A stretch of 64,000 nucleotides of DNA, from assembly GCA_021904315.1 (NCBI GenBank), contig CM038919.1:16299666-16363665 (forward strand). The letters run 5' to 3'. The stretch's first letter is position 1. Every line of letters starts with the position of its first letter. The position numbers and the translations under genes are program-made. This document shows, piece after piece, positions 1 through 64,000 of this stretch. This DNA comes from Sphagnum magellanicum (Eukaryota > Streptophyta > Sphagnopsida > Sphagnales > Sphagnaceae). The notes under the pieces were generated by a model. It made no database searches, was not told the DNA's origin, and saw only the letters and a program-made list of their open reading frames with translations.

Positions 1-126
1 ACTCAGGTTGTGGTGCCACACAGAAAAATGAGATGGATGAAGAAACTCCAAGTGACAGAAGCAGTTCAACATGTAGTACCACCACAGTCACTGACATCAA
101 GTAAGCAATGATGGACAATAACTCAC

Positions 127-3100
127 CTGTCATAGTCCTTGTCAATTATTGGTATTGAGACCATCTCATCCTTTGATATTTTAAGCTTTGGTGCCTCTAA
201 AATGTAGCGCAAATCTGCTGCCTGCCTCTTGATGTTTTTGTTAGGATGCCCACTCTCAAGGCGCTTGTAAAGGGCAATACAATCATCATGCCGATTGTGT
301 GCCTCATATGCCATAGCAAGCCAAATCTGAATCTGTTCTTACACAACAAAAACAGAAGGTCTTAGATTGTGACTTGCTTCCATCCTTCCATGTAGGGAAT
401 GTTACAATGCAGATGGATCTGCTAATAGACACAGGAGAAAGGTATCAACATATCAACAAAACAACACACAAAATAACCCTTTGTGCACAGAGTGAGCATT
501 AAAAACTGCATGCACTAACCTACATCCCATCATGGATGTGCAATGTCCCTTCAGGCCCTCATTTGCTGGTTAGCAATGGTTGCAGAGAAGTTAAGTGAAA
601 GGTGAAGTCAGAATACATCTAATACATCAGAATCCATCATTTTTCAGGCATCAACAATTACTGTGTGACATTCCATAATATGATACCCTAGCACTTAGTA
701 AAGCACATACTGTGCCAGAAGCTGTGAACCCATGCATACAAAGACTGTACCCCAAACCAGCACCAGATGTCAACATGCAAGTCTGAAACAGTGTCCAAGA
801 CAAGAGTGACCCCAAGTCTGGACAAGCTATTCATGCATGGAGTCTACAGACCCACTCCTGATTTCAACCTTGCTAGCTCCAAATAATTCTAGTAGATCCA
901 GTCCTATTGTTGTTGGAAACTGTCTTTGAACAATCCGTTTTGTTGGCCTGTGAGCACTGTAAAGCAGCAGGTTCCTTGCCCTGTTGTCTACAGACAAGCC
1001 ACAGGGTGCCAGCTTGCTGAATTTTGTCCTCAGCAATGTCTACATCCCTCCCAACTCCCTGCCTCTATGTTGGGAGATAAGAAAGGTTTACCTCGCCACC
1101 AAGGTTAGAAGCCCTCGGTATTTTTGTCAAAGCAGCTTCCAGAATTTCCACAGATTTGTCATACACACCCTGGCCATAGGCTCGCTGTCCCATTTGGAAC
1201 ATAATCTCTGCTTCCTTCTTTTGTTTTGCTTGCTCTTTTGCTCTCTGCATCACACAAAAAATTACAGTCAAGGACATTGTTTACAAATAAACTTGCAAGA
1301 TAAGACAAAAGTAGGTGCATATATTGGTCATCTGAAGGAGAAACATGCTTGTGACCTGTTGGGAACATGTACACAGCAAGCAAGCACCAAAGATTCTGTG
1401 AATCCTGTGCACAAAAACAATTTGCCTTTGAGCAGTAGGTGCTACCACACAAGAACTGGCTGACATTGTCAATGCGAACAGAACATTACATTCTCTTTTC
1501 TTGCTCATATGCATAACACCCCCAACCCTAACACCCTAATTATGCAAATGCATCATCAGCCTAAGAAAGCAGCTTGCAAGAAATAGTTAATCACCTAAGA
1601 AGGGAGGACATTCCAAGCGTTTGACACAAATTTAAAAGTAGACTGGAAGCTAAAGACATAGAGGAAAAGAGTAGCAAGTGAAAAACACTGATATTTTTTC
1701 TGTATGAAAATTTATTGAAACATTTCTTCTCTGAGGTAAATATCTAGCACCAAAATAAGGAGGAAAGAAAAGGAGCCACTAAAAGATCCTCTTCTTGTCA
1801 CTTCCAGTCAAATCATACAGCCACACCACAATGAGAAGCAGCCACAGGAATCAGACAACCAACCCAGCACTAATAAATGTCCAGGGTCTCACTCACAGGG
1901 TTTCCATGAGATAGACCAACGGGAATGCAGCAGGCCCACTTCCCCTCAACAAAGCCCATCAACCTGCAAACAGCAGAATAGCCGTCCTCCACCCTTGTAA
2001 CATTACAGCAGGCCTCTTGGAATTCACACATGATGATTTCTCAGCTATTGATTTAAGCAACAAATGCTTCTTAAGAATCACAATTCAAGGACTCAAGAAA
2101 ATGCTAGATACCTGGCAGAGTCCTGATGGGATATGAACACACATTGTTTTCTGTGACAAACTTCTTCCTTCCATAAAAATGCACCAAAAAATTGAACTCT
2201 GCAGCATATTTGGGTTCTTGAACACTAATCATAGAAGTCCAAACTATATCTATGAGATTGCACAGAAATCTACAGAATAACACCTTGAAGGTAACCAACG
2301 TGTCAGTTGCACACCAAACCAAAACTGACATGACAAGAATGAGTCTGGCCCAACCTTGTGAGTGTCACTCACAAAGCATAAGCCCCCCACCTCCATCATG
2401 AGTGGCAGTGACTAGTTCCCATTATTCCCCATTAACTCCATCAGCTCTAAACTGCGGTTGTAGGTAAGTTTATAATAGTATGATCAAAAACTCAGGCAGA
2501 CAATTATACAAATTACTGCATCCTGAACTTCTGGTGCATTTTCAGAAGCAATGGGAAGACTCAATCATCATGCTGGCTCAATCTCCAGATGCATAGTGAA
2601 CCAAAAGTCAACAGTATCCTCATTCAGGTATCAACAAGCTTGTGAAGTTCAACTCCATTCCAATTTAGCTTGCCCCTGTACAAGCAAGCATCTAAGACTA
2701 AGGTATAGAGAGGCCAACATAGCAGGTCAGGGCCTCCTGCACCCTGGACATATCTGTGGAAACCCAACCCATGCAAAACTCTTTGGAATGAATCTGATAC
2801 ACCATTGCAAGATCAGGAACAAAGATAGCTTATGAAATTCCTTGAACTGATCTCAATCCTTTCACACTTGCAGTCCCAATGAAGGACCTGAACCACGTCC
2901 CCTCCCTTCTGGCCCTAATAGGCAATGGTGTTTGTATAAACAACTCTAGGGATCCACAAGGACCCACAAGGACCCACATGACCACTCCCTGGAAAGTCTT
3001 ACAGTGTCCAAATCAAGAAAGATTTTTCTCAGTCACCCCATTTCCCACTGCCTGTCTTGATCTTGTGAGAAATGTATACCTATCCGTTGAAAATCTGGGA

Positions 3101-4082
3101 AACCCTGTGCAGACGCTTCAGCTATACACAGGTAGCACAAAGATTGGGATGGAAATATGAGCACTTGTAGTAAAAGTGTCCTAAAGCATGCTTAAGAGGC
3201 TTGTTCAGCTGTGGGCTCCTTCCACTTGCTCTCTTGCTTCCAGATTATGAATCTGAAAAACACGAGTTAACAATCAGAGAAAGACGGAAAGTTTGAGCTT
3301 CTCACCCGTTCTAATTCTTCCCGCAATTTAGTGGCCCGCTCTTGCGCAAGCTGCTCTGGGGACTTTGTGTTGTCATTTTCATCGCCATCCTTTCCGGCTC
3401 CTTGCAACCGTTCTCCCTCTGCGAGAAGCTCCTTCAAATCTTCAATCTCGTCTAACTTCTCCTTCCCCTCGGCCTGGTCCCAGTAACCCTCCTCCCCTAA
3501 AGGATTCTCTTGTGCCCCAGCCCTAACCCTAAACCTTAAGCTTCCGGGTCTCCTGCTACGTCCTCTACAGCGTTGTTGTGGTTCTGCCCATGACACACAG
3601 CTAGCAAGCTCTCTAGTATAAGTGCAGCTACAACTTCTACTTGACGCAGCTAGTCCCGAAGCTATATGGCGATAAGAAAAACTAGTAGTCATCACAGTAA
3701 ACTCTTCCACAAAACCCCCAGTCCTATACGAAACTCCTGCGGCCGACAACAACTTCACCTTATCATAAAAATCCAACGACACGTCCTTTCCAACAACACC
3801 CTGTTCACCTCCTAAAGTTCGAGTCCTAGACGCTACTTTCAAACGACCGTGAACGACTACACTCCATGATCTTGTTGCAATTGATCCGCAAAGTGCTCTG
3901 GAAGAAGCTTCGTCATCTTTACAAGAACTAGTACCAAATCCTCCTATACTCACAACATCCAAACTAGTACTGTTGGGCCACCTCCATCGCCGAGTTTTGC
4001 TGCTCTGGACTTCACATCTACTCCCACCTTGTTGCCGGTACAGCGAATGGTGATGGCGGGCACAGCAGAGCGGAGCTGCCAT
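127..4082 (-). CDS. Plastid-targeted TPR-like protein, 3' end missing
   Basis: Three exons are visible on the minus strand: 3306-4082 (ATG at 4082, 259 codons), 1092-1244 (51 codons) and 127-332 (68 codons plus 2 nt). All junctions are GT-AG and in phase. Exon 1 begins with a Ser/Arg-rich, acid-poor stretch typical of a plastid transit peptide and ends in a charged region (EDLKELLAEGERL...AQERATKLREELER). Exons 2 and 3 carry the conserved core: MFQMGQRAYGQGVYDKSVEI, then IWLAMAYEAHNRHDDCIALY and LRYILEAPKLKISKDEM. This is a TPR-like helical pair found in a plant chloroplast protein family of poorly known function; a scaffolding role would be inference. Introns are 2061 bp (1245-3305) and 759 bp (333-1091), with no further exon recognised inside them. 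Exon 3 ends in phase 2 at a GTGAGT donor, so the C-terminus continues left of the window. Family placement is from memory of the conserved core, not from a search. Confidence 0.8.
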
Positions 4083-4660
4083 GTGCGCGACAGCAGCTGC
4101 TCACAAGGCAGAAACAAAACCTAGTAGTGCAGAAAGCAGCAAAGTGCTGCTCACGAGGGCTGTGACGAGGGCTGTGGTGAGGAGGCGCCAAATCCTACCA
4201 AGTTTTTAGCTACTCCTTAATCTGCTATTATTTAACGCTACCTATTAATTATTTATTTAATGTGTGTTCACACTTGGTAAAAAAGGACTCTAGTGTTGAG
4301 TCTATTATCAGCATACTATTCATCTAAGACTTAAACTTACTTATCATGAAGATTTTATGTTAAACTAACATTTCACTTAACATTAAGCTATCGCCCTAAT
4401 TGGGTGCCACCTAGGATGCCACCTAGATTTACATTTAACATTGATTTAACATCAAGTGTGAATGCACCATTAGCACCTCACTAAAACAATTTACTCTATT
4501 ATTCAACTGGGGCTCTGTCAGAGATTGTGAGGCTTCGCACATCCATTGAGGGGTATTTTATGAGATGCATGTTTCATGATAACCTTTATGTTTTAGAATG
4601 CATTTTGAGTCTCAATAGTGTTGTCCTAGTGGTATCATCTGAAAACAACTCAACAAGGGG
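4083..4660. other. 5' flank of the TPR gene
   Basis: AT-rich DNA upstream of the minus-strand ATG at 4082. The first 120 bp are GC-richer and probably hold the 5' UTR and core promoter, but no clear TATA box was seen. Beyond about 4200 nothing coding was recognised. Confidence 0.4.
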
Positions 4661-4967
4661 GGTGTCACTCTGTGATGTCGCCTTGCCATTTACATTAAAA
4701 TGTATCTTAAGGCAAAAAGAAGTATTATGGAAACTCAAATATTTCACCATGCAAAAATATAATCTTCAAAAAATTCTCTAAAAGAAACCCAAAATCCTTC
4801 AAGATATTATAAGTCTATAACTAATCTCAAGTTTCAACATAAGCCAAAATATCATCTTTCAAAAATCCTCGTATAAAAATAGACCTTTTACCTAAGGGCC
4901 AAAATCCCTTAAGCTACTATACTCTATAATGAATCTAAACACAATGTCCTTGCCTTGGTAGGCAAGG
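4661..4967 (+). repeat. Dispersed repeat, copy A
   Basis: About 305 bp that match 25884-26181 in the same orientation over nearly the whole length. Shared anchors include CCTTGCCATTTACATTAAAA, CATGCAAAAATATAATCTT and CTCTATAATGAATCTA. By eye roughly 85 percent of bases agree, with small indels. Both copies start near a GGGGTGTCAC/GGGTTGTGTCAC box and end at CTTGCCTTGGTAG. No inverted termini or coding capacity was seen. It may be a solo LTR or other non-autonomous element; the class is unknown. Confidence 0.8.
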
Positions 4968-5401
4968 CCAACAAACTATGTTTCAGAAACTAGATGGTAT
5001 TTGCAACACTCGAGGCAATTCTCTCCAGGTAAAGGATCACAGATTCTGGAATTGCCAAAAATTCGAAAAAATATGTGCCTGCTGTGCCAAAAATATGAAT
5101 GAAGCTCTAATGCACAATAGCTTCATTATTTAGTATAATGTCACATTTTTAATTATTATATTTTTACTGTTGAATATAACTGATAGAAAATAACTAATTA
5201 TTAGGCACCATGCTGCTGAGCCAGCCTAGGTATTACAGAAGTCAAATTGGAAGAATCAATGGCCTGAGATGACTTCCTTGGTGAAAGTAATCTTTCTTCT
5301 CCTCTTCACACACTGCTTGCCTATTATTACCTTATGCCCATTCCAAAGCATAGCTAATTGTTGTGATTGATACTCCTAACAATATCAGTCATCACCAAGC
5401 A

Positions 5402-5516
5402 CACTTTCAAGTCCCAAGGAAAGTACAAGCCAAAGCCACTTACAAGTCCCAAGCAAAGTACAAGCCAATACCACTTTCAAGTGCCAAGCAAAGTACAAGC
5501 CAATACCACTTTCAAG
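5402..5516 (+). repeat. Minisatellite, 35-bp period, 3.3 copies
   Basis: Units start at 5402, 5437 and 5472, with a 10-bp partial unit at 5507. The unit begins CACTTTCAAGTCCCAAG and ends AAGTACAAGCCAAWRC. Copies differ at only a few positions. The 35-bp period is not a multiple of three, so short open frames crossing it are not evidence of a gene. Confidence 0.9.
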
Positions 5517-8500
5517 AGTTTTCCAAAACCCTCATTGTGTTTCACAAAACCAACATGTTATTCTTACATCACATGTAGCATTCAAACAAATCAATTCTAG
5601 AAAAGAGAATCTTGCTTAAAAGCTTTTGGGCTGCATCCTAGCAAAGGTAGATTATTAGACAAGCCTCCAGGGACCAAAAGCCCAGGGACCAATTTGAAGC
5701 AAATTGAACCTTGAATTGGACTCTTCTTCACATTAAAAAAAAACAGTTTTTCTTTTAAGATACAATGAGTGTGTTTAAAGACTTGGTGACCAATTTGAGG
5801 GTCCAATATCAAAAATATGTGATTGACATGTGAGAGGACTAGGTTTACCTTTGGTTTTTTCTCTTTCTTTCTTTTTTTCTTTCATGGGTTTTTTAATTTT
5901 CTGTTTTCACTTCCCTTTCACGGACTTGGAAAGGTTGAAAATGTTTTCTTTCTAGCAACCACTTTGTGAGGATCTCACAAAATGAGCCATGTTAACTTTA
6001 GAACTAATCAAAAAATGAGAGAGTGAATGTGCTTCAACAATGTCCTCAATCCATAAATGTGTTTTCCATTTTCACAAAATTTGAAGGATAAAAGAAAACA
6101 AAGGAGAAAAAAATTGAAGAAATGAACAACCTTGGACCTTAGTTTACGCTTTGGTTCTCCAAACCATGAGCTGTCCTTTAAAATGTTTTTTTTTTGGTTC
6201 GAACCAATTAGTCTTCCTCCAAAATGATACCATGTAAGCTAAATCACAATTTGATTTGTTTTGATCTTGGACCCTTGTCTAAAGGCCTTGGGACCAATTT
6301 AAAACTCTTGACCAACAAGAATGCTTGATTTCATTGGACCCTGCTCTTTGGACCCTTGTCTAAAGTGGCCTTAAATATTTCACCAATATTTCAAAAAGAT
6401 CTAGTACTTTGGTCAAGTTTGACATTATGTAATGTTGAATCACACCCAAAGGTAATAACATGTTACATCATGATCCTTGTCCAAGTTTTCCTACAATGAC
6501 AAAAGTTGTAATTAGACAACATTAGTTCAACTTCTTCAACTTGACATTATGCTTCCTCTTTTCACCACAACTTGTCATCTTTTAATTAGAATCGTGGTGC
6601 AAGATTCAAAAGACCACGCACCCAAATTGGGCTTAGCCTACTTACATTATCATTCTTCCCACAACTAAGAGAACACATAAAGTTTTTTATTCGAAAATTG
6701 TGCATTCAAATAAAGGGTTTCAATATATTACTTTAGTCCAATAAGAATGTGCATTCTCATGCAATTACAACATTTGACTATTCAAAACCAAATCGCCCCC
6801 AAATGGTTCATTGCATAATAAGCCAATTTTAAGTCCATATACATTGTGAAGTTGGAGTACATGAAATGAAATTAACAATTCCAAGTCAGCTCAAAATTTA
6901 GAAACTCAAAAAGTTTTCATTGTTTAATTGTAATATTATATATTTTGTTCATATCACAAGGCATATACAAAAGCATCATTGAACAAGCTATCATTTTGAC
7001 CAATAGAAAGATCCTTTTATCAAAAGATTCAATATGTGTGTATAAACATGTAAAAGATAATGTATGAATTTCACAAAAAAGTGTTATCTAAACTTGTTAT
7101 TATAAGGGCATGATTGTGATTTATGATGAAACCTAAGTAATATAGGACCAAATTATTGGAATATTTATAAGAAGGTGCTTCAATAGGCTATGTAAAAACT
7201 AAATATATATTTAAAAACTTTTTGTTCATATCTATGAAAGTTAAAGTGATTGGAAAACTTAATATTTGACAATGAACCATGCTAATAAGAGTCATTTTTG
7301 ACATAATAAAAAACAAATTGGCATGTTTACTAGTTTTGAATAAATTGAGTTATTGTTGAAAATGTGAGTTGTATTTGAAAAATAATGTTTTTAATTTATT
7401 AATTTAGCATTTGAATCAATTTGAAATTAATACAATGAATATAAAATATCTTTCAACATTTAAAAAAGATTGTAATTAATGTTTTTCATGTTTAAAATGA
7501 ACAAAGTAAAAACATTGTCAACACACTATTGTTTAGCATTTATGTTAGGACTATTCATTTGACCAATCCCATGTTTATTACATCAACTTATCAAGATTAT
7601 TTTAAAACAATTGTTTTAGAAGGCACCAATGGCTCATTTAATAAGACTAAGCATGAATTGCTTCAAAAGTGTAGCTTATGTGGATTTTCTACCTTTTATC
7701 ACAACTAATGTCATTTCTTGTTGAAAATCATGTTGATATTATGCCTTTTATTAGGAATGAAACTATTATATCTAATTATGTTGTTAATCAAAATGCCAAG
7801 AATGTGGGTCCAATTATCATTATAAGATTTGGTCTTAATTGCACAAATTACATAAGTTCTTAATGATGTTTTTCAAAATGATTACATACCCTTGGGAAAT
7901 GAACTTGTTGAATTCAAGTTTTAGGATTAAGTAGAAGATTTCTAAAGTGTTAATGATGTTGAAAAAGGTGTTGTAAAATCAAAAAAGTTGTGTAGATTTC
8001 AAAATTTGACACCACCTAGATTTTAAAATGAGATCAAAAGAGGGCATCAAAAGTTTAAGAAATAGAAAATGTTCAATTAGAAAGATTCATGAACATCATG
8101 AATTTCTTTTAATCTTGATATAACTAGTTACTTAAAATACAAATATTATGTTCATTTTGTGGAGAATATACACAATCCTTCTTTATGCTCCAAGTTATAA
8201 AACAAGAAAATACACTATATCCTCTGACAACAATCTCAAACATGTATAATGTGTTATTGAAAATCTTATTCATGCAAAACAAGAACATTGTGTTTTTGAA
8301 ATGGGTTCTATGCTAAGAATAAAGTTAATATTTTTAATTATGTGCATAAAATGTTTTAAATATAGATTACTAATAAAACTTAATCTTTGATGCAATTGGC
8401 TCCTATTATTTAGTTTGGACACAATTTTTTTCTAAATGTTATGAATTGATCTTGTGGATAAAAAGTTGAAGCTAAGGATGTTGAATGTTTTATTGGAATT

Positions 8501-9453
8501 TTGTGTCCTACTCTTGTGTTAAATAATCTTCAAAAGGTTCAAACTATCAACATTTTTTAAGCCCATATGTATCTTATGTTAAATTTTGGGAGTTTTGTTA
8601 TATTACGACGTATTGATCACATATGATCTTATCAAGAAACATGTGTAATCATTTATGATCTTATTGAAAAGCATGTGCAATTCGTCAAAAGGAAGAACAT
8701 ATTTATGAAAAAGTTGATTCTTGTAATTAACAATTAGTAATTTTAAACATGTTGAAACTTTAGTATTTATATTGGTTATCAATTTCATAATTGTGAAAAT
8801 GTGAATCTCATGTTTCTATGATGGTTGTTTTTTTTTGAAGGATGTGAAGGTTCATGTTGCTAGTTTCATGAAACTTTGTCAACCAAAGTTAATCATTGAT
8901 TTTTATTAAACTGTAAAGCCTAATTAGTTATAGAACTATTGATTAAAATGAAGTTACATTATAGATTTCATATTAAAATAGTTTGTAACCTAAAAGGAGT
9001 GAGCACATAAGATAATAAGAGAAGAACATGATTGAAAACTATTTATTATACTTAGAATTCCATTTTGTAGAATTTGAATCCTAAGCCATAGAAACCTTAC
9101 AATAAAAACCTAGGTCTTTTGCTTCGACAAAAGTTCAATAAAAATTGAAACATAATGTTGTTGCAACAACATTTATTACACAACTCAATTCATTCAATTG
9201 AAGATCTTGATGATGCTTATTTAACTAGTATTTTATATTTTTTGATACTAAATCAAACGTTTACTTCATGATTATTGTAGGTTTAGCTAAAGATTAGATT
9301 CCTTGGTGTTCTTTTAATCCCTTGAGTTGCTAGAATCCCACCCTTATCTTGCAATGCATCAGTTCACACACATTATCTTTGCAACACAGCTAGAACAACC
9401 CCTCTTCCCATTTAGTAAGTGGTTCAAAGGTGTGATAACTCTAAAACAAATGG
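5517..9453. other. AT-rich intergenic DNA
   Basis: About 3.9 kb with no recognisable gene, RNA or element ends. A short direct repeat (TTGGACCCTTGTCTAAAG) occurs twice near 6266 and 6350. Open frames here are short and in low-complexity AT-rich sequence. Confidence 0.5.
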
Positions 9454-10135
9454 TGTCGTGACATGGAGTGTCGTGGCGTTTGGTGTCATAAAGGTGTAAA
9501 TCCGTAGTAAACTCTATTGAACAAAAAGACTAAAACCAGCCAAAGGTAAAAACTAATCACCAAAAAGAAATGCACACACATATATATACAATGCACAAGA
9601 GGACGCTGAGATGAAATTCTCATGTATCTAAATTAAAAAGAAGGAAAGAAAACGTAATGTATGTAAACGGTGGCATGTAATAACTGTCGTGAGCATCTAG
9701 AAATTTAGTTTGACTATGGAGGAAACTCTCCCTGACAAAGGAATTCTAGAAAAACTAATAAGAAAAGGGAAGAGCTTGGCCTTTTATATAGTCGTTAACA
9801 AGCTGAAACCCTAAACAAACCATAACCCTAAAACACCTAATACCATATAGTAATCTAATAACATACAATAACCTAAGAACGTACATTAACCTTAAAGGCA
9901 TGATTAGCATGCTCGTAACTGGCCGTCATGTATGAGGCCATGCATATGAACATGACAACTGTCATGACATGTAGTGTCATGATGTTTAGTGTCGTAAGGG
10001 TGTAAATCCATAATAAACTCTACTGAACAAAAAGACTAAAACCAGTCAGAGGTAAAAACTAATCAACCAAAAATATATGCATGCACATATATATATAATG
10101 CACAAGAGGAAACTGAGATGAAATTTTCATGTATC
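9454..10135 (-). repeat. Left (3') LTR region with a partial second LTR copy
   Basis: The block 9629-9957 matches the right LTR 18499-18810. It is flanked on both sides by a 175-bp direct repeat, 9454-9628 and 9960-10135, whose copies both begin TGTCRTGACATG and end CATGTATC. The span 9454-9957 starts TGTC and ends GACA, as an LTR should. The minus strand carries a TATA box (CTATATAAAAGGCC, about 9778-9793) that is also present in the right LTR, marking the U3 promoter. The 2-bp spaced CATGACA/TGTCATG contact at 9951-9966 looks like a two-LTR junction. The true LTR limits remain uncertain. Confidence 0.75.
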
Positions 10136-10150
10136 CCCCCCCCCAAACTT
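10135..10150 (-). other. Probable polypurine tract
   Basis: On the minus strand the sequence reads AAGTTT followed by ten G residues. It lies directly before the LTR-like repeat and downstream of integrase. This is the expected position and composition for the plus-strand primer of an LTR retrotransposon. Confidence 0.6.
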
Positions 10151-10742
10151 GAACTAGGAAAAGCATGGCATGGTCTAAGTAAAAATCAAGGTGTTGCAGG
10201 AGAACATGATGAACAATACCAAAGGCCGGCAGGAACTTGAATGAGCTCCAGCTTGAGGCAGAATAAATGGTATCCACCATTATAATTATTGTAAAACAAC
10301 ATTTGATCAGCATTGTCTATCCTCTAACATACCTGACATGGATAGTCAAGTGGAGGAATCCAAGTCGACATGATGATGGTAGGATCCAAGTTCAACAGGT
10401 GGTAGGGTGCACTGTTTTTGGAATGATTCCGAATTATGCGTTTGTTAGTTCCTTGCAACTCTAACACACCTAAAGGCCTGATTGCCTAAATCCTTAAGAT
10501 AATGCAACTATAAGAAATGTCCAGAATATCATTAGGTTGTCACTAGAGATATACAAAGTCACCAACATCAAATTATCTCACCTTAGGTTTGTAACTGCCA
10601 CCTCATGTGTGTGTATACCGTAAGGTGTTTCGATGTTGTGCAATGGACAAGTTCTCCATGGCCATGGGCATAACCCTCCTGAATAGAGCAACCCTCTCTG
10701 TGATGACCCTAGCCCAAGTGGTTGGGAATCCAAGTCCACAAC

Positions 10743-11592
10743 TTAGTCCATTTGAGCAATAATGGAAGAGGGTGGAATGGGATGTTTCCTAAAAAGTAGA
10801 AAGTAAGGAGAGAAATGAAACAAAGAGGCGTGTTTGGACATCTTGTAACCCATGGCAATGTAAGGTAGGGCGAGGTCCCAATCCTCTTTGTTCCTAGTGA
10901 GGCAAATCTTCCGAAGTCCCTTCTTAAATGTCTGAACCATCCTTTTTACAAGGCCATCAACTTGGGGATGATCCCTTGAAGTCCGGTGATGGTCAATGAG
11001 AGCATGATCAAGTAGGTCTTGGAATTTTCCTCTAATTTTGATCCTTGATCAATAAGGCACTCAACACAAGCCCCAAACCTACTTAGGACCTGTTGTAAAA
11101 AAGCTTGGTTGGTGCTATATGATGATTTGTTCGGTAGTGCAACAAGCTCGACCCACTTTGAAAAATGCTCAATCATAATCATGATGTAGACATTGCCCCT
11201 AGAGGTCTATGGTACCTCTCCAGCTAAATCACATGACTAGCGATAGAACATGCCCTGAATAGGGAGTGGAAAAAGCGTGAACTGTTGAGAGGAAAAGGAA
11301 GTTCTCACTCTATCACATTGTTCACACCTAGTAATGACGTTTTGGACTTGAACATACATACCTTTTCAATGGTAATGACGGGTGAGAAGGCTATAAGTAC
11401 ACTTAACTCTAAAGTGTTCAAGCTTCGAATGTACCTTCTAAATAAAACCAAGCCGTTCATGTGGTGGAGGAACCACTCTGTCACCTTGTGGTAAACATCA
11501 GATGAAGTGATTATCCTTCCATGAGTAGCGTTTAGACCGCTGTTATATGCGATCTCAATGGCTTGATGTAACTTGGGGAAAATATTCCCCAT
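10743..11592 (-). pseudogene. Integrase remnant of the Ty3/gypsy element
   Basis: Minus-strand fragments hold an integrase core. A first catalytic Asp lies in CDLAGEVP (codon 11228-11230) and is followed by an in-frame stop. IEHFSKWVELVAL comes next, then the second Asp in CLIDQGSKL (codon 11048-11050). After a frameshift, DGLVKRMVQTFKKGLRKICL and WDLALPYIAMGYKMSKHASL follow, ending near 10743. The third acid of the DD(35)E triad is expected at the K of DGLVKR (codon AAA, 10944-10946), so the catalytic Glu is replaced by Lys, one G-to-A change from GAA. The second-Asp to Lys distance is 104 nt where the family spacing predicts 108, so a small deletion also exists. Not functional. Confidence 0.85.
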
Positions 11593-11849
11593 GTTGAAGA
11601 AACTTCAGAATGTCCAAGTCCTCCCATATATCCACAATGGGATGTTCAACCAGGTTACATTATATTAGTGCAAGATAACTAGATGCATAAGATACATGTA
11701 ATGTTGAAATCTTATCAAAGTTTTGTCTAGCTTCTAACAAATCTTTAGAAGTAGTGAGGGGTTTTCACGACATGGTATCCATGTTCTGATGTGTAATACC
11801 AGGTCAGTGAATAACCTTGAATTCATACTCTTAAAGTATAAACGCCTAA

Positions 11850-13243
11850 CGAACTAACTTACTAATAAGCTTGTTGTTGGTCATCAACCAATTGATAGGC
11901 TGGTGGTCGGTATACAAAGTGAACTTGGTGCCATATAGATAGGGCCTAAAATGTATGATGACCCATACAACAACAAGACATTCCCCCTCATATGAAGAAT
12001 AGTTGCTTTCAACCTTGTTGTTACTTTGGGATGCATAGGCGATAACATATTCCTTGCTTTCCTCATCAAGTTGGCCAAGAATAGCACCAATACCAAAAGC
12101 ACTCCAGTCAATGTGTAGAATGAAGACCTTGCTGAAATCAGGTTTTCTCAGAATGGGGAACTTTCAAAGCTTTTTCCTTTAATGTGTTGAAAGTTTCCTG
12201 AACCTCTTCACTCCATGTCCAAACAACATCTTTTTTTAACAATGCATAGAGAGGATGAATAATAGTATTGAAATCTTGGACATAAATCCTGTAGTAATTA
12301 CATAGTTGGATGAAGTTCCTCAAAGTGTGAACATTAATAGGATTGGGCATCTCCAAAATGGCTACTACTTTGGCCCAATGAACCATAATACCATTTAGCA
12401 AAATTCTGTGTCCAAGGTAGACTACTGAAGTGACAACAAACTCACATTTTTTAGGATGGATCTTCATATTGACTTTGTGGAGCTTTTTGAATAACTCCTC
12501 AAGATGAACCAAATGCTGCAAAAGTCCCTTGCTATGCACTAGGACGGCATCTATGTAGCACTTCAGGAAATTTGCCCCTTCGAGAACTTGGTCCATCATT
12601 CGTTGAAAGAAGACAAGTGCATTCTTTATTCCAAAAGGCATCATAAGCCATTCCCACAACTTGTTACTTCCATGGAATGCCATTTACTTGCGATCCTTTA
12701 CAATGAGCACAATCTAATTAAAACCTTGCCTTAGATCCATAATTGTGAAGATGTTTGAGTCTTCAATGCCATCAAACAATTTTTCAAGGATGGGCATGGG
12801 ATACCTATCCTGAGGTGTAACCAGGTTCAAAGGTTTATAATCCTCGCACATCCTTTTCTTAGTCCATAATCCAACTGAATCTTTCTTTGTTGACATTATT
12901 GTAATGGCTTCGAAATTATAACTTGATGGTTGAATGAAATTAACTTCATGGAGTTCTTTGCATCTTTCATCTACTAGTTCCCACTCATGCTTGCTCAACC
13001 TATGCCTCCTCCAACCTATGTCTCATATGTAAGGTCTATAGAGAACTGCATGGTCTTACATTTACTTAAGTCTTTCATTGAGAATGCAAACAAATTATCA
13101 TATTTAATTAGCAAATTTGTGACCTGGTCTCTCTCCTTCTTGGTGAGCTGGTTCCCCATAATGAAAGGGTAGTTGGAAACACATGGAATGGAATTGGAAA
13201 ATGTGTTGGAAGAACCTAGTGTATTGGGTTTTCCACTATCCAA
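11850..13243 (-). pseudogene. Reverse transcriptase-RNase H remnant
   Basis: The RT N-terminal part (13243-13016) contains KYDNLFAFSMKDLSKCKTM. The fingers follow (12998-12714) with RMCEDYKPLNLVTPQDRYPM and FTIMDLRQGFN, which keeps the first catalytic Asp (codon 12735-12737). A stop follows, then 12683-12138 has MPFGIKNALVFFQRMMDQVL. The YxDD box reads YIDA (12546-12557), so the last Asp is lost through an A-to-C change. KIHPKKCEFVV and LGH complete the thumb-proximal motifs. In another frame, 12150-11850 is an RNase H domain with its three acids: HIDWS (GAC 12107-12109), EGEC (GAA 11981-11983) and YTDHQP (GAC 11906-11908). Broken by stops and at least one frameshift. Confidence 0.9.
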
Positions 13244-13438
13244 CTACGTAAATTCGTAGAAGGTTGTAATTATTTCTCCAGAAGCTGATGTATCTCCAAG
13301 TGTATCATAAACAACTTGAATCAAATTACATGGTACTTCCTCCCCCCCAACATGAAGAGTGAAGTGTAGAGTGTTGAAGATAGGCAAGTGTATTTGGTTG
13401 AGGTGCCATGTAGTCCCATTGCTAGAACTACAAGTTGA

Positions 13439-14430
13439 TTAAATCAGTGTTGGTGTTGTGTACATTTGAAAAAGTACACATGTAACTAACAACCATGTAA
13501 GGGAGTTCAAGTCCATGCCTCTCTTCAGTAGAGCGTTACATTCTAATCTAGTCACTTTGGTGTGATTAGTAATGCCAATTTGGAACCCCATAACCCTTTC
13601 TCTTTTTTTCGGGCTTGGTTCATCCCAAGTGGCTAAAGCATGACGATACACTAGGCCTGGTCTATCTCCCTGAAAAGCGTGTGTTCCTAGGAAGGAAACA
13701 AAGGTGGGCCAAACACCTTTTGGATTTCCTATTGTGTTCGTAGGAAACCAAGGAGGTTTTTCTTACCTTGTAATTGGTTGGCAGGAGCTCTAATCATCCA
13801 ATATGTGAGAAAGCTATTGGTTGGGGTCTCTGATGGTGTATTTCAGAGCCAACTATAGAATTAAGAGTGGTGCAAGGTTGGTCCTCTAGTTGCACAACCA
13901 ATGTGCATAGGAACTGCATTGTGCTGCATCGAGTAGGAGTGGCTTTCCAAGGTAATGTTTGACTAGCGTCTAGTGCTCCTAGACTTTCTTCCTCTGGTCA
14001 AGCTGAAAAGGGGTGTTCTCAATTACATAAGCAAGTGTAAAAGAAATGGATTAAGCCTGGTGATTAATTGTACCATGTCTATGAAGAGACCGAATCTTGT
14101 GTCACTCAAGTTTTCTCCAAATCCAATCGCTAAAAATCCTTGACACTCCCAACCTGAAATGATGAGGTCCACATGGCCAAGTAATTTCATATGCTTCTTT
14201 TGAATTAATTATATGTTAGAGGGCAAGAAAGTGAAACTAGCCTTCCATGTAGTGGTTGCAAATTGTTGTGGAAATATAATTGTGAGCTTCATCATTCTCA
14301 ATGCCGCCACCTGCCTTGCAATAGGATCAATGTTTACATAGAAATACTTCTGAACCACCATCCCTGATTATAGTAGGGCTTCGAGACGAGTACCAATACC
14401 ACCAAAGAACTTTAGTAATGTAATCCTTTC
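13439..14430 (-). pseudogene. C5-cytosine DNA methyltransferase-like domain inside the retrotransposon pol region
   Basis: C5-methyltransferase motifs run in canonical linear order on the minus strand. Motif I is LLKFFGGIGTRLEALL (FFGGIGT at 14389-14409), followed by a motif II-like acidic strand, KYFYVNIDPIARQ. Motif IV is VDLIISGWECQGF, with the catalytic Cys codon at 14143-14145; a Glu stands where Pro is usual. LSDTRFGLFIDMVQLI (near 14105-14065) matches the DxRSxLF block. Motif VI is AYVIENTPFQLDQR (ENT at 14012-14020). Motif VIII is LLLDAAQCSSYAHWLCN (13939-13874). The C-terminal motif IX/X region (13651-13439) has ERVMGFQIGITNHTKVTRLE then LLKRG. Motifs I-V share one frame and VI-X another, so one frameshift separates them; several TAA/TAG stops are present. 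The family makes 5-methylcytosine from S-adenosylmethionine. The order is not permuted, so this is not a plant DRM type. This copy cannot be functional. Confidence 0.8.
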
Positions 14431-14661
14431 TTTAGTCGGTGTCTAGGTGATTCATTAACGAAACATTAACTTAATCAATTCACCATGGCTTTCCATGTTT
14501 TCAAAACTAGATAGAACTTTGACCAAGGGCTCATGGGCTGCTTTGAACCTTTGTAAAACCTTTGGTTCGTGTTGAATGTCTATATGAACCACCTTCAAAC
14601 TTTCAGTAGCTTGGGCGTAAGCTATCTCCTTTTCATCTCCTTCTATCCACTCATGGTTAAC

Positions 14662-15263
14662 TTATTGGGTGTAGGAAATGGTGTGTGCTTCCTTGAGCAT
14701 ACAATGGCGAGTCATAGGACTATGGTTCCCATGTAAATCAAGGGGTATGTATTTTAGGTGGTGGCCATCAGTTTCCCAATCCACTCGATAATACGCATGT
14801 TCAAACCAGTTGTTAATTATGAAACCTAGTGGAAGCAAGGCCTCTTGCCCAATGAACACATTATAACTAATGGCATGGTGACTAAACATCTAACTTGTAA
14901 GCAAAGCTCCTGATCTGTACCTTCATTGAAGTTAAGTGTAATCAAATCCGAGTTCTCCCTAAATACCTCCTCTATGCTCCCACTAATGGTACGAATTTGC
15001 CACATAGATTTCCGTAGTTTGGAATCGAGCATGCCCATCTTCTTGGCGAATTGAACTCTAAGAATCATTAGTTGGGCACTTGTATTAAAAAGTACCATTA
15101 TGGGTGTATGTCTTCCCACTTGGATTGTTGACTCAGTATTGTCAACAATGGCAACTCTAGTGGTGATGGACGTTCTTTCACTAGGCACCACCTTCGGAAA
15201 TGAGTGAAAGATTTTGTGGAGAGAATGATTATCCACAACGCCTTTGCTGAGTAACAAATCCAT
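14662..15263 (-). pseudogene. Retropepsin-like protease remnant and linker
   Basis: The minus frame 15263-14826 has TRVAIVDNTESTIQVGRHTP then PIMVLFNTSAQLMILRVQFA, placed like the retropepsin flap and active-site strand. The expected LxDTGA reads LFNTSA: the catalytic Asp is Asn (codon AAT, 15084-15086) and Gly is Ser, both single G-to-A type changes. Downstream, in a shifted frame (14889-14662), YNVFIGQEALLPLGF and YRVDWETDGHHLKYIPLDLH are the typical tail of this protease region. Immediately downstream lies the methyltransferase segment, not RT. Confidence 0.75.
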
Positions 15264-15589
15264 AAGTGAGGTGTTCTTAACTCCCTTCTAATATGTGAAT
15301 GTAGAATTAGAGGTAGGAGAGCCACTAGTTTAGCCATGCTAGAATTAATGACCAGATTACGAACGCCATCTACAACACGTGAGCCAATGGAATGTCTCTC
15401 CAAGGTGTTGGATGGGACCCCTGTAACATGTGGATTAGCGATTAATAGAAGACCTGATGTAGTGTTCAGGGTATCCTTTAGTACTGCAATTATGTCCTTG
15501 GTGTTTAGTTTCAAAATTTGAAAACAAAACAATGGTGTACTCACAAGCTTTTGCACCACTTCACGCATTTGAAGTTGGCACTCCATATG

Positions 15590-17690
15590 CTGATTAATGG
15601 AAAATTATGTGTTTTCATGATGTACATGTACTCTTGGGACACGAGAATTTGATGCCCTAACAATTTATGGTGTAGTAATATCCTCCCCCTTCGCTAACAA
15701 GGTGCGTTTTTCTTCCATGTTGAAAAACGAAAAGATTGTGGCATGATTGCTCGAACTCTTCTAGCCCTGGTAATAGGACTTGAACTAGATGTGAGTCCAT
15801 TAGTTTGAATTATTTGCCTAGTGGCAGAAACTTTGGGTGCCACACTAGCTTCTTATGCCACGAAGTAGGAAGGGAAAAAAAAAGTCGCAAATTCTGAAAT
15901 GAAACTAGAATTGTGTGCACTAGAAAGAACATATTCCCCAACCATGGCATCATGTGAAAGGCCATAGAACGACCTAGGAGGTCCCTCCCGTGATCTTAAA
16001 CCCTGTACAGGTTGGGCATGACTTGTTGGTTGGGAAGACTTGCCTTTTAAATTAGCAAGTTAGGCTTTTAATGACTCGAGTTCATTTTGCAAAGTTTGAA
16101 TTTGAGCGGCATGGGCTTGAAGCACCTCCCTCTTGTCAGCATCTTCTTAGCATTCTTACTGGAATTACCTTTGGTGGGGAGAACTTGAATGGAAGGTTGA
16201 ACTACCTTGGCTTTTGGTTGAGAGGCAACAAAAGATGTTGGTAGATTTTGCTGTGGTAATCGAAGTTGCTTCCATTCTAGGAATTTGGCAAAACAAATAG
16301 CTTCCTAATGTCCTTCTTTCCCACAATAATCACAAAAGAGATCCTCGAAAGGAATGTTGCACTCATTAGCTTTATGGGCAGGATTGCCATAGTAGTTGCA
16401 AAAAGGTAGGATGGGTGTAGCCGAATGCATCGTTTTAGCCCTTAAAGAAGAATGTGATGATCTGGTTGGCGTAGCTAGTGGAGGCTAAGGCCTTGAACGT
16501 GATGGAGGCCTCATAATACTGGCTTCATAGTGTGCATGAGCCAGTTCAAACTTTTCAGAAATGTTGTACACATCCAACAAAATGTACGAGTTTTCAAATT
16601 CTGCAAAAACCTGTTATAAAACCTTTACATGGAGTGTGAAAATACTTTCCAACGAACGAAAATACCGATGCGCAGCTTCCAAGTTTGTGATGCTTTGAGT
16701 ATCCTCTTTAAGCTTAAGAAGCCTCTTGTAGAGCATCTTAAGGGTTTCAACCTTCTATCGAGAAAAGGTGGCGAGTTGTAAAATTTTTTCAGATTTCTTG
16801 ATCGAAAATTCCAGCTTAAGAACTCGAAAGAATTCCCCCATTGGATCAACAAAAGTTGGTGATGGTGGGAGGAATGTTTGCGATAACAACAATGAATTGT
16901 TGAGGAGAAAGGTTTATTGAAGTAAGTACCAATTTTGGATTATTAGGGCATACTCCCATGATGTTCAATGGTAGCTTGTAGTGCAACTTGAGAGGTAGCG
17001 GCAATGGTTGAAGCATAAGCTAGATTGGGGATTTGAGTGACGCCCAAAATTTTCGAAGAATGTTGCTCGTAAACATCCAATGCCTCATAGTGCACATAAT
17101 GGGCCAGTTATTTGAATGTGAACACTTCAGTGTAATTAGCGCCATACTTGAGCTCCAATTCACAAACCACAGTTGAGAAAGTTATTTTGAATTCCTTCAA
17201 AGAAATGGTACTTAGCCTTTCGCTGAACTTTTCAATTCTCCTAGAGGAATTGTTGACCTCCATGGTGTATATGGGTGTAGAGGTCACAACTTGTAGCGGA
17301 ATATACGCTGATGGTGTGAAGGTTAGTGCAACAATAGGCATACCCACTAATTAACCCCCTTAAATGGACTCTGATGTACCATTGATGTAGTGTAACCTGA
17401 ACCTAAATTCCTGGTAAGAGTTGTATTAGATGACAATGGCACTATAAATGCTTGATGGTACCATTCTTAATATCATGAGCTTAAAGAAATCAGCTCAAAT
17501 GATTGTGTGTTAGTTCGTAGTTGATACCTTAGCTTTGGCTGAGCGATAGTGCTCTCATCATATGAGGTCATGGTGTTGTCCCATGTCCTATGCCCCAAAT
17601 ACGGTGCATCGACGGGGATGAACGGTGACGGATGGATGTCAATGGATGGAAGGGGCCGGATAGACGAAATTGGATGGATGGACAATGATG
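15590..17690 (-). pseudogene. gag remnant with tandem CCHC zinc knuckles
   Basis: Gag-like stretches include SSRRIEKFSERLSTISLKEF and ELELKYGANYTEVFTFK (17347-17108), followed by a helical capsid-like segment around 16850-16625. Two retroviral-type zinc knuckles follow. Knuckle 1 (16359-16400) reads CNYYGNPAHKANEC: the second Cys of CX2CX4HX4C is Tyr. Knuckle 2 (16293-16334) reads CDYCGKEGH, stop, then EAIC, so the pattern is kept but a TAG interrupts it. Nucleocapsid knuckles bind the element RNA. The segment 15590-15260 between gag and protease is a low-conservation linker. Multiple stops and shifts are visible. Confidence 0.8.
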
Positions 17691-17850
17691 GACGACGATG
17701 GACAGAATAGGGACGGACGTTAGACGGAATGAGGACGCATGTTAGACAGAATGGGGATGAACGTTAGACGGAATGGTGACAGATATCAAACAAAACGATG
17801 ATGGACATTAAACGGAATGGATGGAATGGCAAAATAGAATGGATAGCAAT
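17640..17850 (-). repeat. Degenerate minisatellite at the 5' end of gag
   Basis: On the plus strand, imperfect units of about 22-25 bp of the type GGACGTTAGACGGAATG recur about five times. They are preceded by GGATGGATGG-type short repeats. In the minus-strand reading this gives a Pro/Ser/Ile-rich N-terminal region upstream of the gag core. It may be 5' leader or N-terminal gag sequence. Confidence 0.6.
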
Positions 17851-18498
17851 GTGACGGATTGCACCAACGACTGCACTAGTAACGACACTTCAGAGTGATC
17901 CACGTCCATGAATTTTGTAGTGATGGTGTGTAAAAGAGAAGAAATAATTTTTTTTCTTCTACTTCATGTTTTTGTTTTCTTTAAAATTCTCTTAATCTTC
18001 TTCTTCTAGAGCTGTTATAAGGGCTACTCACTACATGATTACAAGCTCAAAAACACACATGAGTGCACATCCCAAATGTTAACCTCAAAACCCATGTACA
18101 AGGAAAGCAAGTGTATGTGGGGTTGCATCACCTGGTGTAGATCTTGTATTGTAATCAAACCTTATGTGTGTGTGTGTATGTGTGTTTTTAAAACCTAAAG
18201 CTGGCAGTAAAACAAACTTTGGAGTTGCTTGCTCCTTCCTCCCTCCAAAGTTTCGAAACTTAGAAATTCATAGCTTGTAGCTTGTTTCTGGTGTCCCTTC
18301 TCCTTCGCTTACATTGTTACTATTTATGGTTGTTGTTGTTGTTGTTGTAGTTGTAGTACAAGAATATAAAAAAGAAAAAAAAGTAGCAGTAATTCAAGAA
18401 CACAAGAAAACAACAAGTAAAAGAAACCCAAGAAACTCAAAGCCAGGAAAAATCTACCGCTTTCGACATTAAGTGACAGAGAGTAGTTTTTTTAGAAT

Positions 18499-18810
18499 TA
18501 AATTAAAAAGAAGGAAAGAAAATGTAGTGTATATAAACGGTGGCTGTGCAATAGCCACTATGAGCATTTAGAAATCTAGTCTAACTAAGGAAAAAACTTT
18601 TCTTGATAAAGGAATTCTATAAAAACTAACAAGAGAAAGGAAGAGCTTGGCCTTTTATATAGCCGTCAACAAGTTAAAACCTTAAACAAACCATAACTTT
18701 AAAACACCTAATAACGTAGAGTAACCTAAAAGCGTACATTAACCCTATAGGCATGATTGGCATGCCCGTAACTAATTGTCATGTATGAGGCCATGCATAT
18801 GGGCATGACA
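18499..18810 (-). repeat. Right (5') LTR segment
   Basis: Matches 9629-9957, with shared blocks such as AAATTAAAAAGAAGGAAAGA, GGAAGAGCTTGGCCTTTTAT and CATGTATGAGGCCATGCATA. The minus-strand TATA box (CTATATAAAAGGCC, about 18649-18662) is conserved. The 175-bp flanking repeat seen at the left LTR is absent on both sides here. A small TG-rich microsatellite (18169-18186) and a TTG/TTGTAG tract (18329-18357) lie just inside the element. Confidence 0.8.
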
Positions 18811-19963
18811 ATGAAAAGCATTCAGTTTATGCAAAAACCATTATAAGTATAAACAAAATGTTTTATGTGGACTTGAGGGTGTAAAATTAGTTTTGCAAAT
18901 TGACAAAATCTTGTATTTCACTAATTTCCTACTTCAACTTAAGGATATTTTTGATGGGTTTTTCATACTAACCATTCCAAATAATTAATCACCTAGGCTT
19001 GATTTATCTATTAAATCCTCTCCAACAAAATGCATGAATATATAATTGCTTACATGCCCAAATTGTTACAACTCGGACCACCTTGTGTTCTCATCATTCT
19101 TGGCACCAATTATTCTTATAATATCAAAAGTACATAACACATTGCCTTAAATAACTATTGGTGTAATGGAAGAAAAACACAAGAACTACCAACATAAGTT
19201 GCCCAACAAAACTTGCAAATTCCCCAAACCAATGGGTTGATAACTTACCTTTGATCCCAATCAACATCATCTTGATATTCCCCTTTTGTCCAAAGTTGCA
19301 ACCTTTCCAAATTCCACTTGTTGAAGTTTCATATTTGTTATTTCATACCATCCATATCCCTGATAGGATAAGTCTTTTGTTATACAAAAACAACAAACAA
19401 ATCTTCTACTTTACATGCTCTTTTCAACTTTTGAAGCTCTTATGACAATGTTCAAAAAAAAAGGAACAAACAACCACAAAAAGCTTTTCACCATCATCGT
19501 GCAAAAAGTTGATAATGACACAAAGTTTAAAAGCCTAAAAATTCTATGTGGTCCCACTAAGAATACAAAGAATTTGAACTATGATAAACTTGTAAACAAA
19601 ATTGAAGCAAAAGCAGCTTAGATGGAAAGCAATTATTACTTGATTGTAATTTGAGCTAGATTAAAAAGCATGGTGATTTTGAACAACACCAAAAAACTTT
19701 TTGATATTGAATATGTGCTCATGAATGTGCTTCATATGGGTTTTTGGTGTCTAATTTTTTTTGTGTAGTCTTTTGTATTTCAAGCAAAACAATTTCATAA
19801 GTTTGTAATTCACAAATCCTGCCTGCCATCCATAAAAAGAAAAAGCTCTTTTATAGAAGAAACCTGAAAGAAAAACAGTGGTGTATGTAAAGTTTAAAAA
19901 ATAAAAATAAAAATTTGTTTTATAGAAAAAATTCTTGTGTTTGTGAGCAATTATGTGTTACAA
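18811..19963. other. AT-rich intergenic DNA
   Basis: No gene recognised. A short open stretch (19415-19621) ends with a Lys-rich peptide resembling the gag-polyprotein leader of copia-type elements only in composition, so it is left unassigned. Confidence 0.4.
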
Positions 19964-20376
19964 CTAATGTTAGCCAATTATTGAGTTTTGACCTAGTTAC
20001 CAAGTTGATTATTAATAACCTACTACTCGGTTATTGATTTTTTTGATAATTGCTTGGTATCAAATTTCCAAAAGTTTAGTAACACTCTTGGATGACCCAT
20101 TTATCATCCAAGTAGATTATCAATCTTTAAAATCTAATAATAGAAATTTAAAAGTAGGAAATTAAAAAAAACTTATAATTGGTAGGATAACATGCAATTA
20201 TCAACTAGTTATATGATAGCTTACCCTTATGCATAACTGACGGTTACTACTCAAATTTTTTAGATAACCTACCAAACAATCAAACAACTTCATATTGATT
20301 ATTGATAACCTGTGTGGGTCCCAAAAAATTCCCAAAAACCTACCTGGAGGTTATTTAATAACCGTCCAACAATGGT
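19964..20376. repeat. MITE-like AT-rich element related to 50869-51256
   Basis: Starts with ACTAATGTTAGCCA, like the left terminus of the element at 50869 (ACTAATGTTGGCCA). It contains the same GGTTATTWAATAACC palindrome and ends near CGTCCAACAATGGTTA. Sequence between is rich in GATTATTAATAACC-type motifs. Termini are imperfect and no target duplication was confirmed. Confidence 0.35.
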
Positions 20377-20504
20377 TACGACCCTGGCCCTAGGGATCCA
20401 ACAAAGAAGGCCCTTCAAGTGTTATTTCTGCATATAACCCGCCCTCTAAACGAACAGGAAATTTTCTGACCGTGAAAAGAAAACACAAGTGTACTCTTCC
20501 CTTG

Positions 20505-20528
20505 AGGGTTTAGGGTTTAGGGTTTTAG
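20505..20528 (+). promoter_or_regulatory. Telo-box repeat in the NLE1 promoter or 5' UTR
   Basis: GGGTTTAGGGTTTAGGGTTT, about 80-100 bp before the NLE1 ATG. Telo-boxes (AAACCCTAA in either strand) are enriched just upstream of plant ribosome and translation genes, which fits the ribosome-assembly role of Notchless. A GA-rich leader (GAGAGCGAGAGAGAAAGG) lies between the box and the ATG. Confidence 0.65.
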
Positions 20529-20603
20529 CGTTTAACAGACTCTCTTCTTGGTTGCTGTTGTTGCGTTGAGAGTTGAGAGCGAGAGAGAAAGGATCGTCTA
20601 GAG

Positions 20604-23600
20604 ATGGCAACGATTACAGTCGCGTCGCCAGCCAACAACATCATATGTTCTTTAGCAGATGCGGAAGGAAGGGTTCTAGGTCCACCTTTGGATCTTCCAC
20701 AGGATGCCGGTCCCAAGGAGCTTCAACTGCTCCTCAATACGATTCTTCAAACTGTAAGTTTCTTTGGTCCTCTCTCTCCAAGCGTGGCTTTTATTGGAGC
20801 TGCTGGTTTCTTTCTCGGAGGTGGCATTCCGTGACCGCCCTAAGAAGAGTGCAAATTTTTCTCTGTTGCTAAAATCTCCATGACGGGACTTGAAACTCCT
20901 AAGACCCTCACTACGCAGTTGAGACAATGAATCAGTGTAGTAGTGGTTTGATGAGCATGGACAACATCTTGCTTGGAACCAAGTAAATTTTTAAGGTAGC
21001 CTTGTGATGACCACAAGGCTTTGGGCTTATTTCCTCTCCAAAAAACTTTAAATCATCTTTGCTTTGGTTGAATTCCTGGATTTCAGACCACCTCTCATTG
21101 TGGTTGCATGACAGGAAGAGAAGCTGCCATTTGCATTCTATATCAATGACAAAGAGTTGAGTAGCAGTTTGGGTGCACATTTACTTCAAAATAAAGGTGC
21201 AAGCATCTCTTTGTTGTTGAATACCTGAAGGCTTGTCAAAGGTTTGCACCTTGCTGTGAATCTGGATGGTGAATTGGTATTGGGGGATGGAGGAACCTAA
21301 GGGAGTAGAAATAATTTGGACCATCTGCAGTATCGGTGGAGCAAATTTTGCAAATTGTGTATCAGCCCCAAGCTGTTTTCCGCATCAAGCCTGTCACTCG
21401 TTGTTCTGCTACAATTGCTGGTAGGTCCCTGTTTTTTCATATCTGGGATTTTTTCAATATTTAAGACAATAGAGTTGTTCCACTGCTATGTATTAGACAA
21501 CTCTTCTCATCATGGGCAGTAGATGTTAGGAGATGTCAGGGCTTTGTTCTGAGGATCCCTTTTTGATTCAGGACATGCGGAGGCAGTACTTTCTGTAGCA
21601 TTTAGTCCAGACAGCAGGCAGCTAGCAAGTGGATCTGGGGACACCACTGTGCGATTCTGGGATATCTACACTCAGACTCCACTTTTCACTTGCTATGGTT
21701 TGCAGTTCTACCTTGTTGTGCTGACAATATTGAGCTTTTCAAGTGCTGTTTGTTTGCTATGATCTTGTGGTGGATGTTATACTATTTGCTCATTGCTACA
21801 CATGTTGCTGTTGATGTGAGGGACTGTGCTTTACACTATTTCTCTTCTCTTGCTTCTCACAGCTTGCTATTGTGACCTCTTATTGTTTGGTTGCTAACCT
21901 CATAATCATTAGTTTTGAGGCTGTCTCACACTTTTCTATTCAGTTAGCTTCAAACTGTAAGTGTGGGGAGTTCTCTATGCTTACAGGGATATTGATACGA
22001 CCTTTGGTATGCATGTCTGGCTTGTGCTTCACTATGGTTTGGTCTGCTCTGCTTCCCCTTCAAAACTGAAGTATTTGTTAGGCAAATGGGTGTAAGGCAC
22101 AGTGTCTGATGGCATGTACTACAAATCAGAATTGGTAGCTAACACATGACCAATACAGTCATGTGTACTAGAAGCTAGAAACACAGTTCATGTGGCAGCA
22201 GCATTGTAGACCTGGCAGACTAACTAAGAGGGCATGTTCTGGAACAGGGCATAAAAATTGGGTTTTATGCATTGCATGGTCCCCTGACTGCAAACAACTG
22301 GTGAGTGGAAGCAAGGATGGAGAACTTCGGATGTGGGATCCCACAACTGGCAAGGCAGTTGGCAACCCATTGACAGTACGATGTTCTTCCTATGCTGTGA
22401 ATTCAGTGTGGCAGTCTAAAGGTGGAGTCTGTTTTCCAGGTGTTTGTTCTCAATTCTGTAATCAACTCAGAGATTCTTTATATTATCTCAGAAGGATTTG
22501 ACACATCTGAAGATGGTTTCACCACCTTTCTGTAGTGCAATATCTGGAAGCATGTTTTTAACTCAGACTGGGAATATTATAATATTCAGTATGAGAATTC
22601 TGGTGAATTAGATTCACATGTTATACTGAGAGCAGGAAGTCTGGCTCTCCACAAGGGACGTGATGAATATCCTTTCTGTTGTGTGAGGTGACAGGGACAC
22701 AGAAAGTGGATAACAGGAGTAGCATGGGAGCCAGCCCACCTCCAGGTGCCATGTCGGCGGTTTGCAAGTGCAAGTAAAGATGGTGATGTGCGAATCTGGG
22801 ACACAGTGCTGCAGAAATCTGTGCTGTGTCTCAGTGGCCACACTCTGGCTGTCACTTGTGTGAAATGGAGTGGAGATGGGTTCATTTTCTCAGGGTAAAG
22901 TTGTTGCCACTCAATTGTCTTAGTTGTGACATGCTCAAAATGCAGAGTTGGTCAGATGTGTACATGTCTAGCCCTGATTAGGACTTGTGATTCATGCAGC
23001 TCTCAGGATTGCACCATCAAAGTTTGGGAAACTACACAAGGCAAGCTAATTCGTGAGCTCAAGGTCTTCTTCTTTCTTTTTCTGTTGCAGATATACCTAG
23101 TAGGCAAGCATTCTGGAAGTATCTGGTCTGAGACTAGTCCCAGACCAAGGCATAGTTTGGGCAGAAAAGTCTGATGGGCCTTCTCACTTTCTTGTTGACA
23201 CATTTAGAGTAGATTTGTTAGTGAGTTACTGTTCAAGTTGCTTTAAGCATGAAGAGCATCTCAAGAGAGCTTGAGTGTAATTCCATCAATTACATTTCTT
23301 ATATATGCATTATCATGTTTCTTCCTGCTTTTGGTTTTTGGCTTCTGTGTCTGGGAGAGATGGTGATGGTGGATTGGTGTTGAGGACGCAGGGACATGGG
23401 CATTGGGTAAACACACTGGCATTGAGCACAGAATATGTGTTGCGAACTGGACCGTTTGATCATACTGGCAAACAATACTCTTCATCAGAAGAGATGAAGA
23501 AGGTGCATGTCAAACAGTTCTCCAATCACAGGCTATCTGGAATTGGGTTATTTTATTGCATACTTTATTTCTGATTTGTATGAATTGTTTTCCTATTAGC

Positions 23601-25217
23601 TTGTTACTGATGACTATTAGGTCAAGAGGTACAACAGCACAACAGGATCACTATGTTGCATTGGGTGTAGGCAGCACTTGTTAGGTATACAGCAGCAAAA
23701 CGGGACTCCCCCGAGCGTTTAGTATCAGGATCAGATGACTTCACCATGTTCCTATGGGAACCAGCAACTGGAAAACATTCAAAAGCTCGCATGACTGGTC
23801 ATCAGCAGGTAGTTTCCTCCCTTGTGCTCCCCCATGACAGCCCACCAGATAGCATGAATGGACCTGCATGTTTATAAAGTTTCAGCAGACTATGATGTTT
23901 TCAGCCAGTGGGGATTATAACTATTGTTGGTACACTAAGCTGTATTGTTTTTGGGCAGTTAAGAGGTCATGTGGGTCAAAGCTTTGTCCACTATGTCAAC
24001 AGCAAAGAGTTCCCATTTCCAGACTGTTCAAATGTGAGGTGAAATGTTGAATATATGCAAGAATCACCTCATTCTCATTGGTGGAAATAATGGCTTTGAT
24101 GGGAGTTGACTTGAATTGCTGTCATTGCAGCTAGTGAATCATGTGTACTTCTCACCTGATGGGCGGTGGGTAGCCAGTGCATCATTTGACAAGTCAGTGA
24201 AACTGTGGGATGGATACTCTGGCAAATTCATCACAACTTTCCGTGGCCATGTTGGCCCTGTATACCAAATTAGGTTTGATGGCCTCCTTTTCCTGTCTTC
24301 TTTGAGCTTGCTCAGACACAATCAAACTTTGATCATAATGTAAGTCCGTCTGTCATGGACAAGACCAAGGGTATTGGTCAATATTGCTGTAACCATGCTG
24401 TGTCATACAACATATCTTAAAGGGAGATATGAGTGAGAAGGAATGCAAACTATGTTGGAAAACCTTTTGACCATTATGTACTTTGTATGTGACAGTTGGT
24501 CTGCTGACAGCAGGCTATTGGTCAGTGGTAGCAAAGATTCCACTATGAAGGTGAATCTCCAACATGTACTTGAATTCCTGCAAAGCAAAATTGTTGTGCA
24601 AGCTGTGTGCTGATATATGTTATGGCAACTCTAGGGACACAAAGGTTTTGGAGATAGAGTATTATGCAAATTGAGACTACTGTGCTTGTTTCTTGTGTTA
24701 GACATTTGTGACAACCTCATGAGGATGCAGTAATCTTTGGTGTGACATTGCCAGATGTGGGATATGAAGACCTTGAAGCTGCGGGAAGATCTCCCTGGCC
24801 ATGCTGATGAGGTATTCCTCTGTGAAATCTCTGACTAGTGCGGCTCTGTTTTAATAAGGATTGTGGGCAGGGGACAAGTTGACTTGTTTTCTCAAACCTT
24901 GGAGTATCTTGGGACTGCCCTTTTGAGAAACTTGAGTGGTTTTGATCTGGGGATTACTACCATCACTCTTGATGTCCAGATTCAGCAACCCAGTATTTTG
25001 TTAAGATTTGTATCCTGCACAACCCTAGAGACAATTTATCACATAGCTCAGGGATCTCAACTCCATCTCAAAAGTCTGTTTTGGGGTCTTATGGAAGGCA
25101 GAAAATTCACTGGGAAGAACTGTTGGTTGACAGGTGTTTGCCGTGGATTGGAGTCCGGATGGTGAGAAAGTGGCCTCTGGAGGCAAGGATCGTGTGCTAA
25201 AGCTATGGATGAGTTAA
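20604..25217 (+). CDS. NLE1: Notchless homologue, WD40 60S ribosome-assembly factor
   Basis: Thirteen exons, all introns GT-AG and in phase: 20604-20753, 21115-21196, 21331-21420, 21572-21697, 22248-22375, 22695-22894, 23000-23063, 23392-23502, 23671-23808, 24131-24273, 24496-24550, 24755-24811 and 25134-25217 (TAA). Together they give 1428 nt, 475 residues, matching the usual family length of about 470-490. Residues about 12-78 form the NLE domain ([20 protein letters not shown]...[12 protein letters not shown]). Residues 108-474 are eight WD40 repeats, for example [14 protein letters not shown]...[48 protein letters not shown] and [20 protein letters not shown]. In the family the NLE domain engages the AAA ATPase MDN1/Rea1 during release of assembly factors from pre-60S particles in the nucleus; essential in plants. 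Introns are 105-550 bp. ATG 20604 is chosen because the NLE domain starts about a dozen residues later. The gene looks intact. Confidence 0.95.
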
Positions 25218-25883
25218 TGCTAATAATCTTCATTAACTTTCAAGAATCTTCAGGTGAGTAAAGCTCTTCACATGTGTCAAGTAGATGCTTTTCCTTCCTG
25301 TTTTTCATGGGCACTAATTTCAGTATAAGGTCAAGTGGTTGAAAATTCAATTGAACAGGAAACAACTCTTGCTGTCTTAGGAAGTTTGCAGCTAGAACTA
25401 CCAAAGAAGTGGGGTGCTGCACACCTGAACAAGACTGTTGATAAGCAGTCAACTAGCAAAACCTTATGGTGATTTCGGTTGCCAGATGACTTAAATCACT
25501 TACTTGAGGACTCCTTTCCAATTTTTGGATGTCCCAAATCACCGAAGGACAATGGTGGATGGCTGTGATCGAGTAGGTTGTTCAGCACTTCTGCAAAGCT
25601 AGCCATTGTCCCTATTGCTTTCTTGCAGCTGGAAGACCTGTGTCATGTGATCTTTTGATTTGACAAACAAGGCAGATGTGTTAATGAAAATCTATGAAAC
25701 ACCACAGAAATTACTGCTGGTAGACATGTGTGGAAATGTGAGAAGGTTGTGTATATCTCATAAGGTGTGAATGCTTAGAATAGATTTAGCAAACAGGTTC
25801 AAATGTCTAAGACCATCTAGTTGACAAATTTGTAAGTTCATGTCACATTCAACCCTGTTAATCCTCATGACTAGGAGAAACAG
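25218..25883. other. 3' flank of NLE1
   Basis: Probable 3' UTR and spacer. No conserved coding segment and no element ends seen. Confidence 0.4.
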
Positions 25884-26181
25884 GGGTTGTGTCACACTGT
25901 GGCCTTGCCATTTACATTAAAAGGTATCTTAAGGCAAAAGAAGAATTATGAAAACTCAAATATTTCATCATGCAAAAATATAATCTTAAAAAAATCCTCT
26001 TAAAAAAACTAAAATCCCTCAAGATATTACAGCTCTATAACTAATCTCAAGTTTCGACATAAGCCAAAACATTGTCTTTCAAAAATCTTTGTATAAAAAT
26101 AGACCTATTACCTAGGTGCCAAAATCCATTAAGCTACTAAACTCTATAATGAATCTAGATGCAATATACTTGCCTTGGTAG
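25884..26181 (+). repeat. Dispersed repeat, copy B
   Basis: Same-orientation partner of 4661-4967 (see that entry). It sits about 670 bp downstream of the NLE1 stop codon. Its outer flanks do not match those of copy A, so the two edges mark the element limits. Confidence 0.8.
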
Positions 26182-28294
26182 CAATCCTTGTGACAACATA
26201 TCTTTGAGAATGATCACAAAGCTAGGGGTCCAGAGAACTAATAAATACCCTGCCCACACTCCCATTGTACTTCATGATCAGTTGCCAATTTAATGTATAG
26301 CATAAATTACTCTTCAATTGGTTAAACTGGGTTGGGTTAAATCAAAGTTGGAAATATAGATGCATTGGTTCCAATTATGAATTGTAAAACATGTTGATTG
26401 TATGAAAGTAAAAGGTTGAAGAAGGTTCAGTTCCACATTTTGACATGAACAGATGGTCCACAACAACAACAAAAATTTGATTTCATTAAAGAGTAAATGG
26501 ATGGTTGGACGTAGTGAAACAGACAAAATTGTTGCCACCCAGAGAAGCAAGCTGCAGCTCCTGTGTGATTGCATGTCTAGTTTTGGCCACAAGGCTTGTG
26601 GTGGACACTTAGCTTTTTTTGCTTATGGAAACAGGTCCAAGCTACAAGAGAGTAGATTTTATGAAGATCTGGTCAATGGGCAAAATTCACGAAAAGCTTA
26701 TGTTGTTTCTCAAGTGAAAAGGGATGTGGCAACTAAACCTGCTATGTTAGTTTTAAGGTAAAATAGAAAAGCCACCTGTTAGGCAACATCAATTAGCATT
26801 ATGTAATTTTTTAGTCAAAATATACATGACATAGTGGACACAACTAAGCATTTCATCATTTTGGATATGACTAATGTGCTAATTTATAGTTATTATAAAT
26901 GATTGATCATTGTTGACTATATAATCAACTTGTTTCGATATATACATTTTAAACTAAAATCAATCTTAAAAGATAGCACATAAAAGACATGATTTGTAGA
27001 CATAACATGGAAACACATTTCAGATATAAGAATAATAAAAAAAGCTTATTTCTTTGTAGGTTACTCATTCACCTAACTAGCTTTCTAGTGTTGGGAGGGA
27101 AAAAGTAGTTTACCAACATCACTAGCTAGATGCTTTTTGGAAATTGTGGGAAAAAAGGACTCCATCTTTCAAGGGCTACCCTAGGGGCATGTCATGAAGG
27201 TTGAAGTGACCTCACCCTACCTTACTCCATGGACACATGAACATTCACTTATAGTTTAGTCTGCCCAATTTTTTTCATTCATCACTTTACACCACATCAT
27301 AATTTAATACCTAGAATTTTGAAAACATTTGGTAAAATGGGATTTTTGTTGGTTAGATAGACAAAGGGAATTTGTGTGTTTTTCATACATGTGGAAGAAT
27401 GCACACTAAGTTAATAGCTCAGTAAAGTGAAGAACTAAAAAGAAATTGTGTATCGATTACGAAATGTGAATTCTCCAAATCCCACTTTTTCTTGAAGTTA
27501 ACCATCTCAGTCTGAAAACCCCACTGGAATAAGTGACGAACCAAGATTGTTATTGCTACTAAATTGTTGTAGAACAACCTTTTACATTGGCAATATGTTC
27601 CAGAGAATAGAACAGAAAGCTCGTAAAGTGGCTTCAACTCTTGTCCAACAAATCTTATTGACAAAGAGTGAAGTTGGTTTAGTATGTTGAAAAGTCGCAT
27701 CTAGATGAGAACTAAATGGCATAACCATAACACCCTATGATTTAGACCAAACAAGCTGCAAATAAGGATCCAGTCATTTATTTTGATTTTTTTTTTCTAG
27801 TAGGAATTATGAAGCCAAATGATTCAAACTCATCATTTCTCAAATCAGTTAAGTGGAATGAGTTAGTTTAACTTGAAGAAATAGAATTGTATGAAAAATA
27901 TACAATATTATTAATTTGACAACCCACAATAATTCCTCAATTTAACTATATAAATTATACATTTTGAACAATTATATTTAGCACACAACATTAAGAGGAG
28001 CCTAAATGTACAAACTTAGTAAGCTGGTGATGTTACACATGATTGCATCCTTACTAGCATAGGTCAGCTATGGTTTTTTACAAGTCCTCTAAGGTCCAAG
28101 GTTAGGTGATGGAATTAGCCCCGGAAGCCTTGTCCTTTAGGTACGGTGTGGCTAGGAGGAGTGAAAGCCCATGGGCCTAAGCTCCTATTGGGCTTTGAAG
28201 CTAGTTAAACAAGAGCATAAATCTCCATGGCTATCACAAGTTGGTTAAACAGGAACATAAATCTCCATAGCTATCACATTGATTTGAGGAACAT
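26182..28294. other. Intergenic DNA between NLE1 and the P450 gene
   Basis: The two genes converge here (plus and minus). A local direct repeat lies at 28200-28280 (AAACARGARCATAAATCTCC twice, with SCTATCACA). A frame of about 100 codons at 26453-26761 has no recognisable motif and is not called. Confidence 0.4.
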
Positions 28295-30570
28295 TCATGG
28301 ATTATAGAATTGAGGTGGAAGTCGGGGAGTAGCTCGAGCTTTCAAGGGTGTGACCAAGGACATAGTGAGTCCAAATGCTTCCTCTTGCATGTCAATGTCA
28401 TCCTTACCCTCAGGGAGTTGCCAATGGAAGGCTTGTAGTAACCGAGCAAGTCCTAATGTCACAATGCATTGCCCGAGTGAAGCACCTGGACATACTCGCC
28501 TGCCTCCACCAAAAGGCACTGAACGCATCTCTGGATCAATCCTAAGAGGATCCACATTCCCCGTGTCGAGCCATCGTTCTGGCCAAAACTCTTCAGGCTT
28601 GTCAAAGGATTCAGGATTCCGGCCCATGTCCAAAGCGTTGATAAGCACGGTGGTGTTTTTAGGTATGTCATAGCCTGCCACTTTGGTGGGCTCTCTTGAC
28701 ATGTGTGGGACAATGAAGGCACCACCAGGATGGAACCGGAGTGTCTCCTTGAACACTGCCTTGAGGTATGTGAGCTCATTGAGATGAGACTCCTGTACCA
28801 CTCTTTCGATTCCATTCTCATCTTTACCACATACTTTGCTAATCTCTTCTTGTATCTTCTTTTGCATTTGGGGATTTCTCACCATCTCTGCCAAAGTCCA
28901 TTCCATGGGCACCGACGAAGTCTCTGTGGCCACAGCCATTAACTCCTGTGACACAGCAACAATTCAAAGATCGGCATCTATCTTCTTCTTTTGAAGTGTA
29001 TGACAAAGCACGAGGTGAACACTATCATTAAGGCGCCAGGTGAACATTATCATAAACAACATGCAAAGATCACAAGGCACTAGGGACAAAGAGTTCAATA
29101 AGGTTGAAATTTCAAACCAGAAACTGCAGTGAAAAATAAGAAATGAACTCACAGTTCACACAGTAAAACAACATGAGGTCATGACCATTCCTCAACAGGT
29201 GGGACCAAATGGACACTACTACATCGTTCCTTAGCGAGTCCTTCTAGTCTGTCCCGTAAACCCCGTCCCTTACATCCTCACCCAACAGTAGCCATGGTGT
29301 TTTTGGGTTTCTGTGAGATTTCCACTTAACACCCAGCGTTGGTTCATGCAACAGCAGCAATGGTGTTTTTGGTTTTCTGTGGGATTTCCACTTTACTCCC
29401 AGCTTCGGTTCATGCAACTGTAGCAATACTTGTGTTTTTTGGGTTTCTGTGAGGAGCTAACTTGTATTGCAAAGAAGAGAAAACCTTGAATTTTTTATAA
29501 TGTTGTCACTCTAGTAATCTAGTGTACATGTCATGAGAGTTGCGTACCAGAATGAGAGCTTGAATGGTGTCATTAGAAAGGCGTTCAGCGCCGTTTTCAC
29601 CAGGCAAAGCCAAGAGGACGTCCACGAAGTCATGGGCGGATTGCAGAATGTCTGCATCGACTGCTGCTGCACCACTACCACCCCCGCTACTAGTAGTTCT
29701 ACAGCTTCGAGCTTTCAAGGCAGCCTCGTAGTGCTCTCGCATGATGACGTCGAGAAAAGTTCTTGCCTTGCGCATCGCCTTCCTCATCTGGCGTTCGTAG
29801 CCTTGAAGATCAAACGGTTTCAGAAACGGGATGTAATCACCCACGTTGAAAACACCCAGTAATTTGAATGCTACGTGCAGATAATCTTTGAAAGCCGCCG
29901 CTTCCTGTACTGATCCCTGCACGTCTGCCGCCGACGCACCGAAGTATTTCTTGGACATCATCATTCTTGTGGCGATGTTCATAGTGAAAGTAGTCAAGAG
30001 TTCTCGCAATTCGACTTCCTGGCCAGCTTGTTTAGAAGCGATCTCAAGCACCTGCGAAACGAGAATTTGAGCTTCCTCGTGCCTGTCCTTGTGGAAACGC
30101 TGAAGTCGACTGGGTGCCAGAAGCTCCTGAATGCAAATCTTGCGCAGATGACGCCAGTGGGGACCGTATTCACTGAGTGCGAACCCCGCGCCTCCGTATA
30201 CCATGATGTCGCGAGCTGAGCTAGGGGGTCTTGAACAGAACACATGGTCTTGATGCTTCAGAAACTCACGCACGATTGCTGGGCTGTTTGTCACCACTGT
30301 GGGTCTAGACCCGAGACGAAGATACAAGAGTGGCCCGTATTTCTTGTTGAGCTCCATCATGCGTCGATGGGTACTACAACCTGCAAAGAGCGGTAGATTG
30401 CCTACGATAGGCCATGGTCGAGGCCCTGGAGGCAACTTCAGGCCTTTTCTCTCCTCCGAGCTGATCACAAACCAATGCACCCATAGCAACAATAGCAACA
30501 GCAATGGAATCAATACCCCAGGCTGCACAAATTTCCAACTCCATAACTCCTCGCTCGTCCAAGTCTGCAT
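28295..30570 (-). CDS. Cytochrome P450, A-type (CYP71 clan)-like
   Basis: Two exons, 29548-30570 (341 codons) and 28295-28945 (216 codons plus TAA-type stop), joined by a phase-0 GT-AG intron of 602 bp; 557 residues. The start is ATG 30570 (MQTWTSEELW); codons upstream to 30585 are open but lack ATG. Features: membrane anchor (residues about 18-36), proline hinge PPGPRPWP (47-54), C-helix WRHLRK (139-144), I-helix AVATETS (345-351), ExxR in KETLR (E408, R411), FWPERW (461-466) and heme loop PFGGGRRVCPG with ligand Cys493. Such enzymes are ER-bound monooxygenases using NADPH-P450 reductase. The single intron just before the I-helix fits A-type genes. The I-helix reads VATET where AGxDT is usual. 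A Ser/Gly/Ala insertion (293-303) makes it slightly long. Substrate cannot be inferred. Confidence 0.92.
29287..29455. repeat. 66-bp tandem repeat in the P450 intron
   Basis: Units at 29287-29352 and 29353-29418, plus a 37-bp partial third unit to 29455. The unit contains GGTGTTTTTGGGTTTCTGTG, ATTTCCACTT and GGTTCATGCAAC. It lies close to the intron 5' splice end. The period is 22 codons, so the minus strand stays open across it, but the location is intronic. Confidence 0.85.
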
Positions 30571-30830
30571 GTCGATCTGCAACAATTATGGAGACTGTCT
30601 ACAAGTCTTTTAGCTTCTAATCCCCGGTCGACACAAAGTTCAGAGCGAGGCAGGTGCTCCTCAAAAGGGGAAAAAATAAAATAAAATCCTCAAACACAAA
30701 AACACGAATACAACCCAAGCTCAAATACTTGCTTCTACTCTCAAAGAAAATGTACTAGCTACGCTGGATGGACTCGCTTAAATAAGATTATTATTAGACT
30801 TGGATCTAGTACTCAGTTGTGAGCTCCAGG
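30571..30830. other. 5' flank of the P450 gene
   Basis: Probable 5' UTR and promoter of the minus-strand P450. AT-rich; no convincing TATA box was picked out. Confidence 0.35.
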
Positions 30831-30838
30831 TACAAAAG

Positions 30839-31046
30839 AACCCAAGGGTGATGGCTCAGTGGTATAGCCCTTGTCTGGGACCTTTCTGGGTTCAAACTCA
30901 ATGGTGTGGGGGGGGGGGGGGGGGGGTGTGTGCAGGTGAAAGCCCTGCCAGGCCTCTCTACCACTGAGTTTGACTTGGGGAGCGCCAAGAGCTTGTCGGT
31001 CAGATCTGCTGTTGTGCTTTTATAAAAATTTAAAAAAAAACCCAAC
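30839..31046 (+). mobile_element. tRNA-headed SINE
   Basis: The head GGGTGATGGCTCAGTGGTA has the Pol III A box (TGGCTCAGTGG) and GGGTTCAAACTC the B box about 35 bp later. A run of 19 G (30908-30926) follows, and the element ends in an A-rich tail (TTTATAAAAATTTAAAAAAAAA). TACAAAAG occurs just before it (30831-30838) and just after it (31047-31054) as a probable target-site duplication. The body pairs CTCAGTGGTA with TACCACTGAG (30960-30969), so the transcript could fold. It lies upstream of the P450 gene. Confidence 0.75.
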
Positions 31047-31054
31047 TACAAAAG

Positions 31055-31642
31055 CAACTGAAACTACTTGCAATCCAGGCTAATTGGATAAAGACTCTGA
31101 TGTCCAATCGGCCAAGGCAGACATCTGACTTACACAAATTCAATTGCAAGACAACCAACCCAGCTCGGCCTTTTTGACACTCCAAAAGAGAGAGAGAGAT
31201 CTCGAAGGGAAGTGTCCTTAAAGAAGGTATGGGTCATTATTGCAAGCAAGTACTGCATGCTTCTTCTTTTTTCTGCGACTGCCCATTTTCCTGTTCAACT
31301 TGTGTCTCCTGGTGCCCAGACACATCTTGGAGCTGCCCAAACACACACAGTTTTGGATCCTACTATGCAGGTTTTAATGGGCATCTAGCCCAAAACATGC
31401 ATTAAAAGACCCAATGTGTGTCTGGGCATCATCCATCAGGCCAAGGGCAGATCATGAAAAAAAGAAGCAGGGCTTTTGTACTGCCTGCAATAAGGATCCA
31501 TAGCTTATTTGACATCTTTCATTTGAAAGATGCTCTCATACACCTTTGAGGAAAAGAGGGGACAATCCAACGTCGTCTTATGAGTCAAGCGGGCCATCCT
31601 TACATATGTATGTACTATGTACCGGAGGTAATTACAGCTGCC
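31055..31642. other. Intergenic DNA
   Basis: Nothing coding recognised. A short inverted pair is seen near 31340-31430 around CAGACACA/TGTGTCTGGGC. Confidence 0.35.
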
Positions 31643-31665
31643 TGCTTACATGCTGCTGCAATTTC

Positions 31666-32264
31666 ATATCAAAAAATTTCAATAAACAACGGCTCAACAT
31701 GACACATCATCAATTTGATAAAACTTAAACCATTTCTCTACAGGGTCATTCACCCTCCTTTAGATTAAGGTCAGATGAGGCTCTTTGATCTCAAGCAATG
31801 TTTGTTCAACAAGAAACTCCCTGTTTTCACAAATTTGGTCTCTGTTCATTGTTAAGGGAGGTGGTGGTATGGGGCATTTGGGTTGAGAGGAAGATCAGGA
31901 TTTTCATGCCCTCCTCTGGCCAAAGGCTCAGGAGACTGATTTTCAACCATCTTGTCCCCTATGAGTGTTTACACTGGTATCATATGCTCAAGCATATTGA
32001 GCATCTCCCCTTCATTGCTGCCAATTAGCTTGATGAACTTGCATGTCCCCATTACACCTTGTGTGTCAGAGATAACCTCCATGTTAGATAGAGTTACCAA
32101 GTTCCTAGCTTACTTGGTCTCATTAATGTAGTGTTCTGGTTTTGCTGTTTGGTCCAAGAGTTTGGTTTCCTCCCTTGGTGTTTCTGATTTGTTCTTGTTC
32201 TGTTTCTTAATGCAATGGCTTTTGCCAGTTGTTCACCAACAAAAAAAAAACCTTAACACATGCA
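31666..32264 (+). mobile_element. 5'-truncated LINE fragment with 23-bp target duplication
   Basis: A frame at 31798-32028 has LLREVVVWGIWVERKIRIF, the pattern found at the C-terminus of plant LINE reverse transcriptase proteins after the zf-RVT motif (W-IW-ER-RIF). A 3' trailer follows and ends in an A10 tract near 32241-32250. TGCTTACATGCTGCTGCAAT plus TTC (23 bp) is present at both 31643-31665 and 32265-32287, a long target-site duplication typical of target-primed reverse transcription. Fourteen bases lie between the A-tract and the second duplication. Only the last part of ORF2 is present. Confidence 0.75.
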
Positions 32265-32287
32265 TGCTTACATGCTGCTGCAATTTC

Positions 32288-33018
32288 TTACTAACTATTT
32301 CCCACCTTTCCTAATAATTACCTCCATTTTATAACTATCTCGATCTTTTTCCTTATACATCAACATGGATATGAAAAAATAAATTAACATGTGTCTTTTC
32401 ATGTCCATGAAATCTATATTAATTTAAATTAAATTTGACATTGAAATTAATGATGATGAATTATTAAAAATCATATAAAAACATAAAAATCAAGTAAAAT
32501 AGTTAATCGTCACTAATAGTGCGCAGCAATGTGAAGCTCAAATTGATAATGGTACTTGAACATGTATCCTAGCATATACACCTCTGGACCTTAACACGCA
32601 CTCTCTCTCTCTCCCAAAAAGGACAAAAATCATCGTCTCCATTTTAATTTTTTGACAAGGGCCCCCACAAAAAGGAGAAATCTCCTTTACCAAAGTGAAA
32701 TTCATTCCACCCTGAAATAAGGAATATCTGGAGCTTTTGATCTGACATTTGAAGAGAAATATTGCAGGACTTTTCACATTTGGTGTTCTCTTTCCAAAAT
32801 TTGGAAAGTTATTGGATTTTTTGCTCGCCTATCATACTTCTTAACCAGTTGATGTTTCATATGCTTTTGGGGTTGTATTTGTATAAATTTGTAGGTTACT
32901 TCTCCAGTGGGATGGTTGATGGTCTCCCACTTCCCCTTGTGGTTTTTCTTTCCATTTTACCCTTTCCAGCTTCGGCACACAAGTGCTGAATATTTATTAT
33001 AATTATTATTTCAAAAAT
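32288..33018. other. Intergenic DNA
   Basis: AT-rich, no gene recognised. A CT microsatellite (CTCTCTCTCTCTC) occurs near 32600. Confidence 0.35.
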
Positions 33019-33240
33019 TTGGTGCCTGATTTTTTTTTTGAAAATTTCAAAAAATAAGGAGTATAAATAATGTAATCACATCTGTTTGAAGAGCTTTTTC
33101 TATTGTAATTGCGGTTAGATAGTTCATATTTAGTACTATTTAGTTTGACAAAGTTGAGGTTCAAATTTGGCTGCCTTCAAGAACTATTGCAACAATTTTG
33201 ATTGGAGTATTGAAAATTTTGACATAAAGTGCTGAATGTT
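33019..33240 (+). repeat. Diverged dispersed repeat, copy 1
   Basis: Matches 47698-47915 in the same orientation. Shared blocks are ATTTGGTGCYTGATTTTTT, GGTTCAARTYTKGCTGCCTT and GACATAAAGTGCT/CCACATAAAGTACT. The GGTTCAA block resembles a Pol III B box, so a SINE origin is possible. Strongly diverged. Confidence 0.5.
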
Positions 33241-36200
33241 TTTCCAAAATTCAGCAAAATTAAAAAGTAATTTAACTAATCAAGGAATTGTTAAAATGGG
33301 ACTCAGAGACCCTAATGTTATTCTCTTCTAAGTATGGTATAATCATAAATAATGTTCAGACATAATTTGGCGTTTTTTTTTATACCAATGTAGCCCCATT
33401 CTTGGTTTTAAGAGGAACTGTGTTAGGTCCAGGTTTGGTGCTTTTCATAAAATGGATGACCGACTAATTTAGAGGCTTATTTCATATGTGTAGAATAATA
33501 TAAAGCATCTTGGTTTTGAGGTTGGGTCAAATTTTCTAGACTGGGTGATTCCCTGGGTCAATGGTTCTAAGCTTTATAAAATTCATCAATTCCACGTGCA
33601 AGGGAAAGCCGTTTCAATATTTTAATCCTTTGACATCTTGGGCTATTACAAAATCCAAGAAATTGTCTTTGAAATGGAAAGGAAAAGGAGTAATGAAAAA
33701 ATAGCAAGAAGAAAGAAAAAAAAGCTTTCCAACTCGCGAAACACGTTTCTTTTTGTTCTTCTTCTCTTTGGACCACTCTTACTTTCAAAACTTTTAACTT
33801 TCTCATTTCTTGTTCATTTTAAACAATTTAAAGTGCTATTGGAGTGCCACCTTCAATTCTACAAATCATCTTTGAACTCTAATAACAACAAAGCAACATA
33901 CAAAGAGTTTTTTCGGTGTTTAGGAATCGGCTTTGTAACGGTCAGTGGTTTGTTTTTTTTGAGGTCTTGACCCCTCTAATTTGGGGGGCCATAAATTTCT
34001 CAATTCTAATCCGTTTTTGATGGTTTTTAGTGTGCCAGATACACCAGTAGGAGAGGTTCAAGTTTTGTTTGAACACCAGAAACAATGAAACCCTCCCCTT
34101 GGATATGGTCTGCCCTGAGCACTTCAGGCCACTTAAGTGCTCAGTCATGGCCGTCCTACCCTATGTCCTTTTTGTAGGTGTGATTGAAGTTTCTGGCCCT
34201 ATGATGCTACCTACTTCAAGTATTGAAGTGTTGTAGACCCAAGTGAATGGAGAGTCATTAGAAAAATATTAAACAGCTTAATATTTTTTGAATCCTTGCC
34301 TTCAACCTTTAGGCACGGGTGAATGAGTGATTTTAAAAAGAATTGATTCTGCAAAAGTGATGAGGTTTTGCTGAAAAAGCACATTTGACACTAAAAAAAC
34401 AGGTTGGGCAAAGTTTTCCTCAGTTTTTTTTCACAAAATCTCAAAGAAATTGCCACAAAAAAGAATCACACAGCCATCACCCAATAGCCGACAAACAAAA
34501 ATCTTACCGAATAACAACGAATAGGTTAAGCCAGCCAAATTCAATTCAATAGGAGTTGTAATCATAACCTTGTGAGTGTGGCTAGGAAATGGTAGACCAA
34601 AAGCTGCAAAGAGCTAGACCATGACTTTCATGATGTATGAATGCCAGTGATCACAAGCCAATTGTACCTATATGGATGGGATAAAAGTTTTTTGAAATTG
34701 AAATTGGTGGTCGATTTTGGGCCTATTTTTTAAAGTATTACATGGTTTTGCATTGTTGTTATTCTATGGAATTTGTTTTCCCCATCCTCAAGACTTGTAT
34801 GCTAAATTATTATTTTAAATTATTAACATTCTACTATCACCCATAAGGATTTAAATCCAATATTTCAGGCAGACCCACTGACAATACCCACCATTAGTTT
34901 ATTTTCTAGCATTTATTACAACAATGTTCTTTTCTCTTTTTTTGGGTAGAATATCAATCAAAGCTTACAAAGAACCATGCAAGCAATGAATTGTCACTTG
35001 AAGAGTGTCTTGGACAAAACTCATTTTGGGAGGGGGGGAGTGTTTAGCATCTTGACCATCAAACTGGGTATATTGCAAAAATGCTATTGTTCCAAATTTG
35101 CACGATGTTGAAAAGAATAGAAACCGTCTAAAAACTCATATCATGTGATAACAAGCAACTCATCACACAATGACTCTAACCTTTACATCCAATTCAAACT
35201 TCAAACATAAAGACTTGCTCATTTGTTTGAAATGTATTTGCAATTACTCTTATACAGTGTGAAAAAACATGTTGTTTGGAAAAACGAAATGCCCACCTCT
35301 ACATGCATTTCATTTTTACGAACACCCATGTTTTTTTCGAGGGAAAAAAATAAAAAAGATGTCATGTAAAGCCCTTAGGATGAGTTTATCAGATCTTCGC
35401 CTATGCTTGACTCCACCATGTAGGCCCTTTATTCCAGTAGAGCTCACCCCCCATGCTTTACGTTACATCAAAAACTTCCACTAATGGGTCTAGATATTCC
35501 ATTCTTAGAACTTCTCATCTTGATACATGCACTTCTATGGAACATGCCCATCCATCATATACACATATAGTACCCCAAATATCACCCACACATTGGGTCG
35601 AGTTCGAGCTAAAATTTTATGCCCAAGTTCTTACACCAATGCAGAGTCTGGTTCTGATTCTAATATATAAATTAGAGCAGTTCCAGGTCCAGTTCTTAAA
35701 GTAGAAGGTTTTGGTCTTGGGTTCATTTCTTCAAAAAATAAACATAAATCTTGATTCCAGTTTTGCTTTTGGTTGTAAAACTCAAACCCAGTTTTGGTCC
35801 TGTTTTTTTATTACATGGACCAAAACCAACAATTATCTGCAGGTTAACCTCTGGATATCCCCAGTTCCTAAAAACTCACAATCCCGGTTCCAAATTGTTT
35901 CGGTGGGAAATTTGAGAACCAATATCCAGTTTCAAACTCCATTCCAAAAGTCAGACCCAGTTCTGAATTTGAGTTTTACAAAACAGAACCAGAACTGATG
36001 GTTCTACCTGCCGAACCAGGTACTCACCTGACACTGGTTAAAACCCCAGGGAATGCATATTTTCTGACCCTAGAAGCCAAGGGAAGGGAATAGCACTCTA
36101 GATGAATGCCTAGGGCCTTACTTCAGAGTGCTGAATTGGGCCTCCCAATTCAACCAGAGTGGAACTTGAATAGGCCTCTCTTGCTTTTAACCCAAGCCTG

Positions 36201-39200
36201 CAAAATAGAGTTATCTATAAAGTCACCCTACCCTGTCTTTGAGCCTCCTTTCACCCCCAAAAGTAGTGGTTTCCACAAAGCAAGGAAATTTTCTTAAATC
36301 TCAGTATGAAATGCTGAAACTCAGCATTTAATGCACAAGGTCCGAGAGTAATCATAGTAGTTGTACAGGTAGGAGCAGTGAAAATATATGTAGCACTGCA
36401 GGATTTCTTTTATTGGCGACTTTTCGCCAAATCCCTACCTGAAAAATATGATTTCGACCTATAGAAAGGATTTTTCATGAAAAAAATGGCCCAAATTCAC
36501 AAGACTTCGAAAAAAAATTCTACCAATCGCCAGATTTTTATTATTAATTCTAGTAGGTAGTCAATGATTTTTATTTTTTCGTACATCCATATTAGAACAG
36601 GTGGCCAAATTTGGCTAAATCACATTCGAGACGATAGCCACCTCGGCTACATCACAAAATCAGAAAAAGAAACCCTATGTAGGAGAGGCGCTCAGGGAAA
36701 AGGAAAGACAGGATGAAACTCACTTTCCCACCAAAACTGAGGGTTTTCAGACTTTCATCACCCCCGCTCCCCCCCCCGCCCCCCCCACTGTGAATGCTAG
36801 TGTACTTTTCTGCTTGTTGTCTTTGAATCTCACCCAGTGTATGACCAAACTCATGGTTCCTCATGCTGTGTTTTCCTTTCTTTACAGATAACTCTAATGT
36901 ATCAAAAAAAAGATTTGCCTTTATGGATAACTCTAATTTATCAAAAAGATTTGCCAAATGGGGGATGGATGGTAGTTGGCAAAGGTAGAGTAAAGTTCCA
37001 ATTTCTACTTTTTAGCTGCAAGCAGACTCAACCAACCTCTAGATTCACAAACAACCATTTCAAAGAGACAAAAGGGGGCCCTCATGGGCAACCTGTTGAA
37101 GCATATTTTGGTTCATGATCCTGGCTCGTCACTCTTCTTCATCTTGTCAAATATGCTGATTGCATGAACCTTGGCCAGTTTTGTGTTTTGGTGTGTTTGT
37201 TTTGCAGCTTGAAGAAAGGGTGAGTTGGAATCTAATGGCCTTGGAAGAACTTGTTAAGCAATTAGGGGTGAGGACAAGCTGCAGATTGTAGTCAGCAAGT
37301 AAACTCAAGTACAAGAAGCCATGAGACTTGAAAAGGGGTTGTTCACACCCCTAATCCAACACAAGTTGCAAACTACCCACATCAAGCAATCCAAAGACAT
37401 AGGACTCTGAAAGTCCAGCTGCAAACCAAGATGGGAGAGGGTTTCCAAATTCCAACCTAAAGACCAAGCCTTCTTTTTTATAAAAACTGCAAAAATACAT
37501 GTCTAAAAGCCACCCCAAAACATGCATATGTGTGAAGCAACTCCAAAAACCTCTCTTGTCCATGAAGCAAATCACACAAGAAATGTTTCTTCTCTTCCAT
37601 TGTTCCTTGGTGTTATTCTATTTCAACAAAGTTGCGCAACTTTGGTTTAACTTACATCAATAGAGTAAGGCTTCATTTTTCTCATTCTTTTACTTTCCTT
37701 GTCAAAGATGATTGAGTGAATGAACAACATCCACCCAAAACTGAAAGAAAGGTTTATGAACCTAAGCTTATGGAATAAAGGGAACTAAAAACATACCCAT
37801 AATAAGCTCATTGGCAGGCATTCCATTTTGTGAAACATCCCCCACATACGACAATTCCATCTAATTTCTTGTCTTACCAGCAAGAGGCCTTGCTAGGCTG
37901 GCTTGCCTCGGTTTTTTACTCTAAGTAATGCTTTATTGCTAGGGCAATTACTACACACTTTATATAATGGGGCGGACTATTATACTAGAATTGACAAGCC
38001 TTATGGACATAGACTCTATCTATAGTTGCAAGCACTATAGGTAATACAAAGAGGTCATCCATACCTAAACCACTTTAACATGGCTTGTTGGACATTTTGA
38101 ATTTGATATAGGGTTTGATTTGCTCACCCAAATTACATTACACCACATAGAATAAGCAAACACTACATAATAGTAGCAACCAATTAAATGTAGCTTAGTT
38201 TGTGACACAAAAGTACACATGCCCATCAACAATGCCCCCATACAAAACTAATTTTCAAAAAAAATTCTCTTGTTCCCTAGTATTGATGACCATGTCAATT
38301 ATAGTTGTGATACTAAGTTTTATTAATGTTTAAATGTTTTTATCATCTTCATCTTTGTTTTGGATGGGTTTCACTCAGAAAAAAGACAATCATTCTTAAG
38401 AAATGGTTGTGTTTTTTTAAAAATGGTTTGTCTTTGAGGAAATGTTTTCTTAATGAACAAATGTGTTCCTTGGGGAATGGTTGTGTTCTTCAAGGAATAT
38501 GGTCATGTTTTGGAAGGTAATGTTTTTTTTTAAGGACAAATGTGTTGAACTATCCTTCGAGAGTCTGTTCCCTTGCAAAAAAAGAAAGACTGGCAATGTC
38601 CATGGCCAATTCTTTGCTGGCCCAAGTTCTTTCAACATTTCACCTTCCATGGTTTGAAAAAAAAATTACATCTAGTTCTTTCACACTTTGTGCAAAGGGC
38701 TAGGGGTTACATTTATGAACATTTGTCAACCACCATTACAACATTTATTAGATAAAGCTTTGAAATAGATTTTTTTATAAGCCAATGAATGAGGCTAATT
38801 AGCACCATAAAACATGAGGTCAACATTAACATACTACCTTACCCTAAGGTCAGTTCTGTCATTAAATAATCCTCAAAATAGTGAAATGAAATTTTGTGAA
38901 AATATGAAGTCAACATGTTGAAAATCATTATATAATTATCATAGGCTACATCTGAATAATTTCACTACTCTTTTTTTCACAATATTATAGTAGATTATTG
39001 AATATATATATAATTTTAAATTTTGAAAACGAATTCATTTTTTGAAAAATAAAAATTATTCGTTTTGTCAATGTGGAAACTGACCCTAGTCTACAATAAC
39101 TCTGAAATCATGCATAGAAACAAATTTTCTTTTACTTATTCCTAAGCCTTTTAAATGGAAAGGATGTTCTGCATTTAAATAGGTGTAAAATTCATGGTCT

Positions 39201-42200
39201 TTTCAAAAAATCTCACCTTCAAAAATTCAAAGCTACAATTCATAAATGTTGAATTCAAAGCTTTTACACCCCAACAACTATATTTAATTTTGTCATTTAT
39301 GAAAACATACATAGTTTTGTCAACCCATGATGGATTACCAATGGGTTGTACCCTATACTCCTCTCCCCAAACCTAAACTATTTAGTTAGATTTCAACATA
39401 TAACAACTAAAGATTGTCACATATAACCTTTTTTATGTCAAGAAATGACTGACACTATTAGAAACTGAAAGGTCTTAAAACTTCTTTTTTTAATCAAACA
39501 AGTTTTTTTTTCCAAAACATTTCAAAAAATGGTTTCAAATTTTTTAAAAACCAAAATTGAAGGTTATTAAAAAATCAAAAACATGTCCAACATTGGTGTA
39601 AACATCAAGTTTCAATGGAGTCATTGCCATCATATTCAACTTCGCCAATTGTTACAAATTGAGTGTTTGGTTCTACATTTTGGACTGAAACACCCAATTG
39701 ACCTTGCAAAAAGAGTGAGCATATAACAAAAGTTTGAAGCCTATGGTCCCCAAGCTTTTCTTCATTGTCCACCTTTCCTATAAGTCAATGTTAAACCAAA
39801 GATACCTATTTAAGCTGTTCACATTTCAATGGGACTAAAAGTTTTCTTTTTTTGGCAGATTATTGCCAAAATTTGGCATTGGTCGAGGATTGGTCACCTC
39901 AATAAAGGAGTTTTTTTTTTGGAAAGAATTGGTTATTTTGCCAAAAATCATATCTCCCATCATGAACAGCATTAAATAGCCATCTATCAATGTTTCCCTT
40001 TTGTTAAAACCTTCAATTTGATGATATTAGGAGGTGCCAAAAAAAGCCATCCATCAAATCACCTATCTGACAAATTTCATTATCCAAATCACCAACCTTG
40101 AACCCTTCATGCACTTGTGACTCACTATCTCCTCTTCTTTGTTCATTTGTTTGACCGCTTGCAATTCACCAATGGTCACCTTCAGCAATGTTTTTATGGG
40201 TGAAAACACTACCCCACCCCCTCCTCCCTTCAAAATTGTAATCACCCATATAGCCTTTTTGCAATTAATTTTTTTTCAATGTATCAACTTCACATCTTGG
40301 ATTAAGTTTGCTTGGTTTGAATATATTTGATTAACCTTAGACTTAAACTAATCCAAGGCTAATTCCTTAAAAAACTCCAACAAACATTGAAAAACTTGAA
40401 CCTAATTAGGACCCACTATTATCAAGGTTTTTTTCTTTTCTGCATCTACCTTTTATTACTTTGTGAACTTCAACCCTATGCTCATAAGTAGCTTTCTAAA
40501 AGATTATATGGATAAAGATTTGAAATTATGCATTTTTTTTGTATGTGATGTAATTTTAACATTGATTAGGTTTTTTCAAAATAGGTCAGTGATGCACACA
40601 ATTGTTTATGTGACTAGCAAGTAAAGATTATATTTGTGACAAAATATTATATGTCACAAAGTTTGAAATTTTGCATATATATTTCAGAACTAAAGTTGTT
40701 GGTGAATTTTTGGCTAATGTTTTTTTAGATGAATGATATTGATATGTATAAATGAAATCTAGGACCATTTTGAAGTTTAAATATATTTTTGTTGAAAATT
40801 CATTTTTTTTTAAAAATCATTTTTTGAGCAATAAATGCATAATAATCTTTTCATTTTGTAGTTGAAAATTACATTATTTTTCAAATTTTCTTTTGCTTGG
40901 TAACATGTCATGAACCAATAACATGTAATCTTGTGATTGTGAAAAGACTATGAGTTATATATTTTATGTACATTGATTTTATTCAATGCTCTTCATCTAA
41001 CACTTAAATCAAAGTTAAATTTGACTCATAATGAACTTTGTGTTCCATAATGTTGTCATGCACATTTTAAAGTTTGTTATTTATGAAAGATGTTTCAACA
41101 ATTTTAATTTCATCAAATCTAAGTTCTTGGATTAACTAACAACGCATCCGGACCTTGTGGTTAGGATGTTTGTTCAACAATCTTATACACTATATAAAAT
41201 TTTCCATACCCAAAGCAATTGCAACTTGGAAGGATATGCAAACTCAATATGCCTTAGACACATAATTTTGGTTTAAGTAAGTTGAAGTCTAAATTTTTTC
41301 CCTTTGGCCTGTAACTTCCATGAACTTAATAAGATTAATGTATCCTTAGAATTTTGTTTATTTGTTAAGGATAATAAGTAAGTATTAAGGTTCTAACAAG
41401 TTTTGTTATTGTGTACAATGTGTATGTTTGTATATTTTTTGCAAACAACTTGTGCGACAATGGGTAGTTTAAAGGTTCAATTCCCTTCATTACACCAATA
41501 TGTGTATTAGTTTGCTACGTATTTCATTAGATTTTGATTGAACTTGAACAAATTTACCATGGTAAAAGTGATTTTTAAACGTATAAAATATGCTTAGACT
41601 AACTAGTCATGCGGGTTTAACTAGTGATAGATTTTTCTGGTTTATCTTGAAGATGAAGGCATTAGGTTAGCCCATGGTGATTGGTATTTGTTTATCGATC
41701 AACTAAGAAGGGTTTGTGTAAAGATTAGAATAAGGGGCTTACTTTTTGGGTGAACTCTAGACCTTATGTGGTTTGTGGAAAAAGTTTATCAAAAAATGGA
41801 CTCCTACATTCTTGTAAGGAGAGTTCTTAAAAAGAAGAACGAAAAAAATCTTATATGAAAAAGAAAAAGCAATGCAAGAAAATTTGTGAAGGTTGTGGGA
41901 CCTCTTATGTTTTAATTTTAATTTTTCTTTTCTTTCTTTTTAGCCTTATTTCCCCTCTAAAATGATAATAATTTATCATCATTTTCTATAAAATATCATA
42001 GTTTTCATCTATTTGTTTATGTTATTTGGTGTTACAATTAGAATTTGCTTTCTTGAATGTTATAGCTTGTTGGAAGGTAGTTGTTGTAAGATGGTAAGAG
42101 CATTACAAGTTCAAAGCATGGTTTGGGTACCAAAAAAGACCATTTCCTTTTATATCCAATGGACCCCCTCACTTAAAACATGTTGTTTTAATTTAATAGC

Positions 42201-43199
42201 ACATTCATATTGAAAGTTTGAGTTTTTTAATGGATAGATACATTATTAAAGTATTGTTTTATGCATAGCATGTCAAATTTGAACAAGTTTCAGGATTCCT
42301 ACCAAGTCCAAAAACAAAATCCAAGATTTTGCCTCTTGAAAAAAAAACATTTAAGGATTCATAAGGAATGTTTAAACAAATTTTTTTGGCCCAAGATTCT
42401 TATCACAAACACCTTAGGTACTAATGTACATAAAATGTATGAATGTGACAAAAACCAAGTGCCCTATTGTAATGTACAAGTTTCAAAAAATGAAATTATG
42501 GGAATTTTGGTCCATTGATAAAACATGGCCCAAATTGGATAAATTTTACTATTCTTACTTTCATAAGTTAAAAAAATAGATGTTTTAAAGAAAATTTGGA
42601 ACAAAATTATTTCATTTGACATAAGAAAAAAAAGGAAATTTAAGACAGGTCATAGGAAAAATGAAAAAAAGGTGAATTTGAATGTCCTAAGAGTGAGTTC
42701 TTAGAGTTCCAAAAGGAGTATACCAATAGTGTTTTGACCTTATAAGGGTAGTTTAGTGGGAAATAACAATTCAATAAAAGTAGTGCAAACAAGGTTTAAA
42801 AAAATTGGTATGTTGGACCAATAACTTTCAAAAGTACAAAAATTTGGGCTACAAAGTAGTTACCTTCATGGGCCCTCTCCATGGACAGTTAGAAATTTTA
42901 GTTTGCTTTCATTTCCATTTTTACTAGTAGGTCTTGAATATTGCCCTCTCATTTGTGATTTTTGAAGATTTTACCCAATAGCTTTTATCAAAGTCTTATT
43001 TATATTGGGTCCACAATTTTACAATTGCCAACCCCTTAGTGAATGAAAACTAATTGTTATAAACAAGGGAATTTAATAATAGCTAATCAAATTTGTTAAC
43101 AATTGATTAAATTGATTAATGGTTAATTCATTGATCTAAGCACTTAGTTCATAACTAAGCTAAACAAATTGCTAGGAACCTAGGCTAGAATAGGCACCT
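33241..43199. other. Long repeat-derived AT-rich intergenic stretch
   Basis: Ten kilobases without a recognisable gene. Minor features: a C-rich tract at 36764-36787; a two-copy tandem of about 40 bp at 36885-36957 (GATAACTCTAATKTATCAAA then GATTTGCC); degenerate AAATGGTTGTGTTCTT-type repeats at 38390-38530; a GGCGACTTTTCGCC hairpin near 36415; and a region of GGTTCTGGTTC/CAGAACCAGAAC-type sequence at 35580-36010 that recurs in flavour at 60640-60980. No RNA gene or intact element was found. Confidence 0.4.
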
Positions 43200-43320
43200 A
43201 AGAACTTAGTTCAACCTAACCCACCAATTTGTGCAAGTGTGAAGGTTTGATCTCCTCACTTCCTCTCACCTTTGTGCTTAAAGAACAAGTCTTTAACCAT
43301 TAGATCACTATTTAAATTAA
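43200..43320 (-). mobile_element. SINE-like tRNA-related fragment
   Basis: The minus strand reads TGATCTAATGGTTAAAGACT followed about 30 bp later by GAGATCAAACCTTC. These resemble A and B boxes of the tRNA-headed SINEs seen at 57090 and 57355. No poly(A) tail or target duplication was confirmed. Confidence 0.35.
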
Positions 43321-43379
43321 TGAAATGATTTGTCACCACATATTATTTTTCACATTATTTTCTTAACCTATGTGTAGGT

Positions 43380-44400
43380 TACCATAAGTAAAGTTTTTAT
43401 GTTAACCCATCACTATTACTAAGTTAATGTAGGTTCTTTTAAACTATTATAAATTATTTCATTTAAAGATATTCTCAATGGATACCCTTAATTATTTTAA
43501 ACAATTGTATTTTAAGCTATTATAAGTTATTCTACCCTAGATTATTTTCAACTATTCTAAGCTATCGTACTCTAGGCTATTATAGGTTGTTTTAATTTAT
43601 TCCATCCTAAGTTTTATTTATTTATTCAAGGCTATTCCACCTTAAGTTAATTTTGGGCATTTTATTTCATCTTATGGCCGATATTAAAAGTTATTATAAA
43701 CTATTATAAATTAATCCACTATTGGTTATTCTAGGTCATAGTTATGACATTCTTGGTGCAAGAATGTTATGGAAGCCCAAAGAAGCAAGAATTTTAAAGA
43801 ATTTTTAAAAAATTTATAGATCAACCAGTGTAATTTGGTAAACATTCGCGGGTAAAGAATGTTATGACAAGGTGCTAAATGAAGAATTTTAAAGAATTTT
43901 AATGTGCAAAATGAAGAATGTCATAACTATGTTCTAGGTTATTTCACCTTAAATTATTTTAAATTATTTTACCTTAAATTCTTCCTAGTTATTCCACCTT
44001 AGGTTATTTTTAATTATTTTAAGTTATTCCACCATAAGCTATTTTAGGTTATTATAACCTAAGTTTTATTTTACTGTTTTAAGTTATTAGAACGTAGCTT
44101 ATTTTTGTTAATTTGAAGTTATTTAACCTTAGGTTATTCAAGTTATTCTACCATAGGATATTCGTGGCTATTTGTGGTTATTCTACTTTAAATTATTATT
44201 ATTTATTCTAGTTATTCCATTAAATTATTCTAAATTATTCTAAATTATTCTTGACTATTATAGGTTATTCTAGTCTAAATTATTTAAAATTATTATACCC
44301 AAAGTTATTTTTTATTATTATAGGATATTCCACCCTAGGTTATGTTGGTTATTCTACCTTATGTTATTTTATACTATTATAAAATTTCCACCCTAAGATA
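43380..44400. repeat. Degenerate tandem array of TTATTCYACCYTAGG type
   Basis: About 1 kb built from short related units: GGTTATTCTA, CCACCTTAGGTTATTTT, AAGTTATTCCACC and similar, repeated dozens of times with drift. It is interrupted by the MITE at 43737-43931. No coding potential. It ends abruptly at 44400, where a different array begins. Confidence 0.75.
43737..43931. mobile_element. hAT-like MITE with perfect TIRs and 8-bp TSD
   Basis: A 195-bp element with perfect 18-bp terminal inverted repeats: CATAGTTATGACATTCTT at 43737-43754 and its complement at 43914-43931. It is flanked by the exact 8-bp duplication TTCTAGGT at 43729-43736 and 43932-43939. An 8-bp target duplication is the hAT superfamily signature. 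The element has an internal direct repeat (AAGAATTTTAAAGAATTTT twice) and no ORF. It sits inside the surrounding tandem array, whose motif supplied the target. Confidence 0.9.
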
Positions 44401-44790
44401 TAAACTCAAACCCCTAAAATTAAACCCTAATCCAAACCCCCCCAAAAAAATTAATCCAAAACTTAAACCAAAATCTTTAAAATCAAAACCTTAATCCAAA
44501 CCTTTAAAACTAAAACCTTAATCCAAAACCCCCAAAAAAATTTAATCCAAATTTTGAACCAAAACCCTTAAAATTAAAACTCTAATCCAAACCCTAAACC
44601 CTAAAATTAAAACCTTAATCCAAACCCTAAATTCAAACCTTCAAAACAAAACTTTAATCCTAGCCCCCAAACCCAAACTTTAATCCTAACCCCCAAACCC
44701 AAACTTGTGAACCAAATCTTTAATCTAAACCTGAAGTTCAAATCCAAACTTTAATTTCAAACCATAAAACCAAAACTTTAATATAAAACT
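44401..44790. repeat. Degenerate telomere-like CCCTAAA/CCTTAATCCAAA array
   Basis: Short units of AAACCCTAA, AAAACCTTAATCCAAACC and CAAACCCAAACTTTAATCC fill about 390 bp on the plus strand. The block at about 44590-44605 contains true plant telomere repeats (CCCTAAACCCTAAA). It abuts the previous array directly and is probably interstitial telomere-derived or a simple-repeat expansion. Confidence 0.65.
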
Positions 44791-45339
44791 TGAATGTGGT
44801 GCTCACTGATTGATTGTGCATAATGTGCAATGGTGGTTACCATTAATAATGCCAAGTATCAATTTCAACCAAAGTGAAAGTCGATCAATGTCTTGAACAA
44901 CCATAACGTTGTTTGCATAGTAATGAACGCATCTTGAACTCCCACACTTGAATCCACTTACTAAGTCACACTTCCTCCAACTCATTGATTTTGAATATGT
45001 GAAATGAATTGGCAACTACAACTAGAAAAACATATCGATTTTATCTAGCTAGGTCCACAATCATCTCTTGTATCATCACATCATCACTTGAAGATGAAGA
45101 GCTAAAACTATCTTTCGTAAATCTAAACCCATGGGTTGAATATGAAGCCATGATTTTCAAGTGAAAAAACGTCTTCACAAATGATAAATGAAAAAGAAAA
45201 AGTAAGTGGGAGTTGTTCTTGCTTATATAGGTCCCACCCATAAGACAAAGCTTATGGGTTTAAAGTAAATGCTATGGATTACCCTTCTGCACAAGGTTGA
45301 AGATTAAAGATTTTGGATTGCACTTTTGGTTTTGAGAGC
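44791..45339 (-). other. Spacer with a TATA box and a short serine-rich ORF
   Basis: The minus strand has CCTATATAAGC near 45219-45235 and, about 70 bp downstream, ATG at 45151 opening MASYSTHGFRFTKDSFSSSS and an acidic tail (SDDVMIQEMIVDLAR) ending at 45041. It looks like the truncated N-terminus of a transposon or host protein. No further domain could be followed. Low confidence. Confidence 0.3.
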
Positions 45340-46060
45340 CTTATATACACCTAGGTAGGCCTTATGTAGCCCCTACATAATCTTTAGGAAGTATCCCCCT
45401 ATGTAGGTTTTAAATAGCCCCCTGTGTAGGCCCATAAATAACACCCTAGGTACCCTAGGAAATCCCTCAGTAGTTTGTAAATAACTTTCTAGGTATTGCC
45501 TAAATGGCCCCAAAAATAACACATGAAGCATCCCTTAACTAAGGAAATTTTTTGGTGGTCTCCTAAATAAGCCTTATGTAGCCACTTAAATACTCCTTAA
45601 ATATCCCTTAATCAAAGTAGACCTCTAGGTATCTCCTAATTTAGGAAGGCCCTAAATAGTCTCTTGAAGAGCCCCTGAGGTTACCCTTCAATAGTCCCCT
45701 ATGTAACCCCACAAATATCTTGTAGATATTCCTTAACTAAAAAAGTCCCTAGGTAGTCACCTAAATAGCCTCCTAGGTGGTCTCAAAATATATCCCATAA
45801 TAACCTTAGGTAGCCCCAATATGGCCACCTAAATAGCCCTTAGGTCATCCCTAAATAAGTTCCTAAGTAGTTCCTAAATAGCTGATGGGTAAAGAGTTCT
45901 TGAAAAATTAGGTAGGTGACCCATGAGTAGATAAGTAATCCTTAGGTAAGTAAGTAGATAAGTAGGTAGCTCATGGGTAGATAGATAAGTAGCCCATAAG
46001 TAGGAAGATAGGTAGGCAGGCTTAACCTAGTCAACCCCCTACTAGGTACCCCCTATTAGG
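45340..46060. repeat. Degenerate TAGCCCCTAAATAG-type tandem array
   Basis: About 700 bp of drifting short units such as GTAGCCCCTA, AAATAGCCCCT and CCTTATGTAGCC, passing at about 45900 into GTAGATAAGTAGGTAG-type units. This is the third distinct low-complexity array within 2.7 kb. No gene. Confidence 0.65.
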
Positions 46061-46424
46061 TAACCCCTAGTCTATGACAATGATAGCCAAACTTTGAGGA
46101 CATTTTGTTGTGTTTTGGGGACTGGTCCTGATTTTGCTACACTTTACAAATAGCTTGAACAAAGGGGGAATGGAGTGGGAAAGTCAGGATTAAAGTGAGA
46201 CTCAAACTAAGGATTACTTTATGGATAACTTGACTCTTTTAACACCAATTTGAGACCAAAACAAAAGCCATGGCCATACCATCCTTGGCATGAGTCAGTG
46301 TTTTTCATACAATGAGTAGGTCATTGTTTTGTCATCTTCTACATGAGTCTCCTTCTAGACAATTCTACAAGGTCAATCAAAAGAGTATACATATGGTAAT
46401 CATGGTTTGTTCACCTCTTCTCAA

Positions 46425-47130
46425 GCAAAGCCCTGAAAACATCCCTTTTTCAAAAGCATTTGCAACAAAGTTTGGATGGCCATACTTTTTAAGAAGCCCT
46501 TTACAACTCTGTAGAACAACACCTATTCTCAAAAAAAAATTAAAAAAAATAAAAAAATGCAAAGTTTTGGGGTCCCTTGGAGCTTTGAATCTGGACCTTG
46601 GGTGCACATACTTGCAAAAAGAAAAATGAGAGGCCAAATGACTGAGAGAAGGCGATTGGAGCTATTTGTCAATCTCTAATTATGGCCCAACCTTTAATCT
46701 AAAAATTGCACGTGGCCTCAGTTGACATAGGATGGTAAAAAGTTGGAATGTAACTATGTAAATATTTTTCATTTTTGTCCTCTTTCACATGGTTCTAGTG
46801 TTAGATCCATCATGTTGATCAAGAAATTTCTTTCTTTTTTTCCTCTTTGGCACTCATGGCATTCATCTTTGCGTAAACCGTAGCCCTAGAGCCATCCTCT
46901 TCTTTAGAAAAGCCTTTAGCATTGAGCAACAAAGTTTGTATTGCCATGTTCCTTTACAGCTCGTTTATGACCCCACAAAATAATATGGCCTGAAAAAGAT
47001 TGCAAATTTGTAAGGTCATTTTTGGACCTCCAAATCTAGGAGACCTTGGATGCCCATACTTGCAAAGGCAAAAATGAAGGGCCAAATGCTTGAGACAATG
47101 ACACCTGTTCAAATTTAGGCCAATCTCCAG
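46425..47130. repeat. Local duplication of a non-coding unit
   Basis: Segments at about 46425-46690 and 46870-47130 align in direct orientation. Anchors are GCAACAAAGTTTG, TTTACARCTC, ACCTTGGRTGCMCATACTTG and GCCAAATGMYTGAGA. Identity is moderate with indels and the offset is about 445 bp. The unit has no evident coding function. Confidence 0.6.
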
Positions 47131-47425
47131 CACCGTTCCACCCATGCACAGCATGTGGGCTTGCATCAACCGTATTTCTTACGTTCAGGAGTAGTTATTT
47201 ACTTTTTCGCCACCTCACCCATAAAAAACTGAATTTGAGACAGCAAAAAGGTCGGAGACTAATAATCGCAACCCACCTAGACCAATCAAACTGTCCAGGT
47301 GTTAGGCTTCGCTTTGCTTATGTGCCTTTCGCCAACCTCAACATCCTGTGCAAAAATGATCGTACGTTATTGTCCTTGTGACTGGTACCTCAAATTCCTG
47401 AAGGGTCTGAACCAGTATTGTGCAC

Positions 47426-47988
47426 TTATCATAGTACTTGGGCAGCTTTGTTGGTACTAATGTGTCAAATACCATAGTACCTTGGGCCATTTCAACACAT
47501 GTCTGTCGAATAATTAATTAATTTGGAAAAATTTCATTTCAACAAATGAAATATTCCTAAATATTCACTATTTTCCTTTACAATATTTTTTTTGATTTGG
47601 AAGAAATAATTTTTGAGAATTTCAACATTTTTGAAAATAATATAATTAGTATCGACTTGGCCAAGGTACTAAGGTAATTGATATAATTTTAAGTTTTTAA
47701 TTTGGTGCTTGATTTTTTAAAATTTTAAATTTCGACATATAAGGATTAAATATAATAAAATCATTAAATATCTAACAAGTTTTTTGTTGCCTTTTTCACT
47801 TGGACTAATCACAGTTTTATGTTACATTGTTGGACGGTGTGGGTTCAAGTCTTGCTGCCTTGATTACATTTTCATTGAATTTTCAAAATTTTCCACATAA
47901 AGTACTATTTTATTCTGAAAATATTGACAAAAGGAAAAATAATATAACTTGTTATAACCGGTGCTGAAGCTGCCCAGGTACTATGGTA
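47426..47988. mobile_element. Foldback or MITE-like element with inverted ends
   Basis: The left end TATCATAGTACTTGGGCAGC and the complement of the right end TACCATAGTACCTGGGCAGC match at 22 of the first 24 bases. A second, inner inverted pair (TAGTACCTTGGGCCA near 47475 and TGGCCAAGGTACTA near 47659) is nested inside. The copy of the dispersed repeat shared with 33019-33240 lies within it (47698-47915). No target duplication was confirmed. Confidence 0.5.
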
Positions 47989-48480
47989 TTTTGATTTAAA
48001 AATAACCAGTGATTCCAATTCTTGTAAAATTTCAGAATCAAAGTAGTGTCGGTTGTGATTTTTATTTTTAAAAAAAAATCAGAATCAGAGAACCACCAGC
48101 TCTGCTTTTTTCAGAAACATCAAACAATCAACAATTTTCATGAACAAATCAACAAATAACTTACGGTTAGAATGACGATTTTTTTTTGTAAATTCAAAAT
48201 GATTGAGAATTAAGGTTTTATTAAAAACCCTGTTTTTTCTCACCCGCACTGGGGTAAGTAAGTATATAGGTTGATAACCGGGGGGTATCTGTTTCACATT
48301 CTAATAACCACATGACTCTGGTCTGAACTCTGAACATAAACCCAAAATTTTCCTACTGGATATTCTATGCTGAAGCACTCCATTATCACCCATGAATTAT
48401 CATGGAAGACTTCAAGCAACGTCAAGTGCTTTTTCTGTGTCTTCTTTCCTGCCAATCATGTTCTCTTGGAACTGTGCATT

Positions 48481-48722
48481 AGGCTTGTTGCTACATTCTA
48501 CTTGCATCTAGACCCAATGTTGAGATGATGATTCTGTGCTTTAGGCTCGTTGCTACATTCTACTTGCATCTACACCCAATGTTGAGATGACAATTCTATG
48601 CTTTAGGCTTGTTGCTACATTCTACTTGCATCTAGACCCAATGTTGAGATGATGATTCTGTGCTTTAGGCTTGTTGCTACATTCTACTTACATCTGCACC
48701 CAATGTTGAGATGACGATTCTG
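48481..48722 (+). repeat. Minisatellite, 62-bp period, 3.9 copies
   Basis: Units start at 48481, 48543, 48605 and 48667, and each contains GTTGCTACATTCTACTTGCA, ACCCAATGTTGAGATGA and GATTCTGTGCTTTAGGCT. Copies are nearly identical, so the expansion is recent relative to the surroundings. Units are contiguous without unique spacers, so this is not a CRISPR-type array. Confidence 0.95.
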
Positions 48723-49059
48723 GAAAGCTAATGTGCTCACTGGCTCACTCACTGCTCTGATATTCAACCGGTTTGTGGATTAAATCTCAATCTTTTCATA
48801 TCAATTGTCATTGAGAGATGGGCATTTCAAAAGGTGATGTTCAAATGGTGTCTCCTGATCAAATATATGGAGTAATTTGCAATTATATCACAAGGCTAAA
48901 CAACAACGCTACATGTCCCCCACATGATTTGCTTTCCAATCATTTAGTACTGAGGATATTGTCTTCTAGTCATGTGTTTCCAATCAATGTTGGCTGGTTT
49001 CAGGTTTTGTAGCTGGGTCCACATCCAGAACTGAACCCAACAGGTTCACATGGACCTAA

Positions 49060-49235
49060 AACCAGGCTTTTAAAACCGAACCTGACAAGTTTGCATAGAC
49101 TTGGACCTGATCAAGAACCAAACCTGGTAAGTCTTAAAAGGTGTTTTTTACAAGGTCCAGATCATAGGGTTAAGTAGGGGTTAGGGTTTTAGGTTTAGAT
49201 AGGGTTTAAGTTTCAGGATCCTAAGTTTTAACCTT
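49060..49235 (+). repeat. Dispersed repeat shared with 54880-55050
   Basis: Contains GATCATAGGGTTAAGTAGGG, GTTTAGATAGGGTTTAAG and preceding GGACCTGATC/AACCTGG text. It aligns with GGTCATAGGATTGTGTAGGG and TTTAGATGGGGTTTAG at 54955-55005. Class unknown. The telomere-like GGGTTAGGGTTTTAGG is part of it. Confidence 0.5.
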
Positions 49236-50868
49236 AAGTTGTAATATATAAAGGCATCTTCAATGATAACATTAAAATAGCCTTAACACAAATATGTTTT
49301 GACATTCACCATGTTTTTCCTTACCTTGAAGAGAAGCCCAAATAGGGGTTCGTGGGTGGGGAGACCAATGGTGGCGAATTGTTCCATATGTTGTGCCTTG
49401 ATGTTGCTTTTGGGAGCGTGTTGGGGAACACTTTCACAACTTTGGGAATCCATTAGGAAGTTTAATGAGATTTTATGGGAAACCGTGGGAACTTTTTGAA
49501 AACTTGATGAAAACATTTTGGGACCATCAAAACCCAAAAAATTCATAAATACTCATAAATCAACTTTGGAACTATATTAAAGAATAAGCCCGGGGGGGAC
49601 ATTTAATGTTATTTTGGAGACCTACATGCATCAACCAATTATTTTGGGTATTAGGTTTTAGATTTATATTTTCCCTCACACTATTATTATATATATATTT
49701 TTTTAATTTTCACATATTTTAGCCATCTTATATGTGTTTATATTTATTTTTTTTCATCCAAATTCAATACACTATATTAATTTAGACTTTTAGTTTAAAA
49801 AATGGAGTTAGAAAAGTTTGTTTGTGTGCTCCTTCAAATCCTAGATCCAAAAATCCCTTCCACCACTTTGACATAAAAACAAAATGTAGAAACTTGCACT
49901 TGAACCTTCAAAGAAAATAAATTAAGTTATTGTTGTAAGAAGACTCCTGCCACCTCCCTATAACCCTAAAATCTAACACCATAAATGTCAAACTTAAAGT
50001 TCTAAACATTCTTCTCCATGTTCATTTAAATGTTTTAAACCCAAATTTTAACTAACTTATTGACCCAATAATTACCCTATACAATTAATCAAAACATATT
50101 TCCACAATAAGTGAACCTACTAATAACTAATACCTTAAATCTTAATGCACATGCTATTTTTTTAAATTTTTTTTTCTAATTTTAAAAATCTACACATACC
50201 TTATATTAATTAAAATTTTATTTTCAAAATATGTATCACCCTATTTTTGAAATAATTAACTTACAATTTTTATTCGACAACCAATATATTGCATCCTATA
50301 TTTTTACTCATGCATTTTCTATTTTCCTTTGAATAGTGCCCCCTTCAAGAGAATAAATCAAAATTGGTCTGATTTAAATTCAAATCAAAGGTTTTTACAA
50401 AGGCTAGACATGTTAGATATCGAACCGTAGTCAAGAAAATTTGGCCCAACCCCAAAACCAACAAGTTTTAATTTTTAAAAATATTCCCAAGACCAAGAAT
50501 TGGAAGGCTTTCCAAATTTACAATAGATTTTAAACTCAAACCCAACAGTTATTAAAAAAAAACTAAGAACCAACTAGCATTGATTTCAACCTTCGTCAAC
50601 TCATCTGTGCAAGTGTTCATTTCACAATAAAACTATTACTAATTCTAGTCAAAGGAGGTGCATCTACACCCCCTATTTGGGCCTTTACCACCTCCAACAT
50701 AAAGTGTTGATTATTTCCTAGCCCTACACACACATGCAAAATTGGAAGTATATGGGGATAAACTATTTAAATGTTACCACCAAGGCTAGTGGTTATGCTT
50801 CATTAATCAAAAGTAGTCATTATTTTTTAATAGGCCTTGCACAAATGATTTTATTATCTACAAAAATA
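49236..50868. other. AT-rich intergenic DNA
   Basis: No gene, RNA or element recognised. Confidence 0.35.
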
Positions 50869-51256
50869 CATGTCCAAACTAATGTTGGCCATTTTTAATT
50901 TTTTTTCATATTTCTATTAAAAAATTGGGTGTTGGTTAGATTATCAATATCAAAAAAATTAGGTGCCAATTATGTTAGTAATATTTTTGAATAATAATCA
51001 ATACTTATACATAAAAGTAGGTTATTAAATAACCAATTGATAACCATTGGTTATATTGTCAATTATTAATTAATTTTAAAGTTTATTTTATTTTATTTCT
51101 ATTTTATATCACAAACATGTTTAACATTTTAGGATTGATAACCTACTTTGATGATAATAAAGTCAATTGGGTAAGTTATTAAATAGTTAGGTTATCAACA
51201 CATGGGTTGATAATCAAATTAATATTTAATAACTAATCAACATTAGTCCAAACATG
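50869..51256. mobile_element. MITE-like element
   Basis: The left terminus CATGTCCAAACTAATGTTG (50869-50887) and the complement of the right terminus, CATGTTTGGACTAATGTTG (51238-51256), agree at 16 of 19 bases. The interior is AT-rich with GGTTATTAAATAACC palindromes. It resembles 19964-20376. A target duplication was not defined. Confidence 0.5.
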
Positions 51257-51636
51257 TTTTCACACCATTTGAAAACACTAGTAAAAAAACGTCAATTTGT
51301 GACTACAATTTGTGACCAAAAAAAAATTATAATTAACTTTGTAACCAAAAAATTCCTTAGTTGCATAAATTAAGTCATATTAAATCTTCAATTGCAAATG
51401 ATTACTTAACATGATGTTAGCACATTTTTCATGGATGAAATATATAGTCAACATATACACTTCCATCCTTTGACTCGTGTATAACATTTGCAACTACTAA
51501 CCATTCTTTTACAATTAGTAAATAACCTCTCACTCATTGCCATTTGTCAACATAATAATTTTTTGGGCAATTTTTTTTGTTATTGAAATATTAATTTGGA
51601 CCATCCATTAAACAAATGGCGATAGATTTCAACACA

Positions 51637-51722
51637 TCTCTATATATAAAAGAATCAGTGTGTGTCCGTCCGTCCGATATCCTATTGGCTGGAACTCAGT
51701 CCAATATCCTATTGGCTGGAAA
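51637..51722 (+). other. Helitron-like 5' start
   Basis: TCTCTATATATAAAAGAATC preceded by A, followed by GTGTGTGTCCGTCCGTCC. This resembles 5' termini of plant Helitrons (TC start after A). ATATCCTATTGGCTGGAA occurs twice just after it. No 3' CTRR end with hairpin was located, so the element is not delimited. Confidence 0.35.
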
Positions 51723-51725
51723 ACT

Positions 51726-52090
51726 CAGGGTAATGGGTATCACTCAGTGTCAGGAAAAATCACTCAGTGTGATGGGTATCACTCAGTGTCAGGAAAAATC
51801 ACTCAGTGTGATGGGTATCACTCCGTGTCAGGAAAAATCACTCAGTGTGATGGGTATCACTCAGTGTCTGGTTTGTTTGTGAGGAAAACAGGGTCCCTCA
51901 GTGCAATGGGTAAACTCTTGGGTGGGTTGTGAGAACTTTCGGTGAGAGGAAAAGTCACTCAGGGTATCGGTATCACTCAGTGTAATGGGTATCACTTAGT
52001 GTCAGGGTGTCACTAAGTGTAATGGGTATCCTCTTGGGTGTGTCCGTAATGGGTATCACTCAGTGTAATGGGTATCCTCTTGGGTGTGTC
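51726..52090 (+). repeat. Minisatellite, 39-bp units plus related CACTCAGTGT repeats
   Basis: Four units at a 39-bp period (anchor AATGG/GATGG at 51732, 51771, 51810, 51849) contain GGTATCACTCAGTGT and CAGGAAAAATCACTCAGTGT. To 52090 the same words recur irregularly with AATGGGTATCCTCTTGGGTG. The period of 13 codons leaves all frames open and gives repeated short peptides; this is not taken as coding. Confidence 0.9.
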
Positions 52091-52899
52091 CGGGTTTAGG
52101 GTTTTCCTTTTTCCGGGAGATTTTCCTTTTTTCTTTCGTTTGTTTTCTTTCTACCTCCTGATAAAACTTTTCCCCTAATCATTTTGCTTGCAAAATGGGT
52201 TTACCAACTAGTACTTTAATAAAAAATTTTACACATGACAAAACTTGGAATTTTTTATATATGATTTTATATAATATATAATGAGGAAAAATCAACATGG
52301 TCCAATTTTAATTATTTACGTCATGACATTTGGACAAAAGATAATTTGATACATGGCACAATCAAAAGTTGCCATGTGGCATATTGATTGAATTTTGGAA
52401 AGACAAATTACTTACATAGATGAGTAGGTAGGTAAAACTATCTGCATAAAAACATACCTACCTGCTTAGGATACATACTTATCTAAGTTATTTACTTATT
52501 TACCCACCTAACTACCTAAGTAGGAAGGTAGGCAAATAGGTAGGAAGGTAAAATGTAGAAAAGTAGGTGAATTAAAAAAAAACCATGAAAATACTTTTAT
52601 TTTATTTTATGTTTTGCTTTTAAGGTTAAAGCTTCTTTAAGTTCATCCTAAATGGCACATGATTTTTAATGAAATTCAAAGAGAAGGCACCTTCTTTATA
52701 TACTTTGTAAAATGACATTAGAAAACAAAACACATTACTTCAACATTTTAATTGCACCTTAGTCACAAATTCAATTGTAACTAAAAAACATTCTTCCACA
52801 AGTTTTATGTTTGTCTTTACTTTTTAAAATTATACAAATAAATAGGTAAGAAATAACTAATTACCTACCCACCCACCCATTTACAAAATTATTTACTAC

Positions 52900-54060
52900 A
52901 GATTATTGTTTGATTATTTTAATAATTTTAAAAGTGACATTGATCAGTATTCTTTCATGGTTTCTAATAACTAATCAATTGCTTCATAGTAATAATTCAA
53001 AAATAATAAATAATTATTTCAAGAAATAATTATTCAATATATAATTAATTAATCAAGTCACAAATTAATCATTTAAGTTTTGAACATATCTAATTATTTG
53101 GAAATTACTTCTGAAATAATAATTTCCTATTTATTGAATTACTTAAAATAAAATACTATTTTTACCTCTAAGAATAAACCATTTAAACTGCTAATAATTA
53201 AATTAAAAATAGATATTAATTGATTATCTAACAAAATAAATTACTAACTAGTTGGTAATTCTTGAATATCAACTATAAATTATTAAAATTTAACTTATTA
53301 ACTTAATTAGTAGACATTAAATTATTTTTAACAAACCATTAATGTTAACTAATTAATATTTACTAACTATTAACCATAATTCTTGATTAATAAATATTAA
53401 CTATCACATATGTTAATAAATATTAAGAAAATAATAAATAAGGTATTTCTTTATATTGAAGAAATATTAACTAATTTAACAATAAATTATTAGACAAAAA
53501 TATATATTATGAATTTGATTTATTTATTAAGTTAAAAAATCAGTTTTAAGTAATCATTAATAATAACTAAAAATCTAATTTGTGAAGAATTTATTATTTA
53601 TTATTCATTGGCTGAATACCAATTAGTAGTCATTAGTTATTAACCATAACTTTTGATTACCTAACTAAATCAGATTATTGAGATATTTCAAAATTAATCA
53701 TATATTTCAGAACTAAGTAAATAAGGAATAATCAGATAATTATTTAGAATAATTAATTATTGACTTGTTGATAGAAATAAAGTAAAATTTAACTAACTAT
53801 TCTTTCATATTTTTTAATTGATAAATTAATTAATATGAATAATTCATGACTAATCATTAATCATTCTATCAATTTATGATTTAATATCTAACCAATCAAC
53901 AAAAACGTTTTGAAGTAACTAATAAATAATAATTTATCAATAATTAAGGTTCATTTAATTCAATGATTATATCATATTAATATGATCTTTTTACTATAAT
54001 TTAATCATACTTTAATAAAGATAGTATTTTTTAAATGAACCATACAAAATCAAAAAAATA
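52900..54060. repeat. Very AT-rich low-complexity segment
   Basis: About 1.1 kb made almost only of drifting AATTATTAA, TAACTAATTAA and ATTAATTATT words, within the probable CACTA element. No gene. Confidence 0.6.
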
Positions 54061-54879
54061 AAATTCAATCCAATATGCCCATAATATGGTCAAATATATA
54101 TATAATATATATATTGAATACAAATTAAATATCTTAACATACCACGAATACAAGTCAAATATGCTTAATATGCCTTGAATATAATTTAAATGAACTGTAA
54201 TATGTTAAATAAGTTGAATGGATGTTTAATATACTTTGAATAAAATCTATATAGTGTACTCTTAATGCAATCTACAAAATCTTAGTGTACATTAAATGTA
54301 TAAACACACCATGATAAATAACCAAATTGAAATTAATTTTGTAACTAAATGAACATAGGAGTCTATTCTTGGATGGAAAATCCAAGAAGCTAGTCAAATT
54401 GGAAGGATTTGTAATTTAATAGTTGCCCCATAGTTGCAAAATAGTTGTAAAGTTTAAAAGACGATGACTAATTGTAAAAATGATAAAACAAAGTTACAAA
54501 TGATAATTAGTTACATGTAATTACATGTAATTGCAAATTGAATGGTCACATATTATAAGATTTCTTCTAGTGAAGGTGTATTTTGAACACCTAAAGTGTA
54601 GTGTGTGTGCCATTTTATTGCTCCATATGAACCTATTCTTATAAAAATGCATTCAAAAAATCATTTTACTTTTATTCCGCCACATTAGTACAACTTTTTA
54701 GTTAAAAAGTTAATAAAGTTTTTTGACTTCTAAAAGCTTGTCAAAGCCCTTATTTCCATATTATAATAGTAGCCATTGTTGATCGGGCCTAGGATTTTGG
54801 TTGGTTTAATCCAAATTTAGTTCTAAAAACCAAAATCAACAAATATAGATACATCAAGACTTGCTTTTGAATTGGACCT

Positions 54880-55050
54880 AGGTGAATCTACATGGAAATA
54901 GACCTAAACTTACAACTAACCTTTAGGTCTTAAAGGTTTTTATATAGGGTTAGGTCATAGGATTGTGTAGGGGCTAAAGTTTGAAATTTAGATGGGGTTT
55001 AGTTTTCTAGGTTTTTAATTCTATAGTCCTACTTTTAGGGTTTGTCATTG
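54880..55050 (+). repeat. Dispersed repeat, partner of 49060-49235
   Basis: See the partner entry. It lies about 300 bp outside the right end of the CACTA candidate. Confidence 0.45.
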
Positions 55051-57089
55051 AACCCCAACCCATGATCTATCGGATCACTCCTTTCATTTTGTATCTTCTT
55101 ATCTTCAAATTTTTCTCGATTGTTTTTTATATATTATGGTTCCTTGTTCCTTTTTATGTGTTTGAATATGTTTTATTTCCCTTGTTTTGTACTTCAAGAA
55201 TTATAATTTTCTTAAAAAACTATGTTTTTAACACAACTATTGTTACAAATTATAACTTTGAAATTATATTTGACTGTCTATTTTTTGCAAGATCCTTTCA
55301 CTCAACATTGCCACCTCCTTTTGTTGTTATTAAATATCCATTTTCTTTTCTTTCAACCCATATATGGGACTTTATATTTTTACTAATGTATTTTGTAAAT
55401 TCAAAGAAAAGTGTCATTGCTTGGTTTTACATCCATTCATGCCTACTAATGCTAATGTTGTTGTTGTTAAAGTGATCATTTTAAAGTTAAGTCTAAGTTT
55501 GAATGATGATGAACTAAATAAAAGCTTCATAACAATCATCTTGAGTTTGGAGAGCTAAAGTAATCTTTGAAAGGCTCCAATTCCAACTAAGAGGGGAGCA
55601 AAAATCAACATAGAAAAATAGTCAATTTCTCATCTCAGCTTTTACTACATCACACCCATTGTTCATGATTTGACTTTTTCTTTCTTTTGGCCTTGTGATC
55701 AACATTGTCTAAAGGATTATTACCATTCCACTATTTTAAATGTTACATAATTTTTTGTGTGCCCCATAAGTTTTGTGAAATGATTTGTAACTAAGAGATA
55801 TGGTTATTCAAATACTTGTTCAATTGGGTCCATTTGACATGTGAAGACCAAATCTAGCCACTGGGTTTTATAATGGTGATGGAGCTTTTATTTTGTGGTA
55901 TGCATTTTTACTTTGCCTTGAACATTTCTATGTCTTTTATCTACTTCCATCAACCAATTATATATGTAGATTCATAGTGATCTTGCAAGTAGTTGCAAGC
56001 TTAAATCCAACAAGCACCATATTCCATACCCAATGTAACATCCACATTTAAGTCAATGATTCAAAGAATAATGTTGCCTTCCAAATAGTCATTTAAAAAG
56101 TGTAAACACAACTGTCAATGAAGAAAAAATCAACAAGCATAAAATTGACCCATTAAATTTTTTTTTTCATTTTGTTGTTGAATTCTTCTACTATTCAAAG
56201 TCTTGATTAGTTCCATTGGGCTTGTGTGTTCATAGGTTACAATACGTTGTAGTGATTTTGCAATGCCATCAAGTGTGCAATATTGAAAAAAGGAATTTGA
56301 TACTATAGCCCTTGGTGGGTCCAAGTGTGAAGCTTTTGAAAGCTTCAATAATAATGCCATGTCATTCGTTTTGCACTCATGAAACATTTCTTGTGTGGCA
56401 ATTCTTTATTAAAAAATCTTGTGAAAAGATTAATTTCAAAGATGACATATTGATGTTTATTTCTTTAGCAAGACTTTGTGGCACAATTCAATCTATGGTA
56501 GGAAATCATTGTAGTGGGTCATTCCTATATGTGATGAAAACGCTGATGGTCTAACACTTTGTAAGAAACTTTATCAAGATTATGAATTACAATCAATGTT
56601 GGTCAAGTATCATAAAAAAATTAAATATTGGATTAAGTATTCAACCAATTTTTAGGCTAATTTTATAACTAAGTATTGGTAGGTATCATGCTAGGTGATA
56701 CCAAATTCAATTACCACCTCATCAATTTTCACCTTAATAAGAATCAATGCCTAAGAATTAGTTAGGGTATCAAGGTTTTTTTTTTTTTTTTTTAAGTGTA
56801 TCAAAAGTGCTACCACATGTACACCATCAAACTTTTGTACCTTTTAATAGTCATGTTTCAACATTAACATGGACACAAAGTGAATGATATTAATGCTCAT
56901 GTTGTGGTCTAAATTATCAAATTTCAGAATATGACAGATTTTTATTCATTAATTTGTATGAAATCAAAATAAGGTTACGATTAAAAAACATGTGTTCAAA
57001 ATTACCTTTATTTCATCATGGGTGATACACCTTACGTAATGTGGACCCATCAAGGGTTTGTTTTAAAAAAATCTGGACAAGGTATTAGA
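55051..57089. other. T-rich and AT-rich intergenic DNA
   Basis: A 137-codon frame at 55062-55475 is Phe/Ile/Leu-rich because the plus strand is T-rich; it is not called. An 18-base T run at 56776-56793 may be the tail of a minus-strand retroposon. Confidence 0.4.
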
Positions 57090-57262
57090 TGCCCAAGTAT
57101 GGGCATTAAACCATGCATGTGCCCTAGCTTCATTCTCAAAGCTAGGTTCTAGGGGTCTAGAATGTAAGCATGGCAGGGAACTCCAATAGGATTGAACCCA
57201 AGACCTTCCAAATACTTCATAAATCTTTTAACATTAAACCATGTGCTCATATGTGAAGAGGC
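57090..57262 (-). mobile_element. tRNA-headed SINE-like copy 1
   Basis: The minus strand reads GAGCACATGGTTTAATGTTA (A-box region), then GGTCTTGGGTTCAATCC (B box), then TTACATTCTAGACCCCTAG. It matches the plus-strand copy at 57355-57480, so the two form an inverted pair about 90 bp apart. Confidence 0.55.
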
Positions 57263-57354
57263 ATGTAACCTTTCTTATTTAAAGTTTACACATGCCAAAA
57301 TTCACTATCTTGGTATGTGTAAAGTTTAAACTAACAAGTTATGAATTGTTCTCT

Positions 57355-57480
57355 AACTTGAAGGCACGTGGTTTAATGGTGAAGTCATTGCAACACCATT
57401 TTAAACTTAATGGTTTTGGGTTCAAACCTAGTGTGAAGAACCTACTTACATCTAGATTCTCTCTAGACCTCTAGCCCTAA
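57355..57480 (+). mobile_element. tRNA-headed SINE-like copy 2
   Basis: GGCACGTGGTTTAATGGTGA (A-box region), GGTTTTGGGTTCAAACC (B box), then CTTACATCTAGATTCTCTCT and AGACCTCTAGCCC. The body matches copy 1 beyond the tRNA-like head, which supports one SINE family and not two tRNA relics. Confidence 0.55.
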
Positions 57481-60042
57481 GAATTAGGATGATAACCCAA
57501 TTTATATCACCAATGAAAGCTAATGTTGTGCAAAATGCACAACGAAAACAGAGCTCAAATCAGATAAGAGGCAATGCATATCCTGAGGGCTGGCTCCAGT
57601 GCCTCAACATTTGCACTACCCGAGCTTATCAAGCTACACAAAGTCCTAGTTACGCACAAACATGTCAATCCCACCTTAAGGAACCGTAATTATCAGTTGT
57701 ACATGCAATCCCAACTACCTGCCATTCTCCTGTGCAAATTGCCCACATTATATTGCTAATTCTTCATAGACACTTCAATAGAACAAGCCAGAGTTACGGA
57801 CTGTAATCCTACAAAACAGTCAGCACACATGTATATGAAGAAATGAAACATGAGGTCCCACATCCTTGCTTCCACCTCCACCCAGGCAAACTCAATCCAC
57901 TCAAGTTGTGCTGCAGGAAAATGCTTAGCCAAGGTGTACGCTGTAGACACTTTGAGAGGTGTGAGATTCTCTCATTTCTGGAATCCTAGTGCTTCAATGC
58001 CAAGGATCATGCAATCACTCTAAGTTGGAGCACACTGATTTACCCATCACAAAACCTTCATCATTTGATACGTAAAAGTTTCAGTCAGTGCAGATTTGCA
58101 TGACTCAGACATGTCATGGAGTACCAAATCTACTTTATTTCCCCAGTTACATTGACTTGCAAGAGTCTTGAAACACTTTAGAACTGTTGACTGAAAATTG
58201 TATATTCACATTTTGCAAACTATGTCAAAAAATGAAACATCATCAAGTACAACAAATCTCTTGGTAACATTGGCAAACCTATAATACTTGGCAAAGCACC
58301 AATTTCATGAGTTATGAGTTAAATTTGTAAACCAATCTGTAGCTATCAGTGGATACATTCTTTCCCCAACAGATGGTTGGCAAAGTCATGCTGATTCTCA
58401 TAACCTTCTTTTGTATTCTACAGTACATCTACGTTTTTCGCTCACACAACATCACAAAAGGCCTCCTCCTTCCAGATCACAATGCAAATTTATCAAGTGC
58501 ACAATCTTGAACTTAATGCACAACACACATGCATCTGCTGCATTCTTGATTGCAGCCCCACATTGTGCAAAAGCCAATACAGCAATATCACATGGGAAAA
58601 AAGAACACGATCCTCCATCTGTGTTTGGAAAGCAAGTGAGTTGCATTACCACTTGCTGGAAGGCACTTGCATCAGCTCAAATGCTTTGTCTGAGAGCTGC
58701 AGTTGTACACCAACCAAATTCCATAGGCTATGCATCCAAAGCATGAACCATGGCATAGCGCATAGAATCAACATCTCACAAACTTCGGATCTCAACACCA
58801 AAATTTGGCCAACTGATTAGTCACAAGGCATATTTACACACTCCACACTGTGTCAGTCACATGACTATCCCATTCACTTTGCTAAAGCTAGAGAATGAGT
58901 CACGATCATAGTTATTGATGCAGATGTTAAAAGCTAACATGAGTGATAAGGTCTTAGATCCATTTTAATTGACCTACTGCTCTGGAAAGGCAGTGTCACA
59001 GGGTTGAAAATTGACTTTTCTGGGAAAATTCTAAGAAATATTTGCCCACATCTCCCCACATAAAAGGTGGCATTACCATGAAGACCGCATATAAATCAAA
59101 AGCCTAAATAAGGATGGGCCAATCTAAGACTTGTATAAAAACTTGCAGAGTTTTTAGCAAAGGATTTGATATGCAGCACAGCCATAGGACTCAAAACATG
59201 AAACCCCGATTTTTGTGCTCCTGCATAGCTCTTCAGAATTGACACATTGGAACTAACAAAAGGGTCTGAAAAGAAAAAAGTGCACAATAGGGCAAGTGCA
59301 CTGGTAAAGGACCATGAGTTGTAAATATTGTGCGACAAATGTAGAAAGACAAGGGCATGGGACATTTTGAATGTGCCTTTTATCTACTTGGCACGGGCCT
59401 TGGTACTAGAGTAGCAAAATTTTCAATTGTCCAAGAAACATATGAGCAATCTGGGTTCAAACCAAAACCTAAACTGAAAAGGCGCTCAATTTTTCTCTTC
59501 ATGGTTTCCAAACAAAGAAATTGTACATTCTACAAATTTACCCTTCTCAAGAACCACCAAAGGTGCTCGCCCTGTTCTTTGAGATTGTGGAGAGTATAAA
59601 GCCATGGCACTCACACGTCTATAAACTTTCTATTGAGGTTTTCAATCTCACATAACAATGTGGTATTTCTTGGTGAACGTGGGCCTAAACATCTATCCTC
59701 AAAAGGGTTAAGACTGAAAAGCGCTAGGCTCAAACTGATACCCTGAAAGCAATTGATCACCACTTCTTTCCTAAACACAAATAGATGAATTCACCAGCAG
59801 ATGACACAAAGAGGCAGACATGACCAAGAGCATATGACATCCTACACCCCATCACACCAGACGAATTCCACAAAGAACCATGGGAAGTAAGGCAGGTGCA
59901 AAAAGCAAAGCGAGCGATGAATATTCTGCCACCATTTACATCAAAGCTACTTAAAAAGTCTTTCGGCCAGCAAGCAAATTCCGTTTTCGTAATTCACTTC
60001 TCCGAATTGAAGTTCAGTAATCCAGTTTTAGAATTTGGTTGA
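57481..60042. other. Intergenic DNA of higher GC
   Basis: Base composition is less AT-rich than to the left. Several frames of 60-110 codons overlap at 58411-58820, but none has a recognisable domain or splice-supported continuation. It may be introns or UTR of an unrecognised gene. Confidence 0.35.
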
Positions 60043-60201
60043 AGGGGGCCGCGCGGACGCGAGCCCCAACTGCCACAAATTATGACGTGCATGCCCCCTC
60101 GTAGGGAGATGCTAGAGTCGTGCGATCCGTAGTGCAATGGAAGAGATCTCCCTAGGCAATCAGCCATCTTGACCACTGATTAACCCCGCCCAGGTAAGTA
60201 T
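60043..60201 (-). ncRNA. U1: U1 spliceosomal snRNA
   Basis: About 159 nt. The 5' end ATACTTACCTG (60201-60191) pairs with 5' splice sites. Stem-loop I is closed by AATCAG/CTGATT (60158-60181). Stem-loop II carries CCATTGCACTACGG (60127-60140), matching the U1A-binding AUUGCAC loop. The Sm site AATTTGTGG is at 60073-60081, followed by the 3' stem-loop GGGGCTCGCG...CGCGGCCCC (60045-60067). U1 snRNP recognises intron 5' ends. The U1-70K loop reads GGTCAAGATGG where the family has GATCANGAAGG, two changes in a highly conserved site, so this may be a variant or a young pseudogene; the promoter looks intact. A short open frame at 59994-60176 is a shadow of this RNA. Confidence 0.93.
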
Positions 60202-60222
60202 ACATATTGTCAATGACAAGGG

Positions 60223-60269
60223 TTTATATACCCGGGTTCCAAATCTCCGCCGGGATACCTCTATGGGAC
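60223..60269 (-). promoter_or_regulatory. U1 promoter: TATA box and USE
   Basis: On the minus strand GGGTATATAAACCC lies about 22-32 bp before the U1 start. GTCCCATAGAG (60259-60269) matches the plant upstream sequence element RTCCCACATCG at 8 of 11 positions. Plant snRNA genes need exactly this USE plus TATA pair, and their spacing sets the polymerase (about 33 bp for Pol II, about 23 bp for Pol III); here the gap is about 27-28 bp. Confidence 0.75.
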
Positions 60270-63200
60270 AAAGTAACTAGGGCCGACTTCTTCCTTTGTT
60301 TCTCCTTTCTTTGTTTGCTTGTGGTGTCGATTTGTTCGTCTCCTCCTCGCTTTGGAACCATGCAATGCAATGGCGCCGTGATGCTTGAAAGGTTTTGATT
60401 CTAGTAATTGGAGCCTGCTTTTTTTTTGGTTGTAAATTTCTGGGATTTCTTTGTTTTCGCTCTGCACATTGCTAGGAATCCCCCCCCCCTCCACTTAAAG
60501 ACTAAAGACCTTCTCGTTTTTTTTAGTGTATTTGCAAATATGCTTATCTCTAAATACACTCATAGAGCTTCAAAAAACCTAGAGTTATGTTTATTTTTAT
60601 AATTAGATTTTTCAATAGATGTTGTATCTAGATTTTACCCTGTAGGTAGATCCTAGATACATGAAGTTGGATATTAGAACCAGAACTTAACTGGCAATTT
60701 GGACCTGGCTCTAGAACTGGAACTGGAAATGCAACTTTCCATGGATCAAAAGACCCAAAAAACCAAATCCTGGTTTTCGCTTTGCATTGACCTGGAACGG
60801 ATCTAACCATTCCCTCACTTCAATGAAACTCATGGGATCTAATCACAACTAACTGGAGCTGACTTGCTGACCAGGAACTTGTCAATTGGTAGCCTAGCCT
60901 GGTAGTGCAAAGCACTACTAATCTGGAACCACCCACAACCTGGAATCAAAATCTGAACCTGAACCTGAACCCTGCCATGATGACTTGTTGTAGATATGGA
61001 ACTTGATACTCTCTTGAATAGGCGAGAACTGCTGCACATTGGTCTATGCATCCCCTTGTTTGATCATGTGATTCATCCTACTACCAGATTATGTCATCTT
61101 CTGCTCATGTAAAACCTGACTAGAAATTTCTAATGTAAATGGATGCACATCATAAACTGTAATTTCCCATGGACAAAAGGTGCAGGGTATTCTGATTTGT
61201 TGCAGGATTTTTTGTTTGAGAGTGGGGATTTTGCTTTTCCTCTCCAGCAAGTGTCTCAGTCTTTACTCTGTGTAAACCCCACAGACTAGGGCATTACAGA
61301 AATTCGGGATTCTCTCACTTCTGTAAAGCCCCAGTCCTAGGGCTTTGCCCTACATGTAAGAAACTCTGGATGAATATAACCTCTGCTGCCATGAGTTTCT
61401 CACATGCCTTCAATGCGTGAGAAACTTCATTGACATCATGGCAAAGGCAGAAGTGCTAATGTGATTCATCGCAGGTGAACTGAGAATGAATCAAAGATGC
61501 AGCAGCCAATTCAGGAAGATCCAGATACTGGCCAAATGACAACAAGAATCATGGCCCCATTATCATACAACATATTGATGGGATGAAACCATAAAAGGAA
61601 CTTGTGCACAAACTATGTGTCTGCATGCATGTGATTTGTGCAGCTTCGCTGTCACTGTAGCATCTTGCACTTCTTTCCCACCCATTTTGACCTCAATATT
61701 AAAACTTAAGAGTGCTAGATAGTATGGTAACATACCTTCCAGTGTTGCAAAAGTCATACCAACAGTGAATTATCCACTTCAGATCTTGGTGTAAATGTGT
61801 GCATGCTGTCTACAATGTGAATGAAAAAAATTGGTCTACTTTTTGGCTTGTGATGTACCTGGGGAGAAATGTGTAAAGCTGGTATATGGAAGTCATCTGG
61901 CAGTGACTTGGCAGATCTACTGCCACTCCATAGTTGCCTAACTTCTGTTTCGTCACCACCACATTGAGTAGATTCACTATCAAGATTCAGTACAGACTAA
62001 AGACTCCCATGCACAAGATTACTTATGTCTGCAGAGTGGCTTCTGTTTCCCCTCAATACCAGCAAGCATCCAACTGATTGGTTAATAGGGCTTTAGACCA
62101 GACTGGCTGTTCCATGTGTGGAGATGGATGTGGATCTGTTGAAAGAGAGATTCACTCCAATCAATGTCAATGTCTTCCCACACACCCACACTGGGCACTT
62201 GCCACATGAGCTGCTTTTAGTCCATCCACTCCCCACGTAAAAGTCATGAGTCCAATGACTGTGGTGGTAAAACCTCAGCTGGGATCTCATAAAACTAAGT
62301 GCAGTGAGATAACAAAGGTTCAGCAAATGTTATGCTGCTCAGCAAAATTAAAACTCGGTGTCACTGCAGCAGTCACACTAATTCTTAAGATGACCAGAAC
62401 CGCCATGAACACCTGCACTCCACATGTGAACCCTGAAAAAAATACAGTCAATTTTTCTCTCAAATTGGCATGTGAAGTGACAACCCCACCATGGTTCCCT
62501 GAGCAGACATTATTGTGACATTCCTCTGTGTATGATGCATTCACAGATAAACATTGTTGGGTTTCTTCAGTATGATGGTAACTGTGGAACAAGCACCCGC
62601 CCAACCTTCTGGCATGTGTGTGTACCCACTAGAGTTCATGAGATGGTTTGGCTGTGCAGTGAACTTCAAGGAGAGCAAGTCTGTAGTGTCACATTGGGTG
62701 CATGTGACACTACAGATACCCAAGTCTGACAACAGTTGAACATGAGATCCACCACGAAACAAATCTGCCCAACAACAAATCCACAAGCACAGTTGTTGCC
62801 AGAGCCACTGTCATGAGTGACTTGCAAACTGTGGCTATAACTCTCCAGGAAACAGGATTGGTGCTGCATGGGGCTACCACATACATGCTCGCTTTACATG
62901 GCTGCTGCAACAACAATCACATTGCCCTTTTCAAATTCAGTAGCTGCAATGAGCCTTATCACCAAATAAAGAAGCAATTCAAGATATGAAGAGAAGCCTT
63001 CAAGCCGGTACCTGCAGGTGTAGTGCTCCACTGCTGAGGTATCTTGGAAGAAGTTTTGTGACATTAGTGTTGCAGGATAATCAAAGGGAGGCTACTACAG
63101 CAAAAAAAAGCTCGTGGCAAATGGTTGTCACCTTGAACCAAATTGCCAATTTGCAGCCGTAATTTTTCTTGTTGATGCTACTCTTCCTTAAACCCTAACC

Positions 63201-63384
63201 TTGCCATGCCTCTCTACCATGCCATGTTGCTGTCGTCTCTTCTCCTTTGAAGCAAATCTTGCAGCAATTTTGCAATTCCCAAAGAAGGTGCTTGTTGATT
63301 TCGGCAGTTTCTCCGGTTTCTCGTCTGTTGGAAGCAGATGCTGAACTGCCACAGACGAGAGTTTCTTCGGCCCTCCTACTTTAG
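60270..63384. other. Intergenic DNA
   Basis: No gene recognised. Text of CCTGGAACTGGAACTGG type occurs at 60640-60980 and resembles 35580-36010 and 49020-49140. A telo-box-like AAACCCTAACC occurs at 63190-63200, about 200 bp before the open frame at the right edge. A perfect hairpin lies at 62680-62716. Confidence 0.4.
62680..62716. other. Perfect 15-bp stem, 7-nt loop hairpin
   Basis: TCTGTAGTGTCACAT (62680-62694) is followed by a 7-nt loop and then its exact reverse complement ATGTGACACTACAGA (62702-62716). Function unknown; there is no U-tract or extended pairing that would make a typical miRNA precursor. Confidence 0.8.
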
Positions 63385-63402
63385 GGATATCTTCAGTTTT
63401 GC

Positions 63403-64000
63403 ATGTGTGCAGAGAGAGAGAGCCTTGTTGTCGATTCTCGTGTGATGACCATGGGGACATTTACAGCACCATTGTCGTCGATTCTTTTGGACTCTCTGAA
63501 GCTCGGAGGAGGCGGAAGAGGTTCGGCGTGCTGCACATTCACACGTCGTAAAAAGCAGCAACCACGAGTGGTTGAGGTTGCCTTCAAACCGGTGACAATC
63601 TCTTCTTCTGCTCCTCCACATGCAATTGGATATGGCGGCTGCTGCTGTTTTCTAGTTCAGAAAGTCCGCATGTATGGCGCTTTGCATGTGAATGCGATGT
63701 CGTCGTCGGGTGCAGGCAGATATGGAAGTGGAAAGCCACAGCCTTCCCTCATTCACATATGTCGATCATTGCAGCACTGCTTCTTTGAGGTGAGGAACAA
63801 TTGCTCCAATACCATGGTGATGATGATCTCCAGGACCCACAGTTACATAGAAGATTCAGTTTCTTTTTCGCAGTTGTGCTTCTTTGAGCTTTGTCTGGAT
63901 GCAGGAAGAAGTAGAAGGATGAAGGAGAGAGCTTCTTACAGGAAACAGTCAATTTTGTCTTCATATGATTTCCTCAGACTTTTGTTCATTGTGTGGTATT
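63403..64000 (+). CDS. Putative plastid-targeted protein, 5' part (runs off the window)
   Basis: The frame is open from 63385 to the window end (over 200 codons) in the most GC-rich DNA of the window. Possible starts are ATG 63403, 63445 and 63451; the last gives MGTFTAPLSSILLDSLKLGG, a hydroxylated, basic, acid-poor N-terminus like a plastid transit peptide. RRKKQQPRVVEVAFKPVTI and VRMYGALHVNAMSSSGAGRY follow; VNA-M resembles a transit cleavage site. A possible donor GAG|GTGAGG occurs at about 63790, so the exon may end there. A telo-box-like motif lies upstream at 63190. I do not recognise the mature protein. Opposite-strand frames here are shorter and lack features. Confidence 0.45.
   Translation, partial: MCAERESLVVDSRVMTMGTFTAPLSSILLDSLKLGGGGRGSACCTFTRRKKQQPRVVEVAFKPVTISSSAPPHAIGYGGCCCFLVQKVRMYGALHVNAMSSSGAGRYGSGKPQPSLIHICRSLQHCFFEVRNNCSNTMVMMISRTHSYIEDSVSFSQLCFFELCLDAGRSRRMKERASYRKQSILSSYDFLRLLFIVWY

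Follow-up and report, generated by a model that had tools for sequence, protein, structure and literature searches.

Cytosine DNA methyltransferases (MTases) carried inside retrotransposon proteins are already known. The closest described system is KnitGypsy-Dnmt3 from Klebsormidium nitens, for which the main text of de Mendoza et al. (2018; PMC5890265) describes an unrearranged Dnmt3-type domain in the Pol ORF of a gypsy element, a Ka/Ks below 0.2, and repeats structured as in DIRS elements. This enzyme gave no methylation in yeast, a result called inconclusive by its authors, and methylation activity in yeast was published in the same article for the SymbioDIRS enzymes (PMC5890265). SymbioDIRS-Dnmt3 from Symbiodinium has A-coding-B-A-B repeats and two domain orders (PMC5890265) and, together with SymbioLINE-Dnmt, likewise places a DNMT in a retrotransposon protein. 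DNMT3 members inside retrotransposons are also mentioned in PMC12344493, where streptophytes and dinoflagellates are cited. An open-literature search for names of gypsy elements with a DNMT gave PMC5890265 alone, and in this and the other searches none of the matches listed, a coverage outside which most subscription papers and preprints fall, reported such an element from a bryophyte. The Phygy clade from the moss Physcomitrella consists of non-chromovirus Ty3/gypsy elements described as rather short, with a coding sequence that nearly fills the inner part (Neumann et al. 2019; PMC6317226); a word search found no "methyltransferase" in the main text of that article.

The elements described here, from the moss Sphagnum magellanicum, resemble KnitGypsy-Dnmt3 in having a Dnmt3 domain within a gypsy Pol ORF and DIRS-like repeats. 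Compared by description only, they differ from it in their land-plant host, in the presence of two families in one moss, in a PHD finger ("PHD" is absent from the main text of PMC5890265 by word search), in 4-bp target-site duplications (TSDs), and in a short form with the arrangement B-coding-A. The Symbiodinium elements have a tyrosine recombinase or LINE machinery, whereas the moss elements have a DDE integrase and a gypsy-type reverse transcriptase (RT); with Phygy they share being non-chromovirus gypsy elements in a moss. Together with their liverwort relatives, the moss elements extend the DNMT-bearing gypsy kind, itself already known, to land plants. With hundreds of copies, some of them fully open, Sphagnum is a host in which to ask why a transposon carries an enzyme of the transposon-silencing type.

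The analysis started from a window of 64,000 nucleotides of the S. magellanicum genome (contig CM038919.1, positions 16,299,666 to 16,363,665). Positions 9454-18810 of the window, on the minus strand, are a decayed copy of a Ty3/gypsy-type retrotransposon family of this moss, with split direct repeats. The ends were located with units A and B of an extant copy, and the internal parts were mapped by tblastn with L039, an extant copy of the same family (family 1) with an open frame, to which the internal homology was 86% over 7675 aligned columns. From the 5′ end and all on the minus strand, the copy begins with a unit B of ~310 bp starting with TGTCATG (18497-18810, low end approximate; B positions 1-281 match 18810-18526 at 74% and the rest is placed by length). 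It is followed by a gag-like N-terminal polyprotein part split over several frames (15237-17290), where residues 1-690 of the L039 frame match in pieces 61-78% identical; the name is given by position, and a Pfam search of the L039 frame matched no gag family there. The aspartic protease domain (14758-15194) was placed by tblastn and by reading the frames, and the Pfam family gag-asp_proteas was at cut-off in L039. Its active site is DTGA in the family-1 copy L005 and relatives, and NTSA in the window copy. Downstream of the MTase (13403-14424) lie the RT (12378-13007, tblastn and ORF; active site YIDD in L005 and relatives, YIDA in the window), RNase H (11807-12227), an integrase with an H2C2 zinc domain and an rve core (10935-11491; PF17921 and PF00665 in L039), and a C-terminal PHD finger (10189-10350; PF00628, 5.4e-11 in L039). 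A poly-G tract resembling a polypurine tract, read directly at 10134-10144, immediately precedes the first unit A (9960-10133, 79% to unit A of an extant copy on C8). The second unit B (9629-9957, low end approximate) matches in two pieces at 79-82%, and the second unit A (9454-9626, 82%) forms the 3′ end of the element. The 5′ untranslated part contains short, imperfect tandem repeats of 22 bp at 17684-17771; in two other copies, L040 and L041, long internal repeats occur on the matching side.

The L039 MTase matched the window at 14424-14059 and 14050-13403 with 78-80% identity, covering 338 of 342 residues (E 7.7e-144). An earlier first-pass annotation of this DNA had placed a MTase between protease and RT, on the same strand and in the same order, and this was borne out by the protease at 15194-14758 and the RT at 13007-12378. 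Of the domain span given there, 13439-14430, the presence of the MTase stood and the low end moved by 36 bp, to 13403. Position 14662, regarded there as the end of the protease tail, proved to be only an ORF boundary. The catalytic Cys codon was read directly at 14145-14143 on the minus strand, the same place as previously proposed. We identified motif I (LLKFFGGIGT), motif IV (DLIISGWECQGF), a DTRFGLF block, motif VI (VIENTP), and a motif IX/X block (PTFVSFLG ... KKRERVMGF), spread over two frames with stops; the window MTase is not one frame because of 11 in-frame stops and one 1-nt deletion. The suggested membership of the Pfam family DNA_methylase held, since an extant copy scored 34.7 bits (E 1.7e-8), above the cut-off of 22 bits, and the 61-aa motif IV piece from the window scored 21.6 bits, just below it. 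The 107-aa motif IX/X piece from the window, searched alone, matched no Pfam family. The window copy is dead, a fossil.

In the S. magellanicum genome (439 Mb, 31 contigs), a search with the 992-base segment as DNA query found 39 other copies, 85-87% identical over at least 983 of 992 bases (40 scored of 476 candidates, window included), and a protein search with the MTase gave 109 matches (108 scored of 1132 candidates). Eleven of the 109 were free of stops, ten of these across the whole query, and 98 contained stops. Probes of 26 bases, allowing up to three mismatches genome-wide, gave 319 sites for the protease, 388 for the MTase, and 427 for the RT; the reversed-pattern controls of all three gave no sites. 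The MTase segment is thus about as frequent as the protease and the RT, and the possibility raised in the first-pass annotation, that copies of the family would consistently lack it, failed on this ground. The segment is generally present in copies of the family. Among 43 exact MTase sites on contigs C1-C5, an exact RT site (mismatched RT sites were left out of this count) was located 820-880 bases downstream in 26, at another distance within 5 kb in five, and not at all in 12. Copies with protease, MTase, and RT in one frame, which the same annotation had named as support, were also found: L005 is open for 1328 codons spanning these three domains, and L039 has a single frame of 2379 codons with the order gag-protease-MTase-RT-RNase H-integrase-PHD. 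The 15 Pfam matches of L039 include the aspartic protease at cut-off, DNA_methylase (35.4 bits, cut-off 22), RVT_1, RNase H, H2C2, rve, and PHD. A phage-integrase family, the mark of a tyrosine recombinase, was not among them. The Pfam matches of L039, the domain map, and the RT tree with gypsy-type rows as outgroup agree on the order RT-RNase H-integrase with a gypsy-type RT.

A Pfam search of the same genome (104 matches; 123 scored of 387 candidates), from which ten loci were examined, revealed a second, distant MTase-bearing gypsy family (L046, L048, L049, and L054) with the motif GWPCQGHS. Protease, MTase, and RT were identified in three of these loci, and MTase and RT in L049. Database relatives, taken as the best 120 of 1330 and the best 120 of 230 matches, came from the liverwort Calypogeia fissa (P0166, P0245, and P0246), Sphagnum balticum (P0235), Closterium sp. 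NIES-53 and NIES-54 (P0097 and P0054), and Haematococcus lacustris (P0106, P0119, and others); no tracheophyte-named protein with a MTase match was among these best matches. P0166 combines protease and MTase in one protein, with 72% identity over 64% of the query. Domain maps drawn with locally built profiles separated two architectures. Type 1, protease-MTase-RT-RNase H-integrase with or without a PHD finger, was seen in Sphagnum, Calypogeia (as far as the fragment reaches), Closterium, and many more. Type 2, protease (where the protein reaches)-RT-RNase H-MTase-integrase-PHD, was seen in Haematococcus and many more. Of 43 proteins with a long MTase and an RT, 22 are type 1 and 21 are type 2, and the MTase stands just before the RT or after RNase H in all of them. 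The PHD finger, present in 10 of the 22 type 1 and 19 of the 21 type 2 proteins, several of which are incomplete, is absent from the Closterium pair and from the long proteins of the Closterium group and is thus not universal in MTase-bearing elements. In P0106, a second PHD finger lies nearer the N-terminus (residues 221-274). By eye only, a C-terminal stretch of P0009 (approximately residues 1990-2142) resembles another SAM-dependent methylase.

When solved sequences were searched with one element MTase, 29 of 30 matches, including the best 29, were DNMT3A, 3B, or 3C. A 20-row profile gave 54 matches, with DNMT3A best (7.4e-26) and HaeIII (3e-8), HhaI (5e-8), and DNMT2 (1e-7) lower. The named DRM2 (3e-11) and 4onj, annotated as "DNA methyltransferase" (2e-14) and a chain that we take to be a DRM, matched over the part before the permutation point. 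No DNMT1 occurred among the 54 matches, and a DNMT1-type origin was rejected. Alignment to DNMT3A showed that the C5-MTase motifs I, IV, VI, VIII, and IX/X of the element domain are unpermuted. Three host loci (L064-L066), which we read from their motif order as probable DRM-like host genes, are permuted; a DRM origin was rejected on this difference, in agreement with the earlier remark that the motif order does not point to DRM. An unpermuted host DNMT3 was not among the seven genome matches to a DRM exon query (three clear permuted genes and four decayed pieces), a result that covers one query and is no proof of DNMT3 absence from the host. No relatives were found in the viral contigs searched, and a viral origin was discarded. 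A bacterial source was likewise rejected: among 11 loci in genome contigs, only L071 was a strong relative, and the other ten were weak and partial (E 1e-6 to 5e-5). L071:87-6593 aligns in a single stretch, interrupted by one stop, with residues 150-2374 of the moss polyprotein (38%); its contig, binned as a Synechococcales cyanobacterium, is most likely a eukaryotic contaminant of that bin.

Conservation was counted in 63 domains that span 85% or more of the model, near-duplicates among them: all 63 retain the catalytic Cys, 62 the ENx Glu, and 59 the first Arg of motif VIII. In C5 methyltransferases, the residue ahead of the catalytic Cys is almost always Pro. In the same 63 domains this residue is Glu in 37, Pro in 24, and Asp in two; motif IV reads WECQ in family 1, without Pro-Cys, and WPCQ in family 2. 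By its sequence, the domain is a cytosine methyltransferase of the DNMT3 type, for which methylation of DNA by extant copies is a predicted activity.

The explanation that we favor, and consider fairly probable as a whole, is a MTase-carrying gypsy family that arose by a single capture followed by one move of the domain, and that uses the enzyme for self-methylation. Its structural and evolutionary part is very probable; for the self-methylation role, we see slightly less than an even chance. The ancestor of a gypsy lineage whose named hosts are green algae and bryophytes would have taken up the MTase once, and the domain would later have changed place once within pol. In the most likely course, the element protease would release the MTase from Pol, and the enzyme would then act in the particle or the pre-integration complex on the element's own DNA, methylating the new cDNA before or just after integration. 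A new copy would thereby enter the genome already resembling silent host chromatin, and the PHD finger beside the integrase may steer insertion or hold the complex on marked chromatin. This proposal is based on the position of the MTase, its conservation, and the published yeast activity of the SymbioDIRS enzymes (PMC5890265). The yeast result for KnitGypsy-Dnmt3 (PMC5890265) and the Glu that replaces Pro in family 1 and in 37 of the 63 domains speak against it.

Alternatively, the domain may be kept for something other than 5-methylcytosine on DNA, either methylating RNA (for instance a primer or the genomic RNA) or clamping nucleic acid within the RT complex, which we regard as unlikely. The Glu in place of Pro in 37 of the 63 domains, the placement just before the RT or after RNase H in all 43 proteins, and the negative yeast result for the Klebsormidium relative (PMC5890265) would all fit such a role. 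A pure clamp, however, would need none of the conserved catalytic Cys, ENx Glu, and motif VIII Arg, nor the PCQ of family 2, and the best profile match is DNMT3, with the tRNA enzyme DNMT2 far behind.

Constraint on the MTase equaled that on the RT. Pooled pairwise dN/dS over ten stop-free copies was 0.43 for the protease, 0.28 for the MTase, 0.28 for the RT, and 0.29 for RNase H, and over 30 copies it was 0.32 for both MTase and RT. Because these copies ranked highest in MTase protein score, the MTase value is biased downward; the RT, free of that selection, gave the same value. Over 7100 aligned bases, 943 differences separate the window copy from L039; at 589 of them a C or G of L039 is replaced in the window by T or A, respectively (C>T or G>A). 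By context, such changes affect 84 of 284 CG sites (30%), 158 of 464 CHG sites (34%), and 347 of 2505 CHH sites (14%). For L040 and L039, a young pair, the skew is missing, with 98 changes in one direction and 112 in the other. In this one old copy, the skew has the form expected of 5-methylcytosine decay in plant contexts, and it would fit host methylation and self-methylation equally well. The CG and CHG decay, together with the stops in 98 of the 109 MTase matches, would also suit a MTase that restrains its own element: by starting the silencing of each new copy, it would let lineages that do little harm survive. A reading in terms of benefit to the host is discussed in PMC5890265. Host silencing leaves the same trace, and we consider self-restraint as improbable as a role on RNA or as a clamp.

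The preferred explanation of one capture and one relocation was examined with trees of both domains. In a tree of RT and RNase H (54 rows), 44 MTase-bearing rows were separated from ten gypsy rows without MTase with support of 100/99; type 2 formed one clade (100/100), and type 1 reached only 80/90. In the MTase tree (45 rows), a single branch again set type 2 apart from the rest (100/99), Sphagnum family 1 grouped with Calypogeia P0166 (100/100), and family 2 grouped with Calypogeia P0245 (100/99). The midpoint root of this tree, which holds element domains alone and no cellular DNMT3 outgroup, falls within type 1. P0073 and P0078 were left out of it after long-branch warnings in an earlier tree; with both kept, type 1 needs five changes, and P0073 stands apart from all others. 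A quick 118-row RT tree, in which no single branch separated the outgroup and long-branch warnings were given, showed the same picture, with P0133, a gypsy protein that has no MTase, at the base of the MTase-bearing clade. In P0133 the RNase H is followed by the PHD finger and then the integrase. Three further rows without MTase lie inside the MTase-bearing types, P0116 and P0134 in type 2, and P0061, whose protein starts close to the RT, in type 1. The trees suggest that the MTase was captured once, was relocated once, and was lost a few times; which way it moved, and whether the element MTases are strictly monophyletic, is outside their reach.

The two domain orders would also be accounted for if related DNMT3 genes had been captured independently several times, at two positions in pol, and the Klebsormidium case was called an independent acquisition in PMC5890265, where the Symbiodinium captures also indicate that recurrence is possible. 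We nevertheless consider repeated capture quite improbable. Type 1 and type 2 MTases are 35-39% identical and match each other at 157-221 bits, compared with only 37 bits for the match to DNMT3A, and the trees of the RT and of the MTase divide in the same way, a pattern that one old capture with one relocation fits better than repeated captures. The first-pass annotation had viewed the element as a land-plant case that would extend reports of such capture from a charophyte alga and dinoflagellates. MTase-bearing gypsy elements do occur in land plants, and the trees suggest an old capture common to a lineage that includes green algae, not a local one-off in land plants. That an unrelated intronless gene or insertion lies in the window copy by accident, as the broken frames of the raw window alone might allow, has practically no probability left and is refuted by the hundreds of copies, the single frame, the two families, and the occurrence in other species. 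A chance resemblance was rejected on copy number, frame, and other species as well.

The termini were examined in both families. In the C8 copy, unit B is 308 bp (TGTCATG...TTTCA) and unit A is 177 bp (TACATGAG...CACGACA); its A units are identical to each other, as are its B units, and its insertion is therefore recent. Two arrangements were observed, B-coding-A-GC-B-A (long form) and B-coding-A (short form), and the junction CACGACA-GC-TGTCATG is also found in family 2. The ends are therefore split direct repeats, B and A, in place of the plain identical LTRs previously assumed, and the reading as an ordinary LTR element was dropped. Exact 4-bp TSDs were identified in five of the six family-1 copies read at both ends (TAGG, CTCT, TGAC, GGAG, and GTTC), three of them short-form copies. 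The sixth is the window copy, a long form flanked in element orientation by the TSD remnants TCAT (18811-18814) and CCAT (9450-9453), which match at three of four bases. In family 2, both copies read have exact TSDs, the short-form L083 (CTTG/CTTG) and the long-form L082 (TTTC/TTTC), which carries an insertion in its second B; in total, seven of eight copies read at both ends have exact 4-bp TSDs, a length within the 4-6 bp typical of Ty3/gypsy. Beside the 5′ repeat, where a Ty3/gypsy element has its tRNA primer-binding site, the sequence following B is ATTCTAGAAAA or near it, with no TGG start, in all six family-1 5′ ends read, a reading of the element's own sequence.

PAT/Ngaro-type elements, which also have split direct repeats, share the order of terminal repeats with the moss elements. 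They depend on a tyrosine recombinase and are not known to produce TSDs, and the moss elements differ from them by an rve integrase and 4-bp TSDs. An integrase, short TSDs, and split direct repeats in one element raise a second question, on retroelement replication.

The 18-base 5′-end probe was noisy, with 528 sites at up to two mismatches and 172 in the reversed control, and the 44 exact sites alone were therefore used. Of these, 23 had long-form junctions downstream, 21 had neither, and none had extra 5′ units. The random opening of a two-junction ring as the source of the A-B-A arrangement is disfavored, as the mirror form B-A-B-coding-A occurred at none of the 44. Genome-wide, with up to two mismatches, 99 B-A junctions and 419 coding-A junctions were counted; within probe tolerance, 21 of the 99 B-A junctions had an A-B junction ~310 bases upstream, and 78 had none. 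Loss by recombination of the block between two A units explains the B-coding-A form equally well, and the junction counts, weak on this point as detection decays with age, are only suggestive. The near-palindromic A-GC-B junction looks like two element ends joined, which may reflect a ring, a self-primed cDNA, or a tandem. Taken at its widest, the material could represent green-plant retroelements with a DNMT3-type writer, a PHD reader, and a DDE integrase that works on split direct repeats in place of LTRs, in which the internal junction CACGACA-GC-TGTCATG would be the joined ends and DIRS-like, ring-related replication would be combined with insertion by the integrase, 4-bp TSDs, and self-marking; this is a tentative reading that we find rather doubtful.

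One family-1 copy (G000:C4:3308672-3309342) carries a second A-GC-B junction 488 bp from the first, which gives the look of a repeated 3′ block. Elsewhere in the window, at 28295-30585 on the minus strand, two long ORFs together appear by eye to resemble a plant cytochrome P450.
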